DNA of 64,000 nt from Aurantiochytrium sp. KH105 (lineage: Eukaryota; Sar; Bigyra; Thraustochytrida; Thraustochytriidae), in contig BGKB01000042.1 in NCBI GenBank assembly GCA_003116975.1, positions 202,385 through 266,384 of the forward strand. Reading direction: 5' to 3'. Shown in pieces: positions 1-64,000 of this stretch. The stretch's first letter is position 1, and the number at the start of each line of letters is the position of its first letter. The notes under the pieces were generated by a model. It was not told the origin of the DNA. It made no database searches and saw nothing but the letters and a program-made list of their open reading frames with translations. Position numbers and translations under genes: made by a program.

Positions 1-3000
1 AGGGTGATGACCATGCGCCTTCTTTCGAGCATGGCGCGGTCGATCAAGATGACGCTTCGCTTCATTACCTTGCGGACGATGATGAGGTCGTCAACGAGGT
101 CGTCCATGAGCATCTTGACAATCACGGGGACGAAGAAGAGGACGAGTCGTACGACAAAAATATGGCTAATGACGCGTACAGAGAGAGAGATAAAGGAGAA
201 AGCGATGAAGATGACGATGATGAGGACGTGAATCATTACGATGATCATGGCGGCGGCGGCGGCGATGGCGGGGAAGGCGGGCATGATGAGGGCAACGACG
301 ACGAAGATCGCGCCGGTAGCGGGAGCGAAGATGAGACGCCCAAGGAAGAAGGCCTCGAGGAAGGTCTCAGCGGGCAACGTGCGGTCAGCAAGGCTATCGA
401 ACTGATGCGAAACGGCGTCAAAACGATTGAGTACGTTGAGAATTTTCTCCTAAGGGAAATTGACCTATATTCAATCCGATTTATTGACATTATTCCCGCA
501 AATTATCCTCAGTCTTACCAAGCGTTATATCGGCGACAAAGGGGGCATGGCGCTGGGAGAAGAGCTTGGTACGAACACCTCACTCATTTTGTTGACGTAA
601 GTTAGCGCTTGTGCGGGATTTTGTCTGATGGAAGCGCGCACATGTTTTCGCAAGGATAGAATCGGAGTTGTCGAAATTGAATGCATTATTGCACAATGCC
701 AGGAAGACACTGACTTTATGTGCTTGTCGCCATCACCCAGTCTTGAAAAGAATGGGATCCAGGGAGAGGGTGGCGTTGCTCTGGCCCAAGCCCTGCACCA
801 GAACTCCTCGCTTACCACGCTTTCGTAAGTCAAAGCTTGTCTCGGAATTGATTAGGAAAAGTGCCAACAAAAGAGATTCTGGTGAAGGCAGCTGGATATT
901 AGCGTCGTGTAACGACGCCATTACATAGTAAGCAAGAGACTAACAACCTCAGACTCTCAAAAAATGCAGTCTCAAGTGCAACAGCATTGGTGTCGATGGC
1001 GCGTTTGGTTTTGCGCACGCATTGACGGTGAACTCCACGCTCTGCTCGCTGAAGTAAGTTGAGCCTCGATCTGTCATAGTGACAAAAGAAAGGACTCGTG
1101 CAGGCATCGCCGGAATCCTCTGGTCGAGCACTCAGCCCCGATGCCATTATTTCGGTGTTAAAAGAAACCCAAAGCAAAGAGAGGGTCTCTTGGAAAAGAG
1201 TTGTTCGAAGACTTACATGGCTCGCTTATTGTCACGACTTCAATAGTCTTGGAAGCGAACAGTTCGAGAAGAGCAATGGCATTGGAGACGATGGGGTCTT
1301 GGCGCTCGTCGATGCACTGAGCGAGAATACAGTACTCACGTCCTTGGAGTAAGTTGGGGGCTTGAGATAGGTGCAGAGGACTTGTGACGACACTCCTACG
1401 CCAAATCCTAAATTACAAGACTGACATCTCAAATTAATTTCACTGACAACACACAGTCTCAGCTTCAACGGCATCAGTGCGGTTGGTGGCAAAGCAATTG
1501 CAGACTTGCTCACCACGAACACGTCGCTGCAAATTCTCAGGTATGTTCTGATGTATCTTGATAATGGTCAACAAGGCAGCATGGGTGTCTTTCTGCGTGA
1601 AGGAAGGCAGCTGGGCGTTCGTGGCGGAGAGCAGAAAGGCGGGACTGCGCCATGACAACGGCGACGGCGAAGGCGACGGCGACATGAGGGTGGGCACTGA
1701 CAGCCATTTTGCGCTCATCAATGAATGCAATAAATGCAATAAATGCCATGCCACACCACAATCATCATGCACAGTCTTGGACACAACGGCATCGGCGACT
1801 CGGGCGCCGTAGAGCTCGGGGAAGGCCTGGGCAAGAACAGGTCGCTTACGTCTTTGAAGTAAGTTGGTTCGGTTTTGTTTTGCTGCCTTTGATTGGAGGC
1901 AAGACTTTGAATTGGACAACGCAAGAAGGCGGCATGCGTGGACTTCTGCGTGAAGGAAGGCAGGTGGGTGTTCGTGGCGGAGAGCAGAAAGGCGGGACTG
2001 CGCCAAGACGACGGCGACGGCGACATGAGCGCGGACACTGACAGCCATTTCGCGTTCATCAATGAATGCAATCAATGCAATCAATGCCATGAATGCCATG
2101 CCACACCACAATCATAATGCACAGTCTTTACAAGAACAAGATCGGCTCAAATGGCGCCGTTGGGCTCGGGGAAGGCTTGGGCAAAAATAGGTCGCTTACG
2201 TCTTTGAAGTAAGTTGGTTCGGTTGTGTTTTGCTGCGTTTGATTGGAGTCAAGACTTTGGATTGGACAACGCAAGAAGGCGGCATGTGTTGATTTCTGCG
2301 TGAAGGAAGGCAGGTGGGCGTTCGTGGCGGAGAGCAGAAAGGCGGGACTGCGCCAAGACGACGGCGACGGCGACGGCGACATGAGGGTGGACACTGATAG
2401 CCATTTCGCGCTCATCAATGAATGCAATCAATGCAATCAATGCCACACCACAATCATCACGCACAGTCTTGGACACAACAGAATCGGCGACTCGGGCGCC
2501 GTTGGGCTCGGGGAAGGCTTGGGCAAGAACGGCTCGCTTACGTTTCTAATGTATGTTGGTTCGGTTGTGTTTTGCTGCGGTTGATTGGAGGCAAGACTTG
2601 GAATTGGACAAGAAAGGCGGCATGCGTGTATTTCTGCGTGAAGGAAGGCAGGTGGGCGCTCGTGGCGGAGAGCAGAAAGGCGGGGCTGCGCCAAGACGAC
2701 GGTTACGGCGACATGAGGGTGGACACTGACAGCCATTTCGCGCTCAACAATCAATGCAATCAATGCAATCAATGCAATCAATGCAATCAATGCAATCAAT
2801 GCAATCAATGCCATGTCACACCACAATCATCATGCACAGTCTTGAGTCGAACAAGATCGGCGACTCGGGCGCCGTTGGGCTCGGGGAAGGCTTGGGTAAG
2901 AACGGCTCGCTCACGTCTTTGAAGTATGTTGGTTCGGTTGTGTTTTGCTGCGTTTGATTGGAGGCAAGACTTTGGATTGGACAACGCAAGAAGGCGGTAT

Positions 3001-6000
3001 GCGTGGATTTCTGCGTGAAGGAAGGCAGGTGGGCGTTCGTGGCGGAGAGCAGAAAGGCGGGACTGCGCCAAAACGACGGCGACGTCGACATGAGGATGGA
3101 CACTGACAGCCATTTCGCGCTCATCAATGAATGCAATGAATGCAATCAATGCCATGCCACACCACAATCATCATGCACAGTCTTGAGTCGAACAAGATCG
3201 GCGACGATGGCGCCGTTGGGCTCGGGGAAGGCTTGGGCAAGAACAGCTCGCTTACGTCTTTGAAGTAAGTTGGTTCGGTTGTGTTTTGCTGCGTTTGATT
3301 GGAGGCAAGACTTTGGATTGGAGGTAAGGCGGTGGCATGCGTTGATTTCTGCGTGAAAGAAGGCAGGTTGGGGTTCGTGGCGGAGAGTAGAAAGGCGGGA
3401 CTGCGCCAAGACGACGGCGGCGGCTACATAAGGGTGGACACTGACAGCCACTTCGCGCTCATCGATGGCTGCAATGAATGCCTTGAACGACTTGCCACAA
3501 TCATCATGCACAGTCTTGAGGAAAACAACATCGGCGCATCTGGCGAATTCGCGTTGGTGAGTGCTCTTTTGGCTCAGAATTGTCGTTTGCACGAATTCAG
3601 GTAAGTTTTGTCTGAAATGGCTTGTGCATTGTGTGGATACGTTTTACATCCTTCATACTAATTTAGAATTTCTATTCAGAGGCATACGTCCTCTTCCATC
3701 CCTGTCCTGGACGGAGTTGCTGAAGCTCCCGACAGGTGGTGCTCGTGTAGAGAGAATTTTGGAATTTTACCTGAACGAAGATGGAGAGAAATGGACTCCA
3801 GCCGCGCATGACTTAGCTGGAGAGCACGCAGACCTATTCGCCGTCTTTCTTACTGCTTTATGCGCTTGTTATTTACCAAGTGTGCAGAATCGTCTCGGCA
3901 AGGCCGATTTATGGCTTCTCAGAAACGAGGGAGCGAAGGATGAGGAATTCTCGATCGAGGAAAAAGATTCCGCTATTCCTTTGATTCATGCCCTGTTCGA
4001 CTGCCGCACAGCAAAATCAGAATACTCACTTTCGCGATGGTTTTGCGATGAAGTTCTCGCAAAATGCCTGTCTCTCGAAGATGGGCTCCAGTTGATGATT
4101 GCCGAAGATGAAGGCGGCCGATCTCTTCGATCACTTGCACTCACCAACAAAAACACCAAGAAGTGGGCGAAGACGTATGGCATGTATCTCGATCGTTATA
4201 GTATCATGGAAGGCCCTCCAGTGCATGAATCCAAAACGTGTGCGGTCCACTACGCGACGGATATCCAGAGAAATGAAGCTGTGGCGCTCAAGATCATGCG
4301 GAGAAAAGACCAATACGATCGCGAGATTGTTGCACGCACAGCTGCAGACGGCGGAGATGCGAATCTTGAAGGCTGTTTACCACTTCTCCACCGCGAGGAT
4401 GCGAATTTCGCTGAGCGCCTTGATGAGGAGCTATGCTTGGTGATGACAAAGGGTTCGCGTTCACTGTTTGAAGCCATCAACACGGAGCGCTTTGCCGGCC
4501 GTGACCTGCAAAAGATTCGGGCGATTGCGTACAAGATTATTTTTGCGGTCAAAGGTCTGCACGACAGCGGTCGAATTCATGGTGACATCAAGCCACGCAA
4601 CGTTGTGCGTGTCGCCGCTTCAAGGCAACACACATTCTCGTATGGCGATAAAGGAGATCGTCTCGAGGTGTCAAAAGAATGCCGAGAAGACGTGACGGGA
4701 GAGCGTTCTGTCTCCGCAAGTGACGACGACTGGCAACTTATAGATTTGGACGCGTCGGCACCGATAAATTATGAAAAGGTGCCAAAGAAAAAGAGTGTCG
4801 TCACGAACAAGGTGAGTACTGGCTACGCAGCTCCTGAACTGGCCAAGTGGCACTTTCTCCACGAAGCAAAAGAGGACATGGCCCCCCAGGCCGACCCGGC
4901 AATCGACGTTTGGGGTTTTGGCGTGGTGCTTTTTCAGTTGTTCTCTGGTACAAAGCTCTTCATGGTCGACGACTCCGACGATAATATCGTAACAATTCGC
5001 GAACAGACTGAGCTTATGAACTGGCTCGGGGTGGACGACGAGCGTCTACATCGCATCAAGCTACGAGAGAGCAAAGAGAAGGGGGAGACAGATGATCTTT
5101 GTGCAACTGAATTTGATGTCGAGGCCGCCCGTGACCTCGTTCGTCTGTGCTTGCGTGGTGACCCGGGCGAGCGCATCACCGTGAAGCAGATCATCGACGA
5201 GCACCCTTTCTTTGAATCAATTCGAACGAATACGTGCGAGCCGTGCGAGGAGGTGGATGCCGTCGTCACAAGTACACCAGTGCGCGCGAGCAGATCCAAG
5301 ACGCGTTTCTCACGCCGCGTTATGAGTCTGCACAAAGCCATTATTCCGCGTCGGTTCAGCCTTTTCGGACGCACCACAAAAGCGCGGCTGCGCAGAAGCA
5401 TGACACCGAACGAATTTTACAAACAAGGTGCTCACAGTGAACTCATAGAGCTCCCGACGTACCACTTTTTCTTGTCGCACATGCAGTTGCAGGCGGCCGG
5501 GATCGTTAAGGACCTTGCAGCTGGCCTCGGACGGCACCAGCTATCATCGTGGATCGATATGCGCGCGTCAGAAATCACACTCGAGTCGATGTATCGAGGT
5601 GTTTTGGCATCAAGGCGCTTTGTCATGGTTCTCACGAAGGACGTGCTCTTCAGACCATACTGTCTCGCAGAGCTTTACTTTGCGGTTGAGTTCTTCAAAA
5701 CTTCGTCTCGATATGATGATTTGGAATGGAGCATCTTCTTTATCGTCGAGATGGATGATCGCTTCGATCCGTGGAGCGAGAGTGATGTGCCTTGGCGTGA
5801 AGGAACGGAAGCGGAGGGGGATCAACGTGCCATAGAAGCCGGTGAATTGAGAGAGACGCTAGACAACCTAGGTTTGAAGGATTGGAAAGGCGGTCCCGCG
5901 AAGTCAGAGGAGATTCTGTTTAACGCGAAACAAGCACTCGAACATTGCAAAAAGATACCTTACCGTCGTCGCCTCTATGAGGAAGAGGCAATGCTTCAAG

Positions 6001-6515
6001 CTCTCATCAAGCATGCTGGATTCGATACATTTCCCCCTGCCAGAAGCGCGAGCTCGGAGGAACTTTCGATTGTAGTTGTTGGAATGGCGAGTTCAAGGTT
6101 TACGAAAGAGCTTCTCAAGAAGCTTGAAAAAGAACACGAAAAACTCAATGTGGATATTACTCTACTTCACAATAAGTCTGATGCTGTCGAAGCGTCATCA
6201 GTGGTTGTCGTGGTTTTGCAACAAGGCTGTCAAGATGAAGTGGAAAGTGCTTTAGCTTCGAATCAGCTCGGTACACAGCCTGTCTTGGCCATCGCGGTCG
6301 AGGATAAATGGGAATTCGATGAAGCTCACAAGGGCGAGTTTACCCCAGAACTTCAGAGCAGGCTCTTCGACCACCTGGAAGTCTTGATGTGGCGTCCACC
6401 TCGGTCAATAGGAAACTGCAACGTGGGCCACGAACACTCTGCACTCATCGACGAGCTCTGTTCCCGCGCACGAAAATTGAGGAATGGAAGAGCGCAAGGA
6501 CCAGCGCCTGAATAA
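1..6515 (+). CDS. LRR-protein kinase-TIR receptor-like protein (5' end outside window)
   Basis: Multi-exon gene open at the left edge. Exons by GT-AG sites and frame: <1-430, 513-596, 741-824, 970-1053, 1247-1348, 1457-1540, 1775-1858, 2125-2208, 2467-2550, 2840-2923, 3181-3264, 3514-3600, 3680-6515; all introns are phase 2 and the joined frame stays open (1402 visible residues). Residues 1-140 are rich in Asp, Glu, His and Gly. About 11 ribonuclease-inhibitor-type LRRs follow (IGDxGAxxL, usually 28 aa, one per exon), then a helical region. The kinase has VALKIM (Lys about 662), HGDIKPRN (Asp about 760), DLD in place of DFG (about 813) and GYAAPE. A TIR domain (from about 1052) carries CLAEL with the Glu that is catalytic in NADase TIRs (about 1122). 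A second, degenerate TIR-like fold starts near 1253. By domain content it is probably a cytosolic sensor or signalling protein. Domain calls are strong; the role is inferred. Confidence 0.85.
1775..3600 (+). repeat. Tandem duplication of LRR exon + intron units
   Basis: Successive units begin at exon starts 1775, 2125, 2467, 2840, 3181 and 3514 (spacing 350, 342, 373, 341 and 333 bp). Each has an 84-bp LRR exon (87 bp in the last) and an intron of about 250-290 bp. The introns are nearly as alike as the exons: they share the GTAAGTTGGTTCGG or GTATGTTGGTTCGG donor side, a block containing GTGAAGGAAGGCAGG, and the acceptor side ATCATCATGCACAG. The intron before 1775 carries most of the same block. 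Similar introns mean the copies are recent or are being homogenised. Confidence 0.9.
2748..2812 (+). repeat. 9-bp intronic minisatellite (TGCAATCAA)n
   Basis: About seven head-to-tail copies of a 9-bp TGCAATCAA unit lie in the intron 2551-2839 of the LRR-kinase-TIR gene. One to three copies of the same unit occur at the matching place in the sister introns (around 1727-1746, 2067-2090, 2421-2442 and 3127-3150). The copy number accounts for much of the length difference between the duplicated introns. Confidence 0.85.
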
Positions 6516-6516
6516 A
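6511..6516 (+). terminator. Possible AATAAA poly(A) signal overlapping the stop codon
   Basis: AATAAA overlaps the TAA stop (6513-6515) of the LRR-kinase-TIR gene. If used, it would give a very short 3' UTR. It may be chance. Confidence 0.3.
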
Positions 6517-6943
6517 AATAAGTATTTGAATCGCCTTTGCGCCATGTATCGAGAGTGCGCTGCACTTTGCTGCAAATCTTCAGCAACTTCATCGACTTTC
6601 CGCGCTTACGTGGCTAAGCGTATCGCTATGAAACCTCGCGTCACGTTCTTGAAACAATACCGAGCTATTCTACACAGTTCGTCTCGACTCGTCGCAAGAG
6701 TCACCGATTTAGAAAAATGTTATCGATCAAGTCTCGGGAGGAGATCAAAACTTTTGACGCGGAATTTCGTTGCAAGCGTACGCCAAAGTCTCACGTGATC
6801 ATAAACTTTCGGAAGCCCGGTCTCGTCACCACGGCGATTGCAAGCTTCCACATTGCTAAACAAGTTTTGATATTCCGGCTTGTTTCCCGGGTGGTGATGA
6901 CGATCTTTCAGGCAAACCAACAAACTCGGGACGCGAAGCGAAG
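6516..6943. other. Intergenic region, 428 bp
   Basis: 3' flank of the LRR-kinase-TIR gene and 5' flank of the PhyH gene. I see no convincing ORF, repeat or RNA gene. Confidence 0.5.
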
Positions 6944-7885
6944 ATGACTATGTTGGTCTCCAACGTGGCAAGGACAGCCAAGAGGAAGACGGCCCGAACG
7001 CTGTCAGCCCTGCCGCGCCGACTGTCCTCGACCACTGCGCCAGTCGTCTCTGCCGACGCGTCAGCCAAGCTCGCACGAGATGGTTTTGTCGCGGTCGGCA
7101 AGGTACTCTCACACGACGAGGTGCAACGCGCGCGCGGCCGCTTTGAGGACCTCTTCAAGGGCAACTTCGACACGGGCATCTATCCAGACGAGTGGCACTG
7201 GCGCGAGGGCATCTCCAAGCCCGACGCCTTTCGTGAGATTGTCAACGGCTGGAAGGCAGACTCCCAAATCGCTGGAATTGTACGATCCCCAACGCTCGGT
7301 AAACTTGCCACGGAACTCATGGGCTGGCCTCACGGTGCACGACTTGCTCAAGACGATGTGCTCTGGAAGCCTCCTTTGGCAGGCGGCGTCGCGTTTCATC
7401 AGGACTCAGCCTATATATCTGCACAATTTAAACCGTACGAGAACAATAGCGTCACCATCTGGATTGCCCTTGATGATGCAGATCAAGACACTGGCGTTGT
7501 AGAATATTGTGTTGGCTCTCATCTCTGGCCCAACAACAAGGCCAAGGAAACAACCGCCAGCGGGTCCGCTTTTCATGGCCAGGCCCATCATCTTGGCCCA
7601 CTTGCTCAAGCTGCGCGCAATGCAGGGGTCTCGGATGCAGATATTGACATTCAGCGGATCACTGTGCGCGCAGGCGAGGCAATTGTACATCATCAGGACG
7701 TGTGGCATGGCAGCGCTGCAAGTGTATCTTCCACCCGCCATCGACGCGCTCTAGGTGTCCACCTCGTTCGATCTGACGTAACGTGGCGTGACACCCGTCG
7801 ACCGGACTATATTTATGGACGTTACTACCTGCCTCAAGAGGCAAGCCCACGCGACGAGTTCTTCCCTCAAACGTACACGCCATGA
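6944..7885 (+). CDS. Phytanoyl-CoA dioxygenase (PhyH) family Fe(II)/2-oxoglutarate oxygenase
   Basis: A 313-aa intronless frame starting at ATG 6944. The first 35 residues are basic and hydroxylated without acidic residues, which suggests a mitochondrial presequence. The iron-binding HxD is seen as FHQDS (His about 152, Asp about 154) and the distal His as VWHGSA (about 255), followed by RRALGVHL, whose Arg would bind 2-oxoglutarate. WIALDDADQDTG and VEYCVGSH are typical PhyH core strands. Length is normal for the family, whose members hydroxylate phytanoyl-CoA or many other small molecules. The substrate cannot be told from sequence. A second Met two codons in is an alternative start. Confidence 0.88.
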   Translation: MTMLVSNVARTAKRKTARTLSALPRRLSSTTAPVVSADASAKLARDGFVAVGKVLSHDEVQRARGRFEDLFKGNFDTGIYPDEWHWREGISKPDAFREIVNGWKADSQIAGIVRSPTLGKLATELMGWPHGARLAQDDVLWKPPLAGGVAFHQDSAYISAQFKPYENNSVTIWIALDDADQDTGVVEYCVGSHLWPNNKAKETTASGSAFHGQAHHLGPLAQAARNAGVSDADIDIQRITVRAGEAIVHHQDVWHGSAASVSSTRHRRALGVHLVRSDVTWRDTRRPDYIYGRYYLPQEASPRDEFFPQTYTP

Positions 7886-8606
7886 CGGGATCGTAAAGTA
7901 GAGTTGAAAAATATCGCATTCATCATGGCAGACACGTTCTCCCAAGCAAAGCAGCACTTGCATTCGAAGGTATTTTGCCTTTCAGCCAGCATCGACCCAA
8001 AACAAACTTTCATCTTTTGGAAAGGTTTGACTTGTTTCGAATCATTTCAAGAGCTTCATCCTCCCGCCCAATAGTGAAGGAAACAAGTGCTTGCAATCTG
8101 CCAATCGCAGCAGCGATCCTCTCTGCATGAGCATGAAGCCATTCGCGGGTCTGCAGCAATACTTGGAAGCTGTGACCATGAGTTGAGCAATAATAAAATC
8201 TGTGTGATGTTGCGTAAGCTTACGTCATTGTGACACATGGATTTAAGACGTCTTGGAGCCGGGTCCACTGGAGGTTTCGAATTGATACGAGTCATGTGCG
8301 CTGGTAGCTATAAGTTGAGCACTTAAGTTTGTGCATTGGTAATCATACGCCATTGTGGCAAGTGAATTTCTTACCTCGTAAAGCCGAGTCCACTTGATGG
8401 TTTCTAATTGACACGAGTCATTCATGTGCGCGCATATCCAAGTGCGCGAGTCAAACGAGCGCAATGATCTCGCTCTACATACTTTACAAAATTAAGATCT
8501 CACTTTGGTGTTCCGCTCACGTTTCCTTCGGAGACACCCTGGGATTGCAGGTACGCCAACTGTTCGCTCCGCTTGCTATTCATTTTGATGCTTGCTCCTC
8601 TGCAGG
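7886..8606. other. Intergenic region with a diverged direct repeat
   Basis: Lies between the convergent PhyH (+) and IQ-motif (-) genes. It holds two related segments of about 85-95 bp, near 8212-8302 and 8337-8432. Both contain forms of CATTGTG, GTCCACT, ACGAGTCAT and TGTGCGC in the same order. No coding frame is supported. Confidence 0.6.
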
Positions 8607-10601
8607 TTAATTACCATCGTCTGGCTTTTCGTCGGTTGGCGACTTTTTCTCCTCAAATTCTGTACTCGTCCCCAGTGCGTCAGCATTCAGTTTGTCTTCT
8701 TCCTTTTCAGACGATGAGTCGTGGTCCTCGGGATTTTCATTGCGGTCGCGCTCCGTCACTTCACAGCTTTCCAAGGCCTCCGTCTTTCCTCGATCTGCTT
8801 TTTTGCTTTCAACAGCAACATCATTCGACTTTTCATCGATCGGAGACTTTGCAGTTTCAGGCTCTTGACTCGCCCTATCGGGCTCCTGACTTGCCTTATC
8901 GGGCTCCTGACTCGCCTCATTGTGCTCCTGACTCGCCTCATGCTCGATTTTACCTTCCTCCACAACCTCAACTTCTTTGATCGCTTCATCTGCCTCAGCA
9001 TCCTTTTCCGTCAAGGCCATCTTGTCATCAGAGTTTTCACTCATGCAAATCGCCGCATTGGCGTCCGATGCCATGGCCTCAAACATCTCGTCAACGTGAT
9101 CCTCAAGACCCTCGAGGATCTCTGCCGATTGGGCCAAATTTCGCGCGGATTGCGAAACGCGAGCGAGATGGCCCCTCGTAACAGCCTGAATCTGGACCGC
9201 GGACTGACTTCGCGACAAAACGCGCTTGCGTTGTTGTCGTCCTCGCGCAAGGGCCTGCACCTTGACAGCCGCCATTGTCTGTGCCTTGCGTTCTTCGCGA
9301 GCGTGATGCCCACGTACAACAGCTTGGACCTGCGTCACGCATCGTCGTTTCGCCGCAAGCTCGCTGCGTATAATGCGCCCACGAGCCAAGGCTTGGGCCT
9401 TTGTAGCAGCCTCCTTCTTCTTTTGCAAGACTCTACGCTCGTGACGCGCACGCGCCATTGCTTGAACTTGGGTGGCTGCCTTGTGACGGCGCTTGATCTC
9501 TTTGCGATCGCGCTGCCCGCGCGCCAGTGCTTGCACCTTCGTCGCGGCCCCATGCTGACGAGCCTGTTCTTTCCGCACCGCGTGCCCACGCGTCACAGCC
9601 TGAACCTTTTGGGCCGCAATAGTACGATTACGATTCGCCTTTCGCACAAGCTTGCCCCGCGCTGCAGCTTGAACGGTTGTCGCCGCACGCGCTTCCTCCT
9701 TTTCGCGTTGTTGACGCACAAGAAGAGCGCGCTGCATATGGCCTCGAGCCACGGCCTGAACCTTGGTTGCAGAGGCGATCAACGTGCTTTTGAGCACGAG
9801 CGACGCAAGCATGCGCAAGGCTCGCGCCGCTTCCGAAGCCTTGTTCACCATCGCGTCCTTGTGCAACTGCTGCAGACCCGCAAAGATTTCCGCGCGCGGT
9901 GCTTGAACGCCCAAGATCACCAGATCCGATCGCAGGTGTGCAATGTCCCGCTTTCCCAGAGGCTTGCCCCGAATAAGGGCCAGCAGCGAGGAGAGGAAAC
10001 GATGTACCGTGGGTTCCTGCACGCGACTGTCAAAGTCATGCGACAGCTTCAGTACGGCGCCGGCATAATCAAAGGGTGGTCGCGGCCTCCTCTTTTTCGC
10101 AACGCCGAGCCCAGGCCCGGACTCCACCGAGCCAATGCTCATCATCATCGCAGCGCCACTGGCGCCGCCACCTCCGCCAGGAGAGACCGGCCCGATCGCC
10201 TCACTCGCATTCGCAGCGCTCGCGGCCCATCTTCGAGCCAGTTTCAAGAGTTGGTCGATGCGACGATCCAGATCTGCAGCGAGCGTCTCGTTTCTTCGTC
10301 GCGTCGGCCGCGCAGCGTTTTTGCAGAGTAGCTCGGACCGAAACGTGCTAGCGTCGACGGCTGCTGAGGCCGCGGCAGCTGCGGCAGCGGCCGCGCCAGA
10401 AGCGCCAAGCGACCCGGCACTCAGATACAGCGCGCGCGTCTGTTCCACACGCTCCTCTGGCGATCCGAGCGGCGCCAGCACCACGCCGGCGGACTTTGAC
10501 CGCGCTGCGGGCGTCGCTCGACCCGGAGACTTGGACCTTGAGCGCGCCGCTGCGCGCGACCGCGGTCTTGACGCTGCTGTCGCCTTCGTCTCCTCCACCA
10601 T
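8607..10601 (-). CDS. Multi-IQ-motif (calmodulin-binding) protein
   Basis: A 664-aa protein. I place the start at ATG 10601 (G at -3, G at +4); the longer frame begins only at a TTG. The N-terminus is rich in Ser, Arg and Ala with SRSKSPGR-like stretches. A conserved helical region follows. About nine degenerate IQ motifs of the type VQAxARGxxxR lie at roughly 275-490, spaced about 22 residues apart as in myosin- or ASPM-like arrays. The C-terminal 170 residues are acidic and contain four copies of a 7-aa EASQEPD-like repeat (DNA about 8855-8940). It probably binds calmodulin or EF-hand light chains. No motor or kinase domain is present, so its partner is unknown. Confidence 0.8.
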   Translation of the reverse strand: MVEETKATAASRPRSRAAARSRSKSPGRATPAARSKSAGVVLAPLGSPEERVEQTRALYLSAGSLGASGAAAAAAAAASAAVDASTFRSELLCKNAARPTRRRNETLAADLDRRIDQLLKLARRWAASAANASEAIGPVSPGGGGGASGAAMMMSIGSVESGPGLGVAKKRRPRPPFDYAGAVLKLSHDFDSRVQEPTVHRFLSSLLALIRGKPLGKRDIAHLRSDLVILGVQAPRAEIFAGLQQLHKDAMVNKASEAARALRMLASLVLKSTLIASATKVQAVARGHMQRALLVRQQREKEEARAATTVQAAARGKLVRKANRNRTIAAQKVQAVTRGHAVRKEQARQHGAATKVQALARGQRDRKEIKRRHKAATQVQAMARARHERRVLQKKKEAATKAQALARGRIIRSELAAKRRCVTQVQAVVRGHHAREERKAQTMAAVKVQALARGRQQRKRVLSRSQSAVQIQAVTRGHLARVSQSARNLAQSAEILEGLEDHVDEMFEAMASDANAAICMSENSDDKMALTEKDAEADEAIKEVEVVEEGKIEHEASQEHNEASQEPDKASQEPDRASQEPETAKSPIDEKSNDVAVESKKADRGKTEALESCEVTERDRNENPEDHDSSSEKEEDKLNADALGTSTEFEEKKSPTDEKPDDGN
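8855..8940 (-). repeat. 21-bp in-frame tandem repeat in the IQ-protein tail
   Basis: Four 21-bp copies of the CTCGCC..ATCGGGCTCCTGA type code for the 7-residue units EASQEHN, EASQEPD, KASQEPD and RASQEPE. The repeat keeps the frame and adds to an acidic, probably disordered tail. Confidence 0.75.
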
Positions 10602-10939
10602 TGCGCCCGCGACAACACGTGTCACCGGCCACCAAGCTGTCAAGCGACGAAGGAGGCGCGTACGTGCGCGAAGCCCGTCACGAGCGCCACGCCAGACCTT
10701 GGCGCAGCCTTGGCTCTGCGCGCGCGCGCGTGCGCGACACTCGAGCAGACGTGCGCCCTCTCTTTGCCTGCGCGAGCCACTTGGTTCGTCTTCGGCCAAG
10801 GGCAAGCAAAAGGTGTGTACCGCCTGAGAGCGCTCACCGGATATCTATCTACACCATACCACACGCACGCACTTTGCCGTGCCAGGATTCCGGCTTGGCT
10901 TTACAATCAATTGACGATCCCCAGATAGATTACCTTACC
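10602..10939. other. Intergenic region, 338 bp
   Basis: 5' flank of the IQ-protein gene and 3' flank of the MFS gene, both minus strand. GC-rich. No element is recognised. Confidence 0.4.
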
Positions 10940-12679
10940 TTAGCTGGCCTTGGCGCGAGCTTGCAGGCGCGACAGCAGCGGGCCCGCGGTGAGGCTCGCG
11001 ATGATGGCGACACAGGCCGTGAGCCAATGCGCAAAGCCGAAACACTGATTTCCGAAACACTCGTCCACATGCGTGTCGGGGTTCTCGGTGGCGTGGCTCT
11101 CAAAGACGAGGGAAGCAAGAATGTTGGAGAAGATAAGAGACCCGAACGTGGGCGCAAAGCCAACAACCGCATAGAGAAGACCAAAGTACTCGAGCCCGCA
11201 AATGTCTGCCAAAATCGTGGGGTCCAAGGTCCACGAGGCGCCATACGAGGCACCGCCTAGAATCCCCGCCAAAGGAAGCGCATAGAGCGGGAGAACAGCA
11301 AAAAGAACCTGAGCCACGCCCATAGCGAGCGTGACGCCCATGAGTAGCCACGTTCGATCAATGTTGTGACGCTGCAGCACGGGGTGGTCCGCAAGAAAAC
11401 CAATGCCCACGCGCCCGAGGCAGTTCGACACGGAAATCACTGACACCAGCATGGAGATTTCAGAATCATTTCCACCCTTGGACGCGACAATTCGCGCTGC
11501 GTTACCCACGAGGAAAAGGCCTCCGCCCATCGTCACGAGAAGCATCAAGAAAAACAGCCAAAATCGGCCAGATCGGAGGGCCTCTGACATTGTCATTGAC
11601 ACCACCTTGTCCTCTTCAGCCCCGCCACTGCGTGTCGGTTCACATTCTTCTCGAATATCTTCAGCCGCAGCGTGGCTGGACGGCACTTGTGCCGTCCCGT
11701 GTTCGCGTGCAAGCTGTGCAGATGCACGACTCTCCTCCTCAAGAAGGGCGGAAGACTCTTGGTGGCGCGGGGAGTCGCCGAAGACATCATTGAGCGAAGC
11801 GTCTGCCGACTCGGGGGCGCGCAAGCCCCCCAAAACTCCGTCGGCTCGTAGCGTGCGCGACAGCAGTATCGCATAGTCTGTAAAGAATGTGGTCCCCAAT
11901 GCTCCGGCGACCAGAACTAGAACTACGAGCGTGACGAAATGGGGCGCGTCTTGGGCCAAGACGGAGTGTAAAAAGAGAACGATTGCGATGGTAACCTCGA
12001 CACTCAAGAGGAAACGGAGCTTCCACCACGCGAGAGGCTCGCTCTCCAGCAATGATTTCGGAGACGTTGTCCAAGGCAGACAGATGAGCACCAACGCTGA
12101 GCCGACGGGACCAAGGACAAAGAGAAAGGCGCTTGCTGAGAGTCCCGTCTCGTGAACCAGCGCAAGGAGACTTGCCGACAGTCCAAAGTAACCCTTGAGG
12201 AGGCCCATGACGGTGCCACGATTTTGGAGGGAAAAGTTGCGCACCGTGCTGCCAATGATGGCAATGTCGATGAAGCTCGTCGCGTGGCCAATCATGAAAA
12301 AGGCCACGTAGGACAGGACATTCGGGGCACGTTCGGGGCCGCTAAAGAACTGCAGATAGACCGTTGCGTAGGCGCACGTGTTGAGCACGGCGCCCACGAG
12401 CATCGTCTTGCGCGTGCCGAATTTATGAAAGAAGAACCCGGACACTGGCACGTAGGTACCCACGAGCGTGCACTCGTACAGCGTGCTCAAGAGCGCCTGG
12501 CCGTGGGCGCGTTCGTGCTCGGGCCATCGCAGCGAGAGCGCCTCACTCCACACGCCAAAGGCGTAGATGTTCCCGGCCACCACCAGCAGCAGGCATCCGC
12601 ACGCCAGCGCAGGCCACCGCGCGCCGCGCCCGCCGCCCCCCTCGCCGAGCGCGCTCGTCGTTTCCCCGTGCTGCGTCAT
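10940..12679 (-). CDS. Nodulin-like MFS transporter, 12 TM segments
   Basis: A 579-aa intronless protein starting at ATG 12679. Hydrophobic segments form two groups of six separated by an acidic Ser/Glu-rich loop of about 100 residues (roughly 290-380). The first helix region (ACGCLLLVVAGNIYAFGVWS) and the HKFGTRKTM loop match the nodulin-like/monocarboxylate branch of the major facilitator superfamily. The second half repeats the MFS loop as LADHPVLQRH. Such proteins sit in plasma or vacuolar membranes and move organic anions, iron chelates or metabolites. The substrate here is not predictable. Confidence 0.85.
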   Translation of the reverse strand: MTQHGETTSALGEGGGGRGARWPALACGCLLLVVAGNIYAFGVWSEALSLRWPEHERAHGQALLSTLYECTLVGTYVPVSGFFFHKFGTRKTMLVGAVLNTCAYATVYLQFFSGPERAPNVLSYVAFFMIGHATSFIDIAIIGSTVRNFSLQNRGTVMGLLKGYFGLSASLLALVHETGLSASAFLFVLGPVGSALVLICLPWTTSPKSLLESEPLAWWKLRFLLSVEVTIAIVLFLHSVLAQDAPHFVTLVVLVLVAGALGTTFFTDYAILLSRTLRADGVLGGLRAPESADASLNDVFGDSPRHQESSALLEEESRASAQLAREHGTAQVPSSHAAAEDIREECEPTRSGGAEEDKVVSMTMSEALRSGRFWLFFLMLLVTMGGGLFLVGNAARIVASKGGNDSEISMLVSVISVSNCLGRVGIGFLADHPVLQRHNIDRTWLLMGVTLAMGVAQVLFAVLPLYALPLAGILGGASYGASWTLDPTILADICGLEYFGLLYAVVGFAPTFGSLIFSNILASLVFESHATENPDTHVDECFGNQCFGFAHWLTACVAIIASLTAGPLLSRLQARAKAS

Positions 12680-13749
12680 GGTCTTCTGCTCGTTTGGTTA
12701 TGCCATCCTTACTTACGTTGACGCACTCGCTCCAAGATCCCTGACAAGCTTCGCGTTCTTCACTTCATGAATTCGCTTTCGTTGTTTCATGCCCTGACAC
12801 GAGGAAACCACGAGCCTCGAGCCGCCGAGGTGATCGATGACAACACCAACTTCTCCGCGCTTACGACGACTCGCATGGTAGACGTCGTAGTACGACCATG
12901 TGTTATTAGATACGTATACTTTACATGCACGTTTGCCGAGTCCTTCCTTGCCTCGGACCATGCATGACTGACGGACCGACGAGGAAAGATGGCCAGGGGC
13001 CTCCGGCAACAGCGCGATGCGCACAACGCAACGCAACGCAACACAACGCAACGCAAGCTTACGATTATCCTCACTTCGCAACACTGAGCTTTCCTGTGCG
13101 TGTCTTCAATTTGGCTCCCAGTTATTCTATTCTCATCTTCGTATAGAATACACGGATAGTGTACGTATACAAAAAGCTCGTGTTTCCACACCCTCAGCAG
13201 TATATACAACAACAACGGCGGCACGATCGCGCACACCCACACTCACGATTCCCTCCTACGAACGAACTCGTACGAGTCGCGGCCTCTCCCGTCAAGAAAA
13301 GGAGCTCCTGCAAGAGGTTGAGCGAACATCGCGAGACCCGGATGCAGGCCAGCCAGCCCGAGGATGACGCATTGGTGCATACGAAAAACGTCGTCGCGCA
13401 GCACTCGAGGCCCGCCGTGAAGGACGTGGTGAAGACCGACGATTTCCGTGGCGTGGACGCCGCGAATTCGGCCGAGCAGAACTTGAAGGGTGGAATGGCG
13501 CTCTAGCACGGCCGGCGCGCGGCGCTCCGGAGGTGGGACACGAAAGGCCCTCGCGGCCAAGGTTTGCTCGAGACTTTGCGTGGTTCGTACACCTCAGCTC
13601 GCGCGACCGAGAGAGCGGGATCGACAAGAGGAAGTGAAAAGACGAAGGGAGCGAGCGAGGATGGTGTGCAAAACGCGAACGAGGAGGAGCCACAAGAAAA
13701 GTCAGAAAGGGCACCGTCGGAGAGAGGCACTCGTCGAGGCAGGACGAAG
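12680..13749. other. Divergent intergenic region between MFS (-) and LRR membrane protein (+)
   Basis: About 1.07 kb shared by two divergent start codons. The one clear element is a CAACG pentamer repeat at about 13023-13056. Several GC-rich frames run through, but all start at non-ATG codons or look like chance frames. Confidence 0.5.
13023..13056 (+). repeat. Pentanucleotide repeat (CAACG)n
   Basis: About six CAACG units with one CAACA variant. It lies about 345 bp upstream of the MFS start and about 700 bp upstream of the LRR gene start. Confidence 0.8.
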
Positions 13750-16431
13750 ATGCGTCTCGCGGGATGGGTACTGTGTCTTGGCCTCACGGCCGTCTGCACG
13801 CGCGTGGCTCAGGCCTCTTGCTTTTGCGATACTGAGATCTGCAGTGGAGCATCGACGGAGCTCACCTGCACCGAGATGAGCTCTCTTGCGATGATTCCAT
13901 CTCTCACCGATGTGCCGGACCTCAAGTACCTGTACGTTTTCCCCATGAGCCAAGCTCCTCGTTCTCCCACGTCGCATATATCAAGCTGAATGCTAATGCT
14001 GCTTTTGTTGGTCTTTTTTGTTTATTCGCTCAGCGCCATCTTATCGTCGTTCGATCTCACCTCAATGACGGACACTGTCTGCCTTCTGCCGGCACTGACA
14101 GAATTGTGCGTCTTCCGCTCGGCCTTGAATCGAACCTTGTGAAACAAAACGAAACACGCGCCCGCTAACTTTTGATTTGTCTTCGTTCATACTAGAATCT
14201 GGCGCGAAACGAACATAACCTCGGTCCCCACTTGCATTAGCGACCTTAATTCCCTGAAAAAGCTGTGAGTTTAGGTTCCAAGATACGATATCCAGAGGCT
14301 CAAAGCTCACTAACGCGTCGCACATTGGAATAGGGACCTGAGAACCAATCAGCTTTCCACTTTCCCAGATGCCATCACCACTCTCGCTACGCTGACGAGC
14401 TTGTGAGTTTAAAGTACAGGAATGACTGATCCTTGGCGAGCCAAAGACTGACTTACCTTTGCCCCAAATTCTTACAGACGTCTCACCAGCAACAACCTCA
14501 CCTCGATTCCTGAAGGAATTGGGGCGCTCGACGCTCTTCGAACCTTGTGAGTCTGCCTTCTGCAGAGCAACAACGTGAAAGGAGGGCTGCATTCTGTTTC
14601 CCTTTAGCAGCACAAAACTGACCCGCTCGTTGCCATGGCACAGAGATCTTGAAGTCAACCACCTTGCCTCTCTCCCAACGACGATCAACGCTTTAGAGGA
14701 GCTCAGAACTCTGTAAGTCAATTCGTCAAAGGTGCAAATTCGTTTAGTGCAAGCTTGCAAAGCATTTTCTTCGAACTTACGCAATATGTTCGAATGTCGT
14801 CACAGCCGGGTTTCCACAAACCTTTTACAATCTTTTCCGGAAGGAATTTGCGAGCTCCAGAAGCTGTCTGACCTGTGAGTTGAGCGATTTGTTTGAGGTG
14901 TTTCTTTTTTTAATTAAGTGTGTGTCGCGAGGCATCTCGTTCGAAGCTGACCACAAATAAAATCATCAAACACCGTGCACCGCAACAGCCGCTGCTACAA
15001 GAACGCTCTTACCTCTCTACCCGAGAACTTTGGCAACCTGACGGCCTTACGACGTTTGTGAGTTTGCGCACAACAGACGTCAAACGTGCGTTTGAACGTT
15101 TCTCTAACCTGCTCGATCTTGAACTCGATAGCTACTGCTCTGGCAACCAGTTCTCCTCCCTTCCAGAGAGCTTTACCAATCTGATTGCTCTTAGTAGACT
15201 GTTAGTTCTCATTTTTTCACGAGGTCATCTGCGTTTTCAGGGTCTGACAAAAACGCTTCTGCATCGCCGACAGGTACCTCGACACGAACGAGCTCTCCTC
15301 TCTTCCAGATGACTTTGGTTTGCTTGCCCAGGTCGACACATTGTAAGTTGAACATGAAAAGGAATCGCTCAAGCGCATCAAACCGAAAAGCCAACGAAGT
15401 GATTCAACGCAAAAGGGTTTCTTCAATCAAACCAGCTTACTTCTCTTCCGGAGACATTGACTATGCTCACGAAGCTGACTGACTTGTGAGTTTGACAGCG
15501 CTTTCAATCTGATCAATGGGCAGCAGCTTGACGCTCTTACTGACTGATGCTTGCCTCCCGTAAATCATGCCACAGCTACGTCTCATCCAATTCGCTGTCC
15601 TCGCTTCCCGATCACATTGGCGACCTTTCTATCCTAGAAACCTTGTAAGTTCGTTTCGACAATTGTCCTGGCGAGGCGAATACAGTGCATCTGACAACTG
15701 GAGATACAGAACTCTCGATGAGAACAAGCTCTCCAATCTGCCAGACACATTCGGTGGCATGACCAACATGCTGGCTCTGTAAGTCGCATTTGTAAAAGTC
15801 TGCAACTCCACATGAAAGACTTGGTACAAGAGCTAACTTGACGAGGAAATCTGTAGGAGTTTCAGCTCGAACCAGATCTCGACGCTGCCAGAGAGTTTTG
15901 CACACCTGACCAATCTCACGTACCTGTACGTTACATATGCCTTGATTTGCCCGTACCTGTGCCAAACGAGCAAATTCTAACCAAAAGTTGCTCAACTTAT
16001 GTTGCGTCACAAGAGATCTGAGATCGAACAATTTCAGAACCCTTCCCGATGTCTTTTCGGGAATGACGGCGCTCACAACCCTGTAAGTACAAGAGACAAA
16101 AGGCATCTCGCGATGAGATAATTGGCTGCCTTTGTCGAGACCGCTGACGAGTAAATTTGAATGGATTCGCATCTACAGCCTCGCTGAAGGAAACCCACTT
16201 TGCGGACCTCAGCCAAGCCAATTCAATAATCTTACAACCGAGCCCTGTTCCTCGTCGGAATCGGGATCGAGTTGGGAAGTGATTGCTGGTGCTGTAGTAG
16301 GTGTCATGGCCGTGTGCGGCGCTGTCGCTCTCCTTTGGTTTCGCCATCGGCGTCTACGACTACAGGATCCAAGCGCAGGCGACAAGAAGCAACCTGTTCA
16401 AGTTGCAGTTACCAGCGCTTCGCGCGAGTAA
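13750..16431 (+). CDS. Secreted/type I membrane LRR protein, one LRR per exon
   Basis: ATG 13750 opens a signal peptide (MRLAGWVLCLGLTAVC). Exons: 13750-13931, 14034-14105, 14196-14264, 14334-14402, 14478-14546, 14644-14712, 14806-14874, 14989-15057, 15132-15200, 15274-15342, about 15417-15485, 15576-15644, 15710-15778, 15857-15925, 16014-16082, 16179-16431. Twelve internal exons are exactly 69 bp and code one 23-aa LRR (LxxNxLTSLPxxIxxLxxLxxL); all introns are phase 2. The last exon codes a short cap with Cys, a TM helix (VIAGAVVGVMAVCGAVALLW) and a basic tail of about 35 residues with no kinase. The exon at 15416/15417 is one base out of register (see findings). Total about 467 aa. Probably a cell-surface recognition or adhesion protein. 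Confidence 0.82.
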
Positions 16432-16686
16432 TTCAAGGTCTTTGCACCGTTTGCTCAAAACAACACAGTTGTTTCTACTTTCGTTTCAAAGAGTTTACTA
16501 TACTCTGTCAAATCATGTTTTCTTCACATACATTTTCCTTGTGGTATGCTCACTGCCTTGCTCCACACCTTTCAGTTGTTTTGTTCCTATTGCGTGAGGT
16601 TAGCACCCTCCTTTTGCGAATGCGGCCTTGCTAAATGTTGAATAGGATCCCATAAGATGATCAAGGTCGACTCGCTTTCACCGTCG

Positions 16687-18573
16687 CTAGCGTCGTGAGG
16701 AAACTTTCAATTGCGCTGTGTCCACGGCAAGCGTCGTGGTGAGATTGTGATGGTCGTCTTGAGAGAGAGCGCGAGCCTTTCCACGATTCCTCGCGGCGCG
16801 CGCAGGACGGCGAGGCGGGCAAGACTTGGACAGCATCGGCGGCGGTTCAACGTTTTCGGAACCTAGTTGCTCACGCCGAGATGACGTTGGCGCCTTGGAC
16901 TTCATTTTCTGAGACGACACTTTTTTCAAAGACCTAACAGTCTTTGTTGAAGAAGACAGTCGCTTGCTTTTGGCCGTGAATTTTGACGCTGCCCGTGTCA
17001 TTTCGCGAGTACGGCTCGCAGATGCAGATGTGGGCCTCGTGAGGGATGTAGAGGGCCGTTGTGCAGGCTTCGAAGCTCTTTTTGTGCGACGACGCGGCGG
17101 TGACACGGGCGGAGAAGGTGGCCGATGCGCGTGCACAGACCCACTTTCGACGACGCCCTTGGCCATGAGCGCTGATCGCAAGTGCCCAAGGTTTAAATTA
17201 TCCAACATCAACGGAAGATTTGTCGAAGCGCCGCTCCTGTTTGCTGTGTCGCTCGCATGAGCTGTATTCTCGAAATGGTCCTCGTCCGCAGGGTTTGCAT
17301 GATCCTCGCGGACGCTCAGTAGACTCTCGGCCATGCTGGAAGCTTCGGGTTCAGACGAGAGACTCTCGGCCATCCCGGGCGGCTCAGGTATAGGTCTTGT
17401 CGCTCTAGGTTTTAGTCTCAAACCCAACTCCTCCTCCTCCTCCTCCTCCCGAGTGATCTCACTCTCTTCATATACAATGCTTGCGAAGTTGACGGGAGAC
17501 GGACCCGTTCTTGCCGGGCTCAGAGACGACATAGCCGCTTTGCTCGGACTCCGACGCGAATCTGCAGCAGGAGAAGACTCGAGCTCCATCCATTGACCTG
17601 TAGCCGCTAGGGACCTGTACGAAGGACCGGGAGGACGCTCGGGCACGACGCGCTTGCTGAAGGGGCTCCGCATGACGGGCTGGCCGCTTCTCACGATCTC
17701 ATCCGCGTCGATCCATGACACTGACTTGGGTTCCCTACACGCCAAGCCTGCCTCGCGTCGTGATTTCCTTTTCGCGCGGTGCGGTGATGAGACTGTCACA
17801 GGGGCGAGCGTTTTCTGTTGGTCAAAAAGTAATGGCATCTCCGTGGTCCTCGAGGATTCATTGGGGTGCAGATTCCCGGCATCGTGTCCTGCCTTTGCCC
17901 ACACGGCATGAGGCTGGGATTCACTGGCGTCGCTGTTCAAATAGGTGTTATGCAAGAGGAGCTCCTCGTTCGCGCGCGTGCTAATCATGTGGAGATCGAT
18001 GTCGGCCACATTCCATGATCTAAATTTGCGTGCAGCCCAGTCTGCAGCGTGCGGGATCGCATCAAGATAGGTCGTTTCGAGCCAATCGCTGACCTGCTGG
18101 AGCTGCTTGACAAACTTTTGGCTGGGCAACAAGTCGGACCGCTTGCGTTGCAGAAAAGACATGGACTTGTGCAAACTCCAGCCGTAGACATTCATGAGAT
18201 ATGCGAGCACGCAGCTACATGCGCGGTTTGTGCCGTCTTGAGAGTGCACGAGCACCCCGGCGCCGACTTCCAGGGCTTCCTCGATGAAGGCGCACGTTTT
18301 GCCAAGCCAAACGCAAGGACAGCCCTCGACTTCAAACTCGTTCGCGTCTTGACCCCAGGCTTGAGTCATTCCGTCTGCGGCGAGCAAATCAAAGTTCTCT
18401 TCCGCGACCCACTCAAAGCTCAGGTATTCGATGCCGAGCGCCTCCCACCGATTCTCCAGTTCGAGAGCCGCGCAGTTGATGACCCTCGTGATCTTGTTCG
18501 CCACGAGGAAGTTCACGTCCATGGACGACAGCGCGTCGCCCACGAAGAGGCCGTCGACGACCCTGGCTGCCAT
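16687..18573 (-). CDS. Dual-specificity phosphatase-like protein, probable pseudophosphatase
   Basis: A 628-aa protein with its first ATG at 18573; the upstream extension has no ATG. The DSP fold spans about residues 1-160 (VDGLFVGDALSS at the start, TRVINCAALE, then the P-loop). The HCxxGxxR signature reads HSQDGTNR, so the catalytic Cys is Ser (about residue 111) while His and Arg remain. AYLMNVYGWSLHKSMSFLQRKR after the P-loop is typical of DSPs. The remaining 450 residues are disordered, with a Glu run and a Ser/Arg/Lys-rich basic tail. It is likely a phosphoprotein-binding, STYX-like scaffold rather than an enzyme. This is inferred from the missing Cys. Confidence 0.82.
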   Translation of the reverse strand: MAARVVDGLFVGDALSSMDVNFLVANKITRVINCAALELENRWEALGIEYLSFEWVAEENFDLLAADGMTQAWGQDANEFEVEGCPCVWLGKTCAFIEEALEVGAGVLVHSQDGTNRACSCVLAYLMNVYGWSLHKSMSFLQRKRSDLLPSQKFVKQLQQVSDWLETTYLDAIPHAADWAARKFRSWNVADIDLHMISTRANEELLLHNTYLNSDASESQPHAVWAKAGHDAGNLHPNESSRTTEMPLLFDQQKTLAPVTVSSPHRAKRKSRREAGLACREPKSVSWIDADEIVRSGQPVMRSPFSKRVVPERPPGPSYRSLAATGQWMELESSPAADSRRSPSKAAMSSLSPARTGPSPVNFASIVYEESEITREEEEEEELGLRLKPRATRPIPEPPGMAESLSSEPEASSMAESLLSVREDHANPADEDHFENTAHASDTANRSGASTNLPLMLDNLNLGHLRSALMAKGVVESGSVHAHRPPSPPVSPPRRRTKRASKPAQRPSTSLTRPTSASASRTREMTRAASKFTAKSKRLSSSTKTVRSLKKVSSQKMKSKAPTSSRREQLGSENVEPPPMLSKSCPPRRPARAARNRGKARALSQDDHHNLTTTLAVDTAQLKVSSRR

Positions 18574-19619
18574 CGCGCGACGACTCTCCGCCCCGATCAC
18601 CCGTCTGCGCGTCGAGACCACGCTGGCTGCGATCAGCCGAGCGCCTGCGCGCGAGCGCCCAAGAAAATCGGCACTGCGCTCGCTGCTGCTGCACCAAAGG
18701 GCCCCGACCGAGCCCGGAGGGGGAAAAAAGAAGAAGGGAAAAGAGTGTGTAGTGAAGGGGGAGTCTAACGGCCGTTTTGCTCTTCGGCGAGATCGTCCGA
18801 GCCCGCACACCTTTGAGGACGTTCGTGAGTTTCCCTCGCTCGGGGATCAAGACAACGCGGGCAGAGTGAACCAGTGAAGAGCACAAGAAGAAAGTATAAA
18901 TTCATGGGACAACCGTTCGTTGCTGAGGAGATCCAGTCGAGGAAGAGCAAGAGCAGCCTTGTTCACCCTTTTGCTGCTGCAGACAATTGGATCCTTCGCG
19001 ATTCTAGTGTTACTGCAAACCTTCGTTGCTCTGCGATTGCATAATGCGAGACTTGTAGTAAGATGTATTCCCTGTGATCAGATGCTGGCGAGGCGGACGT
19101 GTCCGCCCGAATGGCGTTTGCACTGCAACGCAACTCCCCCGTAGTCCCCTTCTTTTTGTTTTGCTCTCGATCTCCGGCTCAAACGAGCATCGCAATGATG
19201 CCGAGAGTAGGCCTACTTGGGGCTTCGAGCCCAGAGATTGATAGCTGAGGAACGATTTGGGACTGATGATCCGCAATTTTCTCATCATGCCGCAGCATAG
19301 CCCTCTCTCTGCTCTGTAGAACCTATGTCATAAGAACTTCAGACCAGCGCCGAGACAGCGAGCGCCACACGCCGAGACAGCGCGTTCGTCATACGATTCT
19401 TCTCTAAACCTTTGTGTTCATGCGTTTTCCCTTTAAAGTCGAATATTCCCCCCCCCCCCCAAACCGAGTCCGTGTCGCCAGAATTTCGCAACGGTCATAT
19501 ACCGGTACATTGTAAAATAATCCGGCAAATGCGAAAGCAGGACCACGAGTGTGGCTTGAGAGTCAGTCGTGGGCAAGACGTCGCGGGCGCCGCGCTCGAC
19601 GCGGTAGCGGGCGCGCGCC

Positions 19620-19736
19620 ATGGAGTTTAGCTACGCGCTGCTAATCGCCGTGGTGACTCTGCTATTTGCACTGCCTATCGCGACGTGCATATTTCGCAAA
19701 ATAAAGAACTGGCGCATTCGTGCGCGTTCAAGCTGA
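19620..19736 (+). CDS. Possible 38-aa single-TM micropeptide
   Basis: ATG with G at -3 and +4 opens a 39-codon frame ending in TGA at 19734. The product has a short N-terminus, one strongly hydrophobic stretch (LLIAVVTLLFALPIATCIF) and a basic tail (RKIKNWRIRAR), the pattern of a single-pass membrane peptide with its positive end in the cytosol. No family is recognised. A frame this short can arise by chance. Confidence 0.3.
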   Translation: MEFSYALLIAVVTLLFALPIATCIFRKIKNWRIRARSS

Positions 19737-20203
19737 AGAGCCTGCACGGCTCTCGCAATTTGCACGGTTTTCGCCATCTGCACGTCTCTCGCAATCTGCA
19801 CGGCACTCGGAATGCAGAAAATCCCGAGTGTGTTTGCCAGTCGTGATCAGTATTGTGGCGAAAGGGTGTCGTGGTGCGTGGGCAAAGTGGAATGATGCTG
19901 CTACAGCTAAAAGTCGTCAGTGAGAATGATAATGGAGCCGACCGGCTTCGCCAAATGAAATAGCATCGCCAATGCTCGATCAGTGCATGCGAGCCCCCTT
20001 GTGTCTATCTCGACAACCAATTTGCAACCGACATGGTGACGGCAAGAATGAGCACTCTGTAGTCAAGAAAGGAGTTGGTGGTTCAGTTTTAGTCAATGCA
20101 AATGTTCGTGACTAGAGATGAAGTTGATTGGATCCCACGCGACTACGATGGTCATACGAGTGCTCCTGCCAAGATTGTCTCCTTCAAAAGACAAGCCGAC
20201 CAA

Positions 20204-20230
20204 AAATGAATGAATGAATGAATGAATGAT
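20204..20230 (+). repeat. Tetranucleotide repeat (GAAT)n
   Basis: About six GAAT units just 3' of the MAPKKK-like gene, extended by diverged copies to about 20252. Confidence 0.8.
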
Positions 20231-20295
20231 TGAATGCTTGATCGAATGAGTGAAAAGGAGGTAGTTGTAGAAAAATCGTAAGTATACATGCACAA

Positions 20296-22758
20296 TTAGT
20301 CGATCTGAAAGAAAAAGTCGTGATTGAGGAGATCAAGGGCGCTTGGGCGCGCGTCAGGGTCCTTTTGAAAGCAGAGGTCAAGGACAGCGCGCACTTGCAA
20401 TGGAACAGCGTCTGGGATTGGGGGCCCGTTCGGGGAACTTGCAATTTTAAAAATAGCAGCAATGGGCTGATCAACGCCTGGCCAGGGTCGTGAACCCGAA
20501 GACATTTCCAGAACAGTTGCTGCGAGCGACCAAATGTCGGCAGGCAAGTTGTATGCTGTTTCCTTGACGACCTCGGGCGCCATCCAAGGCACCGAGCCAC
20601 GAATGCGTCGAAGCGTCTCGTCGCGGTCGGCAGTGCCCATTTCGGAGAGAATCCGAGAGCATCCGAAATCCGCAAGTTTGCAAGTGCCGTCAAGCGTGAC
20701 CAGCACATTGGCTCCCTTAATGTCCCGATGAATAACATTCATGCTGTGCAGGTATTGAATACCCAAGAGCATTTGGTACGTGTACTTGCGGGTAAGATCA
20801 ACAGAGAGGGCGCCGAACTCTTTGATGACGCTGGAAAGACTTCCTCCGGGCACATACTCGAGAAAGATTTCCAGGGTTGTTTCCTGCTCGACAAAGCGCG
20901 TCGCGACGTATTGTACAATGTTTTCGTGCTCGAGCCGCCGCATGACGATGACTTCCTCTTCGTGCTGGCGCTTGACGTCGTCGCTGACGTCGGTCCGCAG
21001 CCGCTTGACAGCGTAGAGTGTGCCAGACCGCTTGTCGAGCGCGCGATGGACGCTGCCAAAGGATCCCTTACCAAAGGGAATCTCATTGATGACGACGCTG
21101 TCGAAATCAATATCCATGATTGAGTGCATTCCAGCACCCCCGCTGTTGCTGCTGCAGCTCGTGCTTGCGTGAGAGGCGATCGAGTCGCGCCGCGGCAAAT
21201 ACGAGGAGGACGAAGGCAATGTGGGGTGCACTGGACGCGGACTGTGGTCTCGCGGCGAGTAGCGCGTGGATGTTGGAACTCCGATGGTCGTTTTGAGCGC
21301 AGGACGAGGCGCCAGCCGGCCCCGGGACACTGAAGGGTGGTCCGGGGACAGAGGCGTGTAGCGCGGCACGGGCAGGACGGAGTCGGTGTGGCGGCGGTCG
21401 CGGGGTTGCCTCTCGCCCTGTTGCGTGTAGTTGCGCCCGAGACGATCCGGACGCTGGTGCGGGCGAACGAACCTTCCCGAGACCGGCGAGACGCCATGCG
21501 GTGCAATGACTGTGGCGGACGACGCAGGCGAGTCTGGGTTGTGGATTTCTGCGGTCTCATCGACCGGTTTGATGGCGGTGAGGTGGGGACGAACGACCCG
21601 TTTGCGGTGCGAGTTGAGACGCGCACCACCGATGGGTCGGCCGCTTGCTTGCGCGAGCGCAAGATCTGACTTGGAGCGTTCCGCGTCCAAACGGCTGTTG
21701 CGACGTGGCATGCGTGTAGCGTTGTTGTTGTTGTTTGAGGGTGCCCCGGGAAGGTAGTTGCTCATGCGTTGCAAGTTCTCCATGTCCGTCATGTTATGTT
21801 CGGGCAGAAGACTTACAGTGATGTTTCGCTGATGACGCGGAGATCGCGAGAGTCGTCTTCGCGCGCCGTTGCCGCCGCCAGTGCGGTACATGCCCCCCGG
21901 GGCCTCGTTAAATTTGTGTGGGGAGGCCTTACTCGGGGGCTGGGGCGGCAGAGGGCAATGTGGTTGTGGTGAGTTCGGAAAAGATGGTTGCATTTCCGGG
22001 ATCTCGTCGGCTGAGTTCGATCGGCGCAAGTTGCCTCTTGAGGGGATCTCGAAACCAAGGTAGTTTTTCGGCGTGCGCGGAGACATGAAAAAGGTGGAAC
22101 CCGATTCGTAGCTAGCGCCTGAGGAGGGCGACCCGAGGTGCAGGCTGCTATCAAAGCCCGCAACGCTGGGTTCGTCCGTGTCGCTTCCGGTGGAGACGCG
22201 CGACTCGAGCATGAGGCCAAGGTCGCTCTGGGATGGTCGAACGAGGTTGTGTTGCATTTGTGGGGGAAGCTGGCCCAGCTGATACTGCTCGAGGATCTCG
22301 CCGTGGCTCATCGCGGATCCTCTTCGCTGAAGGTCGCTTTTGCTTTTCCTGAGCGCCTGGCCTGTGGAGAATGGGTTGACTTGCGCGTCCTCTTCCTGGT
22401 TGGAATCGTTGTTGCTTTTCCCGCGCTCTCCGTCGTCAGTGTCTGCGTCGACCTCGGGCCATTTGTTGTTGTTGTTCTTGTTGTGCCAGCGCGGGTTCTT
22501 TTCCAAGTTCGAGTTTTTGTTGGCCCTGTTCGCCAGGGCCTCCTCCTCCTCCTCAACCTCCTCTTCGGAGCGTCTGCCTTCGAGCGTCGCGCCTTCACTT
22601 CGGAACGCGCGCACGAGCTTCGTCCTTGCGCCTCTCCTCGCCTGCTGCTGCTGCTGCTGCTGCTGCTGCTCGCCCGCCTGTCGCTGCGCGTCCGTCGGCC
22701 TGGGTCGCGGCGTCCCCGCCTCTTGCTGCGCCGGCATCGCCATCATGATCCCCTCCAT
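20296..22758 (-). CDS. STE11/MAPKKK-like serine/threonine protein kinase
   Basis: An 820-aa intronless protein from ATG 22758. The N-terminal 550 residues are low complexity: nine Gln near residue 35, a Glu run, and many Ser/Arg/Pro. The kinase domain (about 553-818) is complete: GKGSFGSV loop, AVKR Lys, HRDIKGANV catalytic loop, DFG and GSVPWMAPEV activation segment. The sequence GANVLV with PWMAPEV is typical of MAPKKK (MEKK/STE11) kinases, which phosphorylate MAPKKs. The kinase starts near residue 553 and runs to the C-terminus, so regulation is probably through the long N-terminal part. The (CTG)8 on the plus strand near 22648-22671 codes the Gln run. Confidence 0.9.
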   Translation of the reverse strand: MEGIMMAMPAQQEAGTPRPRPTDAQRQAGEQQQQQQQQQARRGARTKLVRAFRSEGATLEGRRSEEEVEEEEEALANRANKNSNLEKNPRWHNKNNNNKWPEVDADTDDGERGKSNNDSNQEEDAQVNPFSTGQALRKSKSDLQRRGSAMSHGEILEQYQLGQLPPQMQHNLVRPSQSDLGLMLESRVSTGSDTDEPSVAGFDSSLHLGSPSSGASYESGSTFFMSPRTPKNYLGFEIPSRGNLRRSNSADEIPEMQPSFPNSPQPHCPLPPQPPSKASPHKFNEAPGGMYRTGGGNGARRRLSRSPRHQRNITVSLLPEHNMTDMENLQRMSNYLPGAPSNNNNNATRMPRRNSRLDAERSKSDLALAQASGRPIGGARLNSHRKRVVRPHLTAIKPVDETAEIHNPDSPASSATVIAPHGVSPVSGRFVRPHQRPDRLGRNYTQQGERQPRDRRHTDSVLPVPRYTPLSPDHPSVSRGRLAPRPALKTTIGVPTSTRYSPRDHSPRPVHPTLPSSSSYLPRRDSIASHASTSCSSNSGGAGMHSIMDIDFDSVVINEIPFGKGSFGSVHRALDKRSGTLYAVKRLRTDVSDDVKRQHEEEVIVMRRLEHENIVQYVATRFVEQETTLEIFLEYVPGGSLSSVIKEFGALSVDLTRKYTYQMLLGIQYLHSMNVIHRDIKGANVLVTLDGTCKLADFGCSRILSEMGTADRDETLRRIRGSVPWMAPEVVKETAYNLPADIWSLAATVLEMSSGSRPWPGVDQPIAAIFKIASSPNGPPIPDAVPLQVRAVLDLCFQKDPDARPSALDLLNHDFFFQID

Positions 22759-22895
22759 CCGCTCCTTGCGCGCGCGCGCGTCTCCGCTCCTTCCGCGCCG
22801 CTGCGCCGCGCGCCGTCGCCCCGACCCTGCGCGCGCGTCTGCCTCCGCGTACCGCCTCTCGCGCTCGACGCGGCCTCGCTCGGCACTTGGCGGTC

Positions 22896-22960
22896 TGCTC
22901 TGCTGCGCTTTCCTCTGCTGCGCTTTGCTCTGCTCCGCTCTGCTCTGCTTGCTCTGCTCG
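22896..22960 (-). repeat. Degenerate pentamer repeat, (CAGAG)n on the sense strand of the kinase
   Basis: Imperfect CTCTG/CTGCG/CTTTG units with period 5, lying 140-200 bp upstream of the MAPKKK-like start codon. Confidence 0.6.
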
Positions 22961-25900
22961 ATCCGCGTGTCTTTCTACCTCCGCCTTTCCCCCCCCCCCC
23001 TCTCTCTCGCTTCCTCTGCCTGCCTGGCACTCAGACCCCGCCCGCCTGTCCCCCCCTCGCAGCCCCCTCTCTGTGGGCCCCTGTCTGTCACTGTCAGTCA
23101 GTCACGTCAATCATGTCTCGCTTCCTTCCTGGCCGCTTCTTCCTGCCGCCCTCAGCCCCGCAGTCACGCACCGCAGTGGGGCTGCGGCCCAGCGCTGCTG
23201 CTTCGGCCCCTCCTCCCGGGTCTTTCACCGGCCGCCGATTCTTTCGCGCCTCGCCGCGGCCACGCGCTGCAGTGGCGGCTCGTCTTTCACCCGGAGCTTC
23301 GCGGCTTCTGCCTCCCTCCGAGACCCTCGCAGCCGCGACTCGCGCGCGAGCCTCGCTGGCTGGCTGGCTGGCTGGGGCTCTTCCTTCCCCGCGGATTCTT
23401 CTGCCTTCCTCCCTCCCCTTCCCCTTCCCTCTTCCTCTACTTATTTCCTCCTTTTCCCGCCCTCGCGGCGAGGAAGAATCGTCGTCGCGGGCGCGGGAAA
23501 ACTATCAGACCGAGGCCAGGATACGCGCGCCCCGTCACCGGTGGCTGCAGCGTCTCGTCCCCTCCCCTCTCGTCCGTCTCGTCTCGGCCGGCGTCCGTCC
23601 GGGACCCCGACTCGGCCGCTGTCGAGGACCGCGCGCTCGCGCCTTCGCATGCAGGCGCGCCCTGAAAGACGCGGCCGCCGCCCTTGAAAGACGCGCCGCG
23701 GCTCGAAAGACCCGCCGGCCCGGACCAATGGGATGCGCGGGTCCGTCGCCTCCTCGCCTCGCAGGGAAGCACGCGCAGGCATGCGAGACACGCACGCACT
23801 GCCGCGCAAGGAAGTTGGAGGTGGCCAGGAGCGAGAGAGAGGATGGGAGGGGGAAGCGCGAGCCTGCCGCGCGGGCGGGGCCTGGCCAGAAGCAGGCAGG
23901 CTAGCGTGCGGCCAAGCGGTGTGCGCCGGCAGGCAGCCTGCCTGCTTACGCTGCGGTTGCGGCGGCGTGGACGGGGCGCCGAAGTGAGTGAGTGACCGTT
24001 GAGCGGCGGGGTGCGGGGCGCGTGTGGGTACGCGCCCCCGCAGCCGCCACTGCGACTCATTCGCTTGGTCGGTCTGTCGCCCCAAGAGCACGTGGGAGGA
24101 GGTCGCCTCCGAGCCAGGCAATGCTAGGCAAGGCAAGGCTCGACTTGGCAAGACACGGCATGGCAAGGCTCGCTTCTTCATCATCTGGCATCTTCTCCGA
24201 GGCGCTCGGGCTCGCAGAAGGCCGAGGCAGAAGAAGGAGAAGAAGAATCGAGACGCTCGCGCTCGCATCGCCAGCGAGCGATTCGGCGTTCGAGCGAGGC
24301 GAAGCGCGGTCACTGCCTGGCGCCGAGATAGATGAAAACGCAACAGAGAGGACCAATTTTGAAGACGGGAATGGAGGGACCGCCACCACTGACGCGGCAC
24401 AAACACAAACAAATAAACAAGCAACAGCAAACGGCGCAGTACAGCACAGCACAGCTCAGCATTACAATGGCAAGCGACAGCGACACAAGCAAGAGCAAGA
24501 TCAAGATCAAGAGGAGAAACCCGCCAGACGAACAGTTCTGCGGAAATCCAGTGCAGGCCAGCAAGCCACACCAAACCGCCGGCGAAGGAGAAGCTGCGAA
24601 GCTTGGCGAAGGAAATCGCGGCACGACGCAAGTCGTCGAGACACGCCCGGTCGACGAAATGTTGCGAGACGAAACGATGGCGAGACCCCAGGCACCAGGC
24701 TCCAGGCACGGGCCACGAGACCAGTCTCGTCCGCATCGCGAGCGTGCGTGCGTGCCTAGCCGACACGAGACGAGAGAGACCTCCCGAGACCAGACCTAGA
24801 CGAGACCAGTCCCGTCGAGCCCTGCGGTTTCAGGTCAGACGTTCGCAAGAAATCATTTTTCTCCTCCGCTCCGAAGGTTCGCTTTGCGAGGCACGGGCCC
24901 ACCCAACTCTGCGGCCGCGTGCGCCTCGGCCGGTCGGCAACCACGCCATCGTCGAGCGCGTCTCTCGAGCCGCCGCGACATGATAAACGATGCACGCTGG
25001 TCGCTAGCCGCGCTCAGCGAGGGTTCGCGTGCAGCTGGAACCGGACGAGCGACCGGCAAACCGTGCGTGTGGAGCTCGCATTCGCAGCAGCAGGAACAGA
25101 AAAAACATCAGCAAAAACAGCAGCTGCAGCTGCAGCTCGCTGTCGCGCGGGGTTTCTAGCGTTGCTGCGAGCTGCGTCGGCGAAGCTTGAGCTTGAGATG
25201 TTGCCGTTTCGTGCCACCAAGAACGGCGGCCGACGACGCGTTGTCGACTTCGCCGGGAATCGGGGCGAGACTGGTCGCCTGGCCACCCACCAGTCGAACC
25301 GGAGCTGCTGATTGGTTGCGTGGTCGGTCTCACGGGGGTGACAGCCAAAGGGACCGACAAAGCTGAAGGCGAACAATATCGCTCGCGGCCAGCCGCCCCG
25401 GCAGGTTGATTGGTTCGATCGTTGGTTGGCTGCAAACGTTGATTGGCTGGCTGGCGGGCGGCCAAATCTGCGCCGGGCCTGCCACCTAGCTTCGATCGTA
25501 CAAAACCCGGGGTCCGTGCCAAGTCCTCTGGGCAACCTTGGCGGTTTTGGGGCGCCCAAGTGTCAGAAAGCAGTTGCTGCGCGTTGTGCCTCTCTCCCGC
25601 TGGGCGCAGCCCGTGCATCGCACTCGGGTCCACTTGGGGAAATCGTTAATCCACGTACTTGGCCTCAGTGCTTGCTGCCAGCTATGCTGGATGGGTGGAG
25701 CGAGCGAGTGCGCGCGCGCGCGCGGGGCGGCCGAGCCTGGGGCGTGGAAGGAAGGGCTCACGCGCGAGCGGCTGGTCGGGGGCGAGTCGATCGCTGGGCG
25801 AACGGACGGACGGATGGCCATGGAGGGAGGGAGGGCTGCGATGCGCGTCGAAGCGATGCGATGCGAGGCGACGCGACGCGAGGCTGGCCTGGGCCGGGCG

Positions 25901-27293
25901 AGCAGTCCCGGGCAAGCTAGGGCCCCCTGTGTGCTACGCTGTGGGGGCGAAGGGCGCCCGTCGGCGGTCTTTCGCACGGCCACAGCCCGTGAACAGTCGC
26001 GCAGACTGTGATAATTTCGGAGGAAAGAAGCCCCACAGCCAGCATGCACATGGACGCCTCCCGCCGCGCTGTGCCGCCTTTCCTCGCAGGCGCGGAGGCG
26101 GGCAGGGCAGGGCAGGCAGGCAGGCACACAGGCCGACCGATCGACCAACCGATCGGGCGAGGAGGCACGGAGGCAGAGCCGATGCCGCAGACGCCAGCCA
26201 GGGCGCAGCAGCACAGACGTCGTGGGGCGACTCAGGCGCGTGGCCTCCGAGGCTCCGTCGAACTCTGTGCCACCGCAGCAGCAGCGGCAGCGGGATGAAA
26301 AGGCGGCGGGTTTTTCATCCGATCGAACGGTGCAGAACTTGTCTTTGTTTGTTTTTGTGTGCGCCGGAGCCTGGTCTGGTGCGGTGTCTCGCATTCAATT
26401 TCCATTTCCATCCAGGCCTCCGCTTGAGTCTCCTCCTCCTGGCCACCCGCCGTGCCGCGGTATGGCGCGCAGGAGCGACGCTCGCCGTTCGCGACACGCG
26501 CTGACGATGTGATCGCGTCCGCCAATGTCGGCGAGCCCCGTGGATGCTGCTGCTGGTGCTGGAGTTGCTGCCGCTGGCGGCCTCTTTTGGCGCGGCACGC
26601 CGCTGCCGCGGGTTGGAATGGGAGAGTATAGAAGTGCGCTCAGGCGGATCAAATGCACGGCGTCAATTTCTTTCTATCGAGCGAGGCGATACTTGTTCGG
26701 AGTTCTTGACCAGTCGTTGTGACCGTGAAAGCGGTTTCTGGCTCATCCCGATCTTCGCCCGTTTTCAAGTTGGTCTCGGTCTAAAGTCTGTTCCTGGCTC
26801 TTCGTTTCTTCGACGAGCCGCCATGGCCAATAGCATTATCTATCCGATTCCATCTGCAGCAGCTGCAGCTGCTGCTGCTCCTGCTGCTGCTGCTGCTGCT
26901 GCTGCAGTAGTAGGAGTCTTGGCCTCGTGGAGTCTTCGTCTCGTAGATAGACGGTGCGGTGTGCGCTGCCCGTGCCGGCTGCAGTGCACTGCATGCACGC
27001 GAAACCAACTGCAAACAGCCGGCGCGAGGGAGGACTCGGAGAGCACGCGCCTCTCGATGGCGGCTCGCTTTCGCAGCGACGGGCGAGACGAGCGAGGCAC
27101 GAGCTCGCTCGCTCCAACCGATGCGACCTGGCCGCTTGGCTGGCTGGTCGTGCTCGCATCGCCGTAGACGAGGGCGCGGCGCATGCGGTCCCACCACGGC
27201 GCGGCCTGACTCGAGGCGGCGCCTGGCTTGTGGGACAGGGGAACGGCCGTTGGGTATCATAAAAGTAGTTGTTGTTCTCGTTATCGCGAACTG

Positions 27294-27334
27294 GGACTGG
27301 GACTGGGACTGGGACTGGGACTTGGACTGGGACG
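27294..27334 (+). repeat. Hexanucleotide repeat (CTGGGA)n
   Basis: About seven CTGGGA units with one CTTGGA variant, inside the gene-poor stretch. Confidence 0.85.
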
Positions 27335-28694
27335 CATGCGGCCACGGACACAGCCGCACCGCCTGCGCGACGAGAACTCCGTGAGCGCAGCGCTGCGCTC
27401 TAGCCTGAAGCTTTGGCGCGCCACACCACCAGCGCTGCGCTCGTGGCTGGCTGGCTTGTGCTCCTCAAGTTGCGAGCGACGTCACGAGGCCGCGAGAGAG
27501 AGCGAGCTCCACGTCGTCCATAATAACCGTCGACTCTGCGCAGCGACGGACGCGCGACGCGGGCGGCCGGTGGACGCGATCGCGATGGGCGAGCGGTCTC
27601 CGAGGCGCGCGAGGACCGGACGCGAAGACGTCGCTCGGTCGCTCGCTGCGCGCGCCAGCCCACCGGTACCCCGCGGCTCCAACAAAGCGCGACCGTTACG
27701 AGCTCGAGGACGCGGCGCTGTGCGGCGACGAGACCGCCGCCAAGAAGGAGCTCTCTTCCCTACGAGCGCAATCTGCGCGGCGCGTGGGGAATTGAGTGGT
27801 CGCTCTCGCTGCCAGCTGCAGCTGCCAATGCTGCGCGCGGCTGTCGACGACCAGCTGGCAGCAGGTAGCAGCAGCAGCAGATCGTGGGACGCGTCCGCGA
27901 GGCCGTTATGCGCGAGGCACTCGACATGGCCTGTCGGGAAGAGATTCTTGGGTGGAAACGACGTCCGCGGACGTTGTGTTGTCGCCGTGGCTTGATGCAG
28001 TGGATGTAAGACGAGGCACATCCGCAGCAGGCTGCGCGGACCTCTCACGCACAAGTCTGCCGGCCGCTGCTCCAACGCGCCGGAAGAAAAGCACTCCAAG
28101 CGGCGGTAGGGACGGCGGCAGGCAGCGGTCGCGTCGATGTCGACGTCGTCGTTGTCACTAATTTAACGGTCCGTCGTATCAGTTCGCTCGAGTCCTGGTG
28201 GTGTGCCTCGCGGTAGCCATCGTCACTGGGGCGGACGAATGGATGGAGGGCTGGTTGGTTGGCCATTGGCTGGCCGGCTGCCTGGGGGCCGACTCGCTGT
28301 CGATGACGGGTTGACCACCATTTTGCCACGCCGTGAAATGGAAGAATCTGCACGCTTGGGTCGAGAATTCGCTACAAGCATTATGGGAAAAGAACCAGCC
28401 AACCAGCCTCGGTGAGGCAAAGGGTCTGAGCTGAACAATGTCGTCGGAAGTGGTTCTTGAACAAAGTCTCATACGATTTTTCTTTCCAGTTTCACGCGAG
28501 GTCGTCCGTCCGCCAAACTGCGCGCCATGCTGTGAAAAGGAAGAACTCGCACGCTTGGGACGGATCATCGCTAAACAGCGTCCATGCGAGAGACTCGCCA
28601 GTAAGGACTGCAGCAAACAACCAAGCATAGTTTCTCGGCAGATTCCTGGCGGTTCTTATGATCAGCGTCCCTGCACACAACTTTCTTTCTTTAT

Positions 28695-29745
28695 TTATTT
28701 CTTTCGAGTAGTAAAATTATTCGCTAGCACAGCTGGCTGCTGGACGCAAATGAAATAAAATAGAGAATCAGATTCTTTGTTTCGTTCCACGATCAAGACT
28801 AGCCAAGAGAAAAATTGTCTCACACGTTGGAAGAGCCGCCGTGACAACGACTTTTCGGACGGCGTTTGCGACGCTAAGCGCTCCAGGATGGCTCTGCGAG
28901 TCTCAGACGAGCTCACTCCCATCAATTCAAGTTCCTCGTCAGTCAAGTCCACACACCTCCCCACTGAAATGAATTTTTGGTCAAGGAAACGAAGTACCAA
29001 GGCTCACGAGAGGTTGAGCTGATCGAGGATCACTCGCGCCACCTCAGCTCGCACGACATGACGAATGCAAGAATATCCACAATATCTTGCCGAGAATGAG
29101 CGTTCGCGACCGAGAGCGCAGTATTGCCTTCCTCGTCCATAAGGCTTGAATCTGCCACCGCCTTCCAGCAGAGCTTGACGCAATCCAAGAGGTCTTCGCA
29201 ACGATTTTCAGGTTTTGCGGGCTCTTTGCATGAAAGCAAAAGCACAGAATTGCCATAGTCGTCCCGCATATCGAGACTGGCGCCACACTAAGCGAGTTTT
29301 TTTTGCCATATCTGGCGCGGCAAAACGACAGGCGAGCATAAGAGAGGTCTAACCATCCTTATCTTGGACATTCAAGGAAATCTAGCAATTCTAACAATTT
29401 TAGCTTGGCTACAAGAACATGAAAACATGAAAGCGGCATTCCCGATCACGTCTTGCAAGTGTCGAGGTCAGCACCATGATCTAAGGGACACTGCACAATT
29501 GTGAGCTGGTCCCACACAGTCGCAAGCAGCTATCAATGGATTGCATGCAGATTCAGGCTCGCGCCATGTTCAATAAGCACTTTAGCCAAATAAGGCATAG
29601 CACGAGCAAGCATCAGTGCGGTGTTCCCTACGCTGTTCCGAAGATCCACGTTTGCGCCACGCTCAAAAAGAATTGTAGCAGTGTCCAAGACCCCATTCTC
29701 GCTAGCCAGCGAGCATCGTCAGCCTTTGAACTGACCAAGACCCGA
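28695..29745 (-). pseudogene. Decayed ankyrin-repeat + SAM-domain gene
   Basis: Read on the minus strand, recognisable pieces occur in the order of an ANK-SAM protein but in different frames. A first ankyrin unit (FERGANVDLRNSVGNTALML, IEHGASLNL) lies at about 29540-29710. A second (LIAAC, then after a frame change IVQCPLDHGADLDT) lies at about 29450-29535. A third follows an in-frame TGA at about 29452-29450 (SGMPLSC). A fourth is GASLDMRDDYGNSVLLLSC to MDEEGNTALSVA (29060-29285). The SAM core is VARVILDQLNLS, TGA, then VLRFLDQKFISV and LTDEELELMGV (28850-29040). At least three stops and three frame changes do not fit GT-AG introns. Neighbouring genes are intact, so general sequencing error is unlikely. 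Confidence 0.65.
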
Positions 29746-29865
29746 GTGGTCGGATGGATATGGGCAAACGCGAATACAACAAAGAGTGCCCAAATGTGAA
29801 AAAAAGAAAAGAAAAAAGGAAAAGTCAGAGGGAGAGCAAAATCAATTGCGACATCGCGGCATAGC

Positions 29866-30645
29866 CTACATAAAGTCACCGTCGAGGTTCTCATCCACGT
29901 ATGAGGCGGCGTGAGCAAGGCCACGAGCGTCCGCACCGCTAAAGTCAGCAAGGTCGTCGGTGTTGCTACGAGCAACGTTGGCAAACTTCTTGCCCACCTT
30001 CTTCTTCTTCTTGTTCTGATCAGTCTTGACACGCTCGTTCTTAATAACGTTAAGCACGGCAACAACCTCTGCAAAGTCTTCACCCTTGATGGTGCGGCCG
30101 AGGTGACGGCAGAGCTCCTTGAGGAACTCCTTGGTCATGAACGAGTCATCCTCGACCTCGATACGGTGGCCGATCGCCGAGGCGAAGTCCTTGTACTGCT
30201 CCTCTTCTTCGAGGGGAACGGCCTGCAAAAGGCTCTGGATGGCCTGGGCATCGAGAGTGCCTTCGTCCTTCTTGGCCTGGAACATCTCGCCCATGAGCGA
30301 GAGGTCCGATTCCTCGGCAAGCTGCTGAAGGCGCTGCTTCTCTGCGATTTTCTCCTCCTTGGAGAGTGGCTTGGCGTTGCGAAGAGCCTCGGCCTCCTTC
30401 TCGAGCTTTTCCTCCATCTCCTTCTTCTTGGCCTTGGTCATCTTCTTGGCCTTGGCCTTGGCGGCGTCGCCTTGCTTGCGAGCCTTGGTGGCCTCGCTGG
30501 CCTCGGCCTCGTTGCCAAAGTCTACCACCTCCTCGTCGTCGCTGTCCTCGAGGGCGGCGGCGGCGGCCTTGTCGTCGTCGACGCCGTCGGCGGCCGCCAG
30601 CACCTGGTCGGCCGCCGTCTCCCAGTCATCGTCATCCCACGACAT
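29866..30645 (-). CDS. EIF3J: Eukaryotic translation initiation factor 3 subunit J
   Basis: A 259-aa protein from ATG 30645; the longer frame upstream is UTR. The acidic N-terminus (MSWDDDDWE, then a DSDDEEVVDF patch), the long basic helical stretch rich in Lys/Glu (KAKKMTKAKKKEMEEKLEKE), the middle segment and the C-terminal end with KKKKKVGKKF and a Gly-Asp-rich tail match eIF3j/HCR1 throughout. The length agrees with the human and yeast proteins. It binds the 40S subunit near the decoding site and helps mRNA recruitment and ribosome recycling. Its neighbour RibB is on the same strand 870 bp upstream, so the two are probably transcribed separately. Confidence 0.93.
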   Translation of the reverse strand: MSWDDDDWETAADQVLAAADGVDDDKAAAAALEDSDDEEVVDFGNEAEASEATKARKQGDAAKAKAKKMTKAKKKEMEEKLEKEAEALRNAKPLSKEEKIAEKQRLQQLAEESDLSLMGEMFQAKKDEGTLDAQAIQSLLQAVPLEEEEQYKDFASAIGHRIEVEDDSFMTKEFLKELCRHLGRTIKGEDFAEVVAVLNVIKNERVKTDQNKKKKKVGKKFANVARSNTDDLADFSGADARGLAHAASYVDENLDGDFM

Positions 30646-31516
30646 CGCCTCGCGCGGCTGCTCGCCGCCCGCTCGCTTCCCCGCCCTCGCGCGCTCCCGC
30701 TCGCTCGCCGCGCTGCGCGCTTTCCTGGTCTGCGCGGGCGTCTGTCTGCGAGTCTGTCTTTCCGGATTGGATTGGCCGGAGCCACCAAAGAAGAAGGGCT
30801 CGCCGCGCACACTGCCGGTGCGCGAAGTTGAAGTAAGTGGCGGCGGCTGCAAGTGGACTTTCTCTCGAGACCATCGCGCCGGCCCGCCGGCCAGCCAGCC
30901 AGCGAGGGCGACCTCGAGGAAGACAAGGTCGCCTTGACCGAGGAGACCTTGCAGGCGACCTTGCAGCAGCGAGGCTCACTTGGGCACCGGTCGGGGAGGT
31001 ATGAAGGTCGCGGCGAGGAGGAGAAGAGGAATTTTCAATGAAATGTGTGATTTGGAGTGACGATCTCTGCATCACATCAAGAGCTCGTTGCGTGAATAGG
31101 CAGCTGCTTCGTGTTTGTTAACACAGGGCAAACATGGATGAAACGATGAAATGGAGCTTCTCGCACGAGCAACAAAGGAAGCGAGCGACAATGACGAGAA
31201 GACGAGCAAGGAAAAAAAGAACTTTGGGGTGTCAGATGATTGAACATCAGCGCATGATATTGATTATGAGAAAATAGATAAACAGTCTAGCAGTGAGGGT
31301 GACGCAGACGCCAGGGTGTGCTGGACCGCCTACCTGCAGCAGAGTAAGAACACGGCGCATATGCCGCCGGTCTGTCCAGCTCAGCGGAACCTGACGTGAC
31401 CTGAGACAACAAGACTCAGGAAGGACGAACGATCGATCGAGATGCTTGCGCGGGAAGATTTGGAAAAAGAAAAGGACGAGGGCCTAACTTGCGACAAGAC
31501 ACGTGTAATGTCGAGC
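30646..31516. other. Intergenic region, 0.87 kb
   Basis: Runs from the eIF3j 5' flank to the RibB 3' flank. GC-rich near eIF3j and AT-richer near RibB. No repeat longer than short GCC/GACCTTG duplications and no gene was found. Confidence 0.4.
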
Positions 31517-32314
31517 TTATTCGTCGGTCTTGGCCTTCTTGGCGTCCGGCTCCTCAGTTGAAGCCTCCTTGGCAAAGCCATGGGCCTCGAGGAGCTCGTA
31601 GCCCTCAACCATGGGGATGCCGTGCTTCTTGGCGTAGGCGCGGGCCTCCTCGACGGGAAGCGCGAGGTCGCCCTCGGGGGCGAGCATCTCAGCGCCAATA
31701 GTGACAGGAGCAAGACCTGCAAGGCGGGCGATCGAGACGGCGAGCTCGGTGTGGCCGCGGCGGTTCTTGAGGCCGCCGGGGCTCTCGCGGCACACGGGAA
31801 TGTGGCCCGGGGTGCGGAACTCCTCGCCAAGGCGCTTGATGCAGGCCTCCTGGTCCGCCTTCTCGTCGAGGAGCTCCTTGGTGAGCTCGGCGAAGCGGGC
31901 CGTGGTGAGGGCGCGATCCTTGTCGGTGATGCCGGTGAAGGTCTTGCGGTGGTTGAGCGAGACGGTAAAGGCGGAGCGCGAGTCGTACTGGAGATCCGTC
32001 GTGTCGAGGGCCTTGAGCACGGCGTGCGATCCCTCCATCTCCTTAAAGAGGTCCTGAAGGTAGGGCATGCCGAACATCTCGCCGACCTCGTCGCCGATGG
32101 CAAGGAACAGCAGACCGCCGCACTCCTTGCGCAGACGGCGGATCCACTCGGGCTTGGTGCCGATGCCGGGGAACAACAAGTCCGTCTCGCCCTCCCGGAA
32201 CGCGCTGTCAAAGACCATGCACGGCTTGCCGTTCTTGAAGGCCTCCACGCACGCCTTGACGCCCTCGCTCATGGTGCCCGCGCTCGTCGCGTTCTCTCCA
32301 TCGGCGCCGCTCAT
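31517..32314 (-). CDS. ribB: 3,4-dihydroxy-2-butanone-4-phosphate synthase
   Basis: A 265-aa protein from ATG 32314; the upstream extension starts only at GTG. It converts ribulose 5-phosphate to the four-carbon unit of riboflavin and formate. The REGE metal/substrate motif is at about residues 39-42, followed by TDLLFPG. SAFTVSLNHRKTFTGITDKDRALT and TPGHIPVCRESPGGL plus RRGHTELAV are the family's core motifs (GHTE keeps the second metal ligand His). The final 20 residues are a Lys/Glu-rich extension. It stands alone, without the GTP cyclohydrolase II fusion seen in many bacteria and plants. No transit peptide is evident, so it is probably cytosolic. Confidence 0.92.
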   Translation of the reverse strand: MSGADGENATSAGTMSEGVKACVEAFKNGKPCMVFDSAFREGETDLLFPGIGTKPEWIRRLRKECGGLLFLAIGDEVGEMFGMPYLQDLFKEMEGSHAVLKALDTTDLQYDSRSAFTVSLNHRKTFTGITDKDRALTTARFAELTKELLDEKADQEACIKRLGEEFRTPGHIPVCRESPGGLKNRRGHTELAVSIARLAGLAPVTIGAEMLAPEGDLALPVEEARAYAKKHGIPMVEGYELLEAHGFAKEASTEEPDAKKAKTDE

Positions 32315-33895
32315 CGTCCTGTCGCTGGCTGCTCGCTGGCTGCTCGCTCGCTCGCTCCCTGGCTTGCAGACGATGCTTTCTTTGCGGGTTTGTTCAGGAT
32401 CGCGAAGTTGCCTCGCAGGAGCCACACGTTGCGCCTATGTAATATGAGGCGCCGTGCACGCGGCCCCGACCCGGGAAGGCCGCCCTTCCCGCGCCTTTTC
32501 CGCCGCGCCCGCGCGGCCTCCGGCCCCCGCGCGCCGCGGAGAGGCCGCCGCGGGCGCGGGGAGGCGGCCCGCGGCGGGGCCCGCGGGTTTGGCGCCGAGG
32601 CCGCGGCCCGGGACCGGTCGCCGCGGCGGATCGGGCGCGGCCGCCTTTATGGGCGCGAGCCCATGGAAATGATAGGGCTGATAGGGCAAAGAGAGGCAGG
32701 GAAAGAGAGCGAAAAGCAGGGAGGAGAAGGCGCCCGAGAGCGACCCCGAAGAGCTCATGAAGAAGGCGGGCTTGCGGCGCGCCAACGGGGAAGCCTGGCT
32801 TGGGGACGCGTGAAACGTGGCGGAAAGGCTGCGAGCGGCAGCTGTTGCGAAGGAGGACTCGAGTGCGCAGCTAGGTCGGGAGAGTCGGCGACGGAGAGCG
32901 CGAACGGTGGGGCGGACAGCGGCGTGAAATGGAGTGACGGCCGCTCATGGCGGGCCACAGAAAGGAAGCGCTGTGCGAGATGAAGAATGCTTTGGCTGGT
33001 GCGTTCATCTGACAGTGAATGCGGAAAAGGGGATGCATGAAGTTGAGGTGGCAAGGAAGGGAAGGAAGGGATGAATGAAGGCGCGGTGCGAGTGAAATTG
33101 GACTGTCTGGGCCCGGAAAAGAAAGCTTGGTTTCCGACGGCAGGAGCGGACACGCCCGGGTGGTGGTGGTGGTGGCAAGGTGCTTTCATCGCCTACACGG
33201 ATGCATATTGCAGTTGTGATTGGACTTGTCTCTTGGAGCAAGATTCTGTGCATGCGGAAACCCTCCACAACGAAGAGAATGAATGCTACGGTCGTAATGT
33301 GATGCCGGTTAACACACGCACACGAGCGTTGTGTGTGTACAGATGGACTTATCTCGTCTCGTGGCAATGATGATGACGACGGGCGTTCATCCCGTCACCA
33401 ATGGATAGATGGCATATCGGTCAAGCGATCGCATACATTGTCTGTCAGAGTCATTGGTGAGTGCATTTTTCCTGCTTCTCGTGCACCATACCATCTCCTG
33501 CTCTCTAGGAAATTGGCTCACTCATTGGCCACAGCAGCAGCAGCAGCTGGCTGTCACAGGTGGCTTTCATGGCTAAAAGCAACGTCGGCGAGATCTCTGC
33601 CCTTGCGCAGCCTCTCTCGTTTCCCTCTCACCGCTCTATTGTGCTGCAAATGGCATTGCCCCCTTCGTCGTTCTTCTTGGACGCTGTTCCTCGTTATGAC
33701 GTGGCCATCATAGCGGCCAGAGCGGGAAAGCGAACACGCTCGCGAGCGCGCGCGTCGGTCTCGCGCAAGGAGCGAGGCGGCAGGCACCCGGCGCAGCGGG
33801 CGAGCAGTACGTGCGCGTCTGGGATCCTTTGACTCGAGCGAAAGCAAGCGCGCGCGGCAGCGGCGGAGCGTCACCGGAACAGGGACTTGGCGAAG
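32315..33895. other. Divergent region between RibB (-) and YIPF (+)
   Basis: About 1.6 kb. A strongly GC/CpG-rich block (32440-32660) is followed by purine-rich sequence, a short TGG repeat (33158-33176) and GGAA units (33050-33070). No convincing coding frame. It probably holds both promoters. Confidence 0.5.
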
Positions 33896-35083
33896 ATGTA
33901 CGGCAACAACAACAACAACAACAGCAACAGCAACCATGGCGGTGGGTACGGCCACTACAGCCAGCAGTCTCCATACTCGCAGGGGGGGGTTGGGCAACCT
34001 GGCTATGACCAAGGCCAGCAGCAACAACCGCCATCGCAGCAGCAATATGGAGGCAACAGCTACGACAACAACAACAACGACAACAACCACAACCACAACA
34101 GCTACGATTACGGCAGCCATCAACAGCAGCAAGACTCGTGGCAATCACAACCACAAACATTCTCCCACGTCCAGGTGCCTGCCGGCGCAGCGCCGAGCGA
34201 GGATGAATGGTTCTCAACGGCGGCATCATCTGCGCCGCCGCCTGGCGGAAGCGGATCAGGGTCAATGCCTCATGGATCCTCCGGCAACAGCGCCTTTGGT
34301 GGACAAGCTTATACGTCCACGGGTTTCAACATGCCCTCATCCAGTGGAAGCGCTTCGGGACCTCCACCGCCTTCCTCCGTAACGGGTACGTCAGGCTTCG
34401 GAGGATCGTCATCTTCTTCCTCATCGTCGTCAAAGGGGTTTGGCGCCGCCAGCGCAGCAGATGGCTCCTCCGCCATGCCCCAATACACCTCTCACGGGTT
34501 TGGCGCTCCCCCTCCCGAGCCAGAGGTTGTTCCAGGAGGTCCTGTCAATTACGAGGACGAACCACCACTCTTGGAAGAGTTGGGCATTAGTTTTGATCAC
34601 ATTCGGACAAAGACGATTGCCGTCATTGTGCCCACGAAAACGATCGAACCTGAGATTTTGGCCGATGCCGACATGGCAGGTCCTCTCGTCTTTGCACTGG
34701 TCCAAGGCTTTTGCCTTATGCTCAGTGGCAAGCTCTTCTTCGGATATGTCTTTGGCTTTGGCGTCATGGGCTGCCTCTTCATCTACGTTGTCATCAACCT
34801 TATGAACCACGCAGGCAATACTGTCATTGACATCTACCGCGTCTGCTCCGTGCTAGGCTACTGTTTACTTCCGATTGTTCTTCTTTCCGCAGTGACCATC
34901 CTCTTTGACCTTCGCGAGGCGTCCACGATAGGTACGCCTCTTACGCTTATCGCTATTCTTTGGTGTACACAGACCGCCACGCGCTTTTTTGAAGCCGCCA
35001 CGCAAATGTCAGAGCAGCGATTCCTCATTGCGTATCCGGTTTTCCTTCTTTACGCCTGCTTTGCTCTCATTACCGTCTTCTGA
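33896..35083 (+). CDS. Yip1-domain (YIPF5-like) Golgi/ER membrane protein with Asn/Gln-rich N-terminus
   Basis: A 395-aa protein from ATG 33896 (MYGNNNNNN). Residues 1-220 are low complexity, rich in Asn, Gln, Gly, Ser, Tyr and His (NNNNDNNHNHNSYDYG), resembling prion-like domains. Residues about 225-395 are the Yip1 domain: EDEPPLLEELGISFDHI, the conserved segment before the first helix, then about five hydrophobic helices ending a few residues from the C-terminus. The pattern LLEELGIxxxHI is typical of the YIPF5/Yip1 group, which binds Rab GTPases and supports ER-Golgi vesicle traffic. Family members usually have a much shorter, less biased N-terminus. Confidence 0.9.
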   Translation: MYGNNNNNNSNSNHGGGYGHYSQQSPYSQGGVGQPGYDQGQQQQPPSQQQYGGNSYDNNNNDNNHNHNSYDYGSHQQQQDSWQSQPQTFSHVQVPAGAAPSEDEWFSTAASSAPPPGGSGSGSMPHGSSGNSAFGGQAYTSTGFNMPSSSGSASGPPPPSSVTGTSGFGGSSSSSSSSSKGFGAASAADGSSAMPQYTSHGFGAPPPEPEVVPGGPVNYEDEPPLLEELGISFDHIRTKTIAVIVPTKTIEPEILADADMAGPLVFALVQGFCLMLSGKLFFGYVFGFGVMGCLFIYVVINLMNHAGNTVIDIYRVCSVLGYCLLPIVLLSAVTILFDLREASTIGTPLTLIAILWCTQTATRFFEAATQMSEQRFLIAYPVFLLYACFALITVF

Positions 35084-35308
35084 CCGAGCATCTTTTGATT
35101 TGAAAGTTCCGAGTCTGATCACCATCAACGAAAGATTTGCATCTTTTCTGTTTGTTTTCTTTCATGCTAGTTCAACATGTCAAGCTAAAAGTAACTTGTC
35201 CCAAATGCGTTCACTTACAGTTAAAAAAAAAAAAACTTGGACATTTGGATTCATCCTTTTATCCTTCCTTCTCTCCTACTTTCCTCGATCTTGGTCAAAA
35301 TGGCTGAT

Positions 35309-35406
35309 GAAAGAGAAGAATACGTCATGCAAAGGACAGCGTCGAGTCCGCCTCTGAGAAAGAGAAGAATACGTCATGCAAAGGACAGCGTCGAGTCCGC
35401 CTCTGA
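35309..35406. repeat. 49-bp tandem duplication
   Basis: Two nearly exact copies of GAAAGAGAAGAATACGTCAT plus the following 29 bases are offset by exactly 49 bp (35310 and 35359). The second copy overlaps the last 11 codons and stop of the minus-strand Rdx-like gene (stop 35374-35376). The first copy lies just beyond it, in the 3' region shared with the convergent YIPF gene. Confidence 0.9.
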
Positions 35407-36357
35407 AATTGTTCCCGCTTGACTGTCGTCATCTCTGTTCTTTCCTTCTGACATCTCTTCCTCCTCGACCCCAGTGAATGCAGACTCTATCGAACTGTCT
35501 GATGAAATGGAACCTCCGGCGTCCAGCAAAGCAGACACATCAAGAAAGAGCGCTGCTGGGTCGCATGGCGGTATTTGTTGCGCAATATCCTCCCGGGATT
35601 CCTCTTGTTCTACGTCACTCCGTATGCTAGGCGTCTTTGACTCTTCCTCAGCCCATTCATGTTCATAAGCATCATCCGACTCGATGTCGCGTTCATTTGC
35701 TTCTTGCATGCCTCTGCCATGGTCCGAAGGAGTATAGGAACCTGTCTCAAAGCCTTCGACCTCGGCCAGAGCGTCGAGCCCAGCTACAAATTCAGCTTCC
35801 GTTTTGATTGTTGGCTTTTCTTCTTTCTTCGTCGACGAAGAAACAAAAGGCTGCTGTTGTTGTTGCTGTTGTTGTTGTTGTTGTTGGGTGTGCACATGCG
35901 CCTTAGTACGAGCCTCGCTCTGTTGCGCGCAATTGAACAGCTTTTCCACTTGAGATTTCACGCATGGCCACTTTTGTGTCTCGATCTTGGAGTAATGGTA
36001 CGGAATTGGAGTGCCATCTGCGAAAGCAGCGCTCACTTCGAACGCGCCGAGACGCGCGCTACCACCAAGCTCACGTACTGTAATGCCCGGAAATCTGTGT
36101 TGTATCTCGCTAAAGAGGGCTTCATGATACTCGTCATACTTTGTCTTTGTGTTATAAGGCGCGCGATTGCCGTGTTGCCGCTTGTTATGAAGTTTCCAGG
36201 ACGTCTCATTGGCGCAAACCGTTGAGCAGCGAGGGAACCTGCATACATAGCGCACCTGATGCTTGGTACAGTGCTGGTGCGTCTCACACCCCTTGCACCG
36301 CTCGAGCGTCACGACAAGCCTCTGCGCAAGACGTCTTGCCCGAAAGTCCTCCTCCAT
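35374..36357 (-). CDS. Rdx-type (SelW/SelH-like) thioredoxin-fold protein with Cys/His insertion and acidic tail
   Basis: A 327-aa protein from ATG 36357. Near the N-terminus LERCKGCETHQHCTKH gives a CxxC after a beta-strand, as in Rdx proteins. It is followed by a Cys/His segment (YVCRFPRCSTVC with SWKLHNKRQHGN) that looks like a C2H2 zinc finger inserted in the fold. RLGAFEVSAAF, then DGTPIPYHYSKIETQKWP, matches the second half of the Rdx fold (GxFEV and SK..xxWP). Residues from about 155 hold twelve Gln, then an acidic Ser-rich tail. Family assignment is by motif only. The role is probably thiol redox or metal binding. Confidence 0.6.
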   Translation of the reverse strand: MEEDFRARRLAQRLVVTLERCKGCETHQHCTKHQVRYVCRFPRCSTVCANETSWKLHNKRQHGNRAPYNTKTKYDEYHEALFSEIQHRFPGITVRELGGSARLGAFEVSAAFADGTPIPYHYSKIETQKWPCVKSQVEKLFNCAQQSEARTKAHVHTQQQQQQQQQQQQPFVSSSTKKEEKPTIKTEAEFVAGLDALAEVEGFETGSYTPSDHGRGMQEANERDIESDDAYEHEWAEEESKTPSIRSDVEQEESREDIAQQIPPCDPAALFLDVSALLDAGGSISSDSSIESAFTGVEEEEMSEGKNRDDDSQAGTISEADSTLSFA

Positions 36358-36400
36358 GGCTTTGAGTCACGCTTGGGCATTGTACTGCATTGCATAGTTG

Positions 36401-36425
36401 TGTCGTGTCGTGTCGTGTCGTGTCG
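36401..36425 (+). repeat. Pentanucleotide repeat (TGTCG)5
   Basis: Five perfect units beginning 44 bp upstream of the Rdx-like gene's start codon; read as CGACA on the sense strand. Confidence 0.95.
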
Positions 36426-36602
36426 TGCGAAAAAACTTTACCATCGAAAAGGTGTGTACCGTCGGTGTGTACTCCTGCTGGTTTGGCCGCATTTATGTGT
36501 TTTGGACAGAAGACCGGAGGACCTGAGCCAGATAGTATCCTAGTCTTTCTCAAGCGAGAAAAACTGTTCAGGACATGGCTCTGAAAAGAACGAAAATATT
36601 TG

Positions 36603-38531
36603 TCATGACATTCGGTTGTCTCGGAAAAAATTCCATGCAAGCACAAATAGGGAGAGTACCCCAGCGAGACTGCGCTGGAGCGACTGAGACGTTATGACGC
36701 GGCCCAGAATCTCAATGGGGGGATGTGCAGCCACTTGGCGAAGAACAATGTCGATGGCGATGATTGCGTGCGAAATTCGCGTCTCAGCCATGGCGTCGTG
36801 TTCGGAGATTCCAGATTGAAGTGAGGATGCAGCCCTCTCCGAAAGATTTGCAGCGCACTTCGCGTCAGCCTTTGCGAGACGAATATCAGCCATTGACGGA
36901 AACTGAAAGTGGAAGCGTAAGGCATCCATGCGCACTCGCAAGGTTTCAAGTGCTCGCGTATACCCTGTCTTGATGTAAAAGTTGGTGTCTGCCGCGGCCA
37001 TGAGCGCCTTGAAGACCAAGACAGCCACCGTGAGAACATCAACACCATAGATGATCGAGGAATGCCAATCGAGCCAATTGAAGTTGAGAAAGAAGGACGC
37101 AAAAGTCACAACGCAGAATATGCCCCACAGAATCAGATACACTCCGAAGATGAGTGAGAAACGCAGGTTAAAGACGGCCCCAAACCTGCTAAGAACTCTC
37201 GCAAGCATGCCCCAAGCGTAAATGTTTGATGCGAGGTAAGGATCGAGACGGATCGTGCCTATTTGGCCGTCTGATCCTCGTATGCAAAGAGATTTCGCAT
37301 TCTCCATTTTGCCATCGAGCAAGCCGAGTAGTGTTTTGGCAACCTCGGCTCCACGGTGAAGATTTGTGATGGCCGCGATAAGAAAGTTGAACATGACGGC
37401 CATGAAGCTAAATCGAAGCAGCACCGCACTGGCTTTGACACACTTGTCCCACTGTGTTATCGTGTCTGCCTGGTACATTTGATGAATCGACATTCCAGCA
37501 TCCGCAACCAGGTGGAAGAGGGCGAAATAGATGGGACGAATTGTCGTTGTGCGAGCCGTGACTCGCCTGTACACGTTTTGCACGAGGAAGAATGCCAAGT
37601 GCTGCACAGGAATTTCTCGCTCTTGTGGAACAGTGCCGTCGCAAATGGACTCTGCTTCACTTGGTTTTATTGGCGCACTCGACACAGTTGGTCGAAAAGC
37701 ATATTTACCTGCTGGTGAGGACGGCGTCAGAGGTACGTGTGCGTCCGCGGCGCAAGAGAGAGACTCACTGTGAGCACGACGGGCGGATTCATATCCTTCG
37801 GCCAGCGCTTCCATGCATCCCGCAGGAAGCTTTTTACGCAAAAGAAAAAAGCCGGTGATTGGACGAACAGTGATGGTTTTGAAACTTCCGGCGAGCTGAT
37901 CAAAGAGAATCGCGTCGCCTGGCCTTGTGGAAAATGCGACCATGAGAAGACTGGTGAAACGAGTCCCTGTAATTTCGCCTCGATTCAGAGCGCGCAGTGT
38001 GTTTGGTGCGCAAAAGGCGTATTTGACGGCAATCATCGCGCTCCGAATGATGAGAATGACAACAATAAAGAAGAGATCGACATTGAGATCAAAGGATTCG
38101 CTGACGTGGGTTTCGATGGTGAGCATGTAGATGCATTCCATCAAAATTGGAATGATGAGCACAAACGAAACAACTTGGGAGAGAAAGACACCGCGATTCC
38201 TTTGACCACAACCCAGTTTCCCGGGCCAGAAACCGCACGAGATCACGCCACCTCGGCCAAGGAGGAGCACAAGGACTGGCAAAAATGCGAATCCGAGAAT
38301 ACCCCAACCAATTTCACAAACAAAATGCTTCACGAAGGTGCGAGTCGAGAATGGAGCAGCCCCGTAGAGGTTCTCGCAAGCAACGTGCGAGGTCCAAGCC
38401 ATGTCAGCAGTGCCTTCTTCGTGATTCGCTGTGTACTCCTCGGCCTGACTTTGCAAGGGATGATGGAGGTTGTCATCTGTTCTACTTTTATCATGAACAA
38501 GATCATTTTCATAGTCATTCTGTGTTGCCAT
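36603..38531 (-). CDS. Uncharacterised multi-pass membrane protein
   Basis: A 642-aa intronless protein from ATG 38531; the upstream frame has only a TTG start. About 60 hydrophilic residues are followed by hydrophobic helices near residues 85-105, 130-150, 160-185, 340-360, 390-415, 470-495, 500-525 and 535-555. A long soluble loop lies between the first and second groups and a helical tail follows the last. I recognise no family: no pore, transporter or receptor signature is visible. The split into two groups of helices around a 150-residue loop is the main structural hint. Probably a lineage-specific protein. Confidence 0.7.
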   Translation of the reverse strand: MATQNDYENDLVHDKSRTDDNLHHPLQSQAEEYTANHEEGTADMAWTSHVACENLYGAAPFSTRTFVKHFVCEIGWGILGFAFLPVLVLLLGRGGVISCGFWPGKLGCGQRNRGVFLSQVVSFVLIIPILMECIYMLTIETHVSESFDLNVDLFFIVVILIIRSAMIAVKYAFCAPNTLRALNRGEITGTRFTSLLMVAFSTRPGDAILFDQLAGSFKTITVRPITGFFLLRKKLPAGCMEALAEGYESARRAHSESLSCAADAHVPLTPSSPAGKYAFRPTVSSAPIKPSEAESICDGTVPQEREIPVQHLAFFLVQNVYRRVTARTTTIRPIYFALFHLVADAGMSIHQMYQADTITQWDKCVKASAVLLRFSFMAVMFNFLIAAITNLHRGAEVAKTLLGLLDGKMENAKSLCIRGSDGQIGTIRLDPYLASNIYAWGMLARVLSRFGAVFNLRFSLIFGVYLILWGIFCVVTFASFFLNFNWLDWHSSIIYGVDVLTVAVLVFKALMAAADTNFYIKTGYTRALETLRVRMDALRFHFQFPSMADIRLAKADAKCAANLSERAASSLQSGISEHDAMAETRISHAIIAIDIVLRQVAAHPPIEILGRVITSQSLQRSLAGVLSLFVLAWNFFRDNRMS

Positions 38532-38837
38532 CGTTGTTGTGCCTCTTTTTGCGTGTGTCAGACCAAACACACCGTCGGGCTGCGCCGCGCTGCGCCGCGC
38601 CGCGCCGCGCCGCGCCGCGCGCGTGCTCAAATTCGACTGAATACAGATGTCGGAAAGAATTGTTCATAATACCGTTGGCCTGCGCCGGAATTTATTAGGG
38701 GGGGGAAATGAAAGAAAGGTGGGAAAAACACAGTCAAGACAGCAGCAGGAAACGTGTGCTTGTGTGCGCGCATTCGAGAAATGGGGAAATGTAGTGGAAT
38801 CACATGTCAATCAGACTCATGTCATCGGATCATCGAA
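38532..38837. other. Intergenic region, 306 bp
   Basis: 5' flank of the membrane-protein gene and 3' flank of the MYB gene. It holds the CGCGC repeat and an 8-base G run (about 38699-38706). Three ATCGAATC-like copies stand next to the MYB stop codon. Confidence 0.5.
38590..38621 (-). repeat. Pentanucleotide repeat (CGCGC)n / (GCGCG)n
   Basis: About six 5-bp units with one CGCTG variant, lying 60-90 bp upstream of the membrane-protein start codon. Confidence 0.8.
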
Positions 38838-40769
38838 TCATCGAATCATAATTTTGGGTGGGTTCTCGTCGACAGGTGCGTCTTGGAGCGCGTCGATGAG
38901 CATAAACTGGTCTTGGGATGTGAAGGAGGTTGCAGACATTTCGTGACCGGCGGCGAGAATGCCAGAGGGCCCGCGGGTGGTCGTTGGCCCGTAGTGAGCT
39001 TCCAGACCAAGATCTTGTGTTGACGCCTGCTGCGGGTGCTGAGAGCCGTGGTTCGGAAAAGCAACGTCATCAGTAACAGCAAAGTCCTCGAGGCCCGAGG
39101 TGACCATGTCGCCTACCTCGAGGCCACCAAGGGAGGTGTGCGTCGGAGGCTGGGCGTTAATCGGTGCCGAAAAGTCATCAAAGGTGAGCTCAGCGTCCGA
39201 GACCAGGTGCTCGTGGCCGTGCACAGGAGGAACGTTGCCAGCGGGATGATGCATCGTTGGATGGTGATGGTGCGTCGTATGAAAGGGCTCGTACTTGACA
39301 CGCGCCTGAACACCGGCACTGTGCTCGTCACCATAGTTTGTAATGTGAACGTTTGGCTCTGCCTTAATTTGCGCATACTGGGACTCGGCCTCGTAACCAT
39401 AATTGGCGTCCATGAGGCGACTCGCCTCCCCATCTGTGCTGTACGCCGATGGCGAGGCATTCGCTCCGGCGAAATAATCGGTGTTGGACGAAGGAAAGAG
39501 AAGGTCATCATTGCGCGACACCGACGCCGAGTCAGGGATGGACGAGGTGGTGGCCTGGTTGGAAATGTCACTCTGTGTGTCCGTGGGCCGGTAACGAGGA
39601 TCGTGCGTGTGTTCGAGCGGCGGCAGAGCGCGCATGCGCTCTTCGTGCGTCTCCTCGTGCATAACGTGCTCCAGAATGGGAGGCGGGCGCGCGGCCATGG
39701 CCGCCTGGGCATACTCGGAGGGACGCATTTCGGCATGAATGGGGTGCGTTGGATGGTACGCATTTTGCATGTACACAGGAAGAGACCAGACATAGCCGCG
39801 GTCCGTATCAACAACCTCATCGAGATTTGGGTACTCTGCGACGAGGAACTTCCAGCGCTGTCGCACGGCGTTCTTGGAGCGACCGGGCAGCTGGCTCGCA
39901 ATGGCCACCCACCGGTTGCTTGCTGTAGCCTTGGCATCGACGAGGACGCGGTCCTCGGCGGGGGTCCACTGCTTTTGCATGGCGCGCACAATCGACTTGT
40001 AACGAGTCTTTACGGCATTCTCGGTGCGGCCCTCCATATGTCCCGAGATCTCGGCCCACTTGTTTCCGAGCTGTTCGTGCAGTGCGAGAAGATGCTTGTC
40101 CTCTTCTGCGGTCCACGGACCGCGGTTGATGCTCGGATCAAGATTGAGGCTCCAGCGTTCGCGGCACTGCTTGGCTGTGCGTCCCGGAATGTACTTGGCC
40201 ACGGCCACCCACGAGGTTGAGCCAGACTCGTCGACCAGCGAGCGGAGCATGTTGTCCTCTTCTTCGGTCCAGTGGCCCTTGATGAGACCAGGCTGGAGCA
40301 CCTTTTTCCATCGTTGCAGGCACTGGAGATGGGTCTTGTCCGGCACACGTTGCGCAATGGCTTTCCAGTTTTTCGCGTTGAACTCAGCCACGGCCTCGCG
40401 GAGCAGCTCGTCCTCCTCAGGGCTCCATTTTTTACTCGGGTACGCCGTGCGATTCGACGGCGGGGTAGATTTAAGTTCTTTTTGTTTGGCAAAGAGGGTT
40501 TCGGACTTGCGCGCTTCATCGAGTTCCACGGACTTTTTCACAGGTTGCCTCACCTTGAGCTGGTACCCGTTGGCCTTCTTCGCAGAACTCGACGTTGACG
40601 ACGAAGACGATCCGGACACGGTCATCTGCTTCATTTGCCCGGTCAAGGCGTCGACGTCGCTCGCGTTCTTGCCGGCTGTGGACTCCAGGAAGGCGCGCTT
40701 GCCCTCGGCAGACATCTCCTGGACATTCTTCTTGCGGCGCACGCGGCGCGCAGAGGAGCTGTTGCCCAT
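38838..40769 (-). CDS. MYB transcription factor with four SANT/MYB repeats
   Basis: A 643-aa protein from ATG 40769; the frame upstream has no supported start. Four MYB repeats occupy about residues 112-310: KKWSPEEDELL, KGHWTEEEDNML, RGPWTAEEDKHL and QKQWTPAEDRVL, with regularly spaced Trp residues and the recognition helices QCLQRWKK, QCRERWSL, AVKTRYKSI and AVRQRWKF. The middle two look like canonical R2R3. The C-terminal half is rich in His, Ala, Thr and acidic residues and could act as an activation region. The protein starts MGNSSSARR, which fits an N-myristoylation signal. It is a paralogue of the plus-strand MYB at 57943. Confidence 0.9.
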   Translation of the reverse strand: MGNSSSARRVRRKKNVQEMSAEGKRAFLESTAGKNASDVDALTGQMKQMTVSGSSSSSTSSSAKKANGYQLKVRQPVKKSVELDEARKSETLFAKQKELKSTPPSNRTAYPSKKWSPEEDELLREAVAEFNAKNWKAIAQRVPDKTHLQCLQRWKKVLQPGLIKGHWTEEEDNMLRSLVDESGSTSWVAVAKYIPGRTAKQCRERWSLNLDPSINRGPWTAEEDKHLLALHEQLGNKWAEISGHMEGRTENAVKTRYKSIVRAMQKQWTPAEDRVLVDAKATASNRWVAIASQLPGRSKNAVRQRWKFLVAEYPNLDEVVDTDRGYVWSLPVYMQNAYHPTHPIHAEMRPSEYAQAAMAARPPPILEHVMHEETHEERMRALPPLEHTHDPRYRPTDTQSDISNQATTSSIPDSASVSRNDDLLFPSSNTDYFAGANASPSAYSTDGEASRLMDANYGYEAESQYAQIKAEPNVHITNYGDEHSAGVQARVKYEPFHTTHHHHPTMHHPAGNVPPVHGHEHLVSDAELTFDDFSAPINAQPPTHTSLGGLEVGDMVTSGLEDFAVTDDVAFPNHGSQHPQQASTQDLGLEAHYGPTTTRGPSGILAAGHEMSATSFTSQDQFMLIDALQDAPVDENPPKIMIR

Positions 40770-41994
40770 GGCGAGGAGGGGCCCGTCCCTTGGGGTCGCC
40801 GCGAGAGCAACGCGAAGCGGAGTACAAAGCGCCGCGCAGACTTCGGCCGCCCCGCGGCCTCCGTGCGCGTCGAGGTGGCCGCGAGTCGAGGGAGGCCTTC
40901 TTTCTCCTGTGAGCGAGCGATCTCCAATCTCGCGCACGTGGGCGCGCGTGGACGCGGAGACGGCGGAGAGCGCCGGCGCTCGCAGCGAGCAGCGCCGGCG
41001 GCGGTGGCGGCGGGAGCGGAGTCGCGCGCGGTCTCGCGGCTCGCGCGAGGTCTGTGCGCGCGGTCGGTCTCGGGAATCGGGTTTGAAATCGAGGCCGGAC
41101 CTCAGAAATAAAAAAAAGAAAATTTGAATTGAAAGAGACCGAAGGGCCGCCAGGGCGTCGCGCAAGTGCGCTATCGCGCCGCGCAAGTGGGTTATAGCGC
41201 GCCCGCCAGCCGCGCAAGTGAAACCGCGGGGGCCGGCGCGCGTCCGGGTCCCGTACGCGCGCGCCACCCGCGTCGTGCATCTGCGCGCATAAATTCTTTT
41301 GTCGATTTCGCGCAGCCCGCCGCGCGGCGCGTACCGGACTCGAAGCCTCGTTTTCGAATCGGCCTCCGGGCGCCGCGCGAGCGGAACGAGTGGAACGCCC
41401 CGGCGCTATGATTTATATGGACGCGACGCGCGGCCGGCGGCCCCGAATTGGAACAGATAAAGGAACGTCCGCGGAACGAAGGCGGAACGGCGACCAACCC
41501 GCGGCGAAGGAGAGGAGAGCCGGCACAAGGCGGCCGACGAGGACGACAAGTACGAGAACGACGAGGACGAGGACGACGATAAAAACGACGAGGACGGGAA
41601 CGACGAGGACGAGAACGAGGACGAGGAGAGTTTCTGCGTCGCGTCGCGAAAGTTGTTTTCTGCGTGGAGCTCCGGGCGGGAAGATGCGGGAAACGTGGGA
41701 CGATTCGGGGGCACACGACAGCGACTGGGAGTTGAGCCGAAAAAGAGGTTGATGATGCAGGATGGAGATGGAGACCCGGGCGGAGAAGAGTAGTAGAGCC
41801 GGACGCTGGACGTGGCAGCGTTGACGCGAGGAATTGTGGTCATGACGAGTGAGAGTGGTGAGCTTGCGTGCTCGAGTCCGATGACGGGTGATGTCTTCGG
41901 CCAGCCAGGGCGGAGGTGAGACGCGTTGCTGAGACCTGCGGGTTCGCATGCTCTTCGAAAGTGAACCATGGCCGTCGACGCGGGCCCAGCGCAG
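40770..41994. other. 5' flank of the MYB gene, 1.2 kb
   Basis: Strongly GC-rich up to about 41480. Then comes a GACGAG-type hexamer/trimer repeat (about 41535-41625), then ordinary sequence up to the satellite. Overlapping GC-rich frames on both strands show no domain. Confidence 0.45.
41535..41625 (+). repeat. GAC/GAG-rich simple repeat
   Basis: Imperfect GACGAG and AACGAC units, read as Asp/Glu/Asn codons in one frame and as CGTCCTCG on the other strand. No gene is attached. Confidence 0.75.
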
Positions 41995-42975
41995 CTGGAA
42001 CTTGCAGGGGGCGACGGAGGTATAGCATGAGAAGTGCGCGGCCATAGGAAAGCCAGAGGATCCGTGGATGGGCCACCCGATGGAATATTGGGGGGATTCT
42101 AAAGAGTGGCCTTGCGCCGTCTTGATCGAAATGTCGCAATCGTACTACAGTCGCTGCGCTGGAACTTGCAGGGAGCGACGGATGCACTAGCATGAGAAGT
42201 GCACGGCCTTGGGAGAGCCAGAGGATCCGTGGATGGGCCACCCGATGGACTCCACTAGGGGAATTCCAAAGAGTGGCCTGGCGCCGTCTTGATCGAAATG
42301 TCCCAATCGTCCTACAATCGCTGCGCTGGAACTTGCAGGGAGCCACGGATGTACTAGCATGAGAAGTGCACGGCCATAGGAAAGCCAGAGGATCCGTGGA
42401 TGGTCACCCGATGGACTAATGGGGGAATTCCAAAGAGCGGCCTTTCGCCGTGTTGATCGAAATGTCGCAATCGTCCTACAGTTGCTGCACTGGAACTTGC
42501 AGGGAGCCACGAATGTACTAGCATGAGAAGTGCACGGCCATAGGAAAGCCAGAGGATCCGTGGGTGGTCACCCGATGGACTACTGGGGGAATTCCAAAGA
42601 GCGGCCTTTCGCCGTGTTGATCGAAATGTCGCAATCGTTCTACAGTTGCTGCGCTGGAACTTGCAGGGAGCCACGGATGTACTAGCATGAGAAGTGCACG
42701 GCCATAGGAAAGCCAGAGGATCTGTGGGCCATCAACAAATGGATTCTAAAGGTATAAACCCAAAGAGCGGCCTTTCACCGTGTTGATCGAAATGTCGCAA
42801 TTGTCCTACAATTGCTGCGCTGGAACTTGCAGGGAGCCACGGATGTACTAGCATGAGAAGTGCACGGCCATAGGAAAGCCAGAGGATCTGTGGGCCATCA
42901 ACGAATGGATTCTAAAGGTATAAACCCAAAGAGCGGCCTTGAACGAAATGATCGCAATCGTATTCCTGTCGCTGC
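41995..42975. repeat. Satellite-like tandem array, six units of about 165 bp
   Basis: Units begin with CTGGAACTTGCAGG at 41995, 42159, 42326, 42490, 42654 and 42820; a seventh start at 42976 diverges after a few bases. Periods are 164, 167, 164, 164, 166 and 156 bp. Each unit contains GCATGAGAAGTGCACGGCC, AAAGCCAGAGGATC, AAAGAGCGGCC and TTGATCGAAATGTCGCAATC. The last two units share a variant middle (ATCAACGAATGGATTCTAAA type). Unit lengths are not all multiples of three, so the minus-strand frames across it are not a coding repeat. Confidence 0.92.
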
Positions 42976-43537
42976 CTGGAACTTTGGTTTGCGACGTCAA
43001 AGATTGGGACTACATGCGTTTGGGATGTATCCTACTCGTGAAGTGAAGAGGCAAGCTTCTGTCGGATGAAATGATCGATCGGCTTACGAAGTCGACAGTC
43101 AATGAGAATGACATAAAGTTCATATGCTCGCCATGGGAAAGACGAGATATCACCCTGATGTTGTCTGTGTTTAGGTCACCTTGCTCGCTGGATGAAATGC
43201 ACGTTCTGCAGAAAACTTGGTCTTTTCTTTCGCTGCACATGTCGTCGCCCTCACTCGGTCAGATGCACTCCTTTCGTTCCCTTCCCTTAATTATACAGAT
43301 TCTTGTCGCAATATCGACAAATCAATACGCACTCGCATCAAAAGCCGCAAAGCCTGTCTATTCCATCAACAAGCTCTTCCGGGGCTCTCCGTCGTCTGAC
43401 GGATTGAAGATCGACCCATTCTGTCTGCCTGAGATCCGACTGAGATCGACCCAACGTTTGGCGACGATAAATGGAAGGGAAAGTAGATCGATGAAAAAAC
43501 ATGGTGGTTAAGCTGCGCGTAGGCCTAGTCTCGCAAC
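42976..43537. other. Region between satellite array and helicase gene
   Basis: About 560 bp that should contain the helicase promoter. A 146-codon plus frame (43071-43511) shows no domain or codon pattern and is treated as chance. Confidence 0.5.
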
Positions 43538-46500
43538 ATGCCTCGGACACGCGCGGCGCGGAGAAAGGCTGCCGCGGGTAGCCGGGCTGCTGCCCCGGCC
43601 ATGCAAGCGGTTGTCACTCAGCCTACGAGCGTAGAGCTCATCGTTATCCTCAAGTGGTCCATCGACGAAGTGACATGCGGGGTCCACCTCCCGTTCACGC
43701 TCAGCCAAACAGGGCAAGGCGACGACATCGCGTACACTGTCGGGCGCGTCTTCACGTCGGGAGAGTCTCGCTTTGCGCAAGGGGACTGCATATGTCGAAC
43801 AGACAAAGATAACTTCGAAAGCGACAAAACGGCACACCGCCTGGCGATATCTTCAGAGCGCAAAGAGACTGTAGCCTTTCGCAAGGTTTTCCATTTCCAC
43901 ACCCGCGAGCAAGGTCTTGCCTTTCCTCAAATCGTCGAGAAAGAGCAAGGCTATTGCTTTACAAATTGGGAAACGCCCGGAAACTTTGCTCATCAGTTGG
44001 GCATTGGTCCAGATGACTTGCTCGTTCTCGTCAACAATCTGCGCGTTGGCAGCTCGTACATGTCCATGGCTGGAGGTCTCGAGCCGTGGCTGCTCGCATC
44101 TCAGCAGCCTATACGCTTGTGCATCATGTGCAAGGAGCGCCCAATCTTTCGGACCGGAGGTACGCCCCAAACTCCGCGGGGCATTGTGCGGAAGCGAACA
44201 CACGAAAGCGCCACCTCGCCCAGCAAATTAAGTGAGACCGCATCAGGCATCTCGAATACAGCTTCACAAGGTATTGGAACAGACTCGGTCCTCGACCGAA
44301 GCCCCAAACGCCAAGCACAAGATGCCAGTGCGGCAGAAGGGGATTTGGGACCTGACGGTCTACTCGTGGCTGAGCAAACCGTCTCTCTCAGCTGCCCCGT
44401 CACACTCACGAGACTTCGACGTCCTGTGCGTGGCGCGGAATGCACGCACCCTCGCGCGGTAGAGCTCGAGTTCTGTCAAAGAGGCCAAAAGTGCCCGCTG
44501 TGTGGGAAACTCGTGACGACGGTCGTCAAGGACATGGATTTACAATCCCTCTTGGCAAGCACACCCGAAAAAGTCATGCAAGCGTCCGTGACATATGATG
44601 GAAGCAAATTCACCTTTCGCCCCGTGGTCCCTGCAGGTATCTCCGCCAGCGCAATTCTCGACGTGGACGGAGACGCAGCGTCTGATGCGCCACTGTCGCC
44701 GCGCGACAGCTTTATTGACACTCTTGTCACCTCCATTCTCTCCGTTCCCGCGCCAGGAGCCAGCTCTGACACCTCCTCGATCAAGGAAAATCTCCCACAA
44801 CCTGCCGCGCCGCCACAGTCGGTCGCACAAGCAGCTAGCAAGCGCGAGGCACCCGTGATAAAACGCGAATCTTCGTCACTTGGCGTCACCGCCGAAGGCA
44901 AGCTCGGTGCAAGCGATCAACCACAGAGCTTGCACGCGATCCTGTCTCGCTTCAGCAATGAAGACTTGAATGCCGCTGACAAATTGGCCATGACCATTTC
45001 GGAACTTTCCATCCAGGAGACAAAGGTGATCGGGCGAGGCATGGGCGCCGAGTTCGCTCATCGCGCACGCTGGCCACCGTGCCGTCTCGTCGAAGCCAAA
45101 GCGAAAAAGCGCATTTTTATCGGCGGCGTGGAGATCCTCTTTCCCCATCGCAAGCCGCTCGTCCCGCAGACTCGCGTCATGGTGGAAATGATTGCTTGTC
45201 TCAAGAGCAAGTCGCATGCCTTGCTCGAAAGTCCGACGGGAACGGGCAAAACTGCCGCAACTCTTAGCGCTGCGCTTAGCTGGCAACGCTATCATGACAT
45301 GCGCGGCTGGGCCGATTTTTCCGGGACGCCTCGCACCATCTACTACTTGACACGAACACACTCACAAGCGACGCAGGTCGTCGCAGCCTTGCGCGGCATG
45401 CCATATCGGCCCATGATTGTTACGCTAGCCAGTCGCGTCAATCTTTGCTCCAATCAGGCCGTCATGACAGAAGCAGAAGGGTCGAATGAGGGTCTCTCTG
45501 CATGCTGCTCGCAAGCTGTCAAGGCGGGCACATGCTTGCCCTTCAAGCAGCTTCTCAAGTACAATGTCGTGGACCATTTGTACAAGCTCACACGAACCAA
45601 GATTGCAGCCACCGAAGACGACGGCCTCTTTGACATTGAGGATCTCCGTAGCTTTGGGCCCTCTGCACAAGATCATGGATGTCCCTTTTTTGCATCAAAG
45701 GCGCTCCATCCCTCGGCGCAGCTGGTCATTTGCCCATACAATTATGTCATTGATCCAGACATTCGCAGCGTCGTCATTCCAAATGCGAACGAAGGATCGA
45801 GCGTTTTCATCTTCGACGAAGGCCACAATCTTGAAAGTTCATGCCTCGAGACAGGCTCTTGTACGCTTCGTTTGCCGACCGTGCTCGAGATCGTCAAGGA
45901 CCTCTGCGTGCTTTCTTCGTTCTCCGACTGGATTGCAGAAGAAAACATGCCCGTGCGCTCACTTGCGTTGGATGTCATGCTTGTCTTTGACAAGATTGCC
46001 CAATTTCTGCTCAACCAGCGCGCTGGGTGGATACGCACGTCCGAATCGGACCGCGTCACCAAAGAAGAAAAAACGCGCGAGTTATACAAGCGCGGAGGTA
46101 TTGCATCTTCAACAGGTACTGCGCTTGCGAGCATGGTGTTCAGGGACATTGGTCTCAGCGAAGCGACTCTTTCCAACGCCGAGGAAGCTCTGGCGAAGAT
46201 CTTGCGTGCTCTCGCCGATCTCGGCCATGTCAACCCGGACGATGTCACAGCGTACGACGCAAGACCACGACAGCTGCGGTCCCTCGCCATGACCGGCGCC
46301 AAGTCTCTTCGGGTGCTATCAATGATGAAGAAAATTCCCCAAGACTTTTATGCCGTGGTGAACGCAACGCGAATCGATGCTGCGGCAGACCTCGTCCACA
46401 ATTTTCATCGCGACTTTAACGAGCCTTCTCACCGTCCCGCACGGACCTGCTCTCGCACACATGGCACATACTTGAACCAAAACGTCGGTGAAGTGGAATG

Positions 46501-47818
46501 GACCGTGGAACTTCGCCTCATGCTCATGAATCCGGGCGCTGTTTTCAACGATGTCGCCAGCATTGCGCACTCTGTGATTGTCGCGTCCGGCACGCTCTTC
46601 CCCATGAATTCGCATGAGTTTGGCAAGGCCTTTCATGAGCGTCTACGTGTCAAGGACCGTCAAATTGCCCTTGACCACGTCATCAAGCTCGAACAGCAAC
46701 TCTATATGAGCGTGATTCCGCGCTCGCCCACAGGCGATCTTCTTGATGGATCATACCGGAGTCGTCAGCAACTCGGGCCTTTTCGTTACGAAGCGGCGCT
46801 GTTCGAGACAATTCGCGTGGTGCTGCGAGACGCCGTCTCCATCCAAGGCGGTAGCCTTGTCTTTGTGTCGAGCTTTAAGCAGCTCACGGACTTGGAAAAC
46901 TTCATGCAACAGAATCACTTTGTTGCGAGACTCCAAGCTGAACGCGGACCAGTCATCTTCGAGAATACCAGCGTCGAGGACCTCGAGGATGCAGCGAGTG
47001 ATTTTGATGAAGATAGTGATGATGGCGGGAACGAGTACAACGAAGACGAAGAGGACGATAGCGGTTACGACGGCTGGCCCTGGGGAAATGCAAGAAGTCG
47101 GCACCAGCAGCAGAGGCAGCGAAACGGCGGCTGGAACCGGGGTCAGCGCAAAGGTCATCCACGAAGGAGAACGGGGAAACCCAAGTCGGCCTTTGAGCTG
47201 GCCAAGGCTCGGTTTCGTGGGGCTGTGGACGCCGGCCAAAGTCCTGTTCTCTTTGCAGTATTCCGAGGCCGTATGTCCGAGGGCATTGACTTCAAGGACA
47301 ACTATTGCCGAGCTGTCTTTCTCGTCGGAATTCCTTACCCTGCGCTTTTTGATAGCGCAATCAAATACAAGCGAGCGTGGAACGACTCGAAACATGCTGC
47401 TGGCGAATCATATGTGCGAGGGGGCGAATGGTATTCGCAGCAAGCGTTTCGAGCCATGAATCAAGCACTTGGTCGGGTGATTCGCCACAAGAATGACTTT
47501 GGTGCCGTTTTCTTCGTTGACGCTCGCCTTGACGATGTCAATATGCATCGGCACTTGGCACGCTGGTGTCGAGGGGCCATCAAGCGCGACTTTTTTCCGA
47601 GGCTTGTACCGCGCGTTCGTACCTTTTTTGATCAGCTTCCAGAGCATCTCAAGAACCCCGCTGCCGCCGCGGAATTGGCTGCTGCCACGCCTTTATCTTC
47701 GTCTCAAAATTCGCAAGACAGTTTTCTCTCACTGGGCAGCGCACCTCCATCTTCGTCTAACCAAACATCTTCAACGTCGTCGTCGTTGTCTTCGTCGTTG
47801 TCGTCCTCGGCAACATAG
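43538..47818 (+). CDS. Rad3/FANCJ-type iron-sulphur DNA helicase fused to an SP-RING and a PDZ-like domain
   Basis: A 1426-aa intronless protein from ATG 43538. A PDZ-like segment lies at about residues 125-197 (NFAHQLGIGPDDLLVLVNN). An SP-RING of PIAS/Siz type is at about 280-345: VSLSCPVTLTRLRRPVRG, then C-T-H and CPLC, which supply the four zinc ligands, then DMDLQSLL. From about 525 the helicase follows: LLESPTGTGKT Walker A (about 560), an iron-sulphur Cys set (NLCSN, SACCSQ, GTCLP, GCPFF), DEGH in place of DEAH (about 758), FRGRMSEGIDF and QALGRVIRH (about 1309). Overall it is closest to FANCJ/BRIP1 and RTEL1, 5'-3' helicases that resolve G4 DNA, R-loops and crosslinks. An acidic Asp/Glu insertion lies near 1150-1180, and a Ser-rich tail ends the protein. 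Confidence 0.88.
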   Translation: MPRTRAARRKAAAGSRAAAPAMQAVVTQPTSVELIVILKWSIDEVTCGVHLPFTLSQTGQGDDIAYTVGRVFTSGESRFAQGDCICRTDKDNFESDKTAHRLAISSERKETVAFRKVFHFHTREQGLAFPQIVEKEQGYCFTNWETPGNFAHQLGIGPDDLLVLVNNLRVGSSYMSMAGGLEPWLLASQQPIRLCIMCKERPIFRTGGTPQTPRGIVRKRTHESATSPSKLSETASGISNTASQGIGTDSVLDRSPKRQAQDASAAEGDLGPDGLLVAEQTVSLSCPVTLTRLRRPVRGAECTHPRAVELEFCQRGQKCPLCGKLVTTVVKDMDLQSLLASTPEKVMQASVTYDGSKFTFRPVVPAGISASAILDVDGDAASDAPLSPRDSFIDTLVTSILSVPAPGASSDTSSIKENLPQPAAPPQSVAQAASKREAPVIKRESSSLGVTAEGKLGASDQPQSLHAILSRFSNEDLNAADKLAMTISELSIQETKVIGRGMGAEFAHRARWPPCRLVEAKAKKRIFIGGVEILFPHRKPLVPQTRVMVEMIACLKSKSHALLESPTGTGKTAATLSAALSWQRYHDMRGWADFSGTPRTIYYLTRTHSQATQVVAALRGMPYRPMIVTLASRVNLCSNQAVMTEAEGSNEGLSACCSQAVKAGTCLPFKQLLKYNVVDHLYKLTRTKIAATEDDGLFDIEDLRSFGPSAQDHGCPFFASKALHPSAQLVICPYNYVIDPDIRSVVIPNANEGSSVFIFDEGHNLESSCLETGSCTLRLPTVLEIVKDLCVLSSFSDWIAEENMPVRSLALDVMLVFDKIAQFLLNQRAGWIRTSESDRVTKEEKTRELYKRGGIASSTGTALASMVFRDIGLSEATLSNAEEALAKILRALADLGHVNPDDVTAYDARPRQLRSLAMTGAKSLRVLSMMKKIPQDFYAVVNATRIDAAADLVHNFHRDFNEPSHRPARTCSRTHGTYLNQNVGEVEWTVELRLMLMNPGAVFNDVASIAHSVIVASGTLFPMNSHEFGKAFHERLRVKDRQIALDHVIKLEQQLYMSVIPRSPTGDLLDGSYRSRQQLGPFRYEAALFETIRVVLRDAVSIQGGSLVFVSSFKQLTDLENFMQQNHFVARLQAERGPVIFENTSVEDLEDAASDFDEDSDDGGNEYNEDEEDDSGYDGWPWGNARSRHQQQRQRNGGWNRGQRKGHPRRRTGKPKSAFELAKARFRGAVDAGQSPVLFAVFRGRMSEGIDFKDNYCRAVFLVGIPYPALFDSAIKYKRAWNDSKHAAGESYVRGGEWYSQQAFRAMNQALGRVIRHKNDFGAVFFVDARLDDVNMHRHLARWCRGAIKRDFFPRLVPRVRTFFDQLPEHLKNPAAAAELAAATPLSSSQNSQDSFLSLGSAPPSSSNQTSSTSSSLSSSLSSSAT

Positions 47819-48186
47819 AGAGAGCTGCTCGGAAAAAAAAAAGTTAGCATTGATATGAGTGGTGGCACGCGCCCACACAGAAGCAACAAAGTGCGAGATG
47901 GATGTCTGACGAGTTCGCTTGAGTCTGCGAGCTGGCTAAAGTTTGTAAAGGAAAACTGTACATGTGAAGGTTTTTGTAATAAATGACACTTGGTCTTTTG
48001 ATGTTCTGGTCTCGTACCACGCAAGAAGCGATATCACGCCAGGACGTTGTGTGCGCGGCGCGAAGTCAGAATAACAACAAGTGGCGAACCACTTGTGCAA
48101 TGCATGCATTGAATCTACTCTCCCAACCCTGTGTGTTCGTTCAAAATCGTTTTGTTGATTGTTTCTTTTCTTTTCTGTTTTGTAAA
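47819..48186. other. Convergent 3' region of helicase and HisRS genes
   Basis: 368 bp between two stop codons. Contains a poly(A) signal at 47978-47983. Nothing else is recognised. Confidence 0.6.
47978..47983 (+). terminator. AATAAA poly(A) signal candidate of the helicase gene
   Basis: AATAAA 160 bp after the helicase stop, in AT-rich sequence with T runs. Confidence 0.5.
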
Positions 48187-49812
48187 TTATTGTGAAGAAC
48201 CAGCGAGAAGCTCCTTGAGACGAGCAATGTACTGGTCGCGCGGGACTTCCTCCTCATCCTTGGAGACAATGTTGCGGATCTTGATCTTGCCAGCCTCGAG
48301 CTCAGACTTTCCGACGACGACAGCAAAGGGGATGGCGTTCTTCTCGCAGTGCTGAACCTGGGTCATGAACTTGGCGCTGGCCTTGTACGAGGTTTCGGCG
48401 CTAAGACCGGCCTCCCAAAGCTCGGAGCAGACCTTCATGCGCTCGCGGAGAATCTCCTGCTTGTCCTCCGCAGTGGCAATGCCTACGACCTGGATTTCGG
48501 TCGGGCGACTTGCGACGGCGCCCTCTTGCGACTTTTGGCGGTTGGCCACGACGGTAAAGAGACGCTCAATGCCGAGACTCACGCCAACGCAAGGAATCTT
48601 CTTGTCCTTCTTCTTGCCCTTCTTGGCAAGAAACATACCAACGAGGTTATCGTAGCGGCCGCCGCCGGCAACCGAACCGACTTCAGCGCCGACAAGAACA
48701 GCCTCGTAGATAACACCCGTGTAGTAGTCGAGGCCGCGGGCCATGCTGAGGTCAAAGGAAACGCGGTTCGCGGGCACACCATAGCAGTCACAGAATTCAA
48801 AAAGGAGCTTCATGGCGTCGAGGCCGGCCTTTGCAGACTCATTGGCGCAGAGATCCTCGTCTTCGAGAAGCTTGGCCACGAGTTCAGGGCCGCCCTTTTG
48901 CTGTGCGTAGCCCCAAATCTTTTCTGCGACCTCGCCCGAAATGCCCTTGCGAATCATCTCCTCCTTGACCTCTGGCCACTCCGTCTTGTCGAGCTTGTCG
49001 ACAGCCGAGCAGATCGGGCGAAAGAGATCGTCGGGGACGCCGCAGACGGCAAAGATGCCGTCGAGGAGCTGACGGTGGTTGATCTTGACGAGAAAGTCGC
49101 CGACATCCAGACCGCCAAGAATGTCCGTGACAATCTTGACGCACTCGGCATCCGCGACCATTGGCTCGTACTCGCCTGCAATGTCAATGTCGCACTGGTA
49201 GAACTCGCGATAGCGACCCTTGGTCATGACCGGGTTGTCGCGACGGTAAACGCGAGCAATGTGGTACCGCTTGATGGTCTCGACGCCGTGCTCGGCACAA
49301 TAGCGGGCAAAGGGGACGGTAAGATCGTAGCGCAGGGCAAGAATCTCGCCGCCTTGGTCCGCCAGGTCGTAGATGAGCTTGCTGTCCTCGCCGTATTTGC
49401 CCGTGAGCGTCTCCTTGAGCTCCGCGACGGGTGTCTCGATGCTCACCGCGCCGTGGCGCTTAAAGACGCCCTTGATGGTGTCAAAGACACGCTCGCGCAC
49501 GGCCATCTCCTCGGGGTGGTAGTCGCGCATGCCCAGCGGGGTCTTGGGCTGGTACTTGCCGCCCTTCTTCTTGCTCTTCTTGGGCGCCGCCTCCGCCTCC
49601 TTGCTGGCGCTCTCGCCGCGCAGCTCGAGGACCATCTTTTGCAGGGCCTCGACGTCGTCGGGAAGACCCGCCGCGAGTTCCTTGAAATCCTTCAAGTACG
49701 AGGCCTCGGGCTCGTCCACCACGGCGGCGTTGTTGTCCACGTCGTCCGCCGCGGTGGCCGCCGTGGCCGCCACGGCGCCGGCGGCAATCGCCGCAGCCGC
49801 CACCACCTCCAT
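48187..49812 (-). CDS. HARS: Histidyl-tRNA synthetase
   Basis: A 541-aa protein from ATG 49812; the extension to 49911 begins at GTG. It charges tRNA-His. Class II motifs are complete: TPLGMRDYHPEEM at the start of the core, the motif-2 region KRYHIARVYRRDNP to REFYQCDIDI, the His-specific LDYYTGVIYEAVL, GGGRYDNLV, and motif 3 CVGVSLGIERLF. The C-terminal anticodon-binding domain follows (about 440-541). The N-terminus is an Ala/Asp-rich segment and an acidic helix, with no clear targeting signal. Only one reading start is obvious, so a mitochondrial isoform would need another start or gene. Confidence 0.95.
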   Translation of the reverse strand: MEVVAAAAIAAGAVAATAATAADDVDNNAAVVDEPEASYLKDFKELAAGLPDDVEALQKMVLELRGESASKEAEAAPKKSKKKGGKYQPKTPLGMRDYHPEEMAVRERVFDTIKGVFKRHGAVSIETPVAELKETLTGKYGEDSKLIYDLADQGGEILALRYDLTVPFARYCAEHGVETIKRYHIARVYRRDNPVMTKGRYREFYQCDIDIAGEYEPMVADAECVKIVTDILGGLDVGDFLVKINHRQLLDGIFAVCGVPDDLFRPICSAVDKLDKTEWPEVKEEMIRKGISGEVAEKIWGYAQQKGGPELVAKLLEDEDLCANESAKAGLDAMKLLFEFCDCYGVPANRVSFDLSMARGLDYYTGVIYEAVLVGAEVGSVAGGGRYDNLVGMFLAKKGKKKDKKIPCVGVSLGIERLFTVVANRQKSQEGAVASRPTEIQVVGIATAEDKQEILRERMKVCSELWEAGLSAETSYKASAKFMTQVQHCEKNAIPFAVVVGKSELEAGKIKIRNIVSKDEEEVPRDQYIARLKELLAGSSQ

Positions 49813-50431
49813 GATCCCTTTTGGCTCCTCCTCTTGCGCGGCGCGAGCGCGAGCGCGAGCGTACAACGGGTGGTCGCGCGCGGGCGAAGGGCCTGCGAGA
49901 CGCGCCGCCACGGGCGCCGCCGGCGCTCCTGTCGTGTCCGCGAGGCGCTGCGTGCAACGCGAGGCGGAGCAGTTGCGGATACAAGTCTGCTTTGGTGATT
50001 TGGTGGTCGAGGAGCAGGAGGAGATGCATTCTTATGATGATCGATGGGCCCCACATAGAAGTGTTACCAGCGACTTGCCGCGTGGCCTTGGAAATGTTCT
50101 TTGCGATTGTGTAGGGCAGCACAGGCCATCTCAGTTCACGTCGAATTTGCTTTGCTCTGCTCTTCATGATTGGATTGCATGTGTTTCGGGAACGACACAG
50201 GAGAGTGCAGAAGAAGGGTCTTCTTCTTGCGTTCTTAGCAAGATTCTTCTTTGCTCAGTAGCCTACTACCACGACGACAAGAAATGAGCAAAGCAAAGCG
50301 GAGCAAAGCAAGGCAAAGCTGAACATACAGAACAACAACAACATTGAATTTCAAAGGATAAAAAGGAGGGACGGCGAGCAGCATTGTGCACGTCAAAGAA
50401 AGGGCTCAGCAGCAGAAAAAAGGAAAGAACG
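49813..50431. other. Intergenic region, 0.62 kb
   Basis: HisRS 5' flank and 3' flank of the four-TM gene. Contains a GCAAA/GCGGA pentamer cluster at about 50286-50320. No gene is seen. Confidence 0.5.
50286..50320 (+). repeat. Imperfect pentamer repeat (GCAAA)n
   Basis: AGCAAAGCAAAGC-type units with GCGGA and GCAAG variants, about 475 bp upstream of the HisRS start. Confidence 0.65.
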
Positions 50432-51067
50432 TTAGAGGTGAGCGCTCGAGACGGGGCCTCCACCAGCCGTGTACAACAGTCGCTGATCCTTCCACATGGT
50501 GTACGTCATTGGCAGAGCAGCCAGAGTAATGATAAAGAGCACAAAGACGAGCGAGAGGGCAGCGTTTACAGAGGACACCACCTTGGTATCCGTGCGACCC
50601 ACCAAGATGGAAAAGGACTCGCTTTGAATGACGCTGGCCAAGGAGGCTGCAAAGGCCGCAATGAGACAAAAGACAAAGATAAAGTCAAAAACCCAATTGA
50701 ATTTGATGACCCCGATCCGAAAATTGCCGAGCGGAGCTCCAGCGTTTGCTGCGAAATAAAAGTGAACGACTGTGAACGTCGAGAAGATGGAGACAAGCAG
50801 GCAAAGCACCACACAGAACCAGAGCGTGGAGATTGACTCGTTGATTAGAAAGTACGCCGTGGACCCGTCCACGAGCGCGTCCTGCATGTCTCGGGCCATG
50901 TCCAGTACGCTCGCGTACAATGCCATGGCGACAAAGGCAATCGCAGCCTCTGCCAGACGCATGAATGCCAGCACGCGTGACATGGCACGCAGCTCGTCTA
51001 CCGTGTCCGGCTGCAGGTTGTAAAGGCCGAAGCACGTGAACGACTCGCGGTCGCCATTGTCCAGCAT
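50432..51067 (-). CDS. Four-TM membrane protein, uncharacterised
   Basis: A 211-aa protein from ATG 51067. Four hydrophobic helices are visible near residues 37-55, 75-100, 118-145 and 165-190 with short loops; both ends are hydrophilic. The spacing (4 TM, about 200 aa) resembles MARVEL/claudin-like membrane-organising proteins, but no signature is present, so this is only a topology comparison. It shares a 416-bp divergent region with the unknown plus-strand gene at 51484. Confidence 0.65.
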   Translation of the reverse strand: MLDNGDRESFTCFGLYNLQPDTVDELRAMSRVLAFMRLAEAAIAFVAMALYASVLDMARDMQDALVDGSTAYFLINESISTLWFCVVLCLLVSIFSTFTVVHFYFAANAGAPLGNFRIGVIKFNWVFDFIFVFCLIAAFAASLASVIQSESFSILVGRTDTKVVSSVNAALSLVFVLFIITLAALPMTYTMWKDQRLLYTAGGGPVSSAHL

Positions 51068-51483
51068 CGTCCTTCTCGGCCACAAGCGAAACCCTCAGCC
51101 CGCCTGCGCCGGCGAAGTCAAGCAAGGGACGCTGGTCGCTGCGCAGGCCGTCTCCGCGCAGGTCGCTCTGCCAGCCGGGCGCGCGACCCTTCGATCCGCA
51201 CGCGCGTCGCGACCGCGCGTGCACGTGGCCCGCAGGGCTGTAAATTTACGCAGCGCAAAGCAAAGCAAAGCAAAGCAAGGCAAATAGGGAACTGGACGGC
51301 GCCGCATCGCGCACGTGCACGCGCTCCGGAGCCCGCCTCACGACGGACGCGACGCCAATCGACGCGACGCGACGCGCAGCCGGGCTTGCCGCGGACGGTC
51401 GCTCTCGGGGCGGGGACGGGGCAGGGGAGCGAGAGGACGGCCGAGAGGGGCTCGACGCGTCTCTCGCTGGGCTCGGGCGAGCC
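51068..51483. promoter_or_regulatory. Bidirectional promoter region
   Basis: 416 bp between divergent start codons 51067 (-) and 51484 (+). GC-rich, with a GCAAA pentamer array in the middle (51255-51284). Confidence 0.55.
51255..51284 (+). repeat. Pentanucleotide repeat (GCAAA)n
   Basis: Six units, one GCAAG variant, about 190 bp upstream of one start codon and 200 bp upstream of the other. Confidence 0.9.
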
Positions 51484-53082
51484 ATGGCGGGATGCCGAGC
51501 CGGGTCCCTCGGCCGGGCGAGGCAGAGGCCGCCGACACTTGCGCGGTGCCTCGAGGGCAACGACGCGTCGTGGCTGGGACGCGTGGACGCGACGACCTTC
51601 ACCGCGGTGGATGCCGATGTTCTCGTACATTTAGCGTCGCTTCATGAAGAGCTGGAAAGGATCGCCGCGACGAGAAGTCCGCTCAGGGAACTCTTGCCTG
51701 GGCCGGAACGGTTCGCGCCTCGCGCGAGGCAACTCGAAGAGCAGGAGCTCCCTGTGACAGCGATGACCGCGCTCGAGGAAGGCAAGCTTGGTAGTGGGAT
51801 ACTTTCCGACGACGTGGAATCGAGAATGGATGCTGTCGATTTTGAACCGCGACTTGCACGTATGCGATCTGCGCCAACGGTCTGGGCCGCGACACATCGA
51901 TTCGCGCACACAGGACTCTTTTGCATGCCGCTCAACACGAGCCCTGGGATCGCCAACTTTGCTCCGGACCAAACCGATTCGACTCTACGATTCCCGGAGT
52001 TGGCACAGGTCATGAATCTCGACACGAGTTCTCCTGACCTTTTTGAATCAGGTCTCCTATCCACCAATGACTGCGCTACAGAACCTGAGGACTCGGCGCA
52101 CGACTGGCTTGTCGACACGAAGATGCCAGAGATCCCCACGCCACCCTTGGCAGCGGAAGCGGACTCCTTTTCTGAGTCGCTCTTGAAACTTGACATTCCC
52201 GTTTTCAAACAAGCGCCGCTTTCCGACCAGCTTCGTCGCCTTGCCAGCGACGCAGCTCGCGATGGAAATGAAGAAATTTTCGCACTTGCACAGCAATGTG
52301 CTGAAATGCTCGAGACTGGTAGCACCCTTCGTGACGTGGAGACTTGCATTCTGGAACGCGCCACCAACGCTTCAAATCCTTTGCGCCAACTTTATTCTCG
52401 TCTTCTCGAGACAGCCATCCCGCGTATTCAGACACAAATCATGGTCAACGAGGCCCAGCTCTGCGAAGACGAGGCCTTGCGCGAGGTTTGTCGCGAGCTC
52501 GCTGCTGTCCGCATCGCTGTGGTGGAGCGGGCCGTGGAAATGGTATCGTTCATCCTTGACGAGGATACCGCAGTTTTACTTTGCAAGACGCCAACTTCTT
52601 CTTGGGTGCAGACGACAGTGCGCTGGATTGTATGCCGAGGCCAGCTTCGTTTTGCGCGCTTCTACGTTGTTCTCGTTTTGCCAGCACCATCATCCAAAGA
52701 TATGGCGGTGCTGTTGAGTGCGCTCTGTCGGCTCAGCGGAGGAGGACTCGCCACAGCTTTGCGCATTGTCCCTGACGCATCTGCAGCAGCACGCCTGCTT
52801 CGGCACATTCTTTGCACACAATGTAATGTGTCGCATTCTACCTTGTCCGAGGACCCTGCATCCTGGAGCACGGGAACTGCTCACGAAGCTCTTTTGCGCT
52901 CGATGCCGGACATGAACGCATTGCGGGCATGCCGTTTTGTCAAAGAATCAGGACAAGATGGAAAGGCCGGCGATCCCTGCACCGCGTTGCTACCAGCAAA
53001 TGCGCAGAGTGCGCTCGGTCGTTTTTTCACGCAGCCCATCACGCACGGAAGAAGTCCTTCTGACAACGCGCCACCGCATTGA
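51484..53082 (+). CDS. Uncharacterised 532-aa protein
   Basis: Intronless frame from ATG 51484. Composition is that of an ordinary soluble protein: a disordered, Ser/Pro/Asp-rich first half (to about residue 235) and a helical second half (about 240-500) with amphipathic Leu/Ala/Arg helices such as PLRQLYSRLLETAIPRIQTQIMV. No domain, TM helix or signal peptide is recognised. It converges on the APE gene with 107 bp between stops. The long open frame and low-GC-skew codon choice argue for a real gene. Confidence 0.65.
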   Translation: MAGCRAGSLGRARQRPPTLARCLEGNDASWLGRVDATTFTAVDADVLVHLASLHEELERIAATRSPLRELLPGPERFAPRARQLEEQELPVTAMTALEEGKLGSGILSDDVESRMDAVDFEPRLARMRSAPTVWAATHRFAHTGLFCMPLNTSPGIANFAPDQTDSTLRFPELAQVMNLDTSSPDLFESGLLSTNDCATEPEDSAHDWLVDTKMPEIPTPPLAAEADSFSESLLKLDIPVFKQAPLSDQLRRLASDAARDGNEEIFALAQQCAEMLETGSTLRDVETCILERATNASNPLRQLYSRLLETAIPRIQTQIMVNEAQLCEDEALREVCRELAAVRIAVVERAVEMVSFILDEDTAVLLCKTPTSSWVQTTVRWIVCRGQLRFARFYVVLVLPAPSSKDMAVLLSALCRLSGGGLATALRIVPDASAAARLLRHILCTQCNVSHSTLSEDPASWSTGTAHEALLRSMPDMNALRACRFVKESGQDGKAGDPCTALLPANAQSALGRFFTQPITHGRSPSDNAPPH

Positions 53083-53189
53083 TCGCGCAGGTGTTCTCTT
53101 TTTCTTCGCACTTGACAAACCTTGAATGCTACATCTTGTTTGTGCTTGTTTGGCGGCGCGCACTGTTGCGTGAAAATCAAGTTGGTCGG

Positions 53190-54300
53190 TCAATCCTTGG
53201 AAGGCAAGAGTTCCAAAAGAATGGGACAATGGTCTGAGCCAAGAAAACTTGGGTCCTGGGCGCTTAGACCTCGACCACAAATGTCGGCCCGACGCACACG
53301 TTCTAAAAGGCTGCGCGACACCAAGAAATGGTCAATCCGCATACCCTTCTTGTAGAAGCGCCCTGCTTCGGGCCGGTCAATACCAGGGTGTCCTCGCCAA
53401 GTGTAAATAGGAGCGTCCACTTCGGTGGGACGCGTGATGGCAGACTTAACCTCGAGATAGCGAAAGGCGTCAGTGAGGTTACCTTCTTCGGCCATGTGTT
53501 TGAAGCGAAGCTGCTCGTTGTTTGTGCACCCTGCCTGGCCAATGTCGGCAGGGTCTCCGCTCGCGGGAGGATCACCTTGCGCATTGAACCAATCGGGGTC
53601 CGAGACGTCGCAGTCTTCCGGCGCGACATTCATGTCACCCATGTAAATGATGGGCTTGCGCTCTTTGTGATTGTGCATGGCTCGTAACCAGCGTGTCAGT
53701 TTTTCGTCCCAGGTGCGACGACGGGCGAAGGACTCCACGGTCCAACCATTGTTGGGAGTATACGTGTGAAGTGTCATGATGGACTTCCATTCGAGTAGAA
53801 TGATGCGACCGTCCTCATTGTGCGGCACCTTTTCCATCGTCTCGGGGTCTGGTAGCCCAAACCAAATGCGAACGGGGCGTGGTCCACTCTTGCGCACAAA
53901 CATGGCTGTGCCAGCATAACGCCTGTCGCAGAGGGATAGCTTGACGACAGAATGTGTGCTTAGACATCCTGTTTCGCAAGCGGTTCGTAAGACTGTGGCT
54001 TCGTCGATGCTGCGTTTATCGCGCATGCAAAGCTCGTTGCGCTTTTGTTGCGAGGAAGCCCGCAACTTGGTTTCGGAGACAAAAAGGACATCAGGCGATT
54101 CGCGCGCAAGAAAAGCCGCAATGGCGTCCGCGTTGTACTTTAGACGGTTGGCGAGTCCGTTGGCATTCCAGGCGACAATGATTTGGGGATCGCGTGCCGC
54201 CTCGCTCGTAGTGGTCGCGGCAACCTTTTTCCTTGGTTTGAAGAAGCTGTGCGTTTCAGGTGCTTTCCTCTTGTTCGCGACGCTGCTTTTGCTGCTGCTT

Positions 54301-54344
<44 letters not shown>

Positions 54345-54668
54345 ATTGCTGCCATCACCACTGCTGCTCGTGGCCGTGCGCGCGCTCGATTTCGTCTGCG
54401 GTGAGGTTGCGATTTCCATAGAGGTCTTGGTCGAGGTCTTGGTCTTGGTCGAGGTCGAGGTCTTGGCCGAGTCTGAGACATGGTCGCTTCCCGTCAGATC
54501 GACAGCATCAGCGTCAGAGCCACCTGCCGCTTTTGACTTGGTGCGAAAGAAGCTCGTGATGGCCGGCGAACTCTTGCTGCCGGAGGCTGCCGCCTTGGCT
54601 TTTCCGTTCGCCCCACTTGACATCGCGGCTGTTGTCGAGCTCTCTTGTTCAAGTTGAAGTTCTGTCAT
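53190..54668 (-). CDS. AP endonuclease of the exonuclease III/APE1 type
   Basis: A 492-aa protein from ATG 54668. It cleaves DNA 5' of abasic sites in base excision repair. The EEP catalytic set is present: IVAWNANGLANR (Asn), LFVSETKL (Glu), LHTYTPNNG (Tyr), YMGDMNVAPEDCDV (Asp/Asn), TWRGHP (Trp), RIDHFLVS (Asp) and GSDHCPI (Asp/His). The N-terminal 165 residues are disordered with a Ser run coded by AGC repeats (about 54286-54342). They contain two SFF motifs before basic residues, AITSFFRTK (about 36-44) and THSFFKPRKK (about 140), the first a fair PCNA-binding (PIP-like) motif. Nuclear location is likely. Its upstream neighbour is another EEP-fold gene. Confidence 0.92.
54286..54342 (-). 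repeat. AGC/GCT trinucleotide repeat coding Ser run
   Basis: About 17 GCT/GCTTTT units on the plus strand code the poly-Ser segment in the AP endonuclease N-terminal arm. Confidence 0.9.
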
Positions 54669-54996
54669 TTTTATTTTTATTTTTGTCAGACAGAAAAACA
54701 GATGAAGGAATGGCCTTGGGCTGATCCAACGAGACAAAGCTTGTGTTTTCCTGGTTTATCGAAATGAAGCAATGATTTGCTTGTCCCCCAGAAACAGAAA
54801 ACAAAGAACCCAGGCAACTAATGTCGTCAAGGCCAAAGGCCAGAGTCATTCTCTTCGTGAGGCATTCGGATTGGCGATTAAAAATACAAGCTGGAACGCA
54901 GGACACCACCTTTCGATAAAAATCCAAGCTGGCTGTCAAAGCACTATTCAGTCAGCCACAAACAACAACATTTCACAATTGCGGCAGACCAGGCCA
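54669..54996. other. Intergenic region, 328 bp
   Basis: APE 5' flank and EEP-gene 3' flank, AT-richer than its surroundings. A run of TTTTTATTTTTAT lies directly upstream of the APE start codon. No gene. Confidence 0.5.
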
Positions 54997-56064
54997 TTAG
55001 TATTTTGCGCGCGGGGTGTCGAGCGAAGGATGAGCGCGAATCTCTGTCAGCACGCCAAAGTGATCCGACGGAAAGTCGCCGGCAAAGGGATGATCGCAGA
55101 CGACGCGGCAATCCTCGACAAGGCCACGACCGTCACGATGCGGAAGACTTGCGAAAATGTAGTCAAGACGCTTGTCTTCCTCAAGGTCAACGTTTGCCCC
55201 AGGATTCTTACGGGACCATGTGAAGCCACCTTCTTCGCCGTTACAAAAGGACCAAGCATCCTGAAAAAAGACATCCTCAGCGCCAGACTCTGTAACGGGA
55301 TGTGAACCACGCAAAAATCGTATGCAAGCTTCATCTGGTTTGGCATTGAAGTCACCACAAAGCAGCTGCGTCAAAACGTTCTTGTTCACTCCCTCGTTGA
55401 CAAAATCCTGCATCGACGAGGTCACTGCGCGCGTCTGCAAAAGACGGATCGCAGGTTGATGCAGCTGATGATTGAGGTGTAACGATGCCACAAAGACTGC
55501 TCCGAATGGAGAAGATATCTCAGCAAGAGCCGCTCCGCGCGTTTCGTAAAATTTGACCCCTGGCGTAAGCTGCACAGGCAGCTGCAGCGCGCGTGTCCGC
55601 GCGAGTGGGAAGCGAGATACAATGGCATTTCCAAAATTTACCTTGTCGTCGATCCACCATTGCGAGGCGCGTGCGTAGAACCGGTACGGATACTCGGTCG
55701 AGTCTGCCGCACTCGCGTCTTGGGGACCAAAAAGATCTGCAAGCATGTCATGTCCTCCGCCTTGAAGCACCTCTTGGAGACATATAACATCTGGCTGCAG
55801 GACGTGCAGCCACTTTTGCAACGCCGCGCAGCGCTCTGGCCAGCTGCCAAAGCCGTGTTCTTTGCTTTGGTTCTTGTCCACGCCGCGGCGCGAGTTCTCG
55901 AACCACACATTGAGCGTGAGGACCACGAGTCCTCGTCGCAGCCGGTCGCGGTGTCCTCGATCGTCGCGGTCCATGCTCTCCGCGGCAGAGGACTCCTCGA
56001 CGAGCCCTGTGCTCTTGTATTGCCGTTTTCGTAGAAGTACTTCTCCTGCCGCTGCAAAGCTCAT
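54997..56064 (-). CDS. Endonuclease/exonuclease/phosphatase (EEP) family hydrolase
   Basis: A 355-aa protein from ATG 56064. Motifs of the EEP fold: LTLNVWFEN (Asn), ICLQEV (Glu), ASLHLNH (His), LCGDFNAKPDE (Asp/Asn), RLDYIF (Asp) and PSDHFGV (Asp/His). The order and spacing fit a Mg-dependent phosphodiesterase. The LQEVLQGGGHDML region and the compact size recall neutral sphingomyelinase- or TDP2-like members rather than APE. The substrate could be nucleic acid, a phosphoinositide or a phospholipid. It lies 328 bp upstream of the AP endonuclease on the same strand. (GAAA) repeats precede its ATG. Confidence 0.82.
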   Translation of the reverse strand: MSFAAAGEVLLRKRQYKSTGLVEESSAAESMDRDDRGHRDRLRRGLVVLTLNVWFENSRRGVDKNQSKEHGFGSWPERCAALQKWLHVLQPDVICLQEVLQGGGHDMLADLFGPQDASAADSTEYPYRFYARASQWWIDDKVNFGNAIVSRFPLARTRALQLPVQLTPGVKFYETRGAALAEISSPFGAVFVASLHLNHQLHQPAIRLLQTRAVTSSMQDFVNEGVNKNVLTQLLCGDFNAKPDEACIRFLRGSHPVTESGAEDVFFQDAWSFCNGEEGGFTWSRKNPGANVDLEEDKRLDYIFASLPHRDGRGLVEDCRVVCDHPFAGDFPSDHFGVLTEIRAHPSLDTPRAKY

Positions 56065-56066
56065 GG

Positions 56067-56067
<1 letters not shown>

Positions 56068-56097
<30 letters not shown>
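56068..56097 (+). repeat. Tetranucleotide repeat (GAAA)n
   Basis: Seven perfect units directly upstream of the EEP gene start (TTTC on its sense strand). Confidence 0.95.
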
Positions 56098-56098
<1 letters not shown>

Positions 56099-56948
56099 CG
56101 CGTGCACGTGCCAGCTCCTCTTCGACCCTTGCAAGGGTCAGTTACAGGGAGTCTCCTGGGTCTTGCGCGTCACTCATACACTTATGCTGCGGGGTTTTCC
56201 TGGTCAAATATCTTTCTCGTAGAGGAGACAGAGTGTCGCTACGTTCCCGGCAGTATTCTCAGTGTTCCACTGGCGCCAACAAGCTAGCTGCGTGGGATCC
56301 TGGGCATTCTTTTATATGCACTGTGGTAGATGAAAGGCTTCACTGTGGATGCTAAAGGGTGGGGGTAAGGTGAGCAAAATAGCAGGGCGCGCGACCACAT
56401 CGGCCCGCAGATTGCACCAGTATAAGGGGGCTGTGGCCCGCAGCGGCCAGAGCGAGACGAGGAACGAGACGAGGCAACAAGAAAACAAAACGAAATAAGG
56501 GAAGCGAGACGGCGCCTGGTTGAAGACGCGCGGCGGCGGGACCGCGCGCGACAGCGACTGCGAGCGCGCGGTCGACGCTGGCCTTCCGGCGGCGGCTTTT
56601 CTGCAGGGCGCTTCTTGCCGGCGAGAGAACGGAGGAGCCCGCGCGGGAACGAGAGCAGCTTCGGCACGCCGCGTGGGTGAGCCAGCCTCGGTTTCGCGGC
56701 AGGCTCTGTGGCCAGAGAAGTCGGGAGTGCGCTGCGTTAGTATACACCGCGCTGCGCGAGACTGGCAGCAAGAGAGCGACTATCTTTGCCGCGTGGAGGG
56801 GAGAGAACAAGACTGCGTCGGCACAGCCTTCCCTGTCCGGGAGCAGCAGCAGCAGCTGCAGCGGCCACTGATCAGCGCGGAGAGAGCGAGGGTTTCGGGG
56901 TCGAGTTCAAATTCAAACTTTGAAGAATCGATCGATCAACTACTTCTC

Positions 56949-56949
<1 letters not shown>

Positions 56950-57020
<71 letters not shown>
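56950..57020 (+). repeat. (CTG)23 trinucleotide repeat
   Basis: An uninterrupted run of 23 CTG units plus CT, about 925 bp upstream of the polyQ MYB start codon and outside any supported gene. In one minus-strand frame it would code Gln. Confidence 0.95.
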
Positions 57021-57021
<1 letters not shown>

Positions 57022-57706
57022 GGCGCAGACGCTCTTGCTTGCCTCCCCGTTCTCCCCTCGCGCAGCGCCGCGCCTCCGGGACCGAGGGCTGGCTGTCTGT
57101 TGCCTCTCTGTCTGTCTGTCGCCAGGTCCCGGCATCACTTTGCGTCGCCAGCCGCGGTGTCCGCGCAAGCAAGCAAGTAAGCGAGCGAGCAAGCACGCAA
57201 GCAAGCAAGCCAGCAAAGCCTCGCGCTGCGAGCAAAGGCCCGCTCGCTCCGTCCGCAGCCAGCCAGCTGCGCGCGAGCTCGTCGTCGCCTCCCCGCCGGC
57301 CCCGCGAACTCCGTGCTGCCCTGCCCGCCCTTCTCTCGCCCGCAGAATCGAACAAGTTGTAGGCAGGCGCCAAGACATCTTGGACGCCGGCCGCGGGGAC
57401 GCAGCCGGTCCTCGCGCCGCCTTCGCGGACCCGCGCCGCGCTGCCGCCTGCCGCTGCCGGCGCGAGCGCGCGCTCTCTCCCCGGCCCCTCTCCCGGCCTC
57501 TCCTCCGCGCGCGCGCGCGCAGGCGCGAGAGCGAGCGCGGCGAAAGTGACCCGGTCGACGCGGCGGCGCCTCGCGTCCGAGCAGGCAGGGAGACGCCCTG
57601 GAGCCTCGCAAGGCTTGCCGTCGCGCACGCTCGCCGGCCTGGAGACTGCGCGCTGCGCAACGTGCGCGGCGTCTCGCAGACCCGACTGGACCCGGCCGGC
57701 CTGGGC

Positions 57707-57770
57707 CGACCCGACCCGACCCGACCCGACGCGACACGACACGACACGGCACGGCACGGCACGGCACGAC
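57707..57770 (+). repeat. Compound pentamer repeat (CCGAC)n(ACGAC)n(ACGGC)n
   Basis: Three related 5-bp units follow one another without loss of period, 170-235 bp upstream of the MYB start at 57943. Confidence 0.9.
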
Positions 57771-57942
57771 TTGGCCACCCGGAGCGCGCTCCACACGCCT
57801 GTCGACCCTGGCTTCTGAAGGACAAGGGCGACCCTGACGTGGACGACAACGACGGCGGCGACGACAAGGAGGAGGAGGAGGAGCTCGAGGAGGAGCTCGA
57901 GGAGGAGCAGCGAGGAAACCAGGCTGTTGACGCGCGCAGAGG

Positions 57943-58163
57943 ATGGCGCCCACGACGTCAAACGCGCGCAGCAGCGAAGCCAAGAGGAGAAGGGACTCGC
58001 TCGCGAGTCTGAGCAATCTGCTTGCCTTCGACGACGCTGCGCTGGACGGGAGCTTTGAAGATAATTTCTCCAAGGACGCAGTAACCGCAGCGGCGGCGCC
58101 GGCAGCAGAACAAGCTGGCCAGCGTGCAAACGCTGCGCTGCCGCCGCCACCGCCGCTGCCGCC

Positions 58164-58199
<36 letters not shown>

Positions 58200-60228
58200 A
58201 CGACAGCAACAACAAACACAGCAACAACACGGGTATGCCTTCATGCGGTCGAACCCAGAACAGTTCGCGCACAACCAAATGTACAACAACCTTGGGTCCC
58301 CTCCCATGATACAAGGGGTCTACCCTGGCGCGGTGCTGCCGCAGTCCTCAGCATTCCCCCCATATCGAAATGCATCAATGCCTCAATTGGACCCGAGAGC
58401 AGCAGCTGCTGCGCAAGCGCAAGCTAAGGCCCAGGCTCAGGCACAGCTCAGAGCCCAAAATCTTCCCGTTGTGCCGCCGTACGGGGGTGTCCCGTATCCC
58501 AGACCTTTCTCGCAAACATCGATGCACAACGGCAGCGACGACCTGTCCTTCCCCGCTCACGCACCTTCCGGAGGGTTTCACAACGCGAACGAAAAGGACG
58601 GAAAACCAAGCGGTTCGAGAAATAACGCGAAAACGTCCCCGAATGGCGCAAATCTGCAAGGCACCGCTCCCATCACATCGTCGTCGAAGGTCAACACAAC
58701 AAAGTCCATGGACTACTCCACTTCGAGGCCCGCTTCGGCGAGCACCAACGGAAGACAATCTCCCATGCATAAGAATGTGGACGACATGAATGATGGAGAA
58801 GCAATGGTCGGTAGCCCTTCAAGCGCAAAAAAGGGTAACCAAGAGTCGATGAGATCAGCCTACGCGGCCTGGCTCAAGAGTGAAGACAATGAGCTCTACT
58901 CCCTTGTTGTATCGGAACAGCAGGCGCCGCAGTTCAAAAATGATGTCGACGCCCTCAACAAAGCAAAGTTTTGGGCTCATATTGCGGAGCGCATGTCTGA
59001 ACGTACGGCCAAGCAATGCCGTGAGCGCTGGCGCAACTCGGTGGACCCGAACATTACGCAGAGCAAATGGACGGTTCGAGAAGATCTCCTCCTGCTCAAA
59101 CTTCACGAGGAAATGGGAAACAAGTGGTCCACCATTGCTTCGCATTTGCAGGGTCGCACGGAGAATGGCGTCAAAACGCGCCACAAGTCCATCATGCGCG
59201 CATACAAGCGGCAATGGTCCAGCCAGGAGGACGCGCTTCTCCTGCAGCTATACGGCCAGCACGGTCCCCGCTGGGTTGTGATCCAAAAGTCGCTACCCAA
59301 GAGAACCCTGCATGGCGTCAAGATGCGCTATCGTGCTCTCATTAGCGGCAACACGCAGCGGTCTGTGGAAGCCGGTGCGCCTGAACAGGCCCTGGCGTAT
59401 GATGTACGCAACATGAGTCGTCGCCAACTCCAACACGAAATTGCAAACGGCACCGACGACAGTGCCTTTGGTCTTCCCGGAGCAAGCAAGACTAAAAAAC
59501 GCTTCCTCATCGAATCCATGATTAACAGTCACACGCCGGATGGGGATCGCGTGCGGGAGACGCTTCACCAAACCAAGCGCAAGCGTTTGGCGAGGGGGCC
59601 ATGCATCATCCCTGGCTTTATCGCCGTACCCTCTTCGATGCGCGTGCATCTTCCCATACCAGGTCAACATATTTCAAGGGCAAATGCTGCGCAGGAGCAT
59701 GCCCGACGTGAGCGCAACCGACGTCGTTCGTTGCTGCTCGAATCTGCCAATCGCCGTCTTGCCGAGGATAAAAGACATGACGACGTTGCCAAGTCCTCGT
59801 ACAATACTTCGGGCAATATTCCGTCCAATCAAGAGTACGGCGTTAAGCGCAATCTTCTTCAGGAAGCGCACGAGGTTTCGAGGTTGCGGCATGGGTCCCC
59901 TTACTCGCATCAGCAGACAGAAAATAATAATGCTTATGCAGGTGGGCGAGGCGCCGAGCGCGCAAACTCCTTTCAGTACGGAACGGATGGACGGGACGTG
60001 TCCATCAAGTCCGAGCTGTCACACGATGAAGGCGAGCCGTTTCCAGGGGCCGATACGGAGTCCGGCGATTTTCTCAACGACAACGAGTTTGCTCATACCA
60101 TCTCGGACATGCTTCTCAACGCCAAGTCGCATCCGGAGGTTGATCCCGCTCAATATAATGACTTTCAGGCTAATTTGGAGGATGTCCTTGTCGACAATGT
60201 CGAGGGTCTGCCATCCAGCTATCCGTAA
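57943..60228 (+). CDS. MYB transcription factor with three repeats and polyQ tract
   Basis: A 761-aa intronless protein from ATG 57943. A Lys/Arg-rich start (EAKRRRD) may be a nuclear signal. Residues about 65-97 hold Pro and Gln runs (PPPPPLPP then mostly Gln). Three MYB repeats lie at about 305-467. The first is divergent with an insertion (LKSEDNELYSL to QCRERWRNSV); the others are KWTVREDLLLLKLHEEMGNKW to VKTRHKSI and QWSSQEDALLLQLYGQHGPRW to VKMRYRAL. The second and third repeats match the third and fourth repeats of the MYB at 38838-40769 (RTENxVKTRxKSIxRA). An acidic C-terminal end (DTESGDFLNDNEF) could be an activation region. Confidence 0.9.
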
Positions 60229-60428
60229 ATTATCTCAATAATCCATGTATGTATAATTAGCATCACATCATTCTGTCTCTCATTTGACTGTTTCTCATCT
60301 TCTTTTTTTCTAAAGCAAGGCCGAAGACGGAGTGGTTGAACGTATTATCGACGCCGACGCATTCGTCCTTGTTCTTCGAGTCGCGATGTCGGCAGCGGCT
60401 ACCGCAACGACTGCTGCGGTAAAAAGGC

Positions 60429-60434
60429 AATAAA
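60429..60434 (+). terminator. AATAAA poly(A) signal candidate of the MYB gene
   Basis: AATAAA, followed by a second overlapping ATAAAAG, 200 bp after the MYB stop. Confidence 0.4.
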
Positions 60435-60485
60435 TAAAAGTAAAAAACGATCGGTAAAAAAGGGAAAAGTTGCCAACAAGACCGT

Positions 60486-60510
60486 GACAAGACAAGACAA
60501 GACAAGACAA
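60486..60510 (+). repeat. Pentanucleotide repeat (GACAA)5
   Basis: Five perfect units 144 bp upstream of the BTB start codon. Confidence 0.95.
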
Positions 60511-60653
60511 GAAAACCGTTTCGAGAGCATCCAGCGGCCCGAGCCTGCCAGTCACGGTGCTACCGGGCCTGGGCTGGCCTAGCTGGCCGACGCAAGACAC
60601 CGGCGCCAACAAGCGCTGTCTCGGCTCGCGGCGGGCCCGAGAGATCGTCAAAC

Positions 60654-61394
60654 ATGTCGCACTCAAGGTCGTCCGCGCTGGTTCGCGACCTCCGCGCCGA
60701 GTCCCGGGCCTTGGGCCAGGCATGGGCAAGTCTGCAGGACGAGGTTGACCAGCTCGAGCGCCACCGCGCCTTGCTTAAACACGAGTGGAAGGACCTCGAG
60801 GAGGAACGCGAGCGTCTCGACAAAGAGCGCCAGCGATTCGAGAAACTCGTGTCCCAGGAATGGTTTCCTACTGGAATTGATGCGCCCAAGGTCAAGGACC
60901 GCATCGTGCGTGTCAACATTGGCGGCCAAATCTTCGAAATTACGGCGCGACTTTTGCTCAAGGACCGCTTCTCGCTCCTTGCTGCGACCTGCTTGCCACC
61001 AGAGGATTCCATTCTTCGTCCCGAAGACGATGGTTGCTTCTTTTTCGATAGGGACTGGTTTCTCTTTCGTCATGTGCTCGCTTACTTGCAGAGTGGCACC
61101 CTCCCAGAGGATGAGCTGCGTCTGCGCGAGTTGCATCACGAGGCTGGCTTCTACTGTCTTGGTTCCATGCAGCGCAATATTCAGACTGTGCTTGCCGATA
61201 TGCAGCGCAAGACAGAAGACGTATTTGGTAAATCATCGAGGACCTCGTCCGCTCCCTTGGAACACACAGCGCGGGCCAGTGACGTTCGGGTTAAGAACTC
61301 GAGACGGGAAAGCTCACTCGTTGCACCTGAGTTGCCTGATCCCTTTGGGTTCACCTCGAAGCGAGGGTCAAGCCAAGGTGCAGTGTTTTTGTAG
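60654..61394 (+). CDS. BTB/POZ (T1, KCTD-like) protein with N-terminal coiled coil
   Basis: A 246-aa protein from ATG 60654. Residues about 15-75 form a charged coiled coil (EVDQLERHRALL, EEERERLDKERQRFEKL). The T1-type BTB domain follows (about 85-185): VRVNIGGQIFEIT, then LLAATCL, GCFFFDRDWFLFRHVLAYLQSG and LRELHHEAGFYCL. This is the KCTD/potassium-channel tetramerisation pattern without a channel. KCTD proteins form oligomers and often act as CUL3 adaptors. The last 60 residues are Ser/Arg-rich and disordered. No TM helix is present, so it is cytosolic or nuclear. Confidence 0.92.
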   Translation: MSHSRSSALVRDLRAESRALGQAWASLQDEVDQLERHRALLKHEWKDLEEERERLDKERQRFEKLVSQEWFPTGIDAPKVKDRIVRVNIGGQIFEITARLLLKDRFSLLAATCLPPEDSILRPEDDGCFFFDRDWFLFRHVLAYLQSGTLPEDELRLRELHHEAGFYCLGSMQRNIQTVLADMQRKTEDVFGKSSRTSSAPLEHTARASDVRVKNSRRESSLVAPELPDPFGFTSKRGSSQGAVFL

Positions 61395-61728
61395 TACCGT
61401 CAGCTCGAAATTGATCATGTGCATTATGATCTCGAATCAAGAAATCTTGTTGCTCTCTCCGGGGTGTTTGGTTCGTACACATGTTAATGTAATCACTTTG
61501 GCAAACGCATAGTATTACGCAGGCAAATGCATGGCGCGGGCCGATTACCTCTCACCTTACTATCCGAGACGCTCGTCCTATTGAAAAAAGAAAGAAAATC
61601 AATCCTTTGCTCAAAGTTAGGGCATCGAGGTCATCCTATCTTATCAAGCCCTCTTCAGCTCCGAATTCGGCCGTGCAAAATGCCTACTGTAAACCAAAAT
61701 ATACTTTTAAAAAGTTTGATAACTCCTT
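61395..61728. other. Convergent 3' region
   Basis: 334 bp between the stops of the BTB (+) and longin-like (-) genes. No repeat or gene is recognised. Confidence 0.5.
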
Positions 61729-63259
61729 TTAGACACTTTGAGTCATTCGAATTTGCGTCACAACGTGGTCCGCTTCATCCTCAATATCTGCCGCCGTGCA
61801 CTCACTGCCGCAAAGCAAGTAGACCTCATAGCCATTCTCTTCCGATGCAAAGAATCGATACCCTGCTTTGCAAAGCTGTACCTGAGACACGGCCAGCAAT
61901 TGCATCTGGTCTCGCGCTCGCTGCATGAACCATTCGAAGGCACGGCCATATTGCAGCGTCGTCGCGTCGTCGCGCAGACTCGGCACGAGCGTACGACCTT
62001 CCTCAACACTGTGAAATGCAAGTGCGAGGGTCTGCATGCCCGACAGCTCGTCGAGCTGGGGCACCGTAGCTGCAATAGGGATTTGCAGCTGATTCATGCG
62101 CTCGCTGAGTCTATGATCAAATCTCTCTAATTTGGGCAGTGTGTCCACAAGAGAGCATTCGATGGTCTGCAATACGCAAAGCGTATGCCAGCGCATTCGG
62201 TAAACGACGAGATTTTTCCATTGGTTCTCGGAATACACGGGCGTAACACGGGTACGCTGGTATACAAGCGGCTGTAGTTGGAGCAGGTTCCAGAGTTGCG
62301 AGGTTTCTTCGAGGTCCAGGCGAGAATGAAGCACACTGCCTTCTACGAGCAGAACGCTCCCAAGTGTTGAATTGTCATTCTCGAGTAGAGCAAGGAGCTG
62401 ATCTACGTGTTCATGGGTTTGGCTGCTCATCGATACGAATGGGACTCCGCCAAGAAGGGAACGAGTCCTTTCGCGAAACGCAGCATCGTGCTTGCGAAGG
62501 TCCATTGTACTGCCTGTGTTTTCGCCATCCTTTACGTCTTCGCCGCTGTTGCCGCCATTGCTAGTGCTGCTACTGCTGCTGCTACTGCTGCTTTGAGTGC
62601 TGACGCCGCTGAGAAGAATCTTGTCGATCATGCTCTTGATGCCACCAAGTCGGAGGCTTGCGGGTTTCCACTTCTCAGGAGGCCCAAAGAGAAGTACGAA
62701 TATTTCGACAAGATCCTCGAGTTGACGAAGAATCGCAGTTTCTCCACTTGAGTGCGGTGCGTTGATTACAAAGACAAAGGCTTCGATCGGCTGAAAAACA
62801 AAGCGATCCTCTCCAAATGAAAAGGTTCCGCGAGACTGCTGTCTGTCGAGAATACTTTGGGCATTTCGGGCTCGTTTGCGGCCTCCAACGGTGCCTTCAA
62901 TCTGCCCCTTTGCACCAGCATCATGTAAGCGCTGTTGTTGTTGCTGCTGCTGCAGCTGCCATTGATGCGGACCGCTCAAATCTTGGCGTGCTGTTTGTGT
63001 GTTGTGTTCAAGGCGCTGCTCAACCACCCTCTTTACGCGATCTGCAAAGGAGTCTACTGCATTTTTAAAAGCTGCAAGGACACCTTCATCCACGCAGCCC
63101 TTTGTCCCAACAACGTCATGGTACCTGTGTACGCACAGAGAAAGCGTCAGACCTTGGCCGAGCCAAACGTAGCTCCTTCACTTACAAGCACGCTCCAGAG
63201 GCTGAGATCACCGTGAATGTGCGATACTGGCGCTGCGCGCCGTCATTTGGCCCTGCCAT
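61729..63259 (-). CDS. Two-exon longin-like protein (MON1/CCZ1/HPS1/FUZ-type candidate)
   Basis: The large frame has no ATG start near its 5' end. A GT-AG intron (63125-63185, 61 bp, donor GTAAGT) joins exon 1 (63186-63259, ATG 63259) to exon 2 (61729-63124) in phase 2, giving 489 aa. The joined N-terminus reads FTVISASGACLYHDVVG, the two strands that open a longin domain. It is followed by the helix VLAAFKNAVDSFADRVKRV, a Gln run, the second-longin-like IEAFVFVINAP with LEDLVEIFVLLFG, a Ser run, and a third alpha/beta stretch. Proteins with three longins act as Rab GEFs or in planar polarity and traffic. Assignment to a branch is tentative. The splice model is supported by frame and motif continuity. 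Confidence 0.65.
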
Positions 63260-64000
63260 GACCCATGCGGTACGGAGCGACGATTCACGCTCTGAAGGCC
63301 GGCCCGTCGGTCAAGACATGCTGAGACGAGTCTATCCCAGCCTGTCTTGATTTTTAACCTAAAAAGTGGCCCAACGGCTCCTTTAGGCGGCCCCCCACGA
63401 AAGCCTTCCACCACAGAGAACATCATGTCGTTTCGCTTCATTCCACTCTTCTTTGATAAGAATCGTTTGCGTCGGCAGAGCCTCTTGCGAGGGTCTTAAT
63501 AAATGAGAGCTCGTCCGATTGCAAGAGGATAGTCGAGCACCCCCTCCTATTTTTTTTTTTTAAACCGTCTTTTTATAAGAGCAGGAGCAAAAATATACGG
63601 AGATTTGACAGACCCGAAAATCCGCACTTGCGTTTCGCAGACCGCGGCGAGGACGCCTGGCTTCGGCTTGGCCTGGAGAGCGCGAATCTGGTCTTTTCGA
63701 GCCACGAAATTTCGTAGACGGAAAGTTATCGCGTTTGCGGGCCGCGTGGGGTGGTGGTAATAGGCGCTAATATGGGCAGAGAGTTCCCAGTCGTAATAGG
63801 GCAAAGGTAGACGCAAAAGCGCCAAATAAGGTACCAATGACTGTTGAAATTCCCAGCATCCTGAACAAGCTCCTGGTGTAGTGAGCGATGACGTCTTGTT
63901 CGAGGGACCGCTTTGGGGAGTACACTTGCTAAATGTGTTTTGTTGTGGCACATTTCTTGGTCCTCGTCGGCCTGGGCGTCATGCTTCAACGAGCGGTGCA
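63260..64000. other. Right-edge region, 0.74 kb
   Basis: 5' flank of the longin-like gene, then AT-rich sequence with a T run (about 63549-63561). A possible last exon on the minus strand is listed separately. Confidence 0.4.
63767..63928 (-). CDS. Possible C-terminal exon with a TM helix (partial gene)
   Basis: After a potential acceptor (CATTTAG before 63928) the minus strand reads 53 codons and TAG. The product has a basic start (VYSPKRSLEQDVIAHYTRS) and then one hydrophobic helix (ISTVIGTLFGAFASTFALL), ending in a short tail. It would be the last exon of a gene lying mostly beyond the window. No donor is visible before the edge. Two other minus frames are also open here, so the choice of frame rests only on the hydrophobic pattern. 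Confidence 0.28.
   Translation of the reverse strand, partial: QVYSPKRSLEQDVIAHYTRSLFRMLGISTVIGTLFGAFASTFALLRLGTLCPY

Follow-up and report, generated by a model that had tools for sequence, protein, structure and literature searches.

Gene Organization and Haplotype Comparison

The window analyzed here, a 64,000-nucleotide stretch of contig BGKB01000042.1 from Aurantiochytrium sp. KH105, contains a gene in which a single frame encodes both an SP-RING and a Rad3-type Fe-S helicase. The features of the gene and of its product, referred to below as the fusion protein, are as follows.

43538..47818, + strand: whole fusion gene, one frame of 1426 aa; the haplotype-2 copy is L015:3392-7675, 1427 aa
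43946..44137, + strand: weak PDZ-like stretch, about aa 137-200 (own-genome PDZ profile, match aa 100-205)
44354..44392, + strand: pre-ring strand, aa 273-285 (DGLLVAEQTVSLS), matching Siz1 GLTTTSTIMSLQ in the alignment
44393..44503, + strand: SP-RING core, aa 286-322, with C302, H304, C319, and C322 as zinc ligands by analogy and 14 residues from H304 to C319
44516..44617, + strand: post-ring segment, aa 327-360, with a YDG strand at its end, like the Siz1 SP-CTD (the phmmer alignment to SIZ1/SIZ2 reaches the DG)
44654..44668, + strand: SIM-like ILDVD, aa 373-377, followed by GDAASDAPLSPRDS (pattern match)
44669..45112, + strand: linker from the SIM-like motif to the helicase, aa 378-525 (haplotype comparison of aa 381-505)
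45113..47587, + strand: Rad3-type helicase, aa 526-1350 (Pfam, TIGR00604, motifs, and alignment)
46958..47212, + strand: insert in domain 2 of the helicase, first acidic and then basic, about aa 1141-1225 (alignment)

As the first-pass annotation had stated, the frame is uninterrupted over all 1426 codons, and it is closed upstream by an in-frame TAG at 43526-43528, from which three codons separate the ATG. It is intact in both haplotypes, which upholds the reading of the locus as one gene. About 205-211 residues separate the end of the ring (residue 323) from the first helicase match (526-534), in agreement with the spacing of about 210 given earlier. The fusion is known from one genome, in both of its haplotypes.

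Comparison of the two haplotypes by sequence shows that the frame is under constraint. A single indel, of 3 nt, occurs in 4284 columns of the fusion frame as compared with 4 in 548 columns upstream and 3 in 368 downstream. Silent changes are in excess in residues 1-200 (P 2e-5), in the helicase (506-1370, P 7e-22), and in the linker (381-505, 11 silent and 5 replacement changes with no indel, P 2.9e-4). Residues 201-271 evolve fast, with 2 silent and 11 replacement changes, and the SP-RING region (272-345) has 1 silent and 2 replacement changes, too few to gauge constraint.

The SP-RING and Its Flanking Segments

The finger has a single zinc site of the Siz/PIAS type, C-x-H ... C-P-x-C, the putative ligands of which (C302, H304, C319, and C322) align to those of SIZ1, SIZ2, PIAS2, and PIAS3, as the first reading of the DNA had proposed. 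The C-P-V and C-P-L-C positions are retained, including the first Cys-Pro, which the PIAS ring of this genome lacks. The annotated replacement by Ala of the Cys that follows His in other PIAS proteins was also found; this position is Ser in the PDB chain of PIAS3. The segment from H304 to CPxC comprises 14 residues, six fewer than the 20 in Siz1 and PIAS2, and the E2-facing surface may therefore differ. Residues 270-380 contain only five cysteines, at positions 286, 302, 313, 319, and 322.

A Pfam search of the fusion protein places the SP-RING match at residues 282-323. The zf-MIZ profile (library-wide E-values here and for zf-Nse) bears out the earlier call with E 4.9e-5 for the whole protein and 2.9e-6 for a 103-residue fragment, at scores of 23.5 and 27.4 bits that are both under the curated cut-off of 33.5. 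The corresponding values for zf-Nse are E 1.2e-4 and 3.5e-6, or 22.3 and 27.2 bits against a cut-off of 27; this score alone is not specific because a RING of the same genome that was read as BRE1-like, L040, reaches 27.4 bits, where the fusion protein has 26.9 and 27.5. Among PDB sequences, the fragment is nearest to SIZ2 (E 0.0034), SIZ1 (0.0091), PIAS2 (0.077), and PIAS3 (0.21).

A Siz/PIAS profile built without the fusion protein was run on 4028 frames taken from the window and the fetched loci. The fusion ring ranks below only the genome's own PIAS, which is itself in the profile, and scores 23.6-24.9 bits; the genome's own Nse2, at 20.4-20.6 bits, is about 3-4 bits lower. These three proteins, the fusion protein in both haplotypes, are the only ones with E <0.01. 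The next frame has 8.2 bits (E 0.85), and the BRE1-like RING is absent from the matches up to E 10. On these profile and alignment results, the finger is confirmed as a genuine SP-RING type.

In the sequence alignment, the likeness to Siz1 continues outside the ring and into the SP-CTD strands, a region for which the AF2 model is poor. The Siz1 strand that aligns with residues 273-285 is described in PMC12751080 as having a SIM-like role. The single-sequence AF2 prediction of the SP-RING fragment is uninformative (mean pLDDT 46.9); in its low-confidence model, residues 333-340 form a helix, and 348-353 and 357-365 form strands. The SIM-like pattern, [VIL][VIL][DE][VIL][DE], matches once in the 1426 residues and is present in 22 of 1000 shuffles of residues 323-505. 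Neither SAP nor PINIT was found in the fusion protein by Pfam, and PINIT was found in the genome only at C72/C149, in matches with E up to 1.

The Helicase and Its Family

The helicase half is complete, as had been annotated. It has four Fe-S cysteines (C637, C656 or C657, C666, and C715), a Walker A motif (564-572), motif II as DEGH (760-763), SGT (1017-1019), RGRMSEGIDF (1243-1252), and QALGRVIRH (1309-1317). The Pfam matches are DEAD_2 (E 2.6e-31) and Helicase_C_2 (E 1.2e-38), and the protein scores 294 bits with the TIGR00604 rad3 profile, over its cut-off of 247 (246.95). In the alignment, RTEL1 and FANCJ of the genome lack most of the acidic/basic insert, FANCJ having a short acidic stretch at this place.

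The genome encodes five Rad3-family helicases, the fusion protein marking a fifth beside XPD, RTEL1, a CHL1-like protein, and FANCJ. The assignment of the helicase to FANCJ in the first-pass annotation did not hold. Against pieces of human FANCJ, another protein of the genome (C182/C82) scores 396/394 bits, followed by RTEL1 (354), C17 (236), the fusion protein (207), and XPD (172); against the full PDB FANCJ chain, C82 has 378 bits and the fusion protein 188. By these scores C82/C182 is FANCJ, and the fusion protein was rejected as the FANCJ of the organism. Its closest relative within the genome by BLAST is this FANCJ, with 26% identity over 775 residues. A nine-row tree leaves open the fork with RTEL1, C17, and FANCJ, and it gives the fusion protein a branch of 2.55 with long-branch warnings. 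Sequence comparison places the fusion protein as a fifth, strongly diverged Rad3-family helicase on a long branch. C17 is presumably CHL1/DDX11; the PDB entry 8rev, named CHL1, behaves as XPD (767 bits to the genome's own XPD) and was rejected as a CHL1, so the assignment of C17 is based on an AGGT motif.

The N-terminal Region

The PDZ-like domain that had been placed ahead of the SP-RING is only suggestive. A profile made from 18 PDZ sequences of the genome, including the near-identical L047 and L052, gives 9.0 bits on residues 100-205, whereas the best of 2000 shuffles has 4.4 and none reaches 9.0; this test is after the fact because PDZ had already been suggested. Pfam gives no PDZ match over cut-off, its PDZ_2 match (E 0.28) lying at another stretch, residues 77-114. 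The PDZ-like stretch is not among the 30 places from the PDZ search of the genome. Matches of the N-domain in the PDB are at chance level (best E 0.37, capsid proteins; the DLG5 PDZ 1uit, E 1.6), and its single-sequence AF2 prediction is uninformative (pLDDT 30.2).

The SUMO Pathway and the Search for Relatives

Components of a SUMO pathway are encoded elsewhere in the genome: a SUMO-like first exon at L082, a UBA2-type E1, Peptidase_C48 (SENP-type) genes, a PIAS with SAP-PINIT-SP-RING organization, and an Nse2-like protein. A SprT-like gene is also encoded. Among the 25 matches of a Rad60-SLD search of the genome, L031, L032, L038, and L079 were read as ubiquitin or ubiquitin fusions and L080 as another ubiquitin-like protein, and none of these was taken as evidence of SUMO, unlike L082; L078 has no ubiquitin-like frame among the four frames listed.

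No relative was found in the viral contigs scanned. The one match in bacterial and archaeal contigs, a weak one over residues 213-318 in a Pedosphaera MAG (L077), was dropped as chance because its frame has stops and zero zinc ligands and the match depends on the short stretch that served as the search pattern; an antisense frame of L077 has 5.1 bits with the Siz/PIAS profile. Among the matches listed in the literature searches, a fusion of an SP-RING with a helicase is not described.

Proposed Mechanism and Alternatives

We somewhat favor the view that the fusion protein is a single-chain SUMO E3 ligase that is targeted by its DNA helicase and tags DNA-bound proteins. The Fe-S helicase half would load onto single-stranded DNA and then translocate, and the tethered cassette of SP-RING, SP-CTD, and SIM-like motif would bind Ubc9~SUMO and keep it closed. 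The proteins tagged would be those that the motor meets or unwinds, such as RPA, PCNA, crosslinked or tightly bound proteins, and the enzyme itself. Its activity as an E3, the direction in which it travels, its substrates, and its pathway are what we infer, and SUMO ligation at forks or lesions, as first proposed, is plausible and likewise wholly a matter of inference. As a tentative and rather doubtful proposal, the protein may be a motor-driven SUMO ligase with a complete Siz/PIAS cassette that tags proteins stripped, unfolded, or met as it translocates on DNA.

The SP-RING could instead be real but non-catalytic, a relic or docking module through which Ubc9, SUMO, or some other partner is bound and the helicase regulated. 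The zf-MIZ score under the curated cut-off, the shortened segment before CPxC, the lack of PINIT, and haplotype differences too few to reveal constraint on the ring would fit such a role. However, four zinc ligands, CPV/CPLC, Siz-like strands, and SIM-like motif are all retained together, and the first Cys-Pro is kept where the genome's PIAS ring has lost it; we regard this reading as unlikely. Very unlikely is a pairing of the finger with a ubiquitin E2 in place of Ubc9, which would make the protein, by analogy, a ubiquitin-ligase helicase like Rad5/HLTF. A weak general RING similarity (zf-C3HC4_2, E 0.28; RING2 chains, E 0.6-1.4) would speak for it, but the Siz/PIAS-type matches are better, in Pfam by some five orders of magnitude and in the PDB by some two. 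A canonical ubiquitin RING was rejected on the strength of these matches and because most ligands of its second zinc site are missing. We consider it highly improbable that there are two products, the helicase arising from a downstream start or its own transcript and the SP-RING part being a separate protein. The linker is poor in conserved features and Met codons occur at residues 485 and 502, but in the two haplotypes it has no stop or indel and its changes are silent-biased, and a search of the genome yields, besides other helicases, only the two full-length copies. Chance likeness to an SP-RING, which the modest single-profile scores might suggest, is scarcely credible and was rejected in view of the library-wide E of 4.9e-5, the gap between 23.6-24.9 bits and the 8.2 bits of the next unrelated frame among 4028, and the likeness beyond the ring.

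For a helicase-targeted SUMO ligase, DNA-protein crosslink or fork repair would by analogy be the likeliest pathway, because FANCJ unfolding and PIAS4 SUMOylation share a kind of lesion and a SprT-type gene is present. PMC12279946 describes reconstitutions in which crosslinked proteins are unfolded by FANCJ and SUMOylated by PIAS4, and PMC8591536 describes DNA-guided ligation of SUMO to RPA by Siz2. If the proposal is true, FANCJ-like unfolding and PIAS-like SUMOylation in crosslink or fork repair would be merged in one chain. A natural fusion of this kind, with an Fe-S helicase, would give direct evidence for a coupling of the helicase step to the SUMO-tagging step, and it would offer a one-protein system for testing whether translocation drives SUMOylation.

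Comparison with Known Systems

Access of SUMO ligases to DNA-repair substrates is provided by a separate domain that binds DNA (SAP) or by a complex (Smc5/6). With Siz1/Siz2 and PIAS, the fusion protein shares the SP-RING zinc ligands and, by sequence alignment, Siz-like strands on both sides, as well as, by pattern match, a SIM-like motif after the ring; it differs in lacking SAP and PINIT, with the helicase replacing SAP as the DNA module, in the pre-CPxC segment shorter by 6 residues, and in Ala for Cys after His (Ser in PIAS3). With FANCJ/BRIP1 and RTEL1, it shares the Rad3-type core, Walker A, Fe-S cysteines, and motifs III, V, and VI, but it has DEGH rather than DEAH as motif II, an acidic/basic insert of about 85 residues, an added N-terminal E3-type cassette, and a long branch, and it is not the genome's best FANCJ match. 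In Smc5/6, an SP-RING E3, Nse2/Mms21, is likewise physically linked to an ATPase that acts on DNA; the two are joined there as parts of a complex, whereas the fusion protein is one chain, and its ring instead scores with the Siz/PIAS profile and runs into a Siz-like YDG strand. Rad5/HLTF and Uls1, which combine a RING with a SNF2 translocase, resemble the fusion protein in that an E3 finger is carried by a motor that acts on DNA; they have a ubiquitin RING and a SNF2 motor, and the fusion protein has an SP-RING before an Fe-S helicase.

Gene structure and haplotype comparison

The SP-RING-helicase gene and the features around it are as follows.
43538-47818, forward strand: frame of 1426 codons, the SP-RING-helicase gene; three codons separate an upstream in-frame TAG from the ATG
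48187-49911, reverse strand: convergent gene, which we read as histidyl-tRNA synthetase (HisRS)
41994-42893: tandem array just upstream of the gene, 164-base unit, 5.5 copies, 91% matches
1569-3481: tandem array made of 5.5 copies of a 350-base unit; short CAATCAATG-type runs lie within it

The genome comprises 76 Mb in 367 contigs, and we read the paired occurrence of most examined genes as two haplotypes. The other-haplotype copy of the gene (L015:3392-7675, 1427 residues) adjoins the same HisRS-like neighbor. Between the two copies there are 116 substitutions, counted as 82 silent and 34 replacement, and a single 3-base indel; the flanks have 4 indels over 548 columns upstream and 3 over 368 downstream. 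An excess of silent changes is seen in residues 1–200 (11 silent to 3 replacement, P 2e-5), the linker (381–505; 11:5, P 2.9e-4) and the helicase (506–1370; 51:12), which supports one coding sequence through the SP-RING and helicase halves. Against this, residues 201–271 change fast (2:11); the SP-RING (272–345; 1:2) has too few changes for a constraint test. The single uninterrupted gene proposed in the first-pass annotation is supported by the intact frame, the lone short indel and the silent-biased linker.

SP-RING and N-terminal domain

Pfam zf-MIZ matches the whole protein at E 4.9e-5 and a 103-residue fragment at 2.9e-6, both under the curated cut-off, and the solved sequences closest to the SP-RING fragment are SIZ2, SIZ1, PIAS2, and PIAS3. 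The SIZ1 alignment takes in the pre-ring strand (GLLVAEQTVSLSCP here, GLTTTSTIMSLQCP in SIZ1) and continues over the ring and the post-ring segment, which ends in YDG here and SDG in SIZ1. According to PMC12751080, a SIM-like Leu-Thr-Thr-Thr region of Siz1 engages donor SUMO; we equate this region with the pre-ring strand. PMC8064691 describes a ring surrounded by the SP-CTD, with a SIM after it. Here ILDVD (residues 373–377) lies at the expected place of that SIM, although 22 of 1000 shuffles also contain the pattern.

Four PDB ring segments and the organism's own PIAS were combined into a profile, which was searched against 4028 frames from the window and fetched loci, less than the whole genome. 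It recovered PIAS (a member of the profile; E about 1e-39), the SP-RING-helicase (about 1e-5) and the organism's Nse2 (about 1e-4), and nothing else in those frames under E 0.85. Genome-wide, zf-MIZ gave 4 matches among 15 candidates, PIAS and the SP-RING-helicase gene twice each. The 8 zf-Nse matches (20 candidates) include a BRE1-like RING scoring like the SP-RING-helicase, so zf-Nse alone is non-specific. The proposed PIAS/Siz type thus agrees with the zf-MIZ E-values, the nearest PDB entries and the profile.

His304 and Cys319 are separated by 14 residues, as compared with 20 in Siz1 and PIAS2 and 19 at the matching place in the organism's Nse2. Ala stands where other SP-RINGs have Cys; because PIAS3 carries Ser and the organism's Nse2 also lacks Cys there, the earlier remark that this residue is structural, not a ligand, is reasonable. 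Pfam found neither PINIT nor SAP in the protein, and a genome search for PINIT did not return it.

The PDZ-like domain annotated in front is a weak candidate. The N-terminal PGNFAHQLGIGPDDLLVLVNNLRV resembles a PDZ core, and a profile of the organism's own PDZ domains gave residues 100–205 9.0 bits, reached by none of 2000 shuffles (best 4.4), but Pfam does not support PDZ there and the stretch is missing from the 30 hits that a PDZ search of the genome returned. A genome search with residues 26–206 returned only the haplotype copy and one chance-level match (E 0.28).

Helicase half and its relatives

The helicase belongs to the rad3 family, above the NCBI cut-off, with Walker A, Fe-S cysteines, motifs III, V, and VI, and DEGH as motif II. 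All 10 candidates in a genome search matched DEAD_2, representing five helicases in two copies each, the SP-RING-helicase being the fifth Rad3-family member. C1/C60 is RTEL1 (ARCH_RTEL1 match) and C48/C242 is XPD (HBB match), one copy of each scanned; C17/C36 is presumably CHL1-like, from an AGGT motif. Human FANCJ pieces scored 396/394 bits against C182/C82, by score the FANCJ of this genome, 354 against RTEL1, 236 against C17, 207–208 against the SP-RING-helicase (both haplotypes) and 172 against XPD. By these scores the SP-RING-helicase is not the organism's FANCJ; of the annotated Rad3/FANCJ helicase, the Rad3 part stands and the FANCJ identity does not. By BLAST its nearest relative is the organism's FANCJ (218 bits), with RTEL1 second (132). 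In a nine-row tree its branch measures 2.55 changes per column, with long-branch warnings from the program, and its fork with RTEL1, C17, and FANCJ stays open.

The organism's FANCJ (L020, L021) has poly-Q and VVVANQDSQ-type repeats close to the C terminus and is 1189 or 1292 residues long, depending on haplotype. PDB 8rev, labeled CHL1, matches the organism's XPD at 767 bits; the label looks misleading.

Possible role and SUMO pathway

Literature searches turned up no SP-RING-helicase fusion among the matches listed; as they covered papers and not protist protein databases, other species may well carry it. We regard both modules as known ones and their order as what is new.

PMC8591536 reports ten-fold faster SUMOylation of RPA by Siz2 when the DNA is a duplex carrying a 3' overhang; the SAP domain of Siz2 contributes via duplex DNA binding. 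A helicase replacing SAP would bring the SP-RING cassette to single-stranded DNA junctions and then carry it onward. In the reconstitutions of PMC12279946, FANCJ loads on single-stranded DNA and, on colliding with a crosslinked protein, unfolds it, while adducts of this kind are SUMOylated by PIAS4; fusing the two activities, both putative here, would therefore be biologically sensible.

The genome encodes a SUMO-like first exon (L082, G000:C18), a UBA2-type E1, Peptidase_C48 proteins (20 matches among 39 candidates), PIAS and Nse2-like proteins; the SP-RING would therefore have SUMO-pathway partners. The in-frame TAA stop that follows the SUMO-like exon lies inside GTAAGT, where we think an intron begins. 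A search for SprT-like genes gave 2 matches among 3 candidates. Two polyubiquitin copies (G000:C31:284156-285280 and G000:C93:179134-179574), apparently haplotypes, have five tandem units in one and two in the other.
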